Shown: positions 1 to 64,000 of the stretch, piece by piece
Position numbering within the stretch: position 1 is the first letter of the stretch
Layout of the letters: each line of letters opens with the position of its first letter
Assembly (NCBI GenBank): GCA_001661515.1
Contig: LUVW01000038.1
Location: forward strand, 1 to 64,000
Source: Capniomyces stellatus
Lineage: Eukaryota; Kickxellomycota; Harpellomycetes; Harpellales; Legeriomycetaceae
Direction of reading: 5' to 3'
DNA length: 64,000 nt
Program-made: the position numbers and the translations under genes
The notes under the pieces: generated by a model
Told to the model about the DNA's origin: nothing
Databases searched by the model: none
What the model saw: the letters and a program-made list of their open reading frames with translations, nothing else

Positions 1-1544
1 TTTTTTTTTTTGTTGTTCATTACCAAGATTTTCTTTGGCTCAGAGTTTACTGCTGTGTTTTGGAAAAGATTCTCAGGTTCTTACCCAATCCAATAAAGTT
101 CCGTATTGCTACATAGCACTTCTATCACTTTTCGTTTACAGTCTGCACAAACCCTCCTCATTCCATACCTACTCTACTTTTAATTTTCCCAATTAAACCA
201 CTAAACCCGTTTGCTGCCGACGTTGCCTACTCGCTCATGCTACTTGACTACCTTTCAAACTAATCAAACTACATTGCTACTAGTACAAACCTGCTATTTA
301 CTCTTTAAGCCTAAACTGGATTTTACAAATCTTGTTTTGGTTGTTAAATCGGCCTTATTGTAGCTCTTACTTTGCATTTAAAAGCAAGTTCTGCTTTACA
401 GGTGCATTTCATTGGATTGTATCTCAATATATAAATCATTTATATACTCTTCAACTCTGACCCGGTATTGTATAGTTGCTTTTGCTTTTGCCTTTTAATT
501 GATAAAATATCTTTAGAGAAACAGTTGCTTATAAGACTCAAGGTTCTAATAGTCCCGATTTAGCCCAAAGTAAAAAAGAATCGAACAAAAGCTTGGAATT
601 CCCTTACACGTATCGATTGTGGTACAGAAGGCAACCCAATGGTGAAGCACACACTCACTCTAACCAGTTTTCCACGAGCTCTACAAGTTTTTTTTTAGAG
701 AACCCAATTAAAAGTCAACTTGTAAGCTCAAGAACCTTGACTTGTATGCACGCAATTTACAGGGTTACAAACATAATACAATTGGGCCAATATCTTGCAC
801 TTTAAACAAATGTGTTGCCAACCATCAGCATGCCATTACCTCAACCAACCCTTTGTCTCTGATAATGGGAGTCTGTCGTTTCTAGATTTAAAAAAAGATC
901 TGAAAAAAGCCAATTTATTACAGTGATATAAGGGAATCAGGTTTAAATGCGTCGTACTGAAACTGTAACTACCAGCATATTCAGATTCCGTATTGGCTTT
1001 GAGGTATTTTTTTGTACTGATACACATACACAACACACACAATTGCACACAGATATTTGTCCAGTAGTTGCGCGCACTGTTACTACTCTCCCGCATTGGC
1101 CTTCAGCGTTGCCTTGTTACAGTTTATCCTAGCTTTGTAGAGCGCGATATACATGATATCTTTCCAATTTAACACAAAAAGTGTTTCCATAAAAAATAAT
1201 TTGTTCTAGATAAACTTGGTGATTCTATTAGTCGAAGAGCATGTATACATAACGCCTTCTTTAGAAACACAACCCACATACGCCAGAATAAAACACCAAA
1301 AGTTGTGCTAACTCAAGCATGCTATCTCGCTACTATTACACCATTGATCTGCTCCAGTGGCTAATTCTTTTCAAAATATTACAAACTTTCAAGGCAGCGA
1401 GCAAATGCATCCAAGTCTAATGGCTAAGTCAGTGCTTTGCAAAAAATAAAGTCATGTTAGAGTTTTTTGTGATTAGTATTCCATAATACATTTTATTATT
1501 GTTGAAATCCCAAGCTACTTTTGAAAAGTATGAATATGAATATG

Positions 1545-1633
1545 AAAAGGAAAAGGAAAAGGAAAAGAAAAAGGAAAAGGGAAAGGGAAAGGGAAAGGGA
1601 AAGGGAAAGGGAAAGGGAAAGGGAAAGGGAAAA
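1545..1633 (+). repeat. Polypurine hexamer array (GGAAAA then GGGAAA)
   Basis: A purine-only tract on the + strand. It starts as GGAAAA-like units and becomes about nine consecutive GGGAAA units (1579-1632), ending two bases before a TATA box. Such all-purine mirror-like tracts can form triplex DNA or exclude nucleosomes; whether it does so here is inference. Confidence 0.85.
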
Positions 1634-1634
1634 G

Positions 1635-1641
1635 TATAAAA
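1635..1641 (+). promoter_or_regulatory. TATA box of the first split-barrel gene
   Basis: TATAAAA lies 164 bases upstream of the ATG at 1805 and immediately downstream of the purine hexamer array. Position and consensus fit a core promoter; no transcript data are available. Confidence 0.5.
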
Positions 1642-1804
1642 GCGAACTTCAACTACTCTTCAGTCGACTAGAAGTGAAGTCAGTTTAACTTAACTCGATT
1701 CAATTCAGATTATTTGGTACAAATATATCCAAGCAAGCAAACAGCTCTACCTTTTGAACACTAGTTGGTGAATTTTATATTTAGCTTTTGGAAATCTTTA
1801 CAAA

Positions 1805-2877
1805 ATGGAAATGGTGACAAATTACATCCAACCTGCGCCTTGGAGACCAATGATAGACCAGGCAACAAAAAAACACTTTGATACCAGTCCAGACCAAAGT
1901 AAGTGCCGTGGCTCTAATCTGATCGTCATTTTCTTTGATTTTATTATTTTATTGGTTTGTTTGGCGATGTATTTGCAAAAATATTAAATGCACTCTGTAT
2001 CACTGAGACTGGCTCATTGTAAAGAACGCATATCTAATATAGCTGTTAATACTCTTGACTGTCTCCCTGATTTAAAACTAGTTTACGTAAATATGGCAAG
2101 CTTTGGAGCTGATGGATACCCAAAGGTTAGAACTATGGAGTTTCTAGGCTTTTTAGGAGACCAAGGTTCTGCTTTTGACGCAACTGAAGGGTATACTTCC
2201 GACTTGCTAGTTTTTGGGACTCACGGACACTCCCCAAAAATGGACGAGCTTAAAAACAACAGCAAATCCGAGGTTTTAATGTGAGTATTAGCAATACACG
2301 GTGCTTTGATGTGCTTTGCCAAGGCCAAATCGTAGCTAAAAAAAAAGAAGTTCGTCTTTACTAAAACTTGCTCTGAATAAACCCGAATAGGTGGTTTGGA
2401 AAATCACTTGAGCAGTTTCGTTTCACAGGAAGCTTCCACATAATAACAGATAAAACCACAATGGCCAATGGTGGAGAAGATATAATCAAATATCTGTATC
2501 CATCCTCGTCACTAAAGTCCGGAAAGTCAAAGGATGGAAAAATACCAAGTTCGGAAATTGAAAAGACCTCAGAAGTTGAAAAGACTTCGGAGCTCAGATT
2601 TGACATTGAGCCGGTGTTCAACAGCGTATTCCTTAATCTTAAAGACTTTTTTATAGAATGGCTAGCTGGACCCACACCTGGTTCAAAAATCAACAAATCT
2701 ATAAAAGTCGACGACCAGGCAATCAGCAATGACGTCTTGACCAGAGGCAAAGCAGGGTTTGCGCTTTTAGCTCTAAGTGTAAAAAGGGTGGATCATATTA
2801 ACCTTTCAAGCAGACACAACAGAGACATCTACACAAAAACCGATGGCGGTTGGATTAAATCAAGCGTTGTGCCTTAG
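1805..2877 (+). CDS. Alr4036-type pyridoxamine 5'-phosphate oxidase-like FMN-binding protein, copy 1
   Basis: Three exons, 1805-1898, 2082-2280 and 2391-2877, give 259 residues. The protein has the landmarks of the Alr4036-type (Pyridox_oxase_2) flavin split barrel: an N-terminal APWRPMID motif, a strand with KVRTMEFLGFL, then SDLLVFGTHG, WFGKSLEQFRFTG, and a C-terminal FALLALSVKRVDHINL element. Introns are GT-AG; the first is in phase 1 and the second in phase 2. An AATAAA follows the stop at 2968. Members bind FMN and are distinct from the PdxH enzyme of vitamin B6 synthesis; their substrate is generally unknown, so I name none. A paralogue with the same intron positions starts 594 bases downstream. 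No targeting signal is evident; the cytosol is the default guess. Confidence 0.85.
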
Positions 2878-3470
2878 GCTTTTTAGTTTGCATGAATTTT
2901 TTCAGCTCGTAATTTATTTATTTTTGTGAAATTTTGGATTTGGAAAAGTTGGCTGAAAAGTTGGTTTAATAAAGCTTTTATTCTACAAAATGATGATGCT
3001 TTTGCATAAATGTCTTGGATTACAGTTTGCAATGGATATTGTAATGAGAAATAATAACTTACAAAGGCAGAAAAAAAGATACAGTGTAGGTGAGAAGGTG
3101 AGAAAGATATAACTGAGTTGGGGCCATTGGCTGATTTAGTTTGATTCGAGCAGATCCAACAAAGACGCAGTAATATATCTGTGTTTTTGTTTTTTTTGTT
3201 CCACTTTGAAATGTATTATTATTGTATTTGTAATTTTGGCCACTTATTTGTCAGCCGGTTTTAGCTTTAAACTGACTAAAGCAAAGCAAAAATTGCATTG
3301 ATTCTTGGCAATATATTTTAAACCCATATATTACTCTTCCAGAAAAATTATCGGAGCAAGTTGCAGTTCTTTTAATAAAAGTTAGAAATAAAATACAACA
3401 ATCAAAATCGAGTCAATCGAGGTTTAAAACAAAATAAAATAGAATAAAACAATCAAAGCATACCAAAGAG
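2878..3470. other. Intergenic spacer between the tandem paralogues
   Basis: Holds the 3' end of copy 1 (AATAAA at 2968-2973) and the promoter of copy 2. It is AT-rich, with several A/T runs. I see no further gene or repeat in it. Confidence 0.6.
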
Positions 3471-4459
3471 ATGGCACAAGCTAAACCTGCGCCTTGGAGG
3501 CAAGTTATTTCCGATTCGATTAAAGCGCATTTCGAAAGTAATCAGGGGCCAGGTAACTGCAGCGTCAGTACTTTACTCTTCTTTTCTTCAATTTTCTACC
3601 TGGGTTCAAAGTTACCTCATTATGGCCATCCGGTTTAGCTTTATATTAAGAGATAAAAATGAATAAACCATAGTTGTCGCAAGTCTAGCAACGGTTACAA
3701 AAGATAACAAGGCCAGGGTGAGAACGTTAGTTTTTAGAGGGTTTTTGGGCGAGGAAGAACCACAATTTTTTCCCAAGACAAAATATACCTCAGATTTGCT
3801 AGTTTTTAGCACTCACTTGAAGACTGAAAAAGTAGAACAGCTGAAAAACAACAACAATGCTGAGTGTTCAATGTAAGCCTCAGTTAGTAAAGTTGTATTT
3901 TTTCTAAACCAAAGCTGTGTTGGTTCTAAATAACGCAGACTAGCGTAGTGTTTAGACTTGACTTATGAAAGCTGTCGGGTAATGTAGGTGGTTTGGGAAT
4001 TCATCTGAGCAATTTCGTTTTTCAGGGAGAATGGATATCATTACTCAGGCTCCAGAATGTGGTCTTTCGACGTTCAATGTAGCAAAGCATCTGTATCCAT
4101 CAGTTGCACTAAACGAGAACGGCTTGGACGCAGCCAAGACTGTTACTGATGAGCTAAAAGAAGGGCCGATAGAAGAGCTTGATCTGAGTAAAGTGTGCTT
4201 AAACTCACTTAACCAACATTCTGATGATCTTAAAATGTGGTTTGTTGGTCCATCGCCAGGCAAACCGGTGGCTAGTAGTCCAAAAACGAGTTTGCCAAAA
4301 GATCAGGATAAGCTGAATGAGTTGGCAATGCGCAACTTTGGTTTGCTGGTTTTACAGGTTGAAAAACTTGACTACTGTGGCCTTGCAGGCACTCATCAAA
4401 GAACCATATATTCAGAGACCAGTGGCGGTACCTGGGAGGCTGTCGATGTCATTCCATAG
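3471..4459 (+). CDS. Alr4036-type pyridoxamine 5'-phosphate oxidase-like FMN-binding protein, copy 2
   Basis: Three exons, 3471-3552, 3674-3872 and 3988-4459, give 250 residues. The same landmarks as in copy 1 appear in order: PAPWRQVISDS, ARVRTLVFRGFL, SDLLVFSTHL, WFGNSSEQFRFSG and a C-terminal FGLLVLQVEKLDYCGL. Exon 2 is 199 bases in both copies, and both introns fall at the same codons in the same phases, so this is a tandem duplication of an already split gene. The copies have diverged strongly between the barrel core and the C-terminus, which suggests age or different substrates. The cofactor is expected to be FMN by family; the reaction is unknown. It converges on the acyl-CoA oxidase gene downstream. 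Confidence 0.85.
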
Positions 4460-4848
4460 ACACATGAACGTGTATTCTTGTTTTTCTACATTATATTGGC
4501 GGACTTGGCATAGTCTTGCTACTAATTTTTTTCTTCTTTTTTTTAGTTGTGAATTTTGTAGTTTACCGAATTTGTCAAATCCAGATCTCATCGGAAGAGT
4601 AATGATAGCAGTGTTAACGTTGATTTTGAAGTTAATTCCTGTGTTTATTTTGAGCATGTGGTTAAACTGTTCGAGTAAAACTGCGCTCTTTTCAGATCAA
4701 GAGCCAACTAAATATGAATTAAAATAGACTAGGACAAAACCAATCAAGTAAAATAAAGTTCGAAACAAAAAGGGAATTTCTCATTAAAAAAAATAAAATA
4801 GAAAGAGCCTCACACTTGGTGAAATAATATCGAGCTTATTATGGAGAC
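4460..4848. other. Convergent 3' spacer
   Basis: AT-rich spacer between the stop of the second split-barrel gene (+) and the stop of the acyl-CoA oxidase gene (-). It should hold both polyadenylation regions. Nothing else is recognised. Confidence 0.6.
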
Positions 4849-6753
4849 TTAGAGTCTTGGTCTGTTGTAGAAGTTGGCACCGTCATATCCATACCCAAAG
4901 TTTCTGTTTTCTGGCCAGCCAGAGACAATGGGATTTCTAATGATCTCGTCAGGAATGCCAAATGACTCTACCAAATATGGAGCCTGATTAGCCAGATCGT
5001 TAACAGCATCGGTCTTTGCCTCGTAAATCTGGTCACCTTTTTCTGGGGTGAAAACACCGTTGACAAACAGATAGCCTAGGTCTTTCTCGATACAGTCAAG
5101 CATAAACGTACGGATAACCTTGATAAGAACTTGTTTTGATGACCCAGAAACACTGCCCATCACTTTGCGCATTTCGTTTGCGCAAATGTACTCGCCATAG
5201 GACTTTGCGCACTTTTGGATGAGCCTGGCCTCCTCGTTGACCCAGGTCTCAGACGCGCTTTGGCCTTGGTCCTGCCTGCGGTTGAGTTTTGCGCCCAGCT
5301 TGTTGATTCTGCTAACAAATCTGAAAACCATCACATCAAATAGGGATTCGACGTTGTTTGGGTTCATTGAGCCCTTTGTTGGTTGGGTGCCATTCAGGTA
5401 TTGAGGAATTTTGAAGGTGTTTTTGCCAAACCCTTCCAAAAGCTCTCTAGTAACAAACTGCTGCAAAACAGAGTTGTCGCCTTCAGATGTAACGCCAGCG
5501 TGGCCAATGCCGATCACTGATGACCAGCGGTACCAATTGTGCTGTCCCTGTCCAGATGACTTTTCTTTGCATACAGATGCAGTGCGCTCGGTGTGCCAGG
5601 TGACTAGGGCTTTGATGGCGTTGCAGATAACAATTGCGTCCTTGCTAGTAGGTCCTTGCTGTTGCCAAACATTTTTAGCGTGGTTTAATCCAAAGTTGTA
5701 AGCAATTGTTTTGGCCAAAAGCGGAACGAGCACATCCTTTTGATGATAAAAGTTGGATCTGCTGTTGGCAAATCCGTTGGTGGTGTTGGGGTTGCTGTAA
5801 AACCATGGCGCCTTGATGGCTATTCCCAGTGCAGTTTTGGCAGCTGAGAGACTGGCGCTGGCAACAAACAACCTGGAAACCAGTATTTGGTCAGCAATCT
5901 TGGCGTACCTGTCTTGAACAATTGGGATTTTTGAGGAAAATACACCATGCTCATCAATGTTTGAGTATCTGTTTAGCAAGTATTCCCGAGGAATGCGAAC
6001 ATTGCTGAACCCAAACCCACCGCTTTCAAGAGAATTCCCAAGAGAGTTCCAGCTGGATTTATTAAAGGTGATGCCGGGATAAAAACCTGAGCCATCGCCT
6101 CTAACCTTTACTAAAAATGCATGAACACCCTCATTTGCACCGTTGACAATAAGGTGGGCATACACAATAGCCCAGTCCTGGTGGCCATCTCTCCCGTTGG
6201 TAACCCACGAGTTTTGGCTGTTCATTGGTGAGTTGATGATGATTCCACCACTGCGTTTATCATAAACAGCAGTAGCTTCCAGGTCAGAGAAGTTGTGTCC
6301 ATAACCATTTGCGGAGTGTGGATACCACCCAGAGTTTTCCCAGCTGTTCAAGCCCTTGAACATCTGCTGGTGGTAATCGGTACCAAGTCTAAGAACAGTG
6401 CCACCAAACATGTTGTAGTTTGCAGCAATGTTGTTTTGCGAGGCTCCGTCAGTAAATCCCATAATCTCGTTGACTGCAAGAGCATTGAGTGGGTTGTTTT
6501 CAAAATCATTGAATGAGATGAACCCATTATCGCCAATAGACTGATACTTTTTGAAAGCCCAATCTCTATCCTGGCTAAAACTGTTTCCAAAGCGTGGAAC
6601 AAACAAGCTGTTGTAGTTTTTGGAAATGAACCCACGCAAATTTCTGCGGTTGTCTCTGTTATCAGGTTCCAGAAGCTGGTTGATTTCATCTGCATCAAAA
6701 GCAGGAGACGAGCCTTGGATTGGCGTTGGTAAAGTAGTTTTGGTGAAAAGCAT
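4849..6753 (-). CDS. Divergent acyl-CoA oxidase-like flavoprotein, probably peroxisomal
   Basis: Single exon, 634 residues, close to the usual acyl-CoA oxidase length. The order is that of the family: N-terminal helical domain; a flavin region with DLEATAVYD (about 157-165); INSP and VVYA-like strands (about 173-200); HAFLVKVR; NVRIPRE (about 251-257); and a C-terminal helical region where SEGDNSVLQQ places Glu424 at the position of the catalytic base. The C-terminus is PRL, which fits the peroxisomal PTS1 consensus. Oddities: the normally strict TELGHG flavin/substrate loop is replaced by SANGYGHN (147-154), and the usual GGHGY segment is altered. It probably acts in peroxisomal beta-oxidation, forming enoyl-CoA and hydrogen peroxide, but substrate range and even activity are uncertain. 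A long-chain acyl-CoA synthetase lies at 49.8-52.0 kb. Confidence 0.8.
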   Translation of the reverse strand: MLFTKTTLPTPIQGSSPAFDADEINQLLEPDNRDNRRNLRGFISKNYNSLFVPRFGNSFSQDRDWAFKKYQSIGDNGFISFNDFENNPLNALAVNEIMGFTDGASQNNIAANYNMFGGTVLRLGTDYHQQMFKGLNSWENSGWYPHSANGYGHNFSDLEATAVYDKRSGGIIINSPMNSQNSWVTNGRDGHQDWAIVYAHLIVNGANEGVHAFLVKVRGDGSGFYPGITFNKSSWNSLGNSLESGGFGFSNVRIPREYLLNRYSNIDEHGVFSSKIPIVQDRYAKIADQILVSRLFVASASLSAAKTALGIAIKAPWFYSNPNTTNGFANSRSNFYHQKDVLVPLLAKTIAYNFGLNHAKNVWQQQGPTSKDAIVICNAIKALVTWHTERTASVCKEKSSGQGQHNWYRWSSVIGIGHAGVTSEGDNSVLQQFVTRELLEGFGKNTFKIPQYLNGTQPTKGSMNPNNVESLFDVMVFRFVSRINKLGAKLNRRQDQGQSASETWVNEEARLIQKCAKSYGEYICANEMRKVMGSVSGSSKQVLIKVIRTFMLDCIEKDLGYLFVNGVFTPEKGDQIYEAKTDAVNDLANQAPYLVESFGIPDEIIRNPIVSGWPENRNFGYGYDGANFYNRPRL

Positions 6754-8553
6754 TTTTTTATCTTATTATTGTTTGTTGAAACTTTGGTTGATTTTTATTA
6801 TTATTTCGTAGATGATAAACGTTGTAAAATCTTGAAGACTCCAGTGAACATTGGAAACTGGAGAATTCATCGTGTATTTATATGTTTTTTATTCTGGGCT
6901 GCAGTGAGGGATTCCCCAAGTGTTAGTAAAAAAAACAGTTGGGTTTGTGATATAGAGCAAAAAGAGGTTATTGCAGTGTTCTATATGCGATTAAGCTTAG
7001 ATATTTTTGAGTTTGAAAAAAAAAAAAAAGAAAGAAAAAGTTTTATGGAGTATCAAGGACATATACTGGTGTTTGTAAAGTGTGTGTGTTAAGTAGAGGT
7101 GAGTGTATGTATGTTTTGGGATAGTGAAGGCGTGATATTTATTGTTTACTAGAGTAAAACAAGGCGAGTTTTTATATGTATTTTTAGTTTGGTATTAAAA
7201 CTGTCTGGCCACCAATGTCAGCAGACGACGAACAAGTTGAAATATCTTGTAATATTAAACGATTTACAGAAGCAGGAACTTGTGTTTACGTTGTATTTTC
7301 ACTTTAGGCTTTACCTGTTAGTGTAGTGATTCTGGCACTGCAACACTGGCCCATTTAACGTGTGTACTTAAAGAATACGATGTATATATATAAAAATAAA
7401 AAAGAGACTTGGCTTGACATAACATTGAAAAGCTTTAATTCTTATTATGTTTGACTGAGCATTTTACGTTTCCTTCCTAAAGGATCAGAGTTACAGAGAC
7501 TAAACTAGCACTATATTGTATATGCACATACAAGTTGACAGGGAAAAGCAAAAAAAAAAAAAAAGAAAAAAAAAAGTTGAAAGAGAATAAAACGATGGAA
7601 TTGGCAATAACAGAAATCAAGGAATCTGTAACCTGAAATCGACGGTGCGAGTTTGGTGCCAGTGCGCAATTGGGATTTGAAGATTATTGGGGTTAAGCTA
7701 AAAGCGGAAAGACAGAAAGCATCAAAAAAAAACTGATGTGCACTGGTGAACCAATGTAAATTAATACCATCAAGTTTTAATCAAACAGGCAATTTCGAGT
7801 GTGTATGTGGTTGCATTTCTTTTGAAGCTGTAAACACAATGTCATGGTGAAAGACAATATTGTATCCAACAACCTTGACATGTTAGAGATTAAACAGGAA
7901 CTATTGGCTTAATTGAAAATAGCAAAAGCAAAAGCAAAAGTAAAAGCAAAAGCAAAAGCAAAAGCAAAAGCAAAAGCAAAAGCAAAAGCAAGAGTAAGAG
8001 TAAAAGTAAGAGTAAAAGTAAGAGTAAAAGTAAGAGTAAAAGTAAGAGTAAAAGTAAGAGTAAAAGTAAGAGTAAAAGTAAGAGTAAAAGTGGAGTTGTG
8101 CAAAACAAGAATCGGTGTGTTATAAGGAGAAACCGGTGTGTGTACATTCTGGTTTATTGTTGAAAAAGTATTTGGCTGTACAAGTATTAAACTGGAGTTT
8201 TAATATAAATGTTTAGAAACCAAAGAAAAGTAAACAGACAAGATTTGGGCTAGGGAGTGAATATCGGCAGCTTGTAGATGGAAAATAATAACACAAAGCC
8301 AAAAACCAACGCTGAGTTATTCCCAATGGTAGGTGAAAAGTTATCAGTAGCAATAATAAACATGGCAAGTATGTTATTTATTAAAAGTTGACAAAAACAA
8401 TAAACTAAACAATTTATAGTGTGACAGAAAGGGGGGGGAGGAAGGAGAATGGAAAGAAAGGTAAGCAAGGAAAGAAAAGAAAAGAAAAGAAAAAGAATCA
8501 GAAGTGAATGTATAAGGCAAAAATAATAATAAATGTACAGCTGGTTTATAGAA
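6754..8553. other. Intergenic region upstream of the acyl-CoA oxidase gene
   Basis: AT-rich, with A homopolymers and a hexamer repeat listed separately. A 30-codon open frame begins with the ATG at 7215 on + and ends at 7307; it has a plausible composition but no recognised family and no clear splice partner, so it is not called. No other gene is seen. Confidence 0.5.
7921..8088 (+). repeat. Hexamer satellite, 28 units of AGYAAR
   Basis: Exactly 28 hexamers in register. The first dozen are nearly all AGCAAA; after a transition unit (AGCAAG) the array becomes an alternating AGTAAG/AGTAAA 12-mer repeated about eight times. The two-zone structure suggests successive amplification of different founder units. 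It lies between genes, and translated open frames across it (poly-Leu, poly-Lys/Ala) are artefacts of the repeat. Confidence 0.9.
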
Positions 8554-9364
8554 TCACTCATCCTCAGTGCCATCGCGAGGATGGTATTGTATGCCTCTTT
8601 GGGAAAGCTCGTCTTCAATATCCTCAGGGATTCTTCCAGATACGTAGGCAGCATAGATTCCAGGGTTAAACGTGTCTAAGTCAAGTTAACGAAAAATTAT
8701 AAGTGTCAAAGGGTGATTTGGAGCGAATAGACTGAAAAAAAAGGAACAAGGAACAGAGTAACAAAAGAAGAGAAAAATAAGTCGTTGTGTAGCGAACGAG
8801 TATTAGTCATACCTAAATGGTTCCATCGGCCAATCCAGCTCTTTTCAGGATTCATTAATGCAACAATGCTATAAAAGTAAATATACACGTTAATATTTTT
8901 TTTGGAAAAGTGAAAACAGATACATGTACAAAAGTTGGAAGGAAAAAGTAAAAAAAAAAAAAAAGACAAATTAATAGAAGAAAAGTAGAAAAAAATGTTA
9001 AACTTGCCCATCGAAATTAGAGCTGGTGCATTCCAAAACTCTATCCATGCTATCACGCATGTTGAGTACAGATTCGCAGTTTTCGCAGCCGTGTTTTCTA
9101 AATTGCTGGGTGTTCTGAGGTGCATTGAGGAATAAAGAGTGAAAAAGATTATTATAGATAGATTTATGAAAAAAGAATAGGGATGAGGTGTTGTTGATTC
9201 GCATGAAATGAAATAAAAACAAAACAAAACAAGACAAAACATAAAAAAGGGATTTCGTGCTTTGCAAATTTCAATGTGGTTGTTGTAGAGCAGTTTACCT
9301 TGACAAGAGAACATAACAAGCAAGCTCGAAGCTGTCGTTTGTCGGTTGGAACAATGAATGACAT
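8554..9364 (-). CDS. SPT4: Transcription elongation factor Spt4
   Basis: Four exons on the minus strand, 9299-9364, 9008-9114, 8813-8868 and 8554-8675, give 116 residues, the normal Spt4 length. The N-terminal zinc ribbon has Cys15, Cys18, Cys32 and Cys35 (LRACLLCSL and HGCENCES), followed by [15 protein letters not shown] and a [13 protein letters not shown] element, all conserved in Spt4. With Spt5 it forms the DSIF complex that binds RNA polymerase II (and I) and promotes elongation in the nucleus. The second intron (8869-9007) must use a GC donor (GG followed by GCAAGT): only this keeps the FDG-I-V frame. RRP12 lies upstream on the same strand, 438 bases away. Confidence 0.92.
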
Positions 9365-9802
9365 TATCGGTTTTGATATTATTTATAGTGATGGAAAATA
9401 GATTTAGTAATTCCGCAATTAAAGAGTTGGAAATTGAAGAAAAGTTATCGATAATGGGTAATCACAATTAGGAAATAAAAGTTTTAGTTTGAATTTAGGA
9501 ATTAAATCTCAATTTTAAAATCAATTTTTTTTCATGTTAATTTGATTGAAAAAAAAAAAAAAAAGGACTTGGTGATTTTATTTAAGGGATTTATTTTGGT
9601 TGGGAAAATTCGGGAAAATAATATAGAGTAATGAAAATAAAATAAAATTGTAAAGTGTAAAATTGAAAAGTGTAAAGGAAAAAAAAAAAAAAAAAANAAA
9701 AAGAAAAAAAAAAAAAAAAAAGAAAAAAAGTAAAAATCGTAATAATAAACAAGGAAAGGACTCAATGATAAGATAAGAGCGGATGGTGGTGATGATGTTG
9801 AT
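9365..9802. other. RRP12-SPT4 spacer with A-rich runs
   Basis: Contains the SPT4 promoter and the 3' region of RRP12. Long A homopolymers occur at about 9549-9564 and 9680-9730 (interrupted by G), with one unresolved base at 9697, a sign of sequencing or assembly difficulty. No gene is seen. Confidence 0.6.
9680..9730 (+). repeat. A-homopolymer tract with an ambiguous base
   Basis: About 50 bases of almost pure A, broken by a few G and by one N at 9697. It is T-rich on the strand of the flanking genes. Its length is unreliable because of homopolymer slippage. Confidence 0.8.
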
Positions 9803-12800
9803 TTACTTTCTTCTGTTGTTGATACGTTTTTCACGTTTGCTCTTATCGATGCTGACAAACTTCTTGGACCCACCACTATTTCCAGCAGACGAGTTCTTTG
9901 GGTTCAAAGGAACGTAGGCGTAAGGGTCAAGCTTGTTCTTTTTCTTAACATCACCACTAGCACGGTTAGAACTGTATTCTGAACCAACCTTTACAGGGCG
10001 GTTATTTGGTCTGTTGGATTTTTTCGCAATTAGGTTGGAGTCAGCCTCGTCAAAGTCAGCGTTTTCATCGTTTGCCTTGCGTTTGTTGAATTTAATTTTG
10101 TTGTTTTGTCCTCTAACAAATCCATCCTTGTTGTTTAGCGACTGGCTGTAGAAATCCTCGCCTTCATCAGCAGCTCCATTAGCAGCTCCGTTAGCAGCAG
10201 CATTGGCATTGGTTTGTGGGGGTTGGTCGGTGTCATTGAAAATAAACTTGCCGTCTTTGGTCATTGGGACGTTGCTTGAGGCTTTCTTGGCACCGTTTGC
10301 TGTAGCTGATTGGTAGAGTTTGCTTGGCTTTGAGCTTGATAGGTGGGAGAACGCAGATTTACTGAGGAAATCAAGGGGATCGTCATTGTTCAAACGGTCC
10401 TCCATGATGTAGGAATCGGGTTTTCTGGATTTGGGCAGTTTGATGTCGCGTTTGTTTTTGGAGGCTTTAGAGTTTCTTGCAGACTGTTTGTTGTCTGAAT
10501 CGCTGTCACCATCATCAGACTCATCGCTTGAGTGCAGGACATTGTCAAAGGCATTGTTGAAAGGCACCTTGTTTGGTTTATCGGTTGTAGAGACGTTGTT
10601 TCCAGAGTCCATTTCGACGTCTTTGTTGGGAGTGTCGGCAGATTTCCCGCGTTTAATTCTGAGCTGGCGTTTGCGGATGTTCATGATAAGTTTTTTATGG
10701 TCAGATGGAGTTTTTGCGTCAACTTCGTCAATTCCCACACGGCGGATCAACCGTTCAATGATGTGTTTGGACTTGGTGCTGAACCTAGCCTTGTGTTCGT
10801 TTGCCCATTTGAGCACACCAGTGACAATTTCACCAAGGAACTTCCTAAGCTGCATAACAGGCAGGGCTACAACAACGACCTTGACAAACCCAAGCGATGC
10901 TTTAGCTATTTCTCTGCTGTTGGTTGAAACAAACATGAGCACGGTTTCGAGCAGCTGAGAGATAAATTCAGCGTCCAGTAGCTTATGGAATCTGTGGAGA
11001 AGATGTGCCAATGACGTGACGGTTGCAGAAATCATTGTTGGGGCTTTTGCAGCCAAACCAGCAACAACCATTTTGAAGTATTCTTCCAACGACGCATTCT
11101 TGACTTTGCACTCGTCCATCCCGTCAACTGCACCACCATCCTGCTCATCGTCACCACCCAACTCCAAATCTTCCAAATCAGAGTCGTTATCAGAGTCCGA
11201 GTCCGAATCTCCACCCAACTTGAGCTTCTTTGGCCTAGCCTTAATGTTCAGCATCTTCAACGAATCGACTTCGCCGCCCAAAGCCATTTTCTTGGCCATT
11301 ACAGTCAGCAGCTCATACGCACAAAGTCTGCTTTTTTCGTTGACCTCCTTAGTCCCCAAAATAGCCTCCGACAGGAACGAAGGAATCAGATGCAGGTCCT
11401 GTTTGGGCAGCAACGACGTTGTTTGGGCAAGCAGGTTCAGTCTGTTTCTCTTCGACTGCATGGTGACAAACTGCGAAGACTCGATTAGGAGATTCACAAT
11501 TTTACTTGCAATTTCAATTGAAACTTTCGACTGGTTGTTTGCGTCAATTTCCACATTCTCAGCCTGGAACTCCACATCATCTGACAACAAATTGCTGCCA
11601 ACCGCCGACTTGGCCTCTTTTGACAGAACCAGCAGTAGCACCTTGTACCCCTTTTTCTGCAACGCCGCGTCCTCAACCTGTGAAATCAGCGGTATCACCT
11701 TTTCAACCGACGTTTTTGAACTCTGCTCGTCCAAGAACGGTGACATTATACCCAGAATATCAAGCATTGTGTGTGCTGCTGGTTGCGGGTTTGTCTCCAG
11801 GTACTTGTTGGTCATCTCTGCTGCTGCTGGCGGAACATGGCTTCCCAACGCCCCATCCAACATCTCAACCACACTCCCAAACAACACCTTCACATCCTTC
11901 TCACTTGCCATTCTCAGGTACGCTGTTGCTGTTTCCTGCATGTACCTGCTCCGTGGCCCCGGTGTTTCCGCCAACAAGTTGAACAATGTTGACAAAATCG
12001 TTGGTGTTGCTCCCGAAAGAACCACCTTGGCTTTGTTTGCCTCCTCAACCGTCAATGGTCTCGTTTCCATCTCCATTTCCAAGTCCATGTCCTTGCTAAC
12101 CCGCGACAACTCGCTTATTCTCGACGCTAAAGTTTCCAGCGCCCCGCAAATCGATGATCGCACCTCGACATGCTGCATCATTCGGTCCAACACCCGCTCA
12201 ACAAACTTCTTATTGAACTTGCTCTCCAGGTCCTTTGGCACGTTACAGTAGTCTCCAAACAACGACCAGATCTGTGCCACCAACGTCGACACCACTTTTG
12301 CCTGCACTGCCCGCCCGCTCTCCTGCAACGCCTCGCTGTGTTTCTCCAGCTTATCAGCCAGTGGAACCATTTCCTCAATAAAGTGCCCAAGCGGCGCATT
12401 TCTGATATGCCCCTTCATCAACGGTAACAACCAAGCTCTACCCTCATTATCCCCCGCATCCACATTGCTTATACCACCTGCTTTTGCTTTTGCCTTTTCA
12501 TTCTCTTTTGCTTTTGCTTTTGCTGCTGCTGCTGCTACTGCATTTGGGTTTATTGCCAGTTCTATGTTCAACGGTAACACTTGCAAAAACTGCTTTGGTC
12601 CCATTGCTGTTACGCACGCCCTCAGTGCCGCATCAGCCTCGCTTCTCAAATCAAACTTCCTCTCCATCCGCATCTCCGCCACCATCTTCACCACACTATC
12701 CATGCTTGGACTTGCTGATTGCCCCAGTCGCTTCGCCAGACTGCCTATCAACATAAACACTGCTGCCCAGCATTCCCGGTACCTGTACCCCAAACATTCT

Positions 12801-13924
12801 ACCAAAACCTCGCTCAGCTGCACACTAGTCTTTTTTCCGCACTGCTCGCCTGCCTGGATACACTCCATCATCAACCCCTTCATGCAGTTCGCCGCTGCCA
12901 TCTTTGTCTCCCTGCTCCCCAACTCCAAAAAGCCCTTGATCTGCTCCACCGCCCTAGGTACCTGCCACTCACATGACACTGGGCTTACCCTTGCATACGC
13001 CTTGAACCCTGACTCCATAATCTTTAGCCATGGCACCGAAAGCGTACCATCATTAATGTTTGGCTTCTGCTCGTCCAGACTATCTAGAACCGATTCAAGG
13101 CTCTCCACCTCAAAGTTTTCGCTCACGTTCTTGAATATCCCATCAAACGCCTTAAACGTCGCCGCCGTCACGTAGCTGTCATTGAGCTTTGGAAGAATCG
13201 CCAGCTTGCCAATCACCTCTGCCAATCTTTCGCTTGGTATACTTCCGCTAAGCTCACATATCAAGTGCAACACGTGGATTGTCGATTGCGGGTTCTTGCG
13301 GCTTTCCTCCAACGCCTCCATTGCAAAGTCTATGCTAGCATTTGCCATTGGATGCACACTGTGTGGTGCTGGAATCTTGCTCAATATATTCAACGCCGCT
13401 TCTTGCCCTCTTCTTCTCACCTTTGGCCGTGAATCCAAACTCAATATCAATATCGACTGCATTGCCTTTTGTGTTATCGACTGTTTCCACGTGTTTGAAT
13501 CTTGCGCCTTCAATACCGCCTCCATACACGATAATACAGATCTAAGAACCATCCCATCAGCACTGCTCAGATCCAACGAACTACTCAGAATCCCCATAAT
13601 CGGCTGGTACTGGGCTTGCAGTACATTTCCAGGTACATATTGGAAAAATATCCCCAACAGGTACATAATTGCTCCTGCCAAATCCAACCCTGCCCCCTTC
13701 TGCTGCTCCAACAGCGTCATTAGTGCCGCGACATAGCTTGAAGGAATCAGCTCATTACTATCGTTTCTTTTGTCTTGACCCTGCTGTTTTTGCTGGCTTT
13801 GCTGCTGTTCTTTAAGCGATTCTTCGACTGCTAGCAATGTGGCTGCATACTTTTGCTGGTTTGAAAGCCCCGACTTTACCTGCGATCTTATTTTCTTTAG
13901 TATTGTCTCTAATGTTGCATCCAT
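9803..13924 (-). CDS. RRP12: Ribosomal RNA-processing protein RRP12
   Basis: Single exon, 1373 residues, slightly longer than the yeast protein (about 1230). The N-terminus (LETILKKIRSQVKSGLSNQQ) matches Rrp12. The body is made of HEAT-like helices, with the NUC173 domain at about 350-475 (VECLGYRYRECWAAVF, then FDLRSEADAALRACV). An acidic Ser/Asp tract lies near residue 900, and the C-terminus is long, basic and disordered (KSKREKRINNRRK at the end), as expected of a nucleolar RNA-binding protein. It acts in maturation and nuclear export of 40S and 60S subunits together with karyopherins. An Ala-Lys-rich insertion (about 465-485) is encoded by TTTTGC-type hexamers like those in the noncoding repeats. 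UTP4 in the same window serves the same pathway. Confidence 0.92.
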   Translation of the reverse strand: MDATLETILKKIRSQVKSGLSNQQKYAATLLAVEESLKEQQQSQQKQQGQDKRNDSNELIPSSYVAALMTLLEQQKGAGLDLAGAIMYLLGIFFQYVPGNVLQAQYQPIMGILSSSLDLSSADGMVLRSVLSCMEAVLKAQDSNTWKQSITQKAMQSILILSLDSRPKVRRRGQEAALNILSKIPAPHSVHPMANASIDFAMEALEESRKNPQSTIHVLHLICELSGSIPSERLAEVIGKLAILPKLNDSYVTAATFKAFDGIFKNVSENFEVESLESVLDSLDEQKPNINDGTLSVPWLKIMESGFKAYARVSPVSCEWQVPRAVEQIKGFLELGSRETKMAAANCMKGLMMECIQAGEQCGKKTSVQLSEVLVECLGYRYRECWAAVFMLIGSLAKRLGQSASPSMDSVVKMVAEMRMERKFDLRSEADAALRACVTAMGPKQFLQVLPLNIELAINPNAVAAAAAKAKAKENEKAKAKAGGISNVDAGDNEGRAWLLPLMKGHIRNAPLGHFIEEMVPLADKLEKHSEALQESGRAVQAKVVSTLVAQIWSLFGDYCNVPKDLESKFNKKFVERVLDRMMQHVEVRSSICGALETLASRISELSRVSKDMDLEMEMETRPLTVEEANKAKVVLSGATPTILSTLFNLLAETPGPRSRYMQETATAYLRMASEKDVKVLFGSVVEMLDGALGSHVPPAAAEMTNKYLETNPQPAAHTMLDILGIMSPFLDEQSSKTSVEKVIPLISQVEDAALQKKGYKVLLLVLSKEAKSAVGSNLLSDDVEFQAENVEIDANNQSKVSIEIASKIVNLLIESSQFVTMQSKRNRLNLLAQTTSLLPKQDLHLIPSFLSEAILGTKEVNEKSRLCAYELLTVMAKKMALGGEVDSLKMLNIKARPKKLKLGGDSDSDSDNDSDLEDLELGGDDEQDGGAVDGMDECKVKNASLEEYFKMVVAGLAAKAPTMISATVTSLAHLLHRFHKLLDAEFISQLLETVLMFVSTNSREIAKASLGFVKVVVVALPVMQLRKFLGEIVTGVLKWANEHKARFSTKSKHIIERLIRRVGIDEVDAKTPSDHKKLIMNIRKRQLRIKRGKSADTPNKDVEMDSGNNVSTTDKPNKVPFNNAFDNVLHSSDESDDGDSDSDNKQSARNSKASKNKRDIKLPKSRKPDSYIMEDRLNNDDPLDFLSKSAFSHLSSSKPSKLYQSATANGAKKASSNVPMTKDGKFIFNDTDQPPQTNANAAANGAANGAADEGEDFYSQSLNNKDGFVRGQNNKIKFNKRKANDENADFDEADSNLIAKKSNRPNNRPVKVGSEYSSNRASGDVKKKNKLDPYAYVPLNPKNSSAGNSGGSKKFVSIDKSKREKRINNRRK

Positions 13925-14764
13925 TTTTATCCTTACTTTTCTCTATTTTATTAGCGTTGTTACTCTAGCTCTAATTTCTCGCTTGTTATTTTATTTGTTT
14001 ATTTATTTTCCACCTTGTTATTTCTATATTTTTCTCTTTCCATCAAACCCGTTGATTAAGCTTTACTAAATTCCCTTTGTTTTATAAACAGCACTAATAA
14101 TGAATCTTGAAAAAAAATAAAATAAAAATATACTATCTTGACCAAGAAGTTTAAAAGCTATAAAACCTACATTTTTTTTTTTCCTTTTAAAAAAATTTTA
14201 CTTTACTTTTAGCACCAAGTTTTTTTTTATTTTTATTGTTGAATTCCAACACCAGATTTTGATTCCGTTTTGATCTAGAATTTTTTATTTTATTTATTTT
14301 TTACTCTTATTGTTTATACAAAAAAAATTTTATTCTCTTTTTTATTTTTTATTAAAGTTTTTTTTTTTTTTCCCATTGCACCAAAGCTATTTCGAATTTC
14401 TAGAAATTGGCTCATAGTGTTTATTTCAGCCCAGCCAATCACTCTTAGAATATCCTGACTTTGACTTTGATTCATACCATGACACTACTCTAAAATTTTC
14501 TTTTAAACCAGAACAACCGTTGTTAAGTATAAGTGTTAAACTTGACCAAGATGTCCTTAATTTTAATAGCCAAGACGCTGGTTATAATCATCGTAGTGTA
14601 GTGTATTGACAGTTAAAATAGAAAAAATAAGGTTAAAATCAAAATTGAAAATAAAATGAAAATAAAGAGAAAATAAAAGTAAAAGTAAAAGAATGAAAGT
14701 AATTAGATAAATGGTTGGTAAAAAGCTGAACACAGGCATGTGAACATAGTGATGTTTATGGCAG
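13925..14764. other. FKS1-RRP12 spacer
   Basis: Very AT-rich (several T8-T12 and A runs). It holds the RRP12 promoter and the FKS1 3' region. I see no coding signal or defined repeat. Confidence 0.6.
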
Positions 14765-17700
14765 TTAGATCTCGCCAAACATAATCTTTATGATACCTTT
14801 GACAAATTCAGGATATTTCAAACTGACCAAAGTGCTCTTTAGCGCAATTGGCACTGATAACATCATCAAGAACACCACCATTAGCGCAGTCAGCAACGCT
14901 CCATAGAGGAAGGCGACTCTTGCTCTTTCTCTGCGCTGCTTTTGTGAAAATATTGGAGGTCTGATTTGCCTGCTGGGGCTTAGCCAGAACAGCATGGCAG
15001 AGTGCCAGTTATCGATCCAGGGGATAAATGTAAACAAGAACAGGACAAAGAAAATGACGTGGCCAATAAGCACATCGGCTACAAACACCGAACTTTCGAT
15101 GATTTTGCACAGCCATTCTCGGAGAATGAGGGTTGGGACCCAGATTCCCATTCCCTTGTCATACCATTTACCAGTCCACCAAGCAATGTTTGCTTCATCC
15201 TCGCCAAACTCGCGGGTAAGTAGGCAGGACATTATTATGGAGAACACAGCCTTTTGTATAAAAACAGAAGTAATCATTCCTAAAATGACCTTGTGCATAG
15301 CCCACCTTTCAATAACACACAGCAAAAAGTAGACACCAACCTGGACAAACACAGCAATGGTATGGCATAACCCGGCCATGAATTTTCCATACCCAGACAT
15401 GCACATTGATAGCATTGGGCCAAGGAAGAACGATATGGCGAAGAAGGCGATTGTCAGTCCAGCGTTTACAAGGATGGGAATAAATGAGATGACAATTGCA
15501 AGGATGATTGAGGACTTTTTGTTGGTAACGTTGTTGTCAATGTTATCCTTGTCGTTCAGGGTATCCCATCTGCTATGAGTATAGGCAAACGCGATAATGA
15601 TGATGATGGCCATAAGAATTGGGGTAAAGATCTCGCTGAAAAGAATAACGCTGAGTTTGGCTCTTGGAATGTAGCCAGAGCTGGTTGACCGCTCGCTCAG
15701 TCGCTTCCGCTTGTACCCTGTGATCCTGATACGACTGTTTCGGCAATGAGAAATCCAGGAATGTGGTTCAGACGACGAGTTTCCAGCACCTAGCCAGCGC
15801 AGCCACTCTTTGTAGTCAAGAATAAAGTCAGTGCGCACAAACATGTGTGGATTGTACAAGTACGGAGAAATAACCAGAGCAGCAATACTGAACCAGAAAT
15901 AGAGCAGTGGCCACTGCCAAATAGTTACGGTTGTAAACGTCAAAATCATCATCAGCTGCGCGCCAAAGTAAATAGATGCGTCAGAGAATCTGCTATAAAG
16001 CGTCGCAAAGGACAGCCGCGAAGTAGCAAACCCACGGCCCGTTCCTATATACCGGGCACCACCAAACGACAAATTGTTTGAAATGGAGTAGGCATAAATC
16101 TGCGTGACTTCAACCTCATACATTGGCGACAAACTGAGGAACTGTTTGCCCAGCCTAGTAATTGCACGGACAAATCCTTGTTCAGTCAGCATTTGCAAGA
16201 ACAGCGGAAGGAAAGCAATCAAAAGCACAATCAGAATAGCCAGCGTGGTACGGTTCATCCAGTTGATCACTGGCTGGATCATAAAGCAGTTTTTGGCTTT
16301 GATGACACTGGGGTAGTTGGGATCTTTCATATCGATAATCTCACACACGTTAAGGGTGGATGCCATTGTGGCAATGAACATGACTGACAACATAAACAGC
16401 TGTACTGAAGACATAATCATCAAATTGTTGATGTGGAATCCAGGATGCGCATAGTAAAATGTAAGGAATCGGTCCAATGGCAAGAAGCAGCCCATCCAGT
16501 AGTACTCACGCGACAACATCTGCTCACCCATTCCAGTTCCGATCTTGGTGATAAAGTTGAGAGTTGAGCAGAAACCCAGATCTCTACCCTTTCCGCACTG
16601 GAAGTACTCGGTGTGCTTGATTCTGCCTCCGCGGCTAAACGCGTTCATTCCGGCGTAAATGTCTTCATTAAGATGCAACCCCTTTTGTGCCTTTGCAAAC
16701 CCACCTCTAGTAGACATAAACACAAAGTTGATGAAATCCGGATGGCCATAATGAAGTCTTCCGCCAACTTCAGCCATCATCCTCTGCGTCAACGTACCAA
16801 ACGTCGCTTCTTTACCAGCCGCAACATCACCCAAAACACCAACACTCTCAGAGAAAATGTACTCTCTTGCACCCACAATAGCAACCGGTGGACCCTGGGG
16901 CTCTGCTGCTGGCGAGTACGGGGACACAGTTGGCGGGTTGTACTCTTCAAACTCACCAAGGATGTTTCTGATCTTGAGACATTCCTCGAGGTAGTTGTCC
17001 TGGTTGGCATCAATCATCTGTGTGTACTCACCACGCACAAACACCAATGCGTGGTTCTGGTTGTCGGACTTTCCGTCGCCCAGAATTGGGTTTCCAGGCA
17101 GCTCGATTCTGTAGTGCGGAATTCGTCTTCCGTCTTCACTAACTTCTGACTTCCCATCAATCATGCAAGAGAAATACCTGGGCTCCATAGAGGTTTCGGT
17201 GACCTCCTCGTCCAAGTACGCGATTTGCAGCGATGGGTACGTGCGCAGTAAAAAGTCTGCAGCCTCCAGCTCATCCTTGCTGAACCGGATAAATCTCTGC
17301 ATAGCAACGACAAATCTGAACTTGCGGCTGGCCATCCTCTCCAGTTCTCGCTCCAACTTGGCACTTCCATTCCCCCCAAACAAAAGCACCATTTCCGGGT
17401 TCTCTACCCTGTACAGCAGCTTGATTGCCTTGGCGTAGTTCATGAACCCGGAAATCGTACGGTACAAAGTCTGGGACCGCAACGACGCCCAGATCCGCGT
17501 TCTTAGCGTGAACTCTGGCGAGGCGCTTTTGAATCCAACCGAGTAGAACGGCAGATCATCGGCCTTGGTCTTTGTGTCGCCTTTCTCCTCAAACGCCCTG
17601 CTCATGCTTGGCTGCTCAGGGCCAGTGTTTTCCTCGGCCAGAATCTTGGTATCCTTGACAAAGTTATCCCACTCGTCTGGGTGCAGGGCCTTCAAATACT

Positions 17701-20656
17701 CCAGAACAGTCACCCTCGAGTACCGATCGCTTTCTCTGATAATTTCCCGCAACGTCAGCAGGATCTTTTCTGAAAAGTGCGGCGTCAACACTGTAAATGT
17801 TGGCATGTTTTCCACAGGAACCGGCTCGGGCAGCACTGTTGATAGCGACTGCGCAAAGAACGAAATCCGCCGTTCAGCCTCTGAATGCGGTGGGTAGAAC
17901 TCCTGCTCAAACGAAGCGTCATCTTGAGCAACAAAGAAGGTAGGTGGCTTCAACGTTCGTTTGCCGTTGTCGTCTCCAGGCACTTGCTGGTACAGCAGCT
18001 TCTGCACATGCTCAATGCTCAACAAATGTTCTCGGTACATGGAAATAATAATCGCGTTCCACACCTGCGAACACAGAACCTTGGGCTTGTACTTGACCTC
18101 CATGTCTGCTGTCGCCAACACCTTGGTGTATATTCGCTTGGGAAGTCTGGAGAAGATGTTCCTCCACGGCGTCCAAATGGATATTCCCATGTAAAACGAT
18201 CTGCCAACAGAGAACATGGTGTTCCAAACCACATACCACAAGTACGTGTCCAGGAAAAACAGCAGCAAATCAAGCAGCAACATAAAGAAAAGTGAGATAA
18301 AGTTCTGGTATTTACACAATATATCCCCAACAAACTTCTCGTTACACTTGAGCGGCTTGTACTCGTACAGCCATCTGAACGTGTCTTTAAATGACAAAGC
18401 CAGGAAAAAGTACGACTCGATGTACTTGCAAGTGAAAATAACGAACCAGAGCACAAGCGAAGTCACGCGTGACGACTTTTTGAGTGGCGGGAAGTTGGCT
18501 GTAAACGTTCTGTTGACCAGTCCTCTTTCTGAGCGCTTCTTTCCTGTGGACTCAAACATTCTTCCTGGCGAAACTATGGACAGGTAAAACGTGATTGCCA
18601 CCGAGTAGATAAAGTGTACTATTGCAACTACTCTCACTATATTGAAGTTGCGCAGATTTGTTTGATTCACTTCCTCAGGCTCGAGCTTTGTAAACCTAAA
18701 CTTGTATATATTGGATGTTGATTCCGCATCCCCAACAGCCTCACCTGCCTCTTCTTCGGTCAGGTGCTTGAACGTAGGATCCAATCCAAACGACCAACAA
18801 AAGTACGTGGGTGCCAGATCCAGGACAAAAAAGAACAGCAGCAGCATTACCCGCGACGTCAGAATTCTCACTTGCGTTTTGCTCGCTTTTACATAACTCA
18901 TTTCAGCCAGCGTGCCCACAATTCCTATCAGCGGCGCAATCGCTCCTCCCGCTGCAATCAAACTAAACCTCCTTGGAGTCACATCCGGAAGCTCCTTTTC
19001 CCTGTTGTCTACAATTCTGTTTGGGTTGTTTGGATCTCTTAGCTCAAAGCTTGGGTCATACAGGAAATTTGCCACAAAGACAATGTAGTAGTAGTAAACC
19101 ACCACATGCATAATCCATATCCGGCTAAAGTTGGTAAGGAAGTGAGACATTGTTCTCTTCTCCTTGTATGTCTTTTCAATGCTTTTCTTAAACATCACAT
19201 CTTTGAACCTGTGCCAACGCTGATCTGGCGCAATATCCATAAACTTTGTCTTGTCCGAGGTCTGTAGCAGTCTAAGCCCTTCAGGCGTCCAAAACGTCTC
19301 GTTTATGTCGTCGTACCCCACCGTCTTGTCGTGGTCCCTCTCTCTCTTGAACTGCTTTCCTTTGATCATGTTGTAGCTCTCGTCTCGCAAAAATGTATAC
19401 GCTGGCTTCACTATATTCTCCAAGTAGTAGCCCTCGTTTTCCGGTTCTACTTTTTGCTGGCATGCTGGGGATCTGTAGTAGTCCTCCGCCATCTTAAAAA
19501 TAAAGCATAACAACTCGCTGCAGAACCTCAAATTACCTGCTTCCCCCCACACCAACAGCCACAGCGCCACCTGCCTCGCCTTTTCGTACTGCGACAGCGA
19601 GTTCATATTTGCCCTCCAGTTCTCCTCAAATCCCGCTGCCGTGTCACTCTCTCCTATTCTCTCCTCTGCCAACGCCCCTTGGTGCTGGTTTCTATTGTTT
19701 CCCACCTCTCTGACTGCCGGCGTGTCTCTGTCTAGCTGTGCTGAAAAGTACCACCTCCTGTAATTCGCATGGTCTCCTCCAATGTAATCGCTATGCAATG
19801 TCAACAGCGCCATCATCGGACTCATTCTAGATGCTCTGCTGTCCAGCATCACCATCATCATGTCATATATGTTTCTCATGCTGTCCTGCTGGAATCCTAA
19901 ACGATGTGTGAGGTCCTTGAATATGTCCTCTATCTCCTCTTTTGACAGCGGTATCTGGTTAGGATCGCTCCACGATGGATACGGCGAGTCATTAAGAATC
20001 ATCTCCGCCTGCGCAAAGTCAAACGCCGTCTGCCCCTGATTTGATACCCACGACGCGCTTCTTGAAAACGACGTCACTGATCCTGTAGGCCGGTAGGTTC
20101 TCTTGTTCTCAATCAAGTTTATCAACGAGTCTGTCGACGGTGCATAGTTGGCATACCGACCCGTCTCTCCTCCCTTTACTCTATACGCCCCAAATATATC
20201 AATATCTTGTCCTGAACCATGCGACGCCGGTGTTCTAACTAGTGATGACCTAATCGAGAATGCTCCATCGCTCATTGACTCCAGATCCGAGTCTCCTGAT
20301 CTCCTTCTATTCCCTCTACGTCTTCTACCTCCTCCACCGCCGCCACCGCCGCCACCACCACCGCCTCCTCCCCCTCCTCCTCCGCCCCCTCCTCCACCGC
20401 CTCCACCACCACCTCCGCCTCCATAATCATGGTAGCCTGAGCGATCTCGGCTGTCCGCTATATATCCTCCTCCATCAACATACTCGTTTTCTCTATGTTC
20501 ATAATACGACACGTCAAACGACTCTGCCCTATCGTATTCTCCATATCCCATATCTCCATATGGATCTAGCTCTTCGTAATCATTCCCGTACATATCCATT
20601 TCATCCTCGTGCTCTCTACTCCTATATCTTCCTCTGGAGTGATCATGGTGCGACAT
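14765..20656 (-). CDS. FKS1: 1,3-beta-glucan synthase catalytic subunit
   Basis: Single exon, 1963 residues, the usual length for FKS/GT48 proteins. Order: a hydrophilic N-terminus with a 32-residue glycine tract (79-110); the FKS1 domain 1 region (about 240-350); a first set of membrane helices; the large cytosolic GT48 region with RLHYGHPDF, TRGGFAKAQKGLHLNEDIYAG and QCGKGRDLGF; and a second set of helices. It makes cell-wall 1,3-beta-glucan from UDP-glucose at the plasma membrane and is normally activated by Rho1. Echinocandin hot spot 1 reads FLALSFKDT (751-759) and hot spot 2 NWMNRTTL (1465-1472), both departing from the ascomycete consensus. The glycine tract is polymorphism-prone. The start is the first Met of the frame, in MSHHDHSRGR. 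Confidence 0.96.
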   Translation of the reverse strand: MSHHDHSRGRYRSREHEDEMDMYGNDYEELDPYGDMGYGEYDRAESFDVSYYEHRENEYVDGGGYIADSRDRSGYHDYGGGGGGGGGGGGGGGGGGGGGGGGGGGGGGGGRRRRGNRRRSGDSDLESMSDGAFSIRSSLVRTPASHGSGQDIDIFGAYRVKGGETGRYANYAPSTDSLINLIENKRTYRPTGSVTSFSRSASWVSNQGQTAFDFAQAEMILNDSPYPSWSDPNQIPLSKEEIEDIFKDLTHRLGFQQDSMRNIYDMMMVMLDSRASRMSPMMALLTLHSDYIGGDHANYRRWYFSAQLDRDTPAVREVGNNRNQHQGALAEERIGESDTAAGFEENWRANMNSLSQYEKARQVALWLLVWGEAGNLRFCSELLCFIFKMAEDYYRSPACQQKVEPENEGYYLENIVKPAYTFLRDESYNMIKGKQFKRERDHDKTVGYDDINETFWTPEGLRLLQTSDKTKFMDIAPDQRWHRFKDVMFKKSIEKTYKEKRTMSHFLTNFSRIWIMHVVVYYYYIVFVANFLYDPSFELRDPNNPNRIVDNREKELPDVTPRRFSLIAAGGAIAPLIGIVGTLAEMSYVKASKTQVRILTSRVMLLLFFFVLDLAPTYFCWSFGLDPTFKHLTEEEAGEAVGDAESTSNIYKFRFTKLEPEEVNQTNLRNFNIVRVVAIVHFIYSVAITFYLSIVSPGRMFESTGKKRSERGLVNRTFTANFPPLKKSSRVTSLVLWFVIFTCKYIESYFFLALSFKDTFRWLYEYKPLKCNEKFVGDILCKYQNFISLFFMLLLDLLLFFLDTYLWYVVWNTMFSVGRSFYMGISIWTPWRNIFSRLPKRIYTKVLATADMEVKYKPKVLCSQVWNAIIISMYREHLLSIEHVQKLLYQQVPGDDNGKRTLKPPTFFVAQDDASFEQEFYPPHSEAERRISFFAQSLSTVLPEPVPVENMPTFTVLTPHFSEKILLTLREIIRESDRYSRVTVLEYLKALHPDEWDNFVKDTKILAEENTGPEQPSMSRAFEEKGDTKTKADDLPFYSVGFKSASPEFTLRTRIWASLRSQTLYRTISGFMNYAKAIKLLYRVENPEMVLLFGGNGSAKLERELERMASRKFRFVVAMQRFIRFSKDELEAADFLLRTYPSLQIAYLDEEVTETSMEPRYFSCMIDGKSEVSEDGRRIPHYRIELPGNPILGDGKSDNQNHALVFVRGEYTQMIDANQDNYLEECLKIRNILGEFEEYNPPTVSPYSPAAEPQGPPVAIVGAREYIFSESVGVLGDVAAGKEATFGTLTQRMMAEVGGRLHYGHPDFINFVFMSTRGGFAKAQKGLHLNEDIYAGMNAFSRGGRIKHTEYFQCGKGRDLGFCSTLNFITKIGTGMGEQMLSREYYWMGCFLPLDRFLTFYYAHPGFHINNLMIMSSVQLFMLSVMFIATMASTLNVCEIIDMKDPNYPSVIKAKNCFMIQPVINWMNRTTLAILIVLLIAFLPLFLQMLTEQGFVRAITRLGKQFLSLSPMYEVEVTQIYAYSISNNLSFGGARYIGTGRGFATSRLSFATLYSRFSDASIYFGAQLMMILTFTTVTIWQWPLLYFWFSIAALVISPYLYNPHMFVRTDFILDYKEWLRWLGAGNSSSEPHSWISHCRNSRIRITGYKRKRLSERSTSSGYIPRAKLSVILFSEIFTPILMAIIIIIAFAYTHSRWDTLNDKDNIDNNVTNKKSSIILAIVISFIPILVNAGLTIAFFAISFFLGPMLSMCMSGYGKFMAGLCHTIAVFVQVGVYFLLCVIERWAMHKVILGMITSVFIQKAVFSIIMSCLLTREFGEDEANIAWWTGKWYDKGMGIWVPTLILREWLCKIIESSVFVADVLIGHVIFFVLFLFTFIPWIDNWHSAMLFWLSPSRQIRPPIFSQKQRRERARVAFLYGALLTALMVVFLMMLSVPIALKSTLVSLKYPEFVKGIIKIMFGEI
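20327..20422 (-). repeat. Glycine-codon microsatellite inside FKS1
   Basis: Thirty-two consecutive glycine codons (GGN, mostly GGC, GGT and GGA read on the minus strand), encoding residues 79-110 of the glucan synthase. The mixed third bases indicate either selection for glycine or an older expansion. The opposite-strand poly-proline frame is a shadow. Confidence 0.95.
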
Positions 20657-20970
20657 TTCTTTATATGTCTGCCTATATCTAGCTGCTCTCTACTTTTTTT
20701 TTTTCTTTCTTTTTTTCTGTTTTTTCAGTGATTATCCTGATTTTTTGTAGCAAATATTTGCTGTGTACTGCCTATTATACTTTAAAATTGTATACTTGAC
20801 GGTTTGGCTTGAATGCTTAGGCGCTGTGTGTATATATTTGTTATTATTTGCCAGCTTGTGTCTGCGTTTTTGACAAGGTATTTTTAGATAGTTAAATTAC
20901 TCCTTTTCTGGCATTAAAACTAAGGTGATGGCGCTTTTCAGATATCTTCTAATAAGCTACTATGTCTACA

Positions 20971-21060
20971 TAAATGTTGGTATGTATTAGTTTATGTTGG
21001 TATGTATTAATTTATGTTGGTTTATGTTGGTATATGTTGGTGTATGTTGGTGTATGTATA
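20971..21060 (+). repeat. Degenerate TATGTTGG-type tandem repeat
   Basis: About seven imperfect copies of a TATGTTGG core, spaced by GTATGTATTA or short T-rich linkers. It lies in the FKS1 upstream region. Copies differ in spacer length, so it is an old or slippage-edited array. Confidence 0.7.
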
Positions 21061-22695
21061 AAGTTTTTTTGAACCCAACTCCTTTTAATCCAAATGTACG
21101 TATTAGTTGATATGGCTGCACTAAACACGTTGCATTTGGCTAAAAATTCTTATAACAGATATACAGCGGTGATGATTGTATGTGCTTTCTTTTTGACAGT
21201 ACATACTCTTTGTTGCAAACCAATTACATCAAGGAGGTTCGCAATACGGTTTTCGCTGCACCCCCCTTCCTCACTATACTCTACAGTCCAAATCTAGAAT
21301 AAATAACTTACGTACCTCGTATGTTAGCTCTAACAGAAAACTTGTACAAACTTTATAAAGTCCTTGACTAGTGTATATCAACACAGGTCGAGGTTCTCGT
21401 TTATTGGTATAATACTTACGGCTTAAGGTTAGGGAGGAATATAATTGTATTGAACTTTGTCAATATAACCATGCAAAAAAAAAGTATATATATACAGCCC
21501 TAATAATGTTAGTATCTTTTACTATATAGAATACTATTATAGTGTATTTATATTATTTTTTCAGTTCTGCTATAATCTTTAAAGTTGATTGTAAATGAAG
21601 TAAAGGGACTTTCAGAGTTTTCCTTATTTTCTACTATTCTTTATAACCGCTATTTCTGCCTTTAAAAAATTTCGGAAAAAAAAAGCCATTATTCCAAACA
21701 CTATCATAATTGTTTAGCACATTTATACACTTTCTAAAGTATATACTACTACCACCGTTACTGAACCAAAACTCGATTAATCTCTTTATTTTTTTTTAGT
21801 CTTTCCTTTTAGTTTAGTGGTTTTAGTTTTAGACTATTTTATTTCAAGAGAATGACTGCTGTAAACTACTAATGCCAAACACCTACTCTTTCTAAAAAAT
21901 CCATTGGATTCTTGGACAACAATCCAATTTATTTATTTTCAGCTGGATTATTATTTATACAAGCAACTAATCACTTTGACTTTTGCTGTACTAATCCTGG
22001 CTTAAAATATTCTCTAAACATTTTAATTCAGCTTTTCTGAGAAACAAAACTAGCTACAACACCTTTTTTTGCGCTTCGCATTTCGTTAACCTACCTCCTC
22101 ATCTCAAAGCCAAATGCTTTAGTACTGATATGATTAAAATAATCCCATGTACAAAATCCTGACACACTTTAGCCATGCTACAAATACCTACCAACTTGCT
22201 TTCATCATCTTTATTATTTCCGCTGTGTACATTTTAATTCAAATTATCCTTTTTTTTTACAAGGTCTAAATTTAATCCACCAAAAATGGTGTTTGTGCTT
22301 ATAAATAACACCCATTTGCTTATTCTCCTTGTCGAGATAGCTGGTATCTTGTTCCAATTCTCACTAACACTCCTGTAATTATCTCATGCCCAACCGTAGT
22401 AATTGTTGAAATGACTTATATTGGTCGCAACCGTTGTTGGCCTTGGTTAATAGGGTATAAAAACTTCTTTTAACCTGTCGGTATATCACGGTTTATTAAT
22501 AGGCCATCAATCTGGCAAGACTTTCAAATATATGCTTTTTTTTAGTTTTCTCGATACAATCAGGTTGTTTTGTGGTTATTGTTTACTTTAGCTTCCTTGC
22601 CTCGTCATTTAAACACTCTAAGCCCATTTTATCTATTTTTGGTTCTTTAATTTTATTTTATTTCTTTATTGTCATTACTTTATATTATATATATT

Positions 22696-22755
22696 GTTTT
22701 ATTTTATTTTGCTTTTATTTTATTTTGCTTTTATTTTATTTTGCTTTTATTTTAT
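22696..22755 (+). repeat. 16-bp tandem repeat (TTTTGCTTTTATTTTA)
   Basis: Three near-perfect direct copies of a 16-base unit in noncoding sequence. The core TTTTGC is the complement of the AGCAAA-type hexamer amplified at 7921-8088. Confidence 0.75.
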
Positions 22756-23999
22756 AGCGTTGCTTTGCTTTGCCTTAAAAGAGCATTGAAAAAATAAATG
22801 AAAAAAGTAAAATGCAGGTATTAGACGTTAAAAGGAATCATATTGATCGCTAGCTGGTTGGGGTTGAATTGGTGCCAACCTGTTTTTGATTAATTAAAAT
22901 TCCTTAGTCCGCCTTGTTCATTATTCATGTCTAATTGTTCTAGTTAAGCGATATAGAACCTTGTTGATTGATGCCTTTGACTATATAATCCACCGATAAT
23001 CATTATAGATGGGCCATTTGTGTGAAACAGAGCTAGTAGTGTTTTTTTTTTCTATTTCTACCTTTGTTTCTATTTATGCCATTACTTTTTGAAAAAAATA
23101 TTTTTCCAGTTCTCGTCCCCTGATATTCACTAATGACACACACTCCTCCATATTATTCTTGGTATACAGCTTTATTTTTCAAGTTTAGAAAAGGCTGTTC
23201 TTTAATCGATAGTATTGGTATACCCAGCATCCTGTTTTGGTTAAAACCGCTTTTTTTCTTCTTTTTTTTACTTTTTAATGACAAGGATATTCAAGTTTAG
23301 TCTGCACTTTTATGAGTGATTATTTTTAACCTCGAGCGGGAAAATAACTTGTATTTGGCAAAACATCATCGAGTAAAAACACATCGTCAAATACACTCCT
23401 TTATTACCGCAAGGTCATATCACTTTTGCTCTGCCACTGGTTGTATATATATGCTCATGGCTATTTTTGCACCTCCCCGTATCTAATTCTTCATGCTTTG
23501 GGTTAAAAATAAAAATAAATTAAAATTCCATAGTAAATAACAAATTTGCTGAAATTCCATGGTATCCTTTTACAATCAGAATTTAAAAAACAATGAAAAA
23601 AGAAGCTAAATAAAATTTTAAATGCGAATTAATTGGAACATTAGTCCAACTGATTGTTCATTATTGTTCAGCGGGTGAATCGCTAAATAATAAACTAACA
23701 GACTAACAGCTAAAAATAGTCCTATCAACAATTGTATGCAGCACTTTGTTGCTCGAGATATAACCCACCCAAAAAACCGAATTAGTAACACTTAGACATT
23801 GGTTTGTTGTGTTTTTTTTTGCTCAGTCTATCGATCCCTTCAAATACACCAAGTTTAGAATTAAAATAAAATAAAATCCAAGTTGTAGCGTATTTTGCTA
23901 CAAGGTCCTGTAAATGCTGTGGCTAAAGCAGTTTGACTATACATTGTAGTTGTAATTGACGTTACTTATAGTGGCAGTTGTATATTGTACAACTATCAT

Positions 24000-24790
24000 A
24001 AATGGCTAAACTGCTTTCAAATGGCAAACACTATGCCACCAACTTGGCGAACATGAAAATCGACATTATATTGTTTGATACTGGTAACAGTAAAAAAGCG
24101 TGAGGGAAAAACGTACTTTTTTTGCATCAACAACAGCTTCAATGCTCGCAATGGTCTTGCAGGTATTGAAGTATCATGTCAATGCTTTCAATCACACTTT
24201 AATAGCTCCTCTATGACTCACAATAAAAAAAGAAAAAAAAAAACTCAACTATGAGCTGTTCACAAAGGCGGCATGCGAACTAAATATGTTCTCAAGGTTT
24301 CGCACCAAGCCTGGCTGTGTCAATTTGGAATATACAAAGTTTAGGAATGATGTTGACGCTGTGTCAAATGTAAATACTAGTACAATTTTGTATTGGCCTA
24401 CAACACACAACATCTTGTTGGCACGGAAGCGGTTTGTATTCCAAAAAAAATAAAGGTTAACTTGGAACAATGTACAAACTCGTTTACTTGACGTTGTTTT
24501 GATGACCGAAGCGCTTCATCCTTACCAATCGCAACTAAAGCCAGGTAGGCTTTTGACTGTGGAGGTACTTTTAGATTGGTATTACGTTAGTGTGTATTAA
24601 GTAAACAGTCTTGCGTATGTTTCCAAGCAAACTGTGTCCGACCAAGCTTGTTCGCATTACATCAAATGGGTTGTATCTGAAAGTCGCTATCATATGCACG
24701 AATTTCCAAATTTGTTATTTGTGCGTTTTTTAATTGATTATTATGTAATAATAGTCCTGGAACGGGCTTTTTGAGGCCTATTGCTTCTTT
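24000..24790 (+). pseudogene. Possible decayed coding sequence, family unknown
   Basis: Four stretches on + have amino-acid-like composition but are in different frames and lack starts. They are about 24121-24224; 24242-24452, reading through KAACELNMFSRFRTKPGC; 24453-24600, with MTEALHPYQSQLKPG; and about 24601-24780, with SDQACSHYIKWVVSES. Each ends in a stop, and no consistent set of introns joins them. This could be an eroded gene or element relic, or chance open frames in AT-rich DNA. I recognise no family. Confidence 0.25.
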
Positions 24791-25237
24791 TGTTGGGCTC
24801 GTGTAAAGTTTGGTTATCAGATGAAACCTATTGAGCGTTTTTGCTTTAGTTTCTTGTAAACGCTTACAAATGCTGGCCATCAAAACTATCAAAACTATTT
24901 ACAGTTTCAGCTTTCAGTTTTCAGTTTTCAATTTTCATATTCCAGAGCTTACCAACTTAACCACCAGCAATAAAGTTGGTTAAAAGCTCGTGTTTCATGT
25001 TAGCGTGTATCCAAAACCAAAACCAAAATAAATTGGCTTGGGTTTTAATTAGTCAAACAAAAGCCAACGCAAATATCAAAGTCAACGTTGATGAATAAAT
25101 CAAAAAAGGGAAGCGAAAAAAAAAAACAAATAAAAGTCGTTGAAGACAAATAAATCCAAATTTCAGCCAACATTCCTAGGTACTGCTACACCAAAGAACA
25201 ACAAAGAAAGAATTCCAACACTTTCAAAAAGGAAACT

Positions 25238-26925
25238 ATGCTGGCAGTAAACAAAGCCCATTTCCAAAAGCAATGCAGTCGCAAAGCACTCGCGTATATA
25301 TGCGCTAACCAAACTCACAGTAGCCGGCATTTGTCTAATTTATCCCATGTAAGAATTTAATTTTTATATTTACTCCAGGTGCTAGTAAATGAAACAAATA
25401 ACAACTAAGCCTTAAAAAAAACCGACTACGGAAATTATTATTGGAGCAGCATAGACAGTAAATATGTGCTAAATGGTGTTAGCAGACACGGAATAGTATT
25501 AATCGGTGTTTATTGGCAATGTAGAAGGACGAAAAAGTTAAAATCGTCGAGGTAGGACCGCGAGATGGTTTGCAGAACGAAAAGGCAAAGGTGACTTTGG
25601 ATTTAAAAGTCGAACTAATCAAAAAACTGTCTGAAAGCGGATTGTCTGTTATCGAAGCGGCGTCATTTGTATCTCCTAAATGGGTCCCACAAGTAAATGA
25701 TTAAAAATTGTGTTTATTTAATTATAGCACGTTGGCTAATGTATGCATTAAACAAAAGTGGATGAATTTGTTTACTAAACAAACCCCACAAACACAAAAA
25801 TAGATGGCTGGTTCAGACCAAGTAATAAAGCGAGTCATCAACACCCCAGGAATAACATACACCGCTTTGGTGCCAAACGAGAAAGGTCTTGAGGCAGCAA
25901 TTGAATCAGGAGTGAAGGAAATAGCTATTTTTGGAGCAGCCTCAGAGACATTCAGCCAAAAGAATATCAACTGCTCCATAGACGAAAGCTTGAAAAGGTT
26001 TGAGGTCGTAATGAAAAGGGCTCTGGCACTTGGTATGACAGTGCGCGGCTATGTATCATGCGTTCTGGGATGTCCATATGAAAACGACATTGACCCAGAG
26101 GCTGTAGCAAGGGTTTCAGCAAGACTTCTCGACATGGGATGCTATGAGATTTCCCTCGGTGACACCATTGGCGTTGGAACCCCAGGTATTTTTTATTTTT
26201 TTATTTTCCTTCTTTTTGAAGAGTTAAGAAGGAGTTATTTTTTATCTGAAACCCACTGCCTGTTGTTAAAAAGGAATATATAGACAATCCAGTGTTACTG
26301 ATGCAAACCATTTGGTACTTGGTTAGAAAAAACGCTGAACATGCTCAGCACGGTTTCTAAAAGCGTCCCAGTTGACAAGCTGGCTGTACACTTCCACGAC
26401 ACTTATGGCCAGGCTATAGCAAATATCTACGCTTCGCTAAATGTAATTGGTTTAGTATAGAGTCTATCGATCAATCAATTACAGCTAGTATAAATCACTA
26501 AATTTATGAATCTTTCAAAATTTTGGAAATCATAGGCTGGAGTTAGAGTCGTTGATTCTTCAGTTGCAGGTTTAGGTAAAGTGCAATGTTTCTTTTTGTT
26601 TTTGTGTCTGATCCACACTTTATTTAAATCAACACTGACTTTTAATATCTTAGATTTGTGTTAAAATGAAGTTTTCATGTTAATGAATGCCTATGTTGGT
26701 TGGTTGACTACAAATTTTGCTTCTTAATTAGGGGGCTGTCCTTATGCTAAAGGCGCAAGTGGAAATGTTGCTACTGAGGATGTAGTGTACTTGCTGAACG
26801 GGTTGGGCTACTCGACTGGAGTTGATTTGAATAGCTTGGTAAAAACAGGCAGCTGGATCTCCAAAGAGCTTGGACGAGAATACTTATCGAAGGCTGGCAA
26901 AGCGTTACTCGGGAAGCTCGAATAA
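25238..26925 (+). CDS. HMGCL: Hydroxymethylglutaryl-CoA lyase, mitochondrial
   Basis: Six exons, 25238-25348, 25525-25692, 25804-26185, 26327-26442, 26536-26575 and 26732-26925, give 336 residues. Exon 1 encodes a 37-residue leader with no acidic residue and several Lys/Arg, a typical mitochondrial presequence. The TIM barrel follows with [12 protein letters not shown] (catalytic Arg50-Asp51), [20 protein letters not shown] (metal-binding His242 and His244) and the signature [14 protein letters not shown] with catalytic Cys275. It cleaves HMG-CoA to acetyl-CoA and acetoacetate, the last step of leucine breakdown. The tiny fifth exon (40 bases) is needed to restore VDSSVAGLG. The C-terminus (GKLE) is not a PTS1, so a peroxisomal form is unlikely. 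All introns are GT-AG. Confidence 0.95.
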
Positions 26926-27192
26926 GAAAATGGCAGATTAGCTCATATATATACAAGGGTAGAGTTGTGTTGATTTAGCTTGGCCAAGTCAATGGTGTGG
27001 TAGAGATACAAATTAAGAGGGTGTTGGGGTTTCAGAAATTGAAGTTTGCTGATATTGCCTCTGATTTTTTTTATTTTTAAAAGAATGAACAACTTTCTGT
27101 TATTGATTGGGTATTGAGGAAGTGTAGTTTTTTTTTTTGAAATAAAGATGAACAATTGGGAAGGCAAAAGTAAAAGCAAAGGAGTGCTAGAG

Positions 27193-28972
27193 TTATTTAT
27201 TTAAATCAGAATCTTTATACATCAGGAAATTCTCCGTTAGCGCTTGTTTTAGCCGAGCAGCCTAAATAGTTATAGCCACGCAAAGCTTAACCCACAATCA
27301 CTTTAAGCCAACTAAAAGTTAATATATATATAAACTTGTCTTACCTTTTGATCCCCAAATCCAGGACACAACGCGATTTCTTCTGCCGAGACTTTGCAAA
27401 TATTACTTATAGACTTGAAAACAGAAACATAATAGGGCAAAGTTAGGTCAAAATAAAGTAAAGTTGGACCAAAGTAAAGTATAATTGGGTCAAGATCCAT
27501 GTAATTGTACTTACACCATACTTTGTTGACAAATTCAGGACATCTGTTTTGTTAATTGAGCGAATTTGAGTTAGCGATTTGCTGTATTGTGCCATAAACC
27601 CAGGCTCGGTTTTCTCCCTGATCATATCAGGAGGTCTGTTCTCAAGAAGCTTGAAGGCCTCCAGGTATTTCCCTGCCTCCTGGACTCTAATTTACAAAAT
27701 CATCTAGCGTGAATCATGATGGAAAAGAAAAACCAACCTGCGTGGATAATTTATATATACCAACTTACGTCCAACAAAGCACAATAGTGACATTCGAGTA
27801 AATGGTCGATCTAGTCAGTTCTCGTATTAGCTGCTGATGGTCAATCTAGTTAGTTGGAACCAAAGCTAGTTAGTCGAAATCAAGTATAATTGGTTGGTGT
27901 TGAGTTCAAGCTAGGCTGTACAAAGTATAATCAAGCAAAAAAAAAAAAAAAACTCCCAAACATACAGTGTCAACTAAAACCAGTAGTATCCGTAGGCTAT
28001 ATGAGGCCCCTAGCTTTTCAATTCGACTGTAAATATATTCTGGGTACAGGTTGTGGTACTTTAAGCTTTTGACACAAAAAAATATATATTAAAAAAAAGG
28101 CATATACAAGTTTTTAGTCAATCAAAGCAGCCAGGTATTAAACCATCAACTATATAATTCTAGGAACTGGCATCTACCTCAGATATAAAATACACGAAGT
28201 TTGGCCAACGGCATAATCAGCCACGATGTCGCCAAACTCCCATGTGGTACTCTGGATCGTCTTAAGGACAGGATTATCCCTCTATTGCACAATGTTTCAG
28301 TTAGTACAGATAATATCTAATTTCTAATATTTACAGTCTAATATCTAATATCTACAGTCTAATATCTAATATCTACAGTCTAACTGAACAATTGAGGCAA
28401 GTCAAACACAAAAAATGCATATATAATGAAGCGCTATCAGCTAAAACTACAAAATGTTCAAAGAAACTTACTTGAACTGAATTTACAATCAACGAGCTTG
28501 AGCCAGAGTAGTTTTTCGGTTGGCTTTGATTTAGGCTAGGGTTTAGAGCTGTATTGTTATTATTGGAGCTATTTTGGATGTTTTCATTTGCCGGGCTTTT
28601 CATGTTTGCCTGTGCCATATCCAAAGCGTCTTTGTGCCGCGGTCCTGTTCCTTCGGGAATTTTAGCACTTTCTGCATTCTCACTGTTGCTTAAACCAGCG
28701 ACTTTGATATTACTTGAAAACTCATCAAATGTTTTATTACCTAAGTCAACCCAAAAAAATGAAAATGAATAATAAAATAAAAGCATTGAAAGCATTAAAG
28801 CGTAAAAGTAAGTGGGAGAGGGCAACGACATTTCATACTGTTGGAATTTGAATATGTAAATTAAAATTTTACTTTTGTTTGAGCCCAATTCTTTTATTTC
28901 GTCAACAGAAGGAACTGTGAATCTCTTGCTGCTGTTGTTGCTATTGCTGTTGTTACTGTTGTTGTTGTTCAT
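27193..28972 (-). CDS. ERCC1: DNA excision repair protein ERCC1/Rad10
   Basis: Eight exons on the minus strand, 28873-28972, 28472-28740, 28178-28281, 27966-28065, 27769-27845, 27515-27686, 27345-27413 and 27193-27261, give 319 residues (human 297). The N-terminus is Asn/Ser-rich and disordered. LIVNSVQ then RDNPVLK enters the central nuclease-like domain ([43 protein letters not shown]). The tandem helix-hairpin-helix region follows ([10 protein letters not shown], then [17 protein letters not shown]). ERCC1 has no active nuclease centre; it pairs with XPF/Rad1 to cut 5' of lesions in nucleotide excision repair and in crosslink repair. Every junction was fixed by frame and family alignment; TACTAAC branch sites are visible. 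Intron 2 carries a tandem repeat. It diverges from PUS1 with 550 bases between the two ATGs. Confidence 0.92.
28316..28378 (-). repeat. 21-bp tandem repeat in ERCC1 intron 2
   Basis: Three direct copies of a 21-base unit; the two right-hand copies are identical and the left copy differs at two positions. The array lies inside the intron 28282-28471, just upstream (in gene sense) of the TACTAAC branch site. On the coding strand each copy holds GTAGAT and ATTAG, which resemble weak splice signals. Confidence 0.85.
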
Positions 28973-29522
28973 TCTTATTTTTAAAGTAGAAACAATGGTG
29001 GTATGATTTATCCAACCAATGCAATAGACAGGATTGAATAAAATAGAGTAAAAACACCAAAAATATAATATGAATCTGGGTTGAGTGGCTATGTTATTAC
29101 TAGAGCAAGAGATGCAAGATTTATTTGGCACTACATGGATTTGGAGAAAACTAAACTCTTGAAGCTCAGGTAAAATTATGGTCGAAGTTCGACCTTGCTG
29201 GGTTGACTTGAATTAAAGCAAATAGTCCAAAATCGATTTTTAGTCAAAGCTTTGGGCTGATAATTCGCTGGTCAAAATATCTTTACTAAGTTATTTAAAT
29301 CAATAGCGAATCGAAATTCATACCTCGCAATAAAAAAAAATTAAATTAAATAAGCGTCTTTTGGGCGGCAATTTTTTTTTTTCACTTCAAGAATCAAAAA
29401 TGGCAAAGCTAAGCAAAGCTAAGCAAAGCGTTGAATCTAAATAAAACTGAAAATTCGTCAAGACATGTCGCAGTTCCAGTTTGATTTATCCAGCACAAAT
29501 ATTATAAAATTTACTCAAGGTA
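28973..29522. promoter_or_regulatory. Shared divergent promoter region, ERCC1 and PUS1
   Basis: 550 bases between the ERCC1 start (-) and PUS1 start (+). It contains A/T runs and a short AGCTAAGCAA repeat at about 29405-29428. A 21-codon upstream frame (29465-29530) overlaps the PUS1 ATG and is described among the findings. A shared bidirectional promoter is inferred from geometry only. Confidence 0.5.
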
Positions 29523-31669
29523 ATGTTTAGAGTAAATCCACTATTTAAACTCAGACATATTATTAATACCAGCCGATCAAACAACTTTAGCGTGAATAAC
29601 TTGGGAGGATTTAAATTAGGAATTAGAAACTCGTATTCAAATACCAGCTACAAGAATAGAATAATAAAAATGGATCAGAGCGAGATTAAAGAGGTGCAGC
29701 AAGTGGTAGGACCAAGTAGCGGAGAGAATGTTGCTGTCAGCAGCAATGAAAATGGAGCCAACTCGGTTGTCGGCAAAGAGAATCAGGAGTCAGCACCGAT
29801 TGAAAACCCAGATCCAAACGAGACAGGCGAAAAAAAAAAGAACAATCAGCCACAGACGGGTGCAGACAGAAAGAAGCATTTTGAAAAGAACAAGAGGAAT
29901 AACCAGGTTGAGACTGGGGGGCGTAGAGACAACAAGAATAAAAAACTGAAAATGAATGATTACACCAGAGTTGAAAATGTACAAAGGACTCGCTCAGAGG
30001 AGAACGCAAGTGGTGAGCCAAGGAAGCCAAAGAAGGCTGTTGTACTGATGATAGGATACTGCGGGACTGGTTATCAAGGGATGCAAGTGTAAGTACATTA
30101 AATAAGCCTAAAACAACCAAAAGCGATTGTGTATATAGATATAAAGCAGAACTTGAATATAGAGTACTGACTATTATTACGTTTGGTTATGTGCCTTGGT
30201 GGTGACTTTTATGCACAGAAATATTGGAGCAAAGACGATTGAGGGCGAGCTTTTCACAGCTCTTATTAAGGCAGGTGCGGTTTCCGAGCTAAACTCCAAT
30301 GACCAAAAGAAGGTTCAGTTGCAGAGAGCAGCGCGCACCGATAAAGGGGTGCATGCAGCTGGCCAAGTTGTCTCGTTGAAGATGATCATTGAGGAAAATG
30401 CAGTTGAGCGAATAAATTCGTTTCTGCCTGAACAGATCCGAGTTTGGGGTAAATACACGCTAGTTTTTTTTTTACACCTGTGGTGGACAGTATGGCTTTA
30501 TTATTGTTACCATTACTGCCAATCAAGCACTGTATGCTAAACACCAATTTCAGGGTTGATTTTGGTTTGGCCTGAAAAACTAAGGGGGAGGGGACGTGTT
30601 ATTAAATAGGTATACAAATTGTTGCATAAATGGTATAGGGCTTATCCGTGTTATCCGGTCATTCAACCCAAAGACGCTATGCGATTCAAGGATATATGAA
30701 TACTTGCTTCCAACGTACGTTTTCACGTCTCCGGATGAGGACATTGTTAAAATGGTCGGCTCAAAGCCTGTTGAGGAGCGCCAAAATATGTGGTCGTTCA
30801 AGAATGACGAAGTTACTGAAGAGTCTACAAACGAGGATCGTGCCAAGAAGATTGAAAAGGCTAAAGCCAAAAGAGAACAGTACAGGATCACCAAAGATCT
30901 GCTAGAACAAGTAAGAGAGGGCTTTTCAAAGTACGTTGGAACGCACGACTTTTTCAACTTTACTGTTACCAAGGGTACAAACGGAAACAATTCCTCGAGA
31001 CATATCAAGAGCTTCACTGTTTCTGATCCAAAGATTATTGACGACGGCGAATGGTTAAGCCTTAAGGTGCACGGACAGTCTTTTATGCTTCATCAGATCC
31101 GTAAAATGGTTGGTAAGTAATTCCCCTCACCCCCCCCCCTTTTTTTTTCTTTGCTTGGCTATTAAATCTTGGATTATTTTTTCAAATCGCTATTGAATGT
31201 TCAAAGCTAGTAACACTAACACTAACACTAATAATAATAATAATAATTAGGGCTTATAATTATACTTATCAGATCCAAAACCCCACTCTCAATTATTGAC
31301 AAAATTTATAAATCCAAACGTATCAATATTCCAAAAGCACCAGGGTTTGGCTTGCTTTTAGAAAGGCCTGTGTTTGAATCATACAACGAACGCATAAAAA
31401 ACATGCCTTCTGACCAAGAGAGCCCAAGAGAAGAACTGACATTTGATCCATACAACGAAGTAATGGACGCCTTTAAACAAAGAGAGATTTACGACAAAAT
31501 CACAGGCGAGGAGATGGAGGAGGGCGGATTTAGCGATTGGATCAACTATTGCGATATATTCCCTGAACAGTATCCATACTTGAACCCTGAAGGCGAAATA
31601 CCAGAGTCCGCGTTTACCAACACATCTGTCCGCTCTAACAAACCCGAAAAAGTTGTAGAAATGGACTGA
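29523..31669 (+). CDS. PUS1: tRNA pseudouridine synthase PUS1
   Basis: Four exons, 29523-30088, 30219-30448, 30639-31112 and 31251-31669, give 562 residues. The first ~49 residues are basic and Ser/Asn-rich with no acidic residue (mitochondrial-type leader), then a second Met ([11 protein letters not shown] at 29670) precedes a charged Lys-rich segment. The TruA-like catalytic core follows: [30 protein letters not shown] with the catalytic Asp230, [18 protein letters not shown], and HQIRKMVG near the third splice junction. It isomerises uridines in tRNAs and some mRNAs/snRNAs in the nucleus and possibly mitochondria. The last exon restores [22 protein letters not shown], which is diagnostic for Pus1. 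Two start sites could give two locations, as in animals. Confidence 0.94.
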
Positions 31670-32220
31670 TCGATCCGTCATGCTTTTTGATCTTTGTTTG
31701 AAATTTATGATATTTATGCTCACAGCCTTTCAATTTTACTACCTCTTATTATCCATTTTCCTAATAGCACAATTACTAAAAGCACAACCAAAAACCAACC
31801 CTTAATTTTTGGTGCTAGACAAAGATATGTTTGTCGTTCTTGGTCTTGTTCTGTGTATAATACCCGCCACACAGTTAAAACAAAAGCTGGCTGGTCATTT
31901 GGACTAAATCACCCATAGTTCTTGAGACAAAAAGCTAAATTGGTTGAGAATTTCGGTTAAATCGGCAAAATATAATGTGAAAAAACAAAAATAAATTACG
32001 AAAAGGAATCACTAAATGTCGATGTACTTGAACCAGATTAGAAAATACAAATTCTCATTTAGTATTTGAATTTGAACAACGTATAAATTTTAAACACCTA
32101 AACAAGTTTATCGATCAAATTGCCAGGTTCTTTATCTTCACAATAAATCTCGCTAATTTCAATTCCAATTCCAATTCCAATTCCAAAATATAAATGTAAA
32201 TATAAATAGGCGGTTTAACA
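31670..32220. other. PUS1-SBP2 spacer
   Basis: Holds the PUS1 3' region and the promoter/5' leader of the SBP2-like gene. A five-copy AATTCC repeat sits at 32161-32190, 31 bases before the ATG. No gene is recognised. Confidence 0.6.
32161..32190 (+). repeat. AATTCC hexamer repeat, five copies
   Basis: Five perfect direct copies of AATTCC ending 30 bases upstream of the SBP2-like ATG, probably inside the 5' leader or core promoter. No known factor site is claimed. Confidence 0.85.
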
Positions 32221-35200
32221 ATGGGAACTGATATTACAAATACTGGTTATGAACCAAATGGCGGTGTTACAAAATCTAAAAAGAAAAACAAGCCTAAGCC
32301 ACTGGCGGAGATTAGCTTATACTCGATAATCGAGAGCAGCATTAGAAAGGGTGCGGTGCGAAGTTTAAATTCAAAAGACAATATGGCAGAAAGTAGGCAA
32401 TATACTAAACAACGATCAGGATTGCTTAAAATCAACGACTCCGCGAATGCCCAAGCTGTAGAAAGTAAAAAGCAGGTTGCGCTTCAAAGAAGTAAAGGGG
32501 CGAAAATAGACAAAGATAATAACAGAATGTTTGGCTGGGCAGGAAATACTCATTTAAGCGCAATTCCAAAGTACTTTGGCAATGTTGAAGGTGGTCAAAC
32601 AGGACGGCAACGAGGCACAAGAACTGAAATAATTGGTAAAGCATCTGGTGAAAGCACAATTGGTATTCGCGAAAAAGGTGTAGAAAAGTCTGTTGTTAAA
32701 GGAAGATCCCAAAACGATAGAATATACTTGGATTCTGGTCCACAGAACAAAGCTGATTCTTCAGCTCCGACAAGCACCTTTCGTGGGATCCAGAGGGAGA
32801 CACCAAAAGTTAAGAAAATCAGCAAGGTCAAGGTTGGGTTTTTGAATCAACGGGTTGTAGTCAAGAACATTTTATCTAGGCCTGGGAGCGATGAGAAACT
32901 GGCAGTAGGAGATTCGGCTAATGCCACAAGTTTATGTATTTGTACCGGCGCTGAAAACGGTACCAGGAAACATGGAGCTTCTGAGCATTATACTGATAAT
33001 AAAACTGTGGCAGACAAAGCAGCTAGCACTTGCTTGGCTACTAGAAATAGTGGACGTGATATAAACTTAGCAAATGATAAACAGCTGTCAGCAGTAAAAG
33101 CACACTATGGTGCTCGAGGAAAGTTTGTTAGGAATAAAAGCTGGAGTGCTTGTAGCCAAGTTCAAAAGTTAAGAACACTGTCGCTCTTTACCAGCGAGGG
33201 CGAGACCCAAAGGTGAGTGGTTTTACGGTGCCTTTTTTTTAATATTTTTTATCCTTTGCTCTTTACCCAAAGCTGGCTTTTGTATTTTATCTTGTAATTC
33301 GGTATCAAGGTAGCGTTTGGTAGTAAAGAAAATCTATGAATCACTTGTATAGTTACGTCACCCAGATCGTCAGTGAAGAGTTGGATGCAGCAGTGGACGT
33401 ATTCCTTAAGAAATTGGTCAAATTCCAAACTCGCAAAGTCAAGACTGAGCCCATGAAGGCTAAAACGAAACAGCGATATTGTACCGGGATGCACGAGGTT
33501 TTAAAAAAGGCAAGGCTTGGAAAACTAAAATGCATCATAATATGCGTAAACATCCAGCCAAGCAATTATAGCACAGGGCATGCCAACGACGAGGTCAGAA
33601 AGCTGATTAGTTTGTGCTACACTAAAAGCATCCCAATAGTGTATTCCAACACACGCAAGGGTTTAGGGTCGATAATTTCGACTAATAAAGACTATAGAAT
33701 GGTTTCGTGTGTAGGGATCACATTTATTGATGGGGCGGATGAAGAGTTCAAAACTATGACCTGTCTATCAAAGGAGCTTACTGATGAGTGGATACACCAG
33801 TTTTTAAGCGAGCCAACTGCCGATAGCAGAGATAAGTTAACAATAAATAGTGAAAGACTAAAAAAAACCATTCTTGTTTTCAAGCCATTAGTATCTGCGT
33901 CGTGGTTTGGCATGTTTAAGCCGGGGTTGATTTCATCGTGTATAAATTATGAGTTAAGTCCAACTCCAACTGGTGCGGAGGACAGCTGCGCTAGTAGCCT
34001 TGGGTTGTTTGGCGTTGTAAATCAGGTAGCAAAAATAGATTTTGCAGGTAGCATGATGACGCCTATTCTTATTGCGATGAACAACGGGCATTCAGAGTTT
34101 TTAAACGAACTTATTGATGTTAACAACGAATGGGTTGGCCATATTGATTTTAAGGCGACTAACTTTAAAAGAGAAAACGTATTTCATCTAGCCGCAAAGG
34201 GCAGGCACTTTGATCTGATACTCCGTGTAATTGAGTTCAGCAACAATAACATGGCTGAAACTTGCAATTTCCATAATGAAAATGACTATGTTGGAGACGC
34301 GAAGAAAAAGAGCGACAAATACGACTTTAGCAAGGAATTGTTAAAATTATCGTTTGAGAATTTGAGCCCATTAATGATTATGCTCAGTAACGAAATCGAG
34401 CCATGCAGTTTCACTAGAATAATGGACTACATTAAAAAGCCACCCCGTTGTAGAGGCGAACCAGGAAAACGAGGACAGGAACCACGAAAAGACGTGTTGG
34501 ATAATTGGTACGTACCTGAAACGCTGATGGCTGCTCACGGATGCAACAATATTAAGAAAAAAGATACAAATCTTGGGAAATACTTGCCTACACTCATTGA
34601 TTTGGCAGTATCTAGCTACAAAAACACGAGCCATTGCGAGCAAATTATACAGATTCTCACTCAGTTTACTATCCCAGCCAGCGTACTACTGCCGGGAATT
34701 GATGACATCACTATGGCTACTCAACATGCTCATTCAGATGGACACACTAGTACTATGGACTCCTCGCCGATTAATAAACATTCGGTTGATCATAATGATA
34801 GTAACCAAAGCAATGCGCGTCCTAATAACAATCTGTGTGTGTACCCTGACTACCACTGGTTATTTACATCATCGAAGCGAAATATGCAAGTTGTGTTTCA
34901 GCGTTTATTTGACCAGATAAATAAGATAGCTGGGGGAGATCTCTCCGATAAAATCGGCAAAATGACAAATGTAACTAGCCAAAGTCAAAGCCAAAGCCAA
35001 AGCGGAGTTAGCGACATGCTGGATATGGACAACAAAAACGCCAGTAAAGTAAAGTTGAAAGGAACAGATCCAAATACCGAGTCTTGTAGCAAATCAATTA
35101 TAGAAAACGTCAAGCTTTTCAGTGAGAGTTCTGACTCGGGCTGCTCTGGCCTACTTGAAAATGAAACATACTTGATTGCACTGCTTGCAGCCCTAAACCT

Positions 35201-35687
35201 ACTAAATTCGGTGGACTCTAAACACCGCTCTGCATTTTGGTATGCATGCTACTATGCACACTTGCCGATGTGTAAATCTTTGATACATACTCAAAACTAC
35301 CTGAAAAGGTTAATAATTCACAAACTAAAATACCTAGATTGCGGATTATCAAATTGCGGGAGTACCTTGGACAGGCAAAGTTCTAAAACAAAGGCCTTGA
35401 GATCCTTTCTGGCTGATGTGTTAAACGCCGATTTGCGCTTCCCGGCGACCAACAGCAATAGCAGCAATAACAGCAGAGAAATCGCGTATTTGGCTCCAAA
35501 AAACATAGTTGGAGAGTTCATGGACGATCCTCTGTACAACCTGGCCTGCACAAAATTGAAAAACAACATTGACACCACACCCAGTGACACCAACCAACAA
35601 ACGCTTGTCTTTAAACGCTGTAATAAATGTAAAGCGTGTTTGAGACTTGATGATAGAATAAAAAAAATTAACCTTCTTTTTGACTGA
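32221..35687 (+). CDS. SECISBP2: SECIS-binding protein 2-like protein with C-terminal ankyrin repeats
   Basis: Two exons, 32221-33212 and 33329-35687, give 1116 residues. Residues 1-330 are basic and disordered; KKKNKPKPLAEISLYSII near the N-terminus resembles the Lys-rich/LDLG element of SBP2. Residues ~336-480 match the SBP2 RNA-binding region: YVTQIVSEELDAAV, LVKFQTRKVKTEPMKAKTK (the SBP2-specific lead-in), then the L7Ae fold with LKCIIICVN, IPIVYSNTRKGLG and VSCVGITFIDGADEEF. SBP2 binds the SECIS stem-loop in selenoprotein mRNAs and brings eEFSec to recode UGA. After ~570 come ankyrin-like repeats (TPILIAMNNGHSEFLNELI, NVFHLAAKGRHFDLILRVI; another at ~940-985), not known from SBP2, and a terminal CNKCKAC cluster. 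The splice junction continues the SBP2 frame exactly. A non-selenium L7Ae role remains possible. Confidence 0.85.
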
Positions 35688-38054
35688 AGCAGCTTATATA
35701 ATAACCAGCACATACAATTACTGTTGCGTGTGGCTTGGGCTGGCTGAAACACTAGAATAGATACAATTTATTGTCACTAATGCCAAATATTTTACTAAGA
35801 CTAATCAATGATATTTGACAAATCCAGTACAACAACACTAACCGCACCAAGTCTACATTGCGTTATTTGGATTGACCATTAATTCAGACTTTTTCATTTT
35901 AGTTTTGCTGTGCTAGGCTTACTTAATTTATTTTTATTTTATTTTTGCGAAACGTTGTACTAACACGTTTTAATGTTACTTTAAATGGCCTGACGACAAG
36001 TATACTTTTAGAGTTGTGTTTTTATATAGTTAATACGTGACCTGGTTTCTGGCAAAAGCACTACATTTTAAGAACAGCATGTTAAATTGTTAATATTAAG
36101 TTGAAAATAAAAAAACTGAATAATACAATTCTAAATAAGACTCAACAAATATCAGCTAACAACTCATTTGTATTCGGTTAGTACAGTCAATACAGCCGAT
36201 AAACCATAGCGATAATTATGAGTCCTGTTTCAGACGGGGATTATAGTACCACATAATCACATACACTACCAACTATATTTATACGTTACCATTCCTCATC
36301 AAGGCGTGTGCTGTGATTGACGGTTGTTATTTGATGTTTGGGTAAATTATGGACCATTGAAGGCCCTAGCAATGGACCCTGGTGGCTTTACATGGTCCCC
36401 CTTTATTTATTCACTCAATGGAACTTTCTAATTAACAGTTGGTGTGATTGAATAGCTCTAGTCCCCGTTATAAACTTTACACAAGTATTCTCTTTGTTTC
36501 TGTTTTACATGCGCTTTATTTATTTTTGATTTATAAACCGTTGAGATTGTGTTGTATTACAATTGTTTTTCACGAGTCTGTAATATGGTTAGGCCTTTTT
36601 CAAATTAGGCAAGATACAGGAACTGTGTTCTGTGGAGCACTGATAGCTACTGAACTGGCAGTAGCTATATTTTTATTGGGCGCAACAACCGTATTGCATT
36701 CTAAGTAGCGTTTGGCTAAATTTGATTGAACATAGGTATGCAAGTTGAATACAGTGCGCTCGTTTCTACATGTTTTATGATGAATATCATTGTGCAACAG
36801 CATGCTAATTTTATCCAACTATTTATAATGTTTTTTATATTCGCTTGAGCTCAACTCCCACACTTCCCTCCTTATATGTCCCTCTTCATTTAGGACTCGG
36901 GTTGTCTAGAAATTACCAGGCTGGTAGTTGTATTAAACACATCATAGCTATCTTGAATCAACTGAATAAATTAAGCTATTTCAAAGTTCAACACTACCTT
37001 ATTCAGAAGTAGTCAAAATGGTCGGAACAGGATTTTCTCCATTTGCTCGAATAGTAGAAAAGCAAGAGTGGAACAAGTTTTTGATTTGATTTGATTTGAT
37101 TTGATTAAACTTTTTGGAATTTGAACATTGCCGAACCTGGAATCGATGGGCTTGTATAGAGTTAACATTGGTAAGTACTTATACATGTGATTCGGTATAA
37201 CAGGTACATTTTACCTGGTGGGCCTGGCAAAGTTGTATATACTTACATTTTGGACCAAAGTTACAAAGTCAGCCCATCTCCTGCATAATACTCTGCGATC
37301 CAAGCTGAATCGGTAACTCGCTAGCGAATAAAAGCGAGCTTATCCTTTTCCTTCTAGAATAAGTGCAATTTACACACTAGCGCATGATAAAAATTTTGTG
37401 AACGTTCTAACTACTGCTACTAGACCAATTACTACACGTATAGTACAAACACAAGTAGTAAAGCATTGAGTAATGTTCAAACTTGACACAGTTAATGTGC
37501 AGCATTTAGAAATATAAGTCGACTTTGGCCATTATTTTTCCATTCAAGTATTCCAAAAAAAAGTTAATGGAAGAAAAGAAAGCGTGTTTTTTGTTTTGTT
37601 TGTCTTTCCATTTGCTTAATATCGTTAAACAAGAATAAAAGAAAAGTAGTGCTGCGTCCTAAAGAAAAACAAACCATTTCATGTTATTTTTATAAGCTGA
37701 CTAAAAATAAAGTCACTGTTTTATTTTCCTCTACTTTTTCATTATACACTAGCCTCTTGACTTTGGTTCGGTAGTTTGAGTGGGTTTGCCTAACATAAAC
37801 AATAAGTTGAGTCTCGTTTTAATGCTGGAAACAAGGAATCAGCAAACAAAAGTAAACATACTTTTGAAATTTTTTTGTTGAGGCCTTTGATGTTTTTACA
37901 ATTAATACTAATTCTAAAAAAAAGAGAGAGATGGCTGTTGAGCTTTGTTATTTAAGGACCATAAAACACTCTCTATAACCTACTTTTAATTTTCTTTTCC
38001 GAGCAACTGAAGAAAAAAAGAGCAAAAAAGTAAAAGAGCGAGGTAAATAAAAGA
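35688..38054. other. Gene-poor interval before the permease gene
   Basis: About 2.4 kb of AT-rich DNA. A 22-codon frame with a good-looking start (ATG at 37018) ends inside a five-copy TTGAT repeat (37081-37105) and has no convincing splice continuation. No family is recognised elsewhere. The last few hundred bases should carry the permease promoter. Confidence 0.5.
37081..37105 (+). repeat. TTGAT pentamer repeat, five copies
   Basis: Five perfect direct copies of TTGAT in noncoding sequence. They are short enough to be chance slippage. Confidence 0.85.
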
Positions 38055-39587
38055 ATGAATGCAAAAATTAAAAGCTTTATTAAAAGCCTTTTCATCAGAA
38101 AGCCGCTTGAGCTTTCAAAGTCTGAGGGAGACAACTCGACTCTGAAAAGATCACTGACGCAAATAGATTTAGTATCTATTGGGATAGGAGCAACCATTGG
38201 TGCTGGGATATTTGTGTTGACAGGGATAGTTTCGGCAAACTACACGGGACCTGCGTCATGCATTTCGTTCATGATTTCGGGAATAGCGTCGATTCTAACA
38301 GCGTTCTCATATGCTGAGATGTCCTCAATGGTTCAGACATCAGGGTCTGCTTACGCGTACGCCATTACTACCATGGGTGAGTTTTGTGCGTGGACAGTTA
38401 GCTGGCACATAATATTGGAGTATGTGGTTGGAGCCGCAACTGTTGCGTCAGCTTGGACAAAGTACGTGGGCGAGTTTATCGATGCGTGCTCGGGGCATAA
38501 AATGGATAATACTATAACAAATGCGCCTATTTTTTACAATCCCAAGCTGGAAAAGTTTGAAATTGTAAAAGGCGCCTACATCAACTTTCCATCAATCTGT
38601 ATCTCGCTGGCAATCACAGCCCTGTTGATATTTGGGATGAAGGAGTCCAAGCTCACAAACAACATAGTTGTTGTAGCAAAGATTGTTGCAATCCTGTTGT
38701 TTATTTTTGGAGGAATAAAGTATGTGAATAAAGACAACTACGTACCCTTTGTTCCCGAAAGGAAAGGCAATGCATACGGAGTAGGAGGTGTGTTTACAGG
38801 TGCGCAAAAGCTGTTCATGGCATACATAGGATTTGATGCGGTTTCCACTGCAGCGCAAGAGGCGATTAACCCAAAGAGAGATCTTCCAGTGGGTATAATA
38901 GTATCACTACTGATCTGCTCGTTGCTGTATGTTGCCGTTGCCGTTGTTCTAACAGGGGTTGCAAAGTACGACACTTTGACCGACAAGGCTATAACCAATA
39001 TATTTGATGGCATGCCGGGTGCCAAGTGGCTACAGATCAGCGTGACAGTAGGTGCTATAGCAGGGCTGACGTCTGCATGTCTTGTTAATGTTATGGCTGG
39101 TGCAAGGTTGTTTATGAATGTGGCAAGCGATGGGCTGTATCCAAGTATGTTTGGAAGAGTTCACCATAAATTCAAAACCCCGTACTTTTCCACGCTTATC
39201 ATTGGAGGTACGGTTGCGGTGCTTTCTGGGTTTTTCCCTGTGGATGTTCTTTCAGACATGGCATCATCTGGCGCGTTGGTAGTTTTTTGTTTTGTAAACA
39301 TAGGAGTTGTAGTGTTCAGGATCACCAACCCTGAGGTAGAACGTTCGTATAAGGTTCCGTTTGGGCCGTATATCATCCCTGGGCTAGGTGCAATAGTAAC
39401 ATTTGCCCTGCTAATAATGGCCGAAAACAACACTAAGATCAGAATGGCAATATGGTTTGCTATAGGAACTGTAATTTATTTTCTTTTTGCGCGGAGGAAC
39501 TCATTCTTGCTGAACCCAGAAAAGTCCCCGGACGAGAACTACATGAGAATTATGAATGGAGAGAAAAAACTCGATTTGGAATCGTAA
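38055..39587 (+). CDS. Cationic amino acid transporter-type permease (APC superfamily)
   Basis: Single exon, 510 residues. The first ~30 residues are cytosolic and basic, then SLTQIDLVSIGIGATIGAGIFVLTG, the first helix and unwound substrate-binding turn typical of CAT/YfnA transporters. About 12-13 hydrophobic helices follow. The helix 6 region reads AYIGFDAVSTAAQEAINPKRDLP, a strong CAT signature, and helix 8 is AGLTSACLVNVMAGARLF. It most likely moves amino acids across the plasma or vacuolar membrane; substrate choice (cationic or neutral) cannot be read from the sequence. It is unlike the YAT-family permeases that dominate in yeasts. The start is supported by the complete family N-terminus. 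Confidence 0.9.
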   Translation: MNAKIKSFIKSLFIRKPLELSKSEGDNSTLKRSLTQIDLVSIGIGATIGAGIFVLTGIVSANYTGPASCISFMISGIASILTAFSYAEMSSMVQTSGSAYAYAITTMGEFCAWTVSWHIILEYVVGAATVASAWTKYVGEFIDACSGHKMDNTITNAPIFYNPKLEKFEIVKGAYINFPSICISLAITALLIFGMKESKLTNNIVVVAKIVAILLFIFGGIKYVNKDNYVPFVPERKGNAYGVGGVFTGAQKLFMAYIGFDAVSTAAQEAINPKRDLPVGIIVSLLICSLLYVAVAVVLTGVAKYDTLTDKAITNIFDGMPGAKWLQISVTVGAIAGLTSACLVNVMAGARLFMNVASDGLYPSMFGRVHHKFKTPYFSTLIIGGTVAVLSGFFPVDVLSDMASSGALVVFCFVNIGVVVFRITNPEVERSYKVPFGPYIIPGLGAIVTFALLIMAENNTKIRMAIWFAIGTVIYFLFARRNSFLLNPEKSPDENYMRIMNGEKKLDLES

Positions 39588-40907
39588 AACCTTTGAACCA
39601 ACTGCTCAAAATGTGCATTATTCGAAATGTGTTGTATTATGGAAATCCACCACAAGTATTTTATTATTACTGCTATTATTATTACTACTACTATTGCACT
39701 ATTTTTGAGACAATTAGTTATTACGATCTTTAAACACAATTGTTAAGGTAGTCAACAATCAATAAAGCCAATTTCTATAAACTATGGAGAAGTATTCGAG
39801 TAGGGTTTTGTTTGGTAAGACAGAATTATCCTCGTTAACTTAATTCAAAATAAGGTTCTTTGTTCCTCAACAATAGCATGTTCTGGCGATTAGAGTTTTG
39901 GCAAGAATTACCATGCCGAAAAGGGAATGCATTTAAATACAGCCACTAGTAAGCAGTGAAAAGCACATATTGTGGAGAGAGCTGTGTTGGCAAATTTGGA
40001 TGTGTTTGGTTTGTTTACACATTATATTGCTGGTGCTGTTTTCGGAGAATCCTGTGGATTGAAATTAGCGGGCGTTTTCCGATCAAGTAGGAAGGTTAAA
40101 CGGCAGTATTGATTGAACCAAAATAACAAAAATTGTAATCAATTGAAGCGAGTCTGGCTCGAAACTGAAATGGAACCAAAAAAAAATAAAAAGATTTAGT
40201 AGAGACAACATGAATCAACCATCGATTGGCGGCAAATCGGTTTTGGAAACCGGCTTGAAATTAAGGCAGAAATGTAAAACTGCGGACTTTTGCAAGCGAT
40301 AAATATCTATTGGAAAATTAAGTGTAAATCAAAAGAAATTCGATTTCTTGATTTTTAATTTATTGAAATTGGAATTTGCATTTTTTTTATTGAAATTGAA
40401 ATTGAAATTTGGTCTCTTTATAGTAAACTGTAAAATAAAATATAAAATCGAAATTAGCGAAATCAACAGTAACAACAGTAACAACAGTAACAACAGTAAC
40501 AACAGTAACAACAGTAACAACAGTAACAACAGTAACAACAGTAACAACAGTAACAACAGTAACAACAGTAACAACAGTAACAACAGTAACAACAGTAACA
40601 ACAGTAACAACAGTAACAACAGTAACAACAGTAACAACAGTAACAACAGTAACAACAGTAACAACAGTAACAACAGTAACAACAGTAACAACAGTAACAA
40701 CAGTAACAACAGTAACAACAGTAACAACAGTAACAACAGTAACAACAGTAACAACAGTAACAACAGTAACAACAGTAACAACAGTAACAACAGTAACAAC
40801 AGTAACAACAGTAACAACAGTAACAACAGTAACAACAGTAACAACAGTAACAACAGTAACAACAGTAACAACAGTAACAACAGTGGCGTAAAAATAAAAA
40901 CGAGGTA
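39588..40907. other. Permease-RAD2 spacer with minisatellite
   Basis: Holds the permease 3' region, a short TTA/CTA microsatellite near 39656-39700 and a 420-bp perfect minisatellite (40465-40884) ending 23 bases before the RAD2 ATG. An open frame from the ATG at 40348 runs through the repeat and stops at TAATG, overlapping the RAD2 start. No other gene is seen. Confidence 0.6.
40465..40884 (+). repeat. Perfect 9-bp minisatellite (AACAGTAAC), 46.7 copies
   Basis: 420 bases made only of the 9-mer AACAGTAAC repeated 46 full times plus AACAGT, with no substitution visible. It ends 23 bases before the RAD2 ATG. In one frame it encodes Asn-Asn-Ser without stops; one other + frame is stopped in every unit. 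Perfect uniformity means a recent expansion or ongoing homogenisation, and the assembled length may be collapsed. Confidence 0.97.
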
Positions 40908-43900
40908 ATGGGTGTCACTGGACTATGGAATGTGGTTGAAGGAAATTCAAAGCCTGTTAGGCTTGAAGCACTGGAAAATAGAAGGCTGGCTATTGATGCC
41001 TCAGTATGGATTCATCAGTTTATGAAAGCGATGAGAGACAAGTCTGGAAATGAGATAGAGAACGGGCATATAATTGGGTTTTTTAGGAGAGTATGCAAGC
41101 TGTTGCATTACGGAATTCGGCCAGTTTTTGTTTTTGATGGTAGCCCGCCTGAATTAAAAAAACTGACGATGGTAATTAATCCAATATCTAGAATAGTTAA
41201 ATGCGTCAATTGAAAACGTGAGCAGAAATGCAAGAATTGCCTTCATTAAATTCAAACATGTAAAAGTGAGAATAAAGAGAAAGAATTAAATAATAATTGA
41301 AAATGTAGCAAAAAAGAAGGAATCGGCAGTATGAACAGGAACGAGAGGTCAAAGTAGCAGCCGAAAAGCTTTTGGTTTCGCAAATGAAGGTTCGAATGTT
41401 AACGGAAAATGTCCAGGCTGGGGGAAAGTCCAAGAGAAGGAGCTTAGGGCAGAGTCCAACAGGGAGTATTGAGAAGGGCAAGACGCCGCCAAGCAATAAA
41501 AAGCGAAAAAGAGACGAGTATGATTTGCCAAATGAGTCGGCTGAGAAGGTGAATGGAACAATAATAGGAGCGGATTTGGGAAAGGAAATGGATCCACGGC
41601 TTCCGACTAGAGAGGAGGCTAAAGAAGGGAATTTTTGGGATAAAGTGCTGCTGGGTCGAAAGTTGATCGGTGGGTATGATAGAGACAAAGTGAAGAAGCT
41701 TGGAAAATCGGTGGGTAAAACGAGGGGAAAGGATGAAGATAGGGATGGGGATAGTGATGATGATATTATTGAGGTATACGAGGACGAACTGGAGGAGTTT
41801 GATAGTGTGGCAAAGGATGTCGATATGGACAGCAAAGAGTTTTTGGAGCTATCTTTGGAAGAACGACATGCTTTGCTAAAAGATTTGAAGGATGTATCAA
41901 GGCAAACGTCGTATGGGCGGCTGAAGAGAATGATTGAGGGATCAAAGACAGCAATGGATTTTTCGCAGATGCAAATAGACAACTTGATGATGCGGAATAG
42001 CCTGATGGCAAAGTACATGGCGGTATCAGGAGCGTCAGATCGAATTATGTCGTTGAAAAAGGGTGATTACTCGGAGTCTAAGGCAGTTGCTGGGCAAAGA
42101 GGGGTCAAGTATGTGTTGATTAGAGACGAGAGGCCAGGAAGGGGCTGGCGACTAGGTGATCCTACCAAGAAAGCCGAGTATGAGGAACAGAAAAAAGATG
42201 CCGAAACTCGCCAAAATGGCAAAAGTAATGAGAATTACATAGACCTGTATAGCGATGAAGCTGAGGTAGTTGATTTGCGACTGGACGGTGAAGATGATTT
42301 GGAAAGAGGCATTGAAAGACCAATGGTAGGATACCGTGGCGACAAGGATATTGAAATAAGCCATAGCGTGGACATTGACTTTGAGTCGGATTTAGAACCA
42401 GAAAGTGCGATCGGAAATGGCATTTATAGAGAACACGGAAGCGCGGATAATGGTGTAGGTGATGGTGTAGATGATGGTTTAGCTGTTGATAAAATATCAG
42501 GGAACAGTAGCAGTAGCGAGGATATAGAGTTTGAGGAGGTTCCAATTCCAAGTGCTGATGAAGAGCCAATTTTGGAAAGTGTACCATTTCAGGGTGAAGG
42601 GTACAGCGAGACTTTGGAATCCGGGGGAGATGGATATTTTTTAGTTGGAAGTCAGGCACCAAGGAGTGTGGACAGTTTTACGAACGCCGAGGATACGTTC
42701 AGTTTGTCTGAGCCTTTGCTGGAAAAGCTGAGCGAAAACAACAAGCAAGTCGGTAGCGCGGACTACTTTGACGATGGATCTGAGCTTTTTACAGATAGTG
42801 ACTACAATGAGTTTGATTCTTGTGAAGAAATAGAGTTTGAAATAAAGAGCTTGAAAAGCAACAATAAAGTTAGTTTAGTCGAATTAAGCGACAATGAGAG
42901 GGACAATAATGACAAAAATGGCGATAAAAAAGAAAAGAACAGCCAGGATCTAGAAAAGGGGAATGTTAGTAAAGCTTCGAGTATCGGAGGTCAGGGAAGC
43001 GGCTCAAGGCTAGGCTTAAAGTTTGAGGTCAAATCTGGAAATAAAGCTAAAAGCGATGGTATTAGTGGTTTAGAAGGCATGATTGGTGAAGGTAGGCACA
43101 GTTTTATGGAGAAATTAATGGGCTGCAAAGAGACTGGAAGTACAAAAGCAGGGGTGGAGCTAAAAAGAGAAAGGCCAGATATAAATAGCACAAATGTGGA
43201 GGGTGGGGAATATGTTGGCAATGGTGCTAGTAGTAGCAAAGCAGTTGAGTTGATCAAGTTAGATGACGAGTTTGAAAATAGAGAAGCTGAGGGTAAAACT
43301 AGCGGCAGTGAAGTAGTAGTGAATGAAAAGAAGGTGGTGGATAAATTTGGAGAGGAAAAGCCAAGTGAGAATGTATATACAAGGACAGATAGTGTTGGGA
43401 TAAGGGATAGTTATAAAGATGAAGAGGAGACCAAAGAAAATAAGGAGCAAAGACTGCTGACGCCAAATCCACAGGGGAACATGTTTGTTGCAGGGACTGC
43501 GTTGGGGCTTGGGGAGATCAGGGGGCTTGAACAAAAAACACCAGAGACAAGCAAAAGCAGGGGCAGTGTGGAGGGGAGTAAGGGAAACAGTGGGTCGTTG
43601 AAAAAGTACTACTCGCCATTTAGTCAGGGGAGTGTGGAGTCAATACTGAGTGAATATTCGATGAAGAGCGTGGATTTTCTATCACCAACAAAGTCACAGC
43701 GGAGGAAATCTTATGGGATGGAAAGTAAGAGCATTGGCGGCATGGACCTGGAGTTGGACAGCTTTGAGGGGGTGGGCGAAAGAAAAGATGCAGAAACGAA
43801 AGGGACAACTGTTTTAGAGAGCGAGAAGGGTGAAAAGAGAGCCGTGGACAGCCGGGCAAAGGTTGACGAGATGATTGAGGGGTTGAACGAAGAGATAGGC

Positions 43901-45253
43901 AAGCAGATGGCAAACCTGCACAGGGCGCGGCGGGATGCGTCGACAATAACATCGACTTTGTTGGAGGATATCAGAAAGCTGTTGGGGCTGTTTAATGTAC
44001 CGTATTTAACGGCGTCTGGCGAGGCGGAGGCGATGTGTGCGTATTTGGAGGGCAATGGCGAGGTTGATGGAATTATTACAGATGATAGCGATGTGTTGTT
44101 GTTTGGAGGGAATAAAATATACAGGAACTTTTTCAACAAGGAAAAAACAGTGATGGCGTATAGTAGCACGGTTAAAAGGGTAAAAGTGAACACAGATGAG
44201 AATGCAGTAATAGTGGTAAAAGATGGCGAAGGAAATGGGGATGGAAACGGAAATAACTGTGGGGATGATGACCAAGGTGGAAAGGTTGTAGAGCGGTACG
44301 AGTGGGGGCTGAGTAGCAAGAAGAATGAGCAAAAAAACATATTTGGGGAGAACATGGGGGGCAAATCTAACAGGAGAAAAAGCATACCGGGGGTTTCGAG
44401 TATAGATAGAAGTGGATTGGTGTTTTTAGCGTATTTTCTGGGATCGGACTATACAGTAGGTGTTGGGGGGATAGGGCCGGTGCTGGCGGTGCAAATATAC
44501 GAGGTGTTTGGGAGTTTAGAAAGTGCAAAGATGGTTGTGGAGTGCACGAATTTGGGAAATGGGAGAATTAGAGGGTATGAAGAGATGAGAAGTACAAGAA
44601 GGCAAAGGAGACTAAACGGATTAGGAGCAAGTCAAAGTGGTGGGAATGGTGGCAATGGTGGCAGTGGGGAGGGAAACAGAATAAGGGAAGGGGCGGAGGA
44701 AGAAGGTGTTGATGATTTGATTGAGAAGGTTGAGGAGATTGTGTGTTTGCTGGAGGTGTTCAAGGAGTTTGTAGAGAAGGCGAGAAGGAGGGAGCTTGTT
44801 GTGGGACATGAGCCAAAAGAGCAGGATGGTAGTGGTAGTGGTAGTGGTAGTGGTAGTGGTAGTGGTAGTAGGGTGAGTGGAGAATTTGTGGCAAAGGTGA
44901 GGAGGGTAGTTGGAATGACAAAGCGGATAGAGCTGGATGGGAGTTTCCCAGATAAGAGGGTGGCAAATGGGTATTTTTTCGCAAGAGTGAGCGATGTGAA
45001 GCGGGTGGGTAAAGGAGGTAGTATGGTGGAGTGGGGAGGAGTGCCGGACTTGGACTTGTTGAGGGAATTTATGGTGGATCGGTGTTGTTGGGAGAGCGAG
45101 AAGGTGGATGGGATGGTACTTCCGATAATCAAGAAGATGGTGGAGCCGCAGCGTGGACAGAGAAGCGTACATGGCAGAAATGGCGGTGGAGGCGGCGGTG
45201 GTGGTGGTGGTGGTGTGAGAAACTTTTTTGATGGGGTGTTAAAGCTTAATTGA
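40908..45253 (+). CDS. RAD2: NER endonuclease XPG/Rad2
   Basis: Two exons, 40908-41171 and 41309-45253, give 1402 residues (yeast Rad2 is 1031, human XPG 1186). The N region starts MGVTGLWNVVE and carries the metal ligands Asp30 and Asp77 (FVFDGSPPE) at the same numbers as in XPG. A very long acidic spacer (about 96-960) contains EFEEVP-type motifs of the kind TFIIH binds in this family. The I region has SGEAEAMCA (Glu993, Glu995) and TDDSDVLLFG (Asp1013, Asp1014, Asp1016); the H3TH region has LGSDYTVGVGGIG (Asp1135). It makes the 3' incision in nucleotide excision repair. About 70 residues are inserted between the I region and GSDYT, and Gly/Ser tracts interrupt the C-terminal part. It converges on UTP4. 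Confidence 0.95.
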
Positions 45254-45494
45254 TATTAAGGGGGTGAATTTTTGAGGAATATTGAACTTTCGAATTGGGT
45301 TTTATTTAAAAAAATATAAATATATTTATTGATATTTAATTAAAGAATTTAGAGTAGAAACTACCCCCCGATTGTATTGTAATGGGAAAAGAAAAAGAAA
45401 AATAAATAAAGCTGTAAAGTATATAAATAGTATAGATTGAAAAGTAAAGTAAAGTAAAGAAAAGAAAAGAGAGGGTGGGAAAAAAAAAAAAAAT

Positions 45495-48400
45495 TTATGT
45501 TCCAAACTTCTTTCTGAACAAAACAGGGGGTAAAACGGAGAGGGTATCGTACCAGCTGCGTTCAACAACAACGAGTTGGTTGTTGGCGACGAAATGGGCG
45601 TTCATGATTGGAGAGTACCTGTTGGTGTAGGAAAAGTTGAATAGGTCAGAATCAACCTGGCCAACAACACCCAAGTCACGGAGTCTTTCGAGAGCAAGAA
45701 GTTCAAGACGAGACTTTTCCTGAGAACTCATATCGTTTAGGGAGGATAATGATGCGGAAGTGTGGGAGGCAACAGGGGTATTGTTGGGTTCAGCTGATGA
45801 TGATTGCGGTGGGTTGGCAATTAACGAGTTGAAGTAGTTTGAAAAAAAGCCGTTGTTAGTTGTGGTTGTAGTTGTGGAGGCAGAAGGTTCGAGTTGAGAT
45901 TTGTTGAGTTTAGCCTCGAGTTTTCTCTTCTTTTTAAGAGCCTTTTTGGTATCTTTATCGAGGTCAAAAACCAGTTCGACATCGAGTTTGGTGGCCTGAG
46001 CGCGCTGGGAGTTTCTGGTCAAACGAACCCGGCCACCACGACCACCAACGTCATCAGCGTGGGAGGAGGTGGCGTGGCCTGATGGCAGCGACGAACCAAA
46101 CTGGTAGCTCAAGTGATCCTGCAGCCTCTTGGTCTCAAGGTATGCGTTCCGGACATCTTTGATGATGTAGTCCTGAACCCTCTTGCGCTCATCAACATCC
46201 AAAACCAGTTCGTGTCCAACCACATCCATGTTGGTGTCAATTCGGAACACGTAGTCGGTGCCCCAGGCATAAACAACGCCAGGCTCACCAACACTAGGGA
46301 TCAGCCCGTGCAACTTGAACTTGTCGCTGGTAAACAAGGCCGGGAACTTGGTCATTGGATTGGATCTTGACCAGCTTGACACAGCAGACTTTGCAAGTGA
46401 CCAAACAATAATGTTCTGGTTGTTATACCCCACCATCAGATCTGGCTTGTTTTTGCTCTTCTTGTTCGACCCACTTTTGCTTCTCATAAACACCGCAGCC
46501 ACTGGACAAACGCCACTCTTGACATCCACCAGCAACGGCAGTTCTTCCTCCAACTCGCGCCTAACCAAATCCGTCACTACAACCCTGTTTGTTGTGTCAA
46601 CAGTCACCAAATACCGCGAGTCTTCGCTGCTTGAAATCGACACAATTGCACATAGCGACCGGTGCATGCTGATTTCCGCGCCGTTTTTGCCACTATCACT
46701 GCTCTGCTCAGCCCTCATGTCTGGGTCGTACGGAATTCTGTGCTGCGGAATAACCATTTCCACGTCAATCTGCATATTGCGAACCCGCTCATCCACCTCA
46801 CCGCTCTTCCCCTCTGCCTCAGCCTCTGCCCCAACTTCCTTGAGTGACACAACCTGCACATACAAATCTGAAGTCGAGATTATCAGCTTGTTGCTGTCTG
46901 GCGTAAAGTGCAGCTTTGTTGCAAACTGGTTCTGGTGTCCATCCCCCTTCTCGCCCGCAGTCTGCACCAGAAACCCGTTCATCTTGGCAATGCTCAGGCT
47001 CTCTGGCTCTGCAAAGTCTCCAACCACCCTAAACAGCCGGACCTGCTCGTTGTCTGATGCCGCTATCCACCGCCCATTCGCAGAAATCGCTGAGCTCGTC
47101 AGGTTACTGTTTGTGTCCAGCTGCATTTTCACCACAAACGACGCGTCACACAGCGGCTGCAGCTTGCCCCCATTCTCAATCTCGTTTATCACCTCGCTGT
47201 ACTCCTGCTTTGCCACTCCTACACTCCACACCTTCATCTCACCTCCCATCCTCATCACCATCAGCCGCCCCTCATTCGACATGCTCACTACCCCTTGCTG
47301 TGGTGGGAATACCGGCATTCTTATCTGCGCCTTTGCCATAAACTCTGACGCCTTTGACACTATCATCCGCCCATCAACCCCCCCTGTTATTATCGAGTCT
47401 ATTTCTGAACTCGCATCTACCGCTATTGCTCTAACATCGTGTGTATGGCTTCTCCTGCTCCCCGACTCCACCCATCTCCCAAACTTCCCTTCCTTGTCCC
47501 CTTTGCCCCCGCTCTTGCTCTTGCTTTTGCTACTACCCTTCTTTGCTTTGCTTGATACAAATCTAAACTGCGTCACCTTTTGGTCCACTCCGCTCGCATA
47601 CACTGTCCCGTTTGTCTCGTCCTTTGCCACACACAACACATCCGCCTCATGCGACTTGATTCTGTCCACCACCACGTCCAGCTCCCCATCCCAAAATGTC
47701 ACGTGTCCACTGCTGTCCCCACTAACCAACGTCCCATCCTCCAAAGTCATCACCGACCATACCAATGGCGACTCCTTCTTCTTCTCTCTCTTTGTTGTCA
47801 TTCGCGACGTCACTCTTCCCTCCTTAACGCTCCACTTCCTTATGCTCCCATCATCTGAACTCGCTATTATCTGCTTGTCATCCGCCGACCAACACACACT
47901 CAAAATACGCCCCTGGATCGCATCAAGACTCCTCATATACGCCAATCCCCCCTCCGATATGTCAAACAGTCTAATATGCCCATCATCTGTCCCCGCTGCT
48001 ATCACTGTCTGCCCCTTGTTTACCGCCATACACCAAACCGCTCCCCCATAAGAATCTACTGCTTTCTATTTCCATTTATTCACCATTAAACTCACCATTA
48101 GTTCTTTGTCACTATCCCCAACTTTTTTATTCTTCCTCTTCTCTCTTTTATCCTTCTCTCCTTATTCTACCCTTCTTTCTACTTACCTTTGCCAGCAATG
48201 TCCCAAGATTCCACTCTATAATCGCACTGTTAAGCCCCGCTGTAAACAACCTTGGTGGAGTAAGTGTCATTTCTTTGATTGCTTGTTCTTGCTCCTTCAC
48301 ACTCCCATGGAACTCCTTATCCTCATCAGTCAACTCAACCTGATGCGCCCACACCAGCGTTTCCAACGAAACTCCTTTTGGCCCAGGAATAATCTATTTA

Positions 48401-48795
48401 ATCACCAATTAAGTTATCCATATTGTTATCCATATTTTTATCCAAAGCATTCAAACAATCTAAAATCTATTCAAATTCTTCTCCCTAATCTTTTCAAACT
48501 TTTACCCCCCCCCCCCCCCCCCNNNNNNNNNNNNNNCCCCCCCCCCCCCCTAACTACTCCTGTAATACATATTTGTCTTTATTCCTTTGCTTTTGTTCTT
48601 GTTTCTATTATACTATTACAATTATACACCTACCTTTTCTAAACTAAATCCGGATTGGTATGTCCATATTTCAATGTCTCCATCGGATCTTCCCACTGCC
48701 AAGTATGGTTTGGTCTTCCAAGTCGGTGGCGTAAATCCAATTGAATTTATCGTTTTTGGTGTATAATCGGCAAACCGACACCTATGTACCTCCAT
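45495..48795 (-). CDS. UTP4: U3 snoRNP-associated WD-repeat protein Utp4/Cirhin
   Basis: Three exons on the minus strand, 48634-48795, 48187-48393 and 45495-48065, give 979 residues (yeast 776). The N-terminus MEVHRCRFADYTPK and the first blades (YLAVGRSDGDIEIW, RLFTAGLNSAIIEWNL, YGGAVWCMAVNKG, IIASSDDGSIRKW, GTLVSGDSSGHVTFWD) follow the tandem WD40 propellers of Utp4. Low-complexity insertions and a basic C-terminal region add length. Utp4 is part of the t-UTP subcomplex of the small-subunit processome, needed for rRNA transcription and early pre-18S cleavage in the nucleolus. The acceptor of exon 3 was chosen as the only one keeping phase 0. Intron 1 (48394-48633) contains a C homopolymer and an assembly gap that do not touch coding sequence. 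Confidence 0.92.
48505..48550 (+). repeat. C homopolymer with a 14-N gap, inside UTP4 intron 1
   Basis: Eighteen C, then 14 N (48523-48536), then 14 C. On the gene strand this is a poly-G run of unknown true length within an intron. It probably marks a read-through failure; G-quadruplex formation is plausible but untested. Confidence 0.95.
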
Positions 48796-49848
48796 TGCTA
48801 TATAGCTCTATTCTTTTCCTTGCTTTTTTTTCTTTACTTCTATCTTCCTTCTTTGTGCTCCTTTACTACTAATCCCTCTTTTACTATTTTTTTTTACTCG
48901 CTTTTTATTGATTTAAATCAAGATTCTTTTTTACTCTATTCTACTTGAAATCTCAATTCGATGCCAACAGTTACGAAAGGTACTCTTAATATTTTTTTTA
49001 AAAAAACAATATCTTGGCCTTCCTTTCCCTACTATCACTGCTTGTAAATTGCTGTGTGATGTTGACTCCCAAATACTGCCCTCTTTATTCCAATTTTAAA
49101 ACTATTGCAAAACTTTTTTTTATAAAAAAAATTAAAAATTAAATCAATTTTACTTTAAAAAAATTTTTTTTACTACTAATAACTATTTTTCTTTAATTAA
49201 CGAACGAATCAGAGAAAAAAATTAGTTGGAAATACGCTTTTGAATTTATACAGATCAAATTTTTTTTATTTTAGCTGTCATACTAAATTTGGAGTGAAAT
49301 TAAGCCAATAACCAAAGAGCAAAACAAACCATCCATTACCAAATAGAAATCAAGTACTTTAATATTTAGCCATGATTCAATATTTCAAACTATTTTGTTT
49401 TATTTATGTGATTTATTGGAAACAGAATCAACACAACAGAATCAACACTTCAAAACATACAATATCAAAAAATACTATAAAACACTGCCATTTTGGTATG
49501 ATTAACGACACTACTAACCAACACTCCCTTCGATCAATCAGATCGTCCGTACCCGATGGCCTTTAGTTCAAGGAAATTAGTGTGATTGTTCGATATATTG
49601 TCTCTAACCAGTGTTGTTATGTTAACCTAGTTCTCAAACTAATTATCTTGGTTATAACTGCACTTGTGCAGGGAAAGCGAAGGCCTGAGGGTACAATATA
49701 TCAGACTCTGTTGAAATTTAAAAAGTCGAATTATATAAAGTATATATTTTATATATTATATATTATATATTAACGTCGTGTACCAAGTAAGCAGAAAATA
49801 AGGTTGTTATAAAAACTAGCCAATTTAAATTCGATAGTAATAGTAAAA
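48796..49848. other. UTP4-acyl-CoA synthetase spacer
   Basis: AT-rich region with the UTP4 promoter and the 3' region of the acyl-CoA synthetase gene, including a TATATTATATAT-rich patch near 49741-49770. Open frames at 49372-49566 and 49582-49773 show no family features and are not called. Confidence 0.55.
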
Positions 49849-52020
49849 TTATAATGAAGAGTAAAAACTATCAAGACGGTCCTTCAACGACTTTTCAATG
49901 TTTTTACGCTGCAGCTTGTTGGCTGATGTAAGACAGTTGTTTTCAACACTCCACTCGATAGTATCAATCAAAACTCCACGCACAGTTTCCGCCTTCGCAA
50001 GCTTGTTACTTCTTGCAATCTCCAGCAAATCATCCAACACCACCTTTGCCGTATCCTTACTCTTGACAAACTCGGCTCTGTCAAACCCTGCACTCGAAGA
50101 ATCGACCCCAAGCTTGCTACACAGTCTAGCAATCAGCTTTTCTTCGATGGAAATCATCGCAATCGGCTGCTGCTGGTCTGCACGGGCATGGATGCAAATG
50201 CTTGTAGAGTACTTTGAAGTTGCATACATCGACTCTAGCTTCTCCAACGCAATGTACTCGCCATTAGCCATCTTCACCAAATTCTTCTTTCTGTCAATCA
50301 GCTTCAGTTGCCCATCCTCCGTCCACATCCCAATGTCACCGGTCTTCAGCCATCCATCCTCCGTAAATGTGTCAGCGTTGATGTTTGACTTTTGGTTCTC
50401 GTCATCTGTTTCCAAAGGCGTCAAATACCCAGACGATATTGATGGTCCCTTTGCCCATACCTCCCCTTTTCCCTCCTCACTTAAATACCCCAGCTCAGGA
50501 ACACTGACCAGCTTGACCTGCACACTTGGGATTATTGGTCCAACCATTCCCAACTTGAAAGTTTCAAACTTCTGCAACGCCAACACTCCGGACGACTCTG
50601 TCATTCCATACCCTTGGATTATTGGACACAAAATACACGACAGCAACTTTTGCGTGCTTTCCGAAATCGCTGCTCCTCCCGACAGCGCAAGCCTCAACCT
50701 TCCTCCCACCAGCTGGCTTGGCTTACTAAAAAGGAATCCTTCAAGCAACTGGTTCGCACACTGCGGGTTAGTCTGCATTCGCTTCCATTTGGTATTCAGC
50801 GCTCTTTCAAACAAGGCCGACACAAGTCGTCCCTTCCCTTGAATCTGGTTGTTCAGCTCTCTGGCTATTCCGTTCCATACCTGAGGAACTCCCGTCATCA
50901 GCGTTGGCTTCAACGCCTGCAAGTCTCCCAAACACCCTCGCACCGCCGATGTCACCAGTGTTCTTGGCGACCCGTACCCTACCTTAAGCGCCTGTGATAT
51001 GCACGTAATCTCCACTGCAAACTCCAAAACGTGTGCCAACGGCAAATACCCGATCATTACATCATCGCGTCTAAACACTCCCCACAAACCAAGCTGAACT
51101 CCGCCCAACAGTGCTGTGAGATTTTTGTGTTTAATCAGCACACCCTTTGGATTTCCTGTTGACCCTGATGTGTACATTATCAATGCCAAGTCCTCTGGGG
51201 TTGGTAGCACGTCTCCAGCCTCTCCATCACCCTCCTTTCCCTCCATTAGCCTTTGTCCTATGCTCTCAACCTCCCGAAGTGATATCACTTTCTTCCCGCC
51301 ATCTTTCAGCAATTTTAGTGATGCGTCAAAGCTTGCTTGGATTTTTGGGTCAAACTTTTCATACTCTCCCTCCCCAAAGTAAATTAAACCAACCACGCTC
51401 TCTATCTCCAACACCACTCTGGCTGCCAGCTCAATGTTGTCGACTCTGCAAAACAACACCTTGGCTTTTGACTCCTTCAACGTATGTCTCAGCCCACCCT
51501 CGCCCAGGGTATCGTAAGCTGTAGATATAGTCAAGTTTTGTCTTGAACATGACAAGGCCAACTTCATCCACTCAATGCTTGTTGGAGCAAACAGCATCAA
51601 AATATCCTTCTCCTTTAACCCAAGCCCCTCGTTCTTATCCACCAAACCTCTGCTTATATCTCCTGTTGCTTTCCACAACTGGTTATAGTTGGTCCACTCG
51701 TAGTCCGAATACCTATTGTAAGTCCACTTCTTCATTTTCTGTGTATTGTTTGGTCCCGGGACCATTTTCTCCTCCACCTCGATCCCCAACAGCCTTCGCC
51801 TGCCAAGAATATCCGCGTCCTTGTACTCTTCCTTTGCCTTCAAAAGCACCTCGTACAAGGTCGAATTTCCTCCCAAAATCAACTCCTTTGAAATTAGGTT
51901 TTCAGGATCCTTGTGGTATCTACGTATCTCCTCGCCGCCCTTGTCCTCGCTGTCTTTATAAGGCACTGTCCATGTTTTTGGGACATTACTCCCGACATCA
52001 GGCTCATATTTCTGCGCCAT
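49849..52020 (-). CDS. Long-chain acyl-CoA synthetase (FAA1/FAA4 type)
   Basis: Single exon, 723 residues, the usual length of fungal Faa proteins. The AMP-binding P-loop is YTSGSTGNPKGV (283-294). A5-type QGYGMTES and the FACS signature region DGWLKTGDIGMW to IDRKKNLVKMANGEYIALEKLES (about 560-605) are intact, including the Asp and Arg that contact AMP and ribose. It activates long-chain fatty acids with ATP and CoA for lipid synthesis or beta-oxidation. No transmembrane segment is obvious, and the C-terminus (SSL) is not a standard PTS1, so cytosolic or lipid-droplet/ER association is likeliest. It could supply the acyl-CoA oxidase encoded at 4.8-6.8 kb. No intron is needed. Confidence 0.95.
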   Translation of the reverse strand: MAQKYEPDVGSNVPKTWTVPYKDSEDKGGEEIRRYHKDPENLISKELILGGNSTLYEVLLKAKEEYKDADILGRRRLLGIEVEEKMVPGPNNTQKMKKWTYNRYSDYEWTNYNQLWKATGDISRGLVDKNEGLGLKEKDILMLFAPTSIEWMKLALSCSRQNLTISTAYDTLGEGGLRHTLKESKAKVLFCRVDNIELAARVVLEIESVVGLIYFGEGEYEKFDPKIQASFDASLKLLKDGGKKVISLREVESIGQRLMEGKEGDGEAGDVLPTPEDLALIMYTSGSTGNPKGVLIKHKNLTALLGGVQLGLWGVFRRDDVMIGYLPLAHVLEFAVEITCISQALKVGYGSPRTLVTSAVRGCLGDLQALKPTLMTGVPQVWNGIARELNNQIQGKGRLVSALFERALNTKWKRMQTNPQCANQLLEGFLFSKPSQLVGGRLRLALSGGAAISESTQKLLSCILCPIIQGYGMTESSGVLALQKFETFKLGMVGPIIPSVQVKLVSVPELGYLSEEGKGEVWAKGPSISSGYLTPLETDDENQKSNINADTFTEDGWLKTGDIGMWTEDGQLKLIDRKKNLVKMANGEYIALEKLESMYATSKYSTSICIHARADQQQPIAMISIEEKLIARLCSKLGVDSSSAGFDRAEFVKSKDTAKVVLDDLLEIARSNKLAKAETVRGVLIDTIEWSVENNCLTSANKLQRKNIEKSLKDRLDSFYSSL

Positions 52021-54387
52021 TTTACTTATATCCTATATTCGTTTTATTAAAACTCTGAAAACAGCTTGTTTCTTTGAAAATAAAGAATCAAAGGAGTACC
52101 CAAGGTTTTCAACAAAATAAAAGAGCACCTATGATATTATATTATATTTACCAAATCTTTGTTTGGTTAGACTCAATGCCAATGTTATTTATCTTTAAGA
52201 CTTTTTGTTTACTATTAACCCCTTTCGTTGTTTTTATATATTCCTTTTGGAATAAATTGATTTTTTTTTGCCTCTGAAACAATGTTGCCTAAAAACCCTG
52301 TTTTTAAACTGTTTCTGATTTCCTAACAAGGATAAATACACGAAAAGTAAAATCTACTTTTGTTCCTAAATTGGATAAAGATTGTGAGTTTTAAGTTTTA
52401 CATTTTTTACGCACCAAATTTTTTTTTATCGTTCCGCTTTTTTCAACGCTCTCTAATAATCGAAGTGTTATTTCTCCAACCGCAGTGTTATTTCTTTACT
52501 TATCAGGAGCTCTTTTGTTTTCGAATTACGTTTTACCATTTCAAATTTAAAAATATTTACAACTGGCAATACCAATTAAAAAAACTAGAAAAAATAAATG
52601 CAAACTATTTTTCCCTCACTGTCTCTACCACCCTATCCTTTTTGCCTCACCTTTTTTTTCTCTTTCAATCAATCGTATGCTTTTAAACAAAACATAGGTA
52701 CAAAAGTGAAAAGACATGTGATTCGCATGAAAAACAGCGGATAATTACTTTTCTTCTCAAACTATTGGTTTGATAATGCCCTTTTTATTTTTATTTTAAT
52801 TAATTTGTTTGTTATTTATTGATTTATTAATTTATCACCTGAAAAACGTGTTTGTAACAACGAAATCCATTTACTAGCCAGTTTTCAACACGGGTCTATT
52901 CCATCACCAAACTATTAAACTCAACTCGCTATTAACAATTCATAGCAAGCACGGCTTTTGAGATTTTTGGTTCACTAGATTTTTGGTTCTTCGACCCTTT
53001 AACCAACTCACAAACTCAAGCTAATACAAAATTGTTGCTAGAAATAACGACGTATTCTAGAAGATTATTCTCTCCCATTCAGATGTAGCAAAAAGTGGCA
53101 AACTCGAGCTCTTTAGAATATTCAGTTTTAAAGCTCCTCCAAGATATCGGAGAATATTACTGCCAGTTGATTTGTCCATCGCCAATTATCCATCGCACAC
53201 TGATTATATCACAACAAAAGCATACACATAATGCGCAAGTTTCCACCTTTAAACAATCAGCTGAAAACTGCCCCCGTATTACCTGTTGATTATGTTTGTT
53301 CGCTGTTTAACCTCAAAAGATGTTTATCCGCAATCTCCATAAACATCACGTACACAAAACTACTGACGCTACTAGTCTTTACTAAAAAAAATATATTATT
53401 CAAGCTTTCTTGTTAATAATGACAACACAATGCTGATAACCCGCCTTTATAAGTTGAAATGAAGTTCACTCGATTTTGGAATTTTAATCGCTACCATATA
53501 TCTCTGAATCGTACGATTTGTTTTCATGCAACACAAAATCATACTGAACACACTCTCAAAAGCATGTGCATATAACATCGGTTAGTGTTTACTTTGCTGC
53601 CACACAACACCTCTTAGTTTGTGATTGATACTGTTTTTTGTGCATGATATCTAAACCATCACCTTACATATTAATGATATTTCCATGAACCGACTTTTTG
53701 AAACATGGTTTTGTTTTACCTTTATTTTGAATAGCAAGTTTATTTTATTAAAAGTACAGTTTATTAATAATTTTTAGTTCTAACCTCGGCCAGGTTTGGG
53801 AATAAAATAGAGAAACAAAGCTACGATAAAATCCATCAGTATCTAACGTTCGCCCTACATTTCCAAATAGTCAATTGTAGTGTTCGGCGTGTTACCACAA
53901 TTGCTACTAATTGTGTGCTTTATATAAACGACCGTTCTTACATTTATTCAAGATAATAGTTGGCAATACAACACATCTAGTATGATGTTATTAATATTAA
54001 AATAGTGTGGTTTTTTTTAAACTGAATTCTGATATTTACCAAACCAAATAACAAAAACTAGATGAAAAAAAAAGTTGAAAAAGTAAAAGAAAAAAAATAT
54101 TAAATCGATATCAAAAATCAAAATATTGCAAATGCTACGATCTGAACTAGGATTGAGTACTGTGTCGTATTTTTTCAAAAAAAAAAACCAAAAAAAAAAA
54201 CAAGACCAGACCAAATCTCAAGGCAACAATTGTAAATTCACTCTGAATATTCCAATACTGGTTAAACTTCACTTTCTTGTAATCAAAAAATATATATATC
54301 TTGCAGAAAAGCGACAGGCCATAATCTAGTAGCCGAAACAAATCCCAAATACCCGAGAAATAGCGCAAAACGAAAATATAATTCAAA
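52021..54387. other. Gene-poor interval between acyl-CoA synthetase and mL54
   Basis: About 2.4 kb of AT-rich DNA that holds two promoters facing outwards. Open frames at 52360-52686, 53095-53289 and 54126-54329 lack recognisable motifs; the one at 53095 begins with GTG. I see no gene, RNA or ordered repeat. Confidence 0.5.
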
Positions 54388-54903
54388 ATGCTTAAAATCC
54401 AGCAGCTAAAAAATGCATTCCTTTTACAATCGAGATTAAGTGCAAGTAGGAAATTTAGCATAACATCTAAATCTTTTTACTCCGATAATGGTAAGCAAAC
54501 ATGCCGAAGTGTATGATTTTAATTTTTTACGCTACTGAAAGAATCCAAAGACATTACTAGCAGATTTAAATACGAGATTTAAATCACTTTGGTGCCCATT
54601 GTCCACCTGTAAAGCCAAGATCAACTTTAAAAATAAATCCAAATCTTAATTACATTCACAACTAAAAAAACTATAGTTACCCCAAAGGTTCAATCGTACG
54701 TTCCAAAAGGTACAGTTTTGAAAGGACTGAACTTCCATGCAAAAGGTGAAGAGATTTTGGCTAAAGATGACAACGAGTATCCCGAATGGCTTTGGACACT
54801 GCTAGACAAGGTTCCTGAGGAAGAACTGGATACATGGCAAAAACTGAAGCGAGAAAACAAGAAGGCGATCAAACAATCAAACTTTTTAAAGAGCAAAAAG
54901 TAG
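54388..54903 (+). CDS. MRPL54: Mitochondrial large-subunit ribosomal protein mL54
   Basis: Two exons, 54388-54490 and 54677-54903, give 109 residues. Exon 1 is a basic, Ser-rich mitochondrial presequence (MLKIQQLKNAFLLQSRLS). Exon 2 has the mL54 core: VPKGTVLKGLNFHAKGEE, then DDNEYPEWLWTLLDK and a Lys-rich helical tail. The GT-AG intron is in phase 1. mL54 (Mrpl37 in yeast) is a eukaryote-specific protein of the mitochondrial 54S subunit. The gene is too short and split to stand out as a single frame. Confidence 0.9.
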
Positions 54904-55653
54904 TTGATCGGATCTGGATTTTATTTCATTTTTCATTATTTGTCACTATCTTTTTTTTTATTCCATCCAGTTTTCAGTTATAACTAGTTGTTACTTTGTT
55001 AGCCGGTTTAGTCGTATATAATACACCAAATAAACTTTTGGTATAGATTTTCCCTAAACCCTTTAAATAATTGTCGAGGCTCTGGGTATCGTTAGTTAGT
55101 CGCACTTGTCTACTTTTGGTCTATTATTTCCAACGCATCATAGGTTTTTATGCGATAAATTTACTATTGTCGTTAAATGAACCAAGTCAATGCGTTATTA
55201 GTATAATCAGTGTTGGGGGTATTGCTGCCAGAGAATAAACTGAACTTTGAATTGTATTTATTTTACTTTGGCTATAACCTGGCATGTACAATTTTCTTAG
55301 ACTAGAAATAAATGACAAAAGCGACTTGGGAGTATAAATCTACATAGTAAACTGTTGGAATAAATAAAGTAGTAAAGTTTAAATATATAAATATGTGAAT
55401 AACAAAAGCGTGTTTAACGAATTAACAACGCGGTATTCAAGTACAAATACCAAAATTTACAGCAATGGGTAGCTGTTATAGATCAAAAGACCTAATCACC
55501 AAAAAGTAATTGTATATGCTATGAGGGAGAGAGGGGGGATGATGGGAATGGCGGTGATGGAAGTAGAAATGATATCGGCAAAACCCGACACATAACATAG
55601 ACTATATTTGGACATCTACAAAAATATACGAAACAGTCGCATCTTTGAGCATT
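54904..55653. other. Convergent 3' spacer, mL54 and STE50
   Basis: AT-rich, holding both 3' regions, with a short G-rich patch (GAGAGGGGGGATGATGGGAATGG-like) near 55527-55560. No gene is recognised. Confidence 0.55.
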
Positions 55654-56598
55654 TCAGTGGTTAGAAAGTGGTGGTGGCGCTGACAGATCTAGATTCTTAT
55701 TGCTGACGCTGGGCAGCTTGGGAGACACACTTTTTCCTAGATCGGTCAATGACTCAGAATTAGCTCTTCTGTTTGCAGACCCGGAGCGAATAAGCTTTAG
55801 AACGAATACGGGCGACTCGCCTCTGTCTTTGATCTGCTGAAATATCAAAAGCGGCTTATCTTCTAACCCCAATACCAACTCTGACCGTTTACCTGCATGC
55901 GAGTGTGAGCGCACAGATAGGGCGTAGTCTTGCCAATCGCCCTCAATGTTGTAGCGTTTTAGTGCGTGAGGTAGAACTTTGTAGCAGGGATCGTCTAGTC
56001 CTATCCTTACTGACTTAAAGTTGTTCTGGTCGTTGATTATGTCAAGCCCATGGCTAAAGTTCACGTTTCGGTTCGCATCTTCCTGGCTGGTTTTTGATTC
56101 GCCAGTGTTGGGTTTTCTATCGCTGGGTTTAGGGTTCAGAGCATTTATGGTCGCTGCAGAGTCGCTAGCCTGTACGCTGTTTCGACTTGAATTTTTGCTC
56201 GATAATCTTGATAACTTTCTATTTAATCTTTCCATTTCTCTAATCAGTTTGTTTATTATTTCCTCTTGCTCAACTATCTTCTTGCTAACTTTGGATATTT
56301 CGATATTCGACTTTGCTCCTTCTAACATAGGCACATAGCCTGACGAGTCAATTTTTATTTCGTACTTTCTTTTCAAAAAGTATATTTTTTTAAGAATCGA
56401 CAACCGTGTCCCAAGTGTACTCACGCCCAGGTCCACCAGTGATATGTTGTCCAGACTCAGCAAAACCTCACCATCGATTTCATTCTCCAGTAAGCTCTGA
56501 TCTAATCCTGTAAATCCGTTATTGTTAAACCATTCAATCACCGTTTCAATGCTCCATTTACTGACGTGTTGTGGATGCGCGTCCAATGGCTGATTCAT
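55654..56598 (-). CDS. STE50: STE50-type SAM/Ras-association adaptor
   Basis: Single exon, 314 residues (yeast Ste50 is 346). A SAM domain spans about 12-78 (KWSIETVIEWFNNNGF, then DLGVSTLGTRLSILKKI), followed by a predicted coiled coil (about 104-133, heptad-like IVEQEEIINKLIREMERLNRKL pattern), a Ser-rich linker, and a Ras-association domain at about 194-271 (VRIGLDDPCYKVLPHALKRY, then ALSVRS, KPLLIFQQIKDRGESPVF). Ste50 binds the MAPKKK Ste11 through its SAM domain and Ras/Cdc42-type GTPases or membrane anchors through the RA domain, in mating, osmotic and filamentation signalling. The tail is Ser/Pro-rich and may be regulated by phosphorylation (inference). Confidence 0.9.
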   Translation of the reverse strand: MNQPLDAHPQHVSKWSIETVIEWFNNNGFTGLDQSLLENEIDGEVLLSLDNISLVDLGVSTLGTRLSILKKIYFLKRKYEIKIDSSGYVPMLEGAKSNIEISKVSKKIVEQEEIINKLIREMERLNRKLSRLSSKNSSRNSVQASDSAATINALNPKPSDRKPNTGESKTSQEDANRNVNFSHGLDIINDQNNFKSVRIGLDDPCYKVLPHALKRYNIEGDWQDYALSVRSHSHAGKRSELVLGLEDKPLLIFQQIKDRGESPVFVLKLIRSGSANRRANSESLTDLGKSVSPKLPSVSNKNLDLSAPPPLSNH

Positions 56599-59500
56599 AT
56601 TACTCGCTGTACTTGGCTCTTAAATTAAGCTCGATCTATTTTGTTTTTTTCTTCTCTCTATGTATCCTCTCGGTGCGTTAGAATCGGTTAACTATAGAAT
56701 TCACACCCCTTCATTAGAACTTGAAATCTTTGAGTATTTCCGGTCTATGCTGTTTAGTTCCCTCTTTTTTTTCTCGTAGAGTCAACCCAAGCTTTATGTT
56801 TTAATTTGTGTTTAGGGAATTTTTTTTTGGGAAGGGAGAGGGGGAGGAGAGAGCGATGCTTCCTTTATTCTTGTTGTTTTTGTTTTTTTTTTACAATAAG
56901 TTGCGTGAGTGTATTTATTAAGATCTTGGATTCTACTTTCAGTGAAGCATGGTACTTTAACTGATTGAGAGCAAAAACAGCAAAATGGGATACTTGTTTA
57001 AAATAAAACAATAGCCTGGATCTTTAAGGTATGGTGGATATACTTTAAATACGCTATGTTGTAATATTGACACTGGCTTTTTCTAAAGTTCTTTCAAGCT
57101 TGTTTCTCTTTTTTACAATGGATAGGTGTATTGTTCGGGTGCTTGTTCTCAACAAGCTTCATGGGATAATCAAATGTTTTTTCCTTGTTTTTTTTTTCAT
57201 TCCTTTTTGTTCATTCCTGATTCATTTAAAGTTTTGGACGTGGATTTGTTTCAATTAGGTAAAACTGACAGTAAACGATAATATCTTATTTCCAATTTAA
57301 CTTCAAATTTCAAATTTAAAACTTTCAGCTAATAACATGATTTGTCTTTCAATATAAAATGGCAATTTGTTTGCCCTATTAAATATTGGTAAAATGTCCA
57401 TAGCCAAACCCCGCATATAAATCCAGTGGCTATTTTTTAAGCTTAAACGGATGTTACCCGGGAGCAGACCGAGAGTTTGTGTTGTTACTCTTGGATATGG
57501 TATTTGACGGAATTGCCCACCTCAACTGATCTTTCCTGGAAATTGATTATTTCACACAGTCCAACGACAGTGCAACTTTCAACATTCAAACCTAAACGAT
57601 ATCTTATTTATATCAAGAAAGAATAGGATGGCTGTTGTTATTCTATTATAGCAAGAAAGAATAGGATTTTTACTATTTATATTGAAGTTTAGAAAATGCA
57701 GAATTATGTTTTTGTTTAGTATCAGCCCGGTCATTATTTTCAAAAACAGCCACCTGATTTGTTTGAGCTTGATACTAAATTATTCATTGCGAGTGTTGCT
57801 CATTATTGAGACGAGCAAGTTAGCAGATAATACCCGTTGGAAAACGGGCCACCATTCTTTATTGGTTTGGATGCCACTGTTGCTCGGTAATAAATAGTCT
57901 AAAGAAACGATATGTTCCTATTGAAGCCAAATTTGATGTTTCATTCTGTAAACTCATGGTGATAGAGACATAATTGCTTGTTCGGGAAAGAAGGTTTGTT
58001 GACCTAATAAGTGGCGCTGGACAATTGCAAAATAATTACAAATTCTATAAATCAAGTTGTAGTTTTTGAATCGATTAACGACCTGTTCAGCGAGTATAGT
58101 CCATATGAGAGAATCGTCACTGGTGCTGAAAAGTGTACTTGAGTAGTACATGATGTTAATTTGCGCAACATTTGGCCTGGTTTAGCCTGGTAGTACTATA
58201 TATTTTTATTTGATATTTCTATTTTTAGACCCGTTTAAAATACAAGATTTGTTAAAGGCGCCGGACATTAAAATAAAGATAAAGTTAAAAATAAAAGTAA
58301 AGAAGTGGACAAGTGAGTGAGGCTCCTTTTGTATTTATTATTTTGGTATGTTTATAGCAAGAGACTGAGGTAAATAAATCATCATCCTAAAGCGCAAACA
58401 GTGGCATTTAAATCGCGGCAGCTAATTTAAAAGGGTTATAATGATCAAAGTTGGCAGCAATTGTCTTATCTTTTCTGAGCAAGGTTGGAGACTTGACAAA
58501 ACCTGTTGTTTTTGGTAGTTGATAAGAACCATATTTTTAGTAGTCATAAGAGCATACCTGATAATAAAAGCAGCAAATAAAATCACTTGAGCAGATTTTT
58601 TTTTTTTGATTCCTGTAGTCCAACATAATGAACTCAGGCCACATTTTCACACGACTTATTTTTCTTTTTCTCGTGGAAATGGTTGGTGTGTAGATTAGGA
58701 AATATAAATTGTATGTAGAAAAAAAAACAAGTTGAACAAAACACAGCACAACAGAAAAGCTAAAGCCAAAAGCAGAGAAACTAAGCAAGTTTTTAGATAA
58801 CAAAAGGAGTGATACGATTTTGGCCAATTATGCACGTTTAGATTTGTGAAGGTGATAAATAAACGAATTAATGGATAAAAAGTCCTAAAAGCAAAAAAAA
58901 AAAACAAAACAAATATCTCGAATACAATTAAAAAAAAACAAATAATGTAAAAAGGATTTTATGTTTTTAAAAGGGAAAGCCTAACCAAAAAATTTAAAAA
59001 AAACCCGTCCTTGAAGAAACTAGGGGAATAAATTAACTTTTAGACTGATTTACAAACCTTTTAATATTTTCCGATTCATTAGTTCGTAAGAGAAAAACAG
59101 AGATAGCTTGACAGGAGCAAAACCAACCCTTCTCTAGCAACCACCTTGGATAGTGTTTGTATTAATAACATAATAAAAACGTGATATAGCGACAAAGTAA
59201 TATTAACCGGCTAAACCCCGAATAAAGCACAGAAAGAAGGAGCAAAGCGAACAAGGAGCAATCGCGTGTATATTGTACCAAAACACACAGCTTGACAAAG
59301 AACAGAATACTGGCTTGCTTTATTTAAAAAAATAAATAAATTAGATCAGTGTTATCAATAGACTCAAATAAAGTAAGTGCAATTGTGACCAAAAGGTTTT
59401 TATACTTTGTTTGCAAAATTAATCAAATGGGTGGTAGTAGGGATATTGTTATTTGTTTTTTCTATTGACAAGATTTATTAGACTTATTACAGCAAGCGAA

Positions 59501-59656
59501 ACGAGCTTTAAACATTTCAATGTGTATTACAAAATTAAAATAAGGAATAAAAACTAAAAAATAAAATAAAACAGAAAGGATTGTGTGGCTGAATTTGTTT
59601 TATTTGTGTAATTGATAGCTGCGAACAGGCACTTGAGTAAAATAATATAACGATAA
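56599..59656. other. Long intergenic region between STE50 and the CBS-PB1 gene
   Basis: About 3 kb between divergent genes. It holds a purine run (GGGAAGGGAGAGGGGG at about 56830-56846), two copies of CAAGAAAGAATAGGAT about 40 bases apart near 57617-57668, and many A/T runs. Open frames at 57067-57258, 57682-57897 and 57954-58151 have no recognised family. No RNA gene is evident. Confidence 0.5.
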
Positions 59657-61989
59657 ATGTCAGCAATTGAAAAGTCAACTTCAAGCCAGACGGCCCGTAA
59701 TAGACAAGCCAAAAGAGACGAGGTATGTTTTTTTTTTTTACTATAGTACTATTTTTAAATAAAGAAAAATAAAAGTAAAATTACAATTACTTTTTAGAAA
59801 ACCCAAATAGCTAGAAGGATATGATTATATGTTGAATGAAATAGGCTATCCGAAAAAAGGCAGAAATTGGGCTGATAAAGAAGCAGAGCCAAACAAAAAA
59901 AGGGTCGATTGTAGGGCACAGCGACAATGGCATATACGGACAGGCAGGATCCAATGTGGGAGCAACGGAGCTATCAGGAACAGTCAACGCGGCAGGGTCG
60001 TATGCAGGCTATGGCGGTAGCGAGGTTCCCAGCAACAGAAAGAAGCTGATAACAGGGACAGTAGCGGCATTAAGACCAAATGTGGCATTTACAGTGCGTG
60101 AGACGATTTCGATTGTAGAGGCAGCACAGCTGATGGCGGCAAAGAGGGCAGACTCGGTTTTAGTTGTTGATGACGAGGAGCGGTTGGCGGGAATATTTAC
60201 CGCAAAGGATATAGCGTTTAGAGCGGTTGCGGAGGGGAAAAACATCCACACAACTTTAGTTCGAGATATTGCGACAAGAGACCCATTCTGTGTTACGATT
60301 GATGCGTCGGCTATAGATGCGCTGAATACGATGGTTGGGCGAGGATTTAGACACTTGCCTATTTGCAATGAGGAAGGGGATGTTGTTGGGCTGTTGGACG
60401 TTATCAAGTGCATGTACGACGCGCTTGATAAGATGGACAGAGCCTACCAATCAACACGGGCGCTGTACGACGCGTTGGAGGGTGTTGAGAAGGAGTGGAG
60501 TGTGCAATCAGCGCAGTTGGTTAATTTTGTTGATCAGCTCCGAGACAAAATGTCGTGTCCGGATGTGGAGTCGGTACTTGGAAATGCAGAGCCGGTTTTG
60601 GTTACGCCGAGAACAAGTGTGTATGAAATAGCGCAGCTGATGAGAGCAAACCACACCACAGCAGCGATGGTGATTGATGAGGAGCAAGGGTTGTTGGCGG
60701 GTATTTTTACCAGTAAGGATATTGTGTTGCGAGTGATTGCTGCGGGACTTGACCCGTTTAACTGCAGTGTGGTGCGAGTGATGACACCTCATCCAGATAC
60801 AGTGTCGCCAGACACGTCGATTCTTGACGCACTTAAGCGGATGTACGAGAGGGGGTACCTCAACCTTCCGGTAATCAGGGAGAACGGGGAGATTTTGGGA
60901 GTGGCAGATGTACTAAGCCTGTGCTACTCGACGCTGGAGCAGATGAAGCATATCCAGAACGGGGTGGCTGAGGATGAGCAGATCGACTCAAGCGGCCCGA
61001 TGTGGTCGCATTTCTTTAGCGGGAACCTGCCAGAGGAGCTCGAAAACAAGCTGGGAAATATGTATTCGGGGAGGTCAAACAGGTCAAGTAGATCACATGC
61101 CCGCTCCTCAAACATGGGCCCACCGCCATCGTTTTTGGATGGGACGTCGCATCTTGTTGGGGATATATTTCCAAGCGAGTCAGCGTCAATGGTTGAGGAC
61201 ATAAGATCAGCAGTGAACTCAAGAGTTGGCGAAAAGGAGGCGTTGGCAATGGCACACAACAACGGGGGAGGAGTCCACCAAATGGACGGGTACTATGACA
61301 ATGATCCAAGGCAGCCATTCCCATTGCCAAGCCAAGGGTACGAGGGCGCGCGTAGTATAGGCAATTCCGGGTTGAATCCCAACTCAGCCACCAACAATAG
61401 TGTGGGGCAGCAGAGCCAGTACATGTCGCAGGTCCAGTCGGGCAGCGCTTCGAATTTCGGGACGTCGCAAGTGGCCTACAGCAGCTTAGGGGGCGATATT
61501 TTTGCGTTCAAGTTCAAGACACCAGGCGGAAAGATCCACCGATTCAACTCGTCATCAAGTGACTACGAAATGCTGCACTCGATAATAGTTGACCGGCTGA
61601 TTTCAGATGGGTTGCAGGACGCAGAGACGTTGGTTTTAGAGGTTGGGTTGGCTTACATTGACGGAGAAAACGATTATATTCAGATGAACGGGCAGCTGGA
61701 TCTGATTGATGCAGTTGAACAGTCAAAGCGTGAAGGCAAAGGACGCGTTTTGGTCCAGTTGAACGCGACGCAGGAGGATTTGGTCCAGAGAGTTGAGGAC
61801 AAAAAGAGACTGCTTGCCCAGGAAACCAACTTGAAAAACGTCGATACCTTGGACTCGCGTCAGCTTAGAGAGGCTGTCAAGGGACCACTGGGAATTCCTG
61901 GCCATTTGGTGGCGTCTAGTGCTATTGGTGGAGGGCTTTTAGTTGCAGCCATTTTTATTTTCATGGCCTCAAGGACATCAAAGAACTGA
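59657..61989 (+). CDS. CBS-domain and PB1-domain protein, Mug70 type
   Basis: Two exons, 59657-59722 and 59845-61989, give 736 residues. The acceptor at 59844 restores RNRQAKRDE-AIRKKAE, the conserved N-terminus of this fungal family. Four CBS motifs form two Bateman pairs (about 105-215 and 268-395; AGIFTAKDIAFRAVAEG and AGIFTSKDIVLRVIAAG are the paired signatures). A Ser/Asn-rich linker is followed by a PB1 domain at about 575-660 (FAFKFKTPGGKIHRF, then VEQSKREGKGRVLVQL) and a hydrophobic C-terminal helix (about 710-730) ending in SRTSKN, consistent with a tail anchor. CBS pairs bind adenine nucleotides and PB1 mediates dimerisation. The cellular role is poorly known; the fission yeast homologue is up-regulated in meiosis. 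Confidence 0.9.
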
Positions 61990-62317
61990 ATTGGTCTTCT
62001 CCTTCTTTCCCTTCTTCCCCAATTCGGCAATATGATTATTGGATAGTCATTATATTACCAACTATCGTATATCTACAATTTACTCTTTTTCTTTTCTTTA
62101 TTTTTTTTCTTTTTCTCTTTTTTTCTCCTTTCCACGTTTGGCTTTACTGATAAGAAATTTACAGTTCGAGTTGCTTTTATTATTGTTATTGTTATTGTTT
62201 TTATAATTAAAAGTAAATAAATGTAGTTGCTTTTTTATAAAACGCAAGTGTTGTGAAACATAATCTTCAATAGTAATAATAAATAGGCTAGATGATATGA
62301 ATGGGCATTAATTGTAT
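61990..62317. other. Convergent 3' spacer, CBS-PB1 and branching enzyme
   Basis: T-rich then A-rich spacer with polypyrimidine runs near 62085-62130 and a TTATTG repeat near 62177-62198. It holds both 3' regions; nothing else is seen. Confidence 0.6.
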
Positions 62318-64000
62318 CTATGACTTGGTGCAGGCAAAGACAATTGCTGTGCGTGCTGGGAGATATATCTGGATGTAGTTTGATCTACCATGCAGCTCCT
62401 CGGGGAAGGAAAAGAACTCTGTAGAGTTGTCAACACGACCATGACCCAAAAACGTCTTATCGTCAGAGTTAAGGACGATGCGGTACTTTCCAGCCCAGGG
62501 AGTAGCCACCTTGTAGTCAGAGTAGGAGTTTGAGGGGTGGAAGTTGAAGACCCAAAGCAGGTTTCCGCGCTCAAAAGTGATTACCTTTTGGTCCTCGTGT
62601 TTGAGGCTGGTGTACTGGTCCTTGGCGATCAGCCATTTGTGGTCTTGTTCAAGCTTGTTGATTGCACAGTCAAACCTGTACAGGTACTTGTACCTCAGAA
62701 GCTCATCGTCAACCAGGTTGAACTGTCTTCTTGCGTACTGGAAGGAGGAACCGTTTCCTTCTCTTGGGAAATCGAGCCACTCTGGATGCCCAAACTCGTT
62801 CCCTTCAAAGGTCAAGTACCCCTCACCACCCAGCGCAAAGGTCAGTAAGCGGATCATTTTGTGGAGGGAAATCCCGCGGTCAATAACGGAGGTCAGTGGG
62901 GTCAGGTCAGACATGTTGGTGTACATTTCCTTGTCCATCAGCCAAAACGCGATGGTTTTATCGCCCACCAATGCCTGGTCATGTGACTCGCAGTAAGCTA
63001 TCGTCTTTTCCTGGTATCTTCTGTTTGTCAGCTGGAACTCCAAGTGGCCCATTTCCCAGTCCTCGTCTTTGATTTCCTTGAGGTGTTTGATCCACATATC
63101 CGGAATCGACATCGCCAGCCTGTAGTCAAATCCCACTCCGCCCTCGGAAATCGGCCTGCACAGTGCCGGCATTCCGCTGACATCCTCGGCTATAGTCGAC
63201 AGCCCCGGGTACAGCTTGTGGAAAATGTAGTTTGCCAGCATCAGGTACAAAACGGCATCGTCGTCTGTGCTGCCATTGAAATACTCATCGTAGTTTCCGC
63301 TGAACCCCACTCCAATTCCGTGGTGGTTGTAAAGCATCGACGTTACTCCGTCAAATCTGAACCCATCAAACCCAAACTCTTCCGTCCAAAAACGCAAGTT
63401 TGACAGCAAGTACCGCATCACCTCGTGGCTCCCGTAGTCAAAAATACGGCTGCCCCACTGCTCATGTCTCCCTCGGGACCCTGCGTGGAAGTAGCAGCTG
63501 TCTGTTCCATCAAACTTGTTGATCCCATCTTCAATATTGTCGCTTGCGTGCGAGTGAACTACGTCAAGAAGCACCGAGATCCCCATCTTGTGTGCTGCGT
63601 CAACTAGCATCTTGAGCTCCTCAGGCGTTCCGTACCTTGACGACGCTGCAAAGAACGACGTTACCTGGTATCCAAACGACGCGTAATACGCATGTTCCAT
63701 TATCGCCATCAGCTGAATCGCATTGTACCCAAGCTCCTTTATTCTTGGCAGCACGTTGTCTATAAACTCCAAGTACGTCCCAACCCGTGGCTCCGTTGAC
63801 GATATTCCTACGTGCGCCTCGTAGATCCTCAGGTCCTCTGCAACCGCCAAATGTGGTGTCGCTCTCTTATACCGCTGCTCTGCTGGCGGGTTGTAAAACA
63901 GCGCATCATATATTGGACTCACATTCAGGTCCTGCACCACAAACTTGCTCCAGGCTGAAATTCTGTATATTCTCTCGTCATTCTCACTTATAAAACTTAT
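62318..64000 (-). CDS. GLC3: 1,4-alpha-glucan (glycogen) branching enzyme, partial
   Basis: The frame stays open to the right edge, so the N-terminal ~140 residues and start are outside the window; about 560 residues are present. The GH13 barrel is clear: [54 protein letters not shown] (nucleophile Asp), [15 protein letters not shown] (acid/base Glu) and [13 protein letters not shown] (third acidic residue). The C-terminal beta domain ends in [13 protein letters not shown]. It transfers alpha-1,4-glucan segments to alpha-1,6 branch points in cytosolic glycogen synthesis. No intron is needed in the visible part. It is very strongly conserved, so identification is safe. Confidence 0.97.

Follow-up and report, generated by a model that had tools for sequence, protein, structure and literature searches.

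A 64,000-nucleotide stretch of DNA (the window), lying at the start of contig C32 of an assembly of 24.5 Mb in 59 contigs, was analysed, and the searches for selenocysteine (Sec) machinery covered this same assembly. Within the window we confirmed a two-exon gene at positions 32221-35687 of the plus strand, whose predicted product is a SECIS-binding protein 2 (SBP2) of 1116 residues. Exon 1 (32221..33212, +) is open from its ATG and supplies residues 1-330 together with part of a split codon, and exon 2 (33329..35687, +) is an uninterrupted frame closed by a TGA stop. The predicted intron between them (33213..33328, +), drawn from splice signals and reading frame, has a GTGAGT donor and an AAAG acceptor; the splice is clean, with the donor after 33212, the acceptor before 33329 and the frame maintained across the junction. 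The open frame of exon 2 runs for 786 codons (33327-35684) before the TGA. The original prediction had located an L7Ae-type RNA-binding core and its lead-in, LVKFQTRKVKTEPMKAKTK, at 33329..34000. Both were present at this place, inside the 786-codon frame, and the domain had thus been positioned correctly, although that interval takes in no more than the opening part of exon 2 and the gene extends far to both sides of it. The stop codon of SBP2, itself a factor in the decoding of UGA as Sec, was observed to be UGA (35685-35687), and another TGA follows in frame about 20 codons later. UGA thus also still acts as a stop.

The SBP2-type L7Ae RNA-binding domain with its lead-in was assigned to 33351..33767 (+) from a phmmer search of the PDB, a Pfam match and a family tree. 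This interval aligned with residues 631-765 of the SBP2 chain 7zjw_B (E = 2.8e-22), the lead-in without gaps, and the RNA-binding domain was 40% identical to that chain across 128 columns. The chain 7zjw_B is that of human SBP2. The next PDB matches, among the 12 distinct sequences listed at E<=1, were L7Ae/eL8 chains at E = 0.018, and PF01248 (Ribosomal_L7Ae) matched at 33435-33692 with 38.4 bits (cut-off 22.1). No Pfam match, and no PDB match at E<=10 by phmmer, was obtained for exon 1. A core of the Sec incorporation domain (SID), NKADSSAP..GIQRETPKVKK, was located in it at 32740..32853 (+) by a BLOSUM62 local score of 72 to the SID of 7zjw_B (from residue 504), a score reached by none of 5000 shuffled exon-1 sequences (mean 28.4, sd 4.3). 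Against the SID of a Lycorma SBP2 the core scored 54, which 3 of 5000 exon-1 shuffles reached, and for a control region taken from the same protein the scores were 23 and 24. The common core reads DSSAP....G-QRE-PK-KK. PMC2746813 places the SID core of human SBP2 at K517-R543.

The predicted protein shares with 7zjw_B the lead-in, the SID core, the RNA-binding domain and the equivalents of K650 and L681, but it has T and D in place of N730 and Q756, keeps only the Y of the FRDY motif and carries an ankyrin-like C-terminal extension of about 630 residues. K650, L681, N730 and Q756 are given in PMC2746813 as the four RNA-binding-domain residues that differ between SBP2 and its kin SBP2L. This 2009 paper describes SBP2 topologies, does not use the word ankyrin, and states (data not shown there) that SBP2L was not found in fungi. 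The SBP2 of Lycorma delicatula (P0001) has the SID and the RNA-binding domain in the same order as here, but it has no Pfam ankyrin match and its RNA-binding domain lies closer to the C-terminus.

The extension is a degenerate ankyrin-like sequence downstream of the RNA-binding domain in the same exon. Ankyrin-like repeats matched at 34056..34247 (+; PF12796, 27.5 bits, cut-off 27.3), and a further single repeat at 35223..35288 (+; PF13606, 22.7 bits, cut-off 22.3). The SBP2 could be genuine and the tail an artefact of the gene model or the assembly, in which two neighbouring genes were fused. Such an artefact would fit the borderline ankyrin matches and the lack of room for a tail of this kind both in the Lycorma SBP2, with only the L7Ae domain in Pfam, and in the 854-residue 7zjw_B, where the domain match stops at residue 765; it would also fit the search with the tail-containing protein (search words from its first 500 residues), in which no other protein with the tail was found. 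We nevertheless regard a fusion as unlikely, given that domain and tail share a single uninterrupted frame that requires no intron. A genome search at E<=0.01 gave no second copy of the tail, which therefore does not represent a known stray repeat. The only SBP2 relatives listed by the wide protein searches, one of them made without the tail, were two Lycorma isoforms (P0001 and P0122). A single-sequence structure model of the protein was uninformative (mean pLDDT 32.9), and no paper joining SBP2, ankyrin and selenocysteine was found among open-licence PMC papers. The tail of this SBP2 is probably a lineage-specific module for protein interaction, and any role we might give it is a guess.

The original prediction had named two refuting findings, the absence of eEFSec and tRNA-Sec from a complete genome or a tree that places the domain with Nhp2/Snu13, and neither was obtained: eEFSec and tRNA-Sec are both present in the assembly, and the tree is described below. 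A tRNA-Sec with a UCA anticodon (ARAGORN: TCA) was identified at C38:80019-80104 with 64.1 bits against a gathering score of 47; eight more matches of 37-39 bits fell under the cut-off, and both of the two such loci scanned were called as Ser tRNAs. eEFSec was recognised by its Sec-specific domain III at C8:485751 (euk_SelB_III, 59.9 bits, cut-off 27), and its exon pieces, joined by eye, matched a solved eEFSec chain at 9.1e-85. The search for SEPSECS, too, was productive, giving four exon matches on C28 whose pieces matched the solved SepSecS at 5.8e-37. On C20, a frame of 443 codons that opens with P-loop-like sequence and contains the motif DDVFQYYSMR is a probable PSTK only: it matched TIGR03575 with 39.7 bits (E = 3.3e-10), far under the NCBIfam cut-off of 382, and had no PDB match at 0.1. 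A KTI12-like gene, distinct from this candidate and made up of several exon pieces, was observed at C53:11699-13279.

An SPS2 was also found, a selenophosphate synthetase whose Sec position is occupied by an in-frame UGA. On C5, selD matched three exons, each below the cut-off; once joined, the exons gave a match of 2e-92 to a solved selenide, water dikinase 1. The catalytic position is taken precisely by the TGA, in GWRLTSYSGLKG-TGA-GCK, and the next splice restores VSQERLNEILKEF. The second gene, SelenoH, was matched by TIGR02174 at C7:775090-775293 with 30 bits when unspliced, which is under the cut-off, and this interval is interrupted by a single TGA and a single TAG, the latter intronic. 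After splicing, the frame reads IEHCVS-UGA-STYKSNAL...GPPRKLKFP, matches with 44.2 bits (cut-off 34.2) and includes a CxxU motif in which U is the UGA. SelenoH stayed below the cut-off of Pfam Rdx (19.4 vs 22.6 bits), and the genome-wide search with Rdx gave nothing at E<=1. An in-frame UGA at a conserved Sec position was thus observed in two genes. The original prediction's warning that ordinary gene callers would truncate selenoproteins was borne out by the mechanical list of open reading frames, which terminates SelenoH at the UGA and so illustrates how such genes are lost from mechanical calling.

Signals downstream of the two genes were uneven. Rfam SECIS_1 gave nothing genome-wide at E<=10 (132 of 362 first-look candidates were scored, and the control genomes were prokaryotic), nor anything in the SPS2 locus or the SelenoH flank. 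A first scanner of our own found no match scoring >=7 in the SPS2 locus, and a second found none within 1200 nt after the SPS2 stop. With a relaxed scanner, SelenoH had 5 matches against 0-8 and SPS2 had 1 against 1-8 (ten plain shuffles each), so that none of these three scanners gave a signal beyond chance. A SECIS-like candidate for SPS2, AUGAC...CGAA with AAAA in the apical loop, lies about 162 nt after the stop, from C5:395412 downward on the minus strand. A bulge-tolerant scanner (bulges <=3 nt), written and loosened after this candidate had been seen and hence tuned on SPS2, scored it at 16.3, a value reached by none of 150 dinucleotide shuffles and by 1 of 254 control windows (500 nt each, from both strands of the 64-kb window). 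The best SelenoH element scored 12.3 with the same scanner, a value reached by 9 of the 150 shuffles and 35 of the 254 control windows. The fold of the SPS2 candidate was not unusually stable (z -0.71; 47 of 200 shuffles did as well). The SelenoH 3'UTR holds a long hairpin at C7:774780-774829 on the minus strand, about 80-130 nt after the stop; a 98-nt stretch here was somewhat stable (z -2.24, with 7 of 200 shuffles as stable), and the hairpin departs from the consensus SECIS in that its UGA-like bases are simply paired. These results are suggestive only, and would be consistent with SPS2 retaining a near-canonical SECIS and SelenoH not doing so. No paper on SECIS and Harpellales was found among open-licence PMC papers. 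The original 2019 report, by Mariotti and colleagues, reportedly describes most fungal selenoproteins as having no consensus SECIS elements.

The interpretation first made from the window alone holds, because the assembly has tRNA-Sec, eEFSec, SepSecS, a probable PSTK, and an SPS2 and a SelenoH that contain UGA. With the gene structure, the SBP2 identity, the pathway genes and the two UGAs established at the level of sequence, we are highly confident that the gene encodes SBP2 and that its owner, a fungus of Harpellales type, reads UGA as Sec in SPS2 and SelenoH at the least. The L7Ae domain would most likely bind a kink-turn-like RNA element in the 3'UTR, and the SID would bring the RNA-bound SBP2 together with eEFSec and its Sec-tRNA(Sec) on the ribosome, so that UGA would be read as Sec there and as a stop elsewhere.

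The pathway might instead be a decaying remnant, with SBP2 re-used for another role. Decay would be compatible with a yield of just two selenoprotein genes from the few families searched, with the Cys of MsrA and of both GPx loci, and with the lack of a recognisable SECIS in SelenoH. We consider this very improbable, as no inactivating break was noticed in tRNA-Sec, in SPS2 (exons after the start), in SelenoH or in the eEFSec and SepSecS pieces. Moreover, PMC12611240 describes Sec machinery in Zancudomyces, SecS included, and reports both machinery and selenoproteins as expressed.

The identity of the domain as SBP2 was also examined in a tree of the L7Ae family. Its 11 rows were the window domain, two other SBP2s, eL30, Snu13 (this fungus's own and yeast), Nhp2 (own and yeast, both partial), the own eS12 and two archaeal L7Ae pieces; the eL30 row was typed from recall and the own eS12 was named by eye, and both of these rows form long branches. 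The window domain branched with the two other SBP2s at 86/90 (86% of 200 bootstrap trees), a moderate support where the tool marks 95/80 as strong, and the SBP2 group adjoined eL30, apart from Snu13, Nhp2, eS12 and archaeal L7Ae. That the protein is another member of the family (Nhp2, Snu13, eL8 or eL30) and merely SBP2-like can be put aside as exceedingly improbable and, by sequence comparison, already largely refuted: the PF01248 fold is shared and L7Ae and NHP2 chains do match weakly, but among the chains listed the SBP2 chain leads by nearly 20 orders of magnitude, exon 1 carries the SID core, separate Snu13 (1e-60 to Snu13p) and NHP2 (3.1e-24) genes are encoded in the assembly, and the tree joins the domain with SBP2 rather than with Nhp2 or Snu13, as had been predicted.

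PMC10778597 treats Sec use as rare in fungi and counts nine fungal species that use it, and PMC10386755 assigns 7 of the 9 known fungal cases to Harpellales. The Sec system described for Zancudomyces culisetae, of the Harpellales, resembles the present one in combining Sec machinery with SelenoH in an insect-gut fungus (PMC12611240). Zancudomyces culisetae is a different species, with 56% identity to this fungus in one protein. As the trait has already been reported in Harpellales, our surprise at it is lowered; Sec use in the order is not new, and the unusual parts worth following are the ankyrin-like tail of SBP2 and the unevenness of the signals in the 3'UTRs. We tentatively raise the possibility, which we hold to be rather improbable, that Harpellales insert Sec by an altered route, in which an SBP2 enlarged by ankyrin-like sequence works with non-consensus 3'UTR hairpins such as that of SelenoH. 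If this were true, the fungal SBP2 and its RNA would have co-evolved away from the animal form. A contiguous assembly with SBP2, the pathway genes and two UGA-containing genes provides material to test how UGA is marked in fungi, and can equally serve to test whether the gain of an interaction module by SBP2 accompanies a changed marking of UGA.

Other features of the window bear on the origin of the DNA. A long-chain fatty-acyl-CoA ligase at 49852..52020 (-) had a Zancudomyces culisetae protein (56%) and, at 49-51%, four proteins of Smittium as its five best matches, and all other matches among those listed (the best 120 of 1884 at 1e-50) were at or below 41%, the next-ranked at 39%; both genera belong to Harpellales, as looked up for one species of each. 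By this one gene the fungus is placed in Harpellales or among very close kin. The tRNA-Ser copies on C5, which carries SPS2, and on C7, which carries SelenoH, were identical to copies on four other contigs (all seven copies fetched). Contamination from a host is disfavoured because these tRNA-Ser copies are shared and the window's contig carries a Harpellales-like gene. This argument covers C5, C7 and the window's contig; for the contigs of eEFSec, SepSecS, PSTK and tRNA-Sec, the observation was of a similar G+C (0.36-0.39). Elsewhere in the window, a simple-repeat tract at 40303-40922 was observed to keep long frames open on both strands, with runs of N/S, T/V, L and CYC residues, and two short N runs are located at 9697 (1 base) and 48523-48536 (14 bases).
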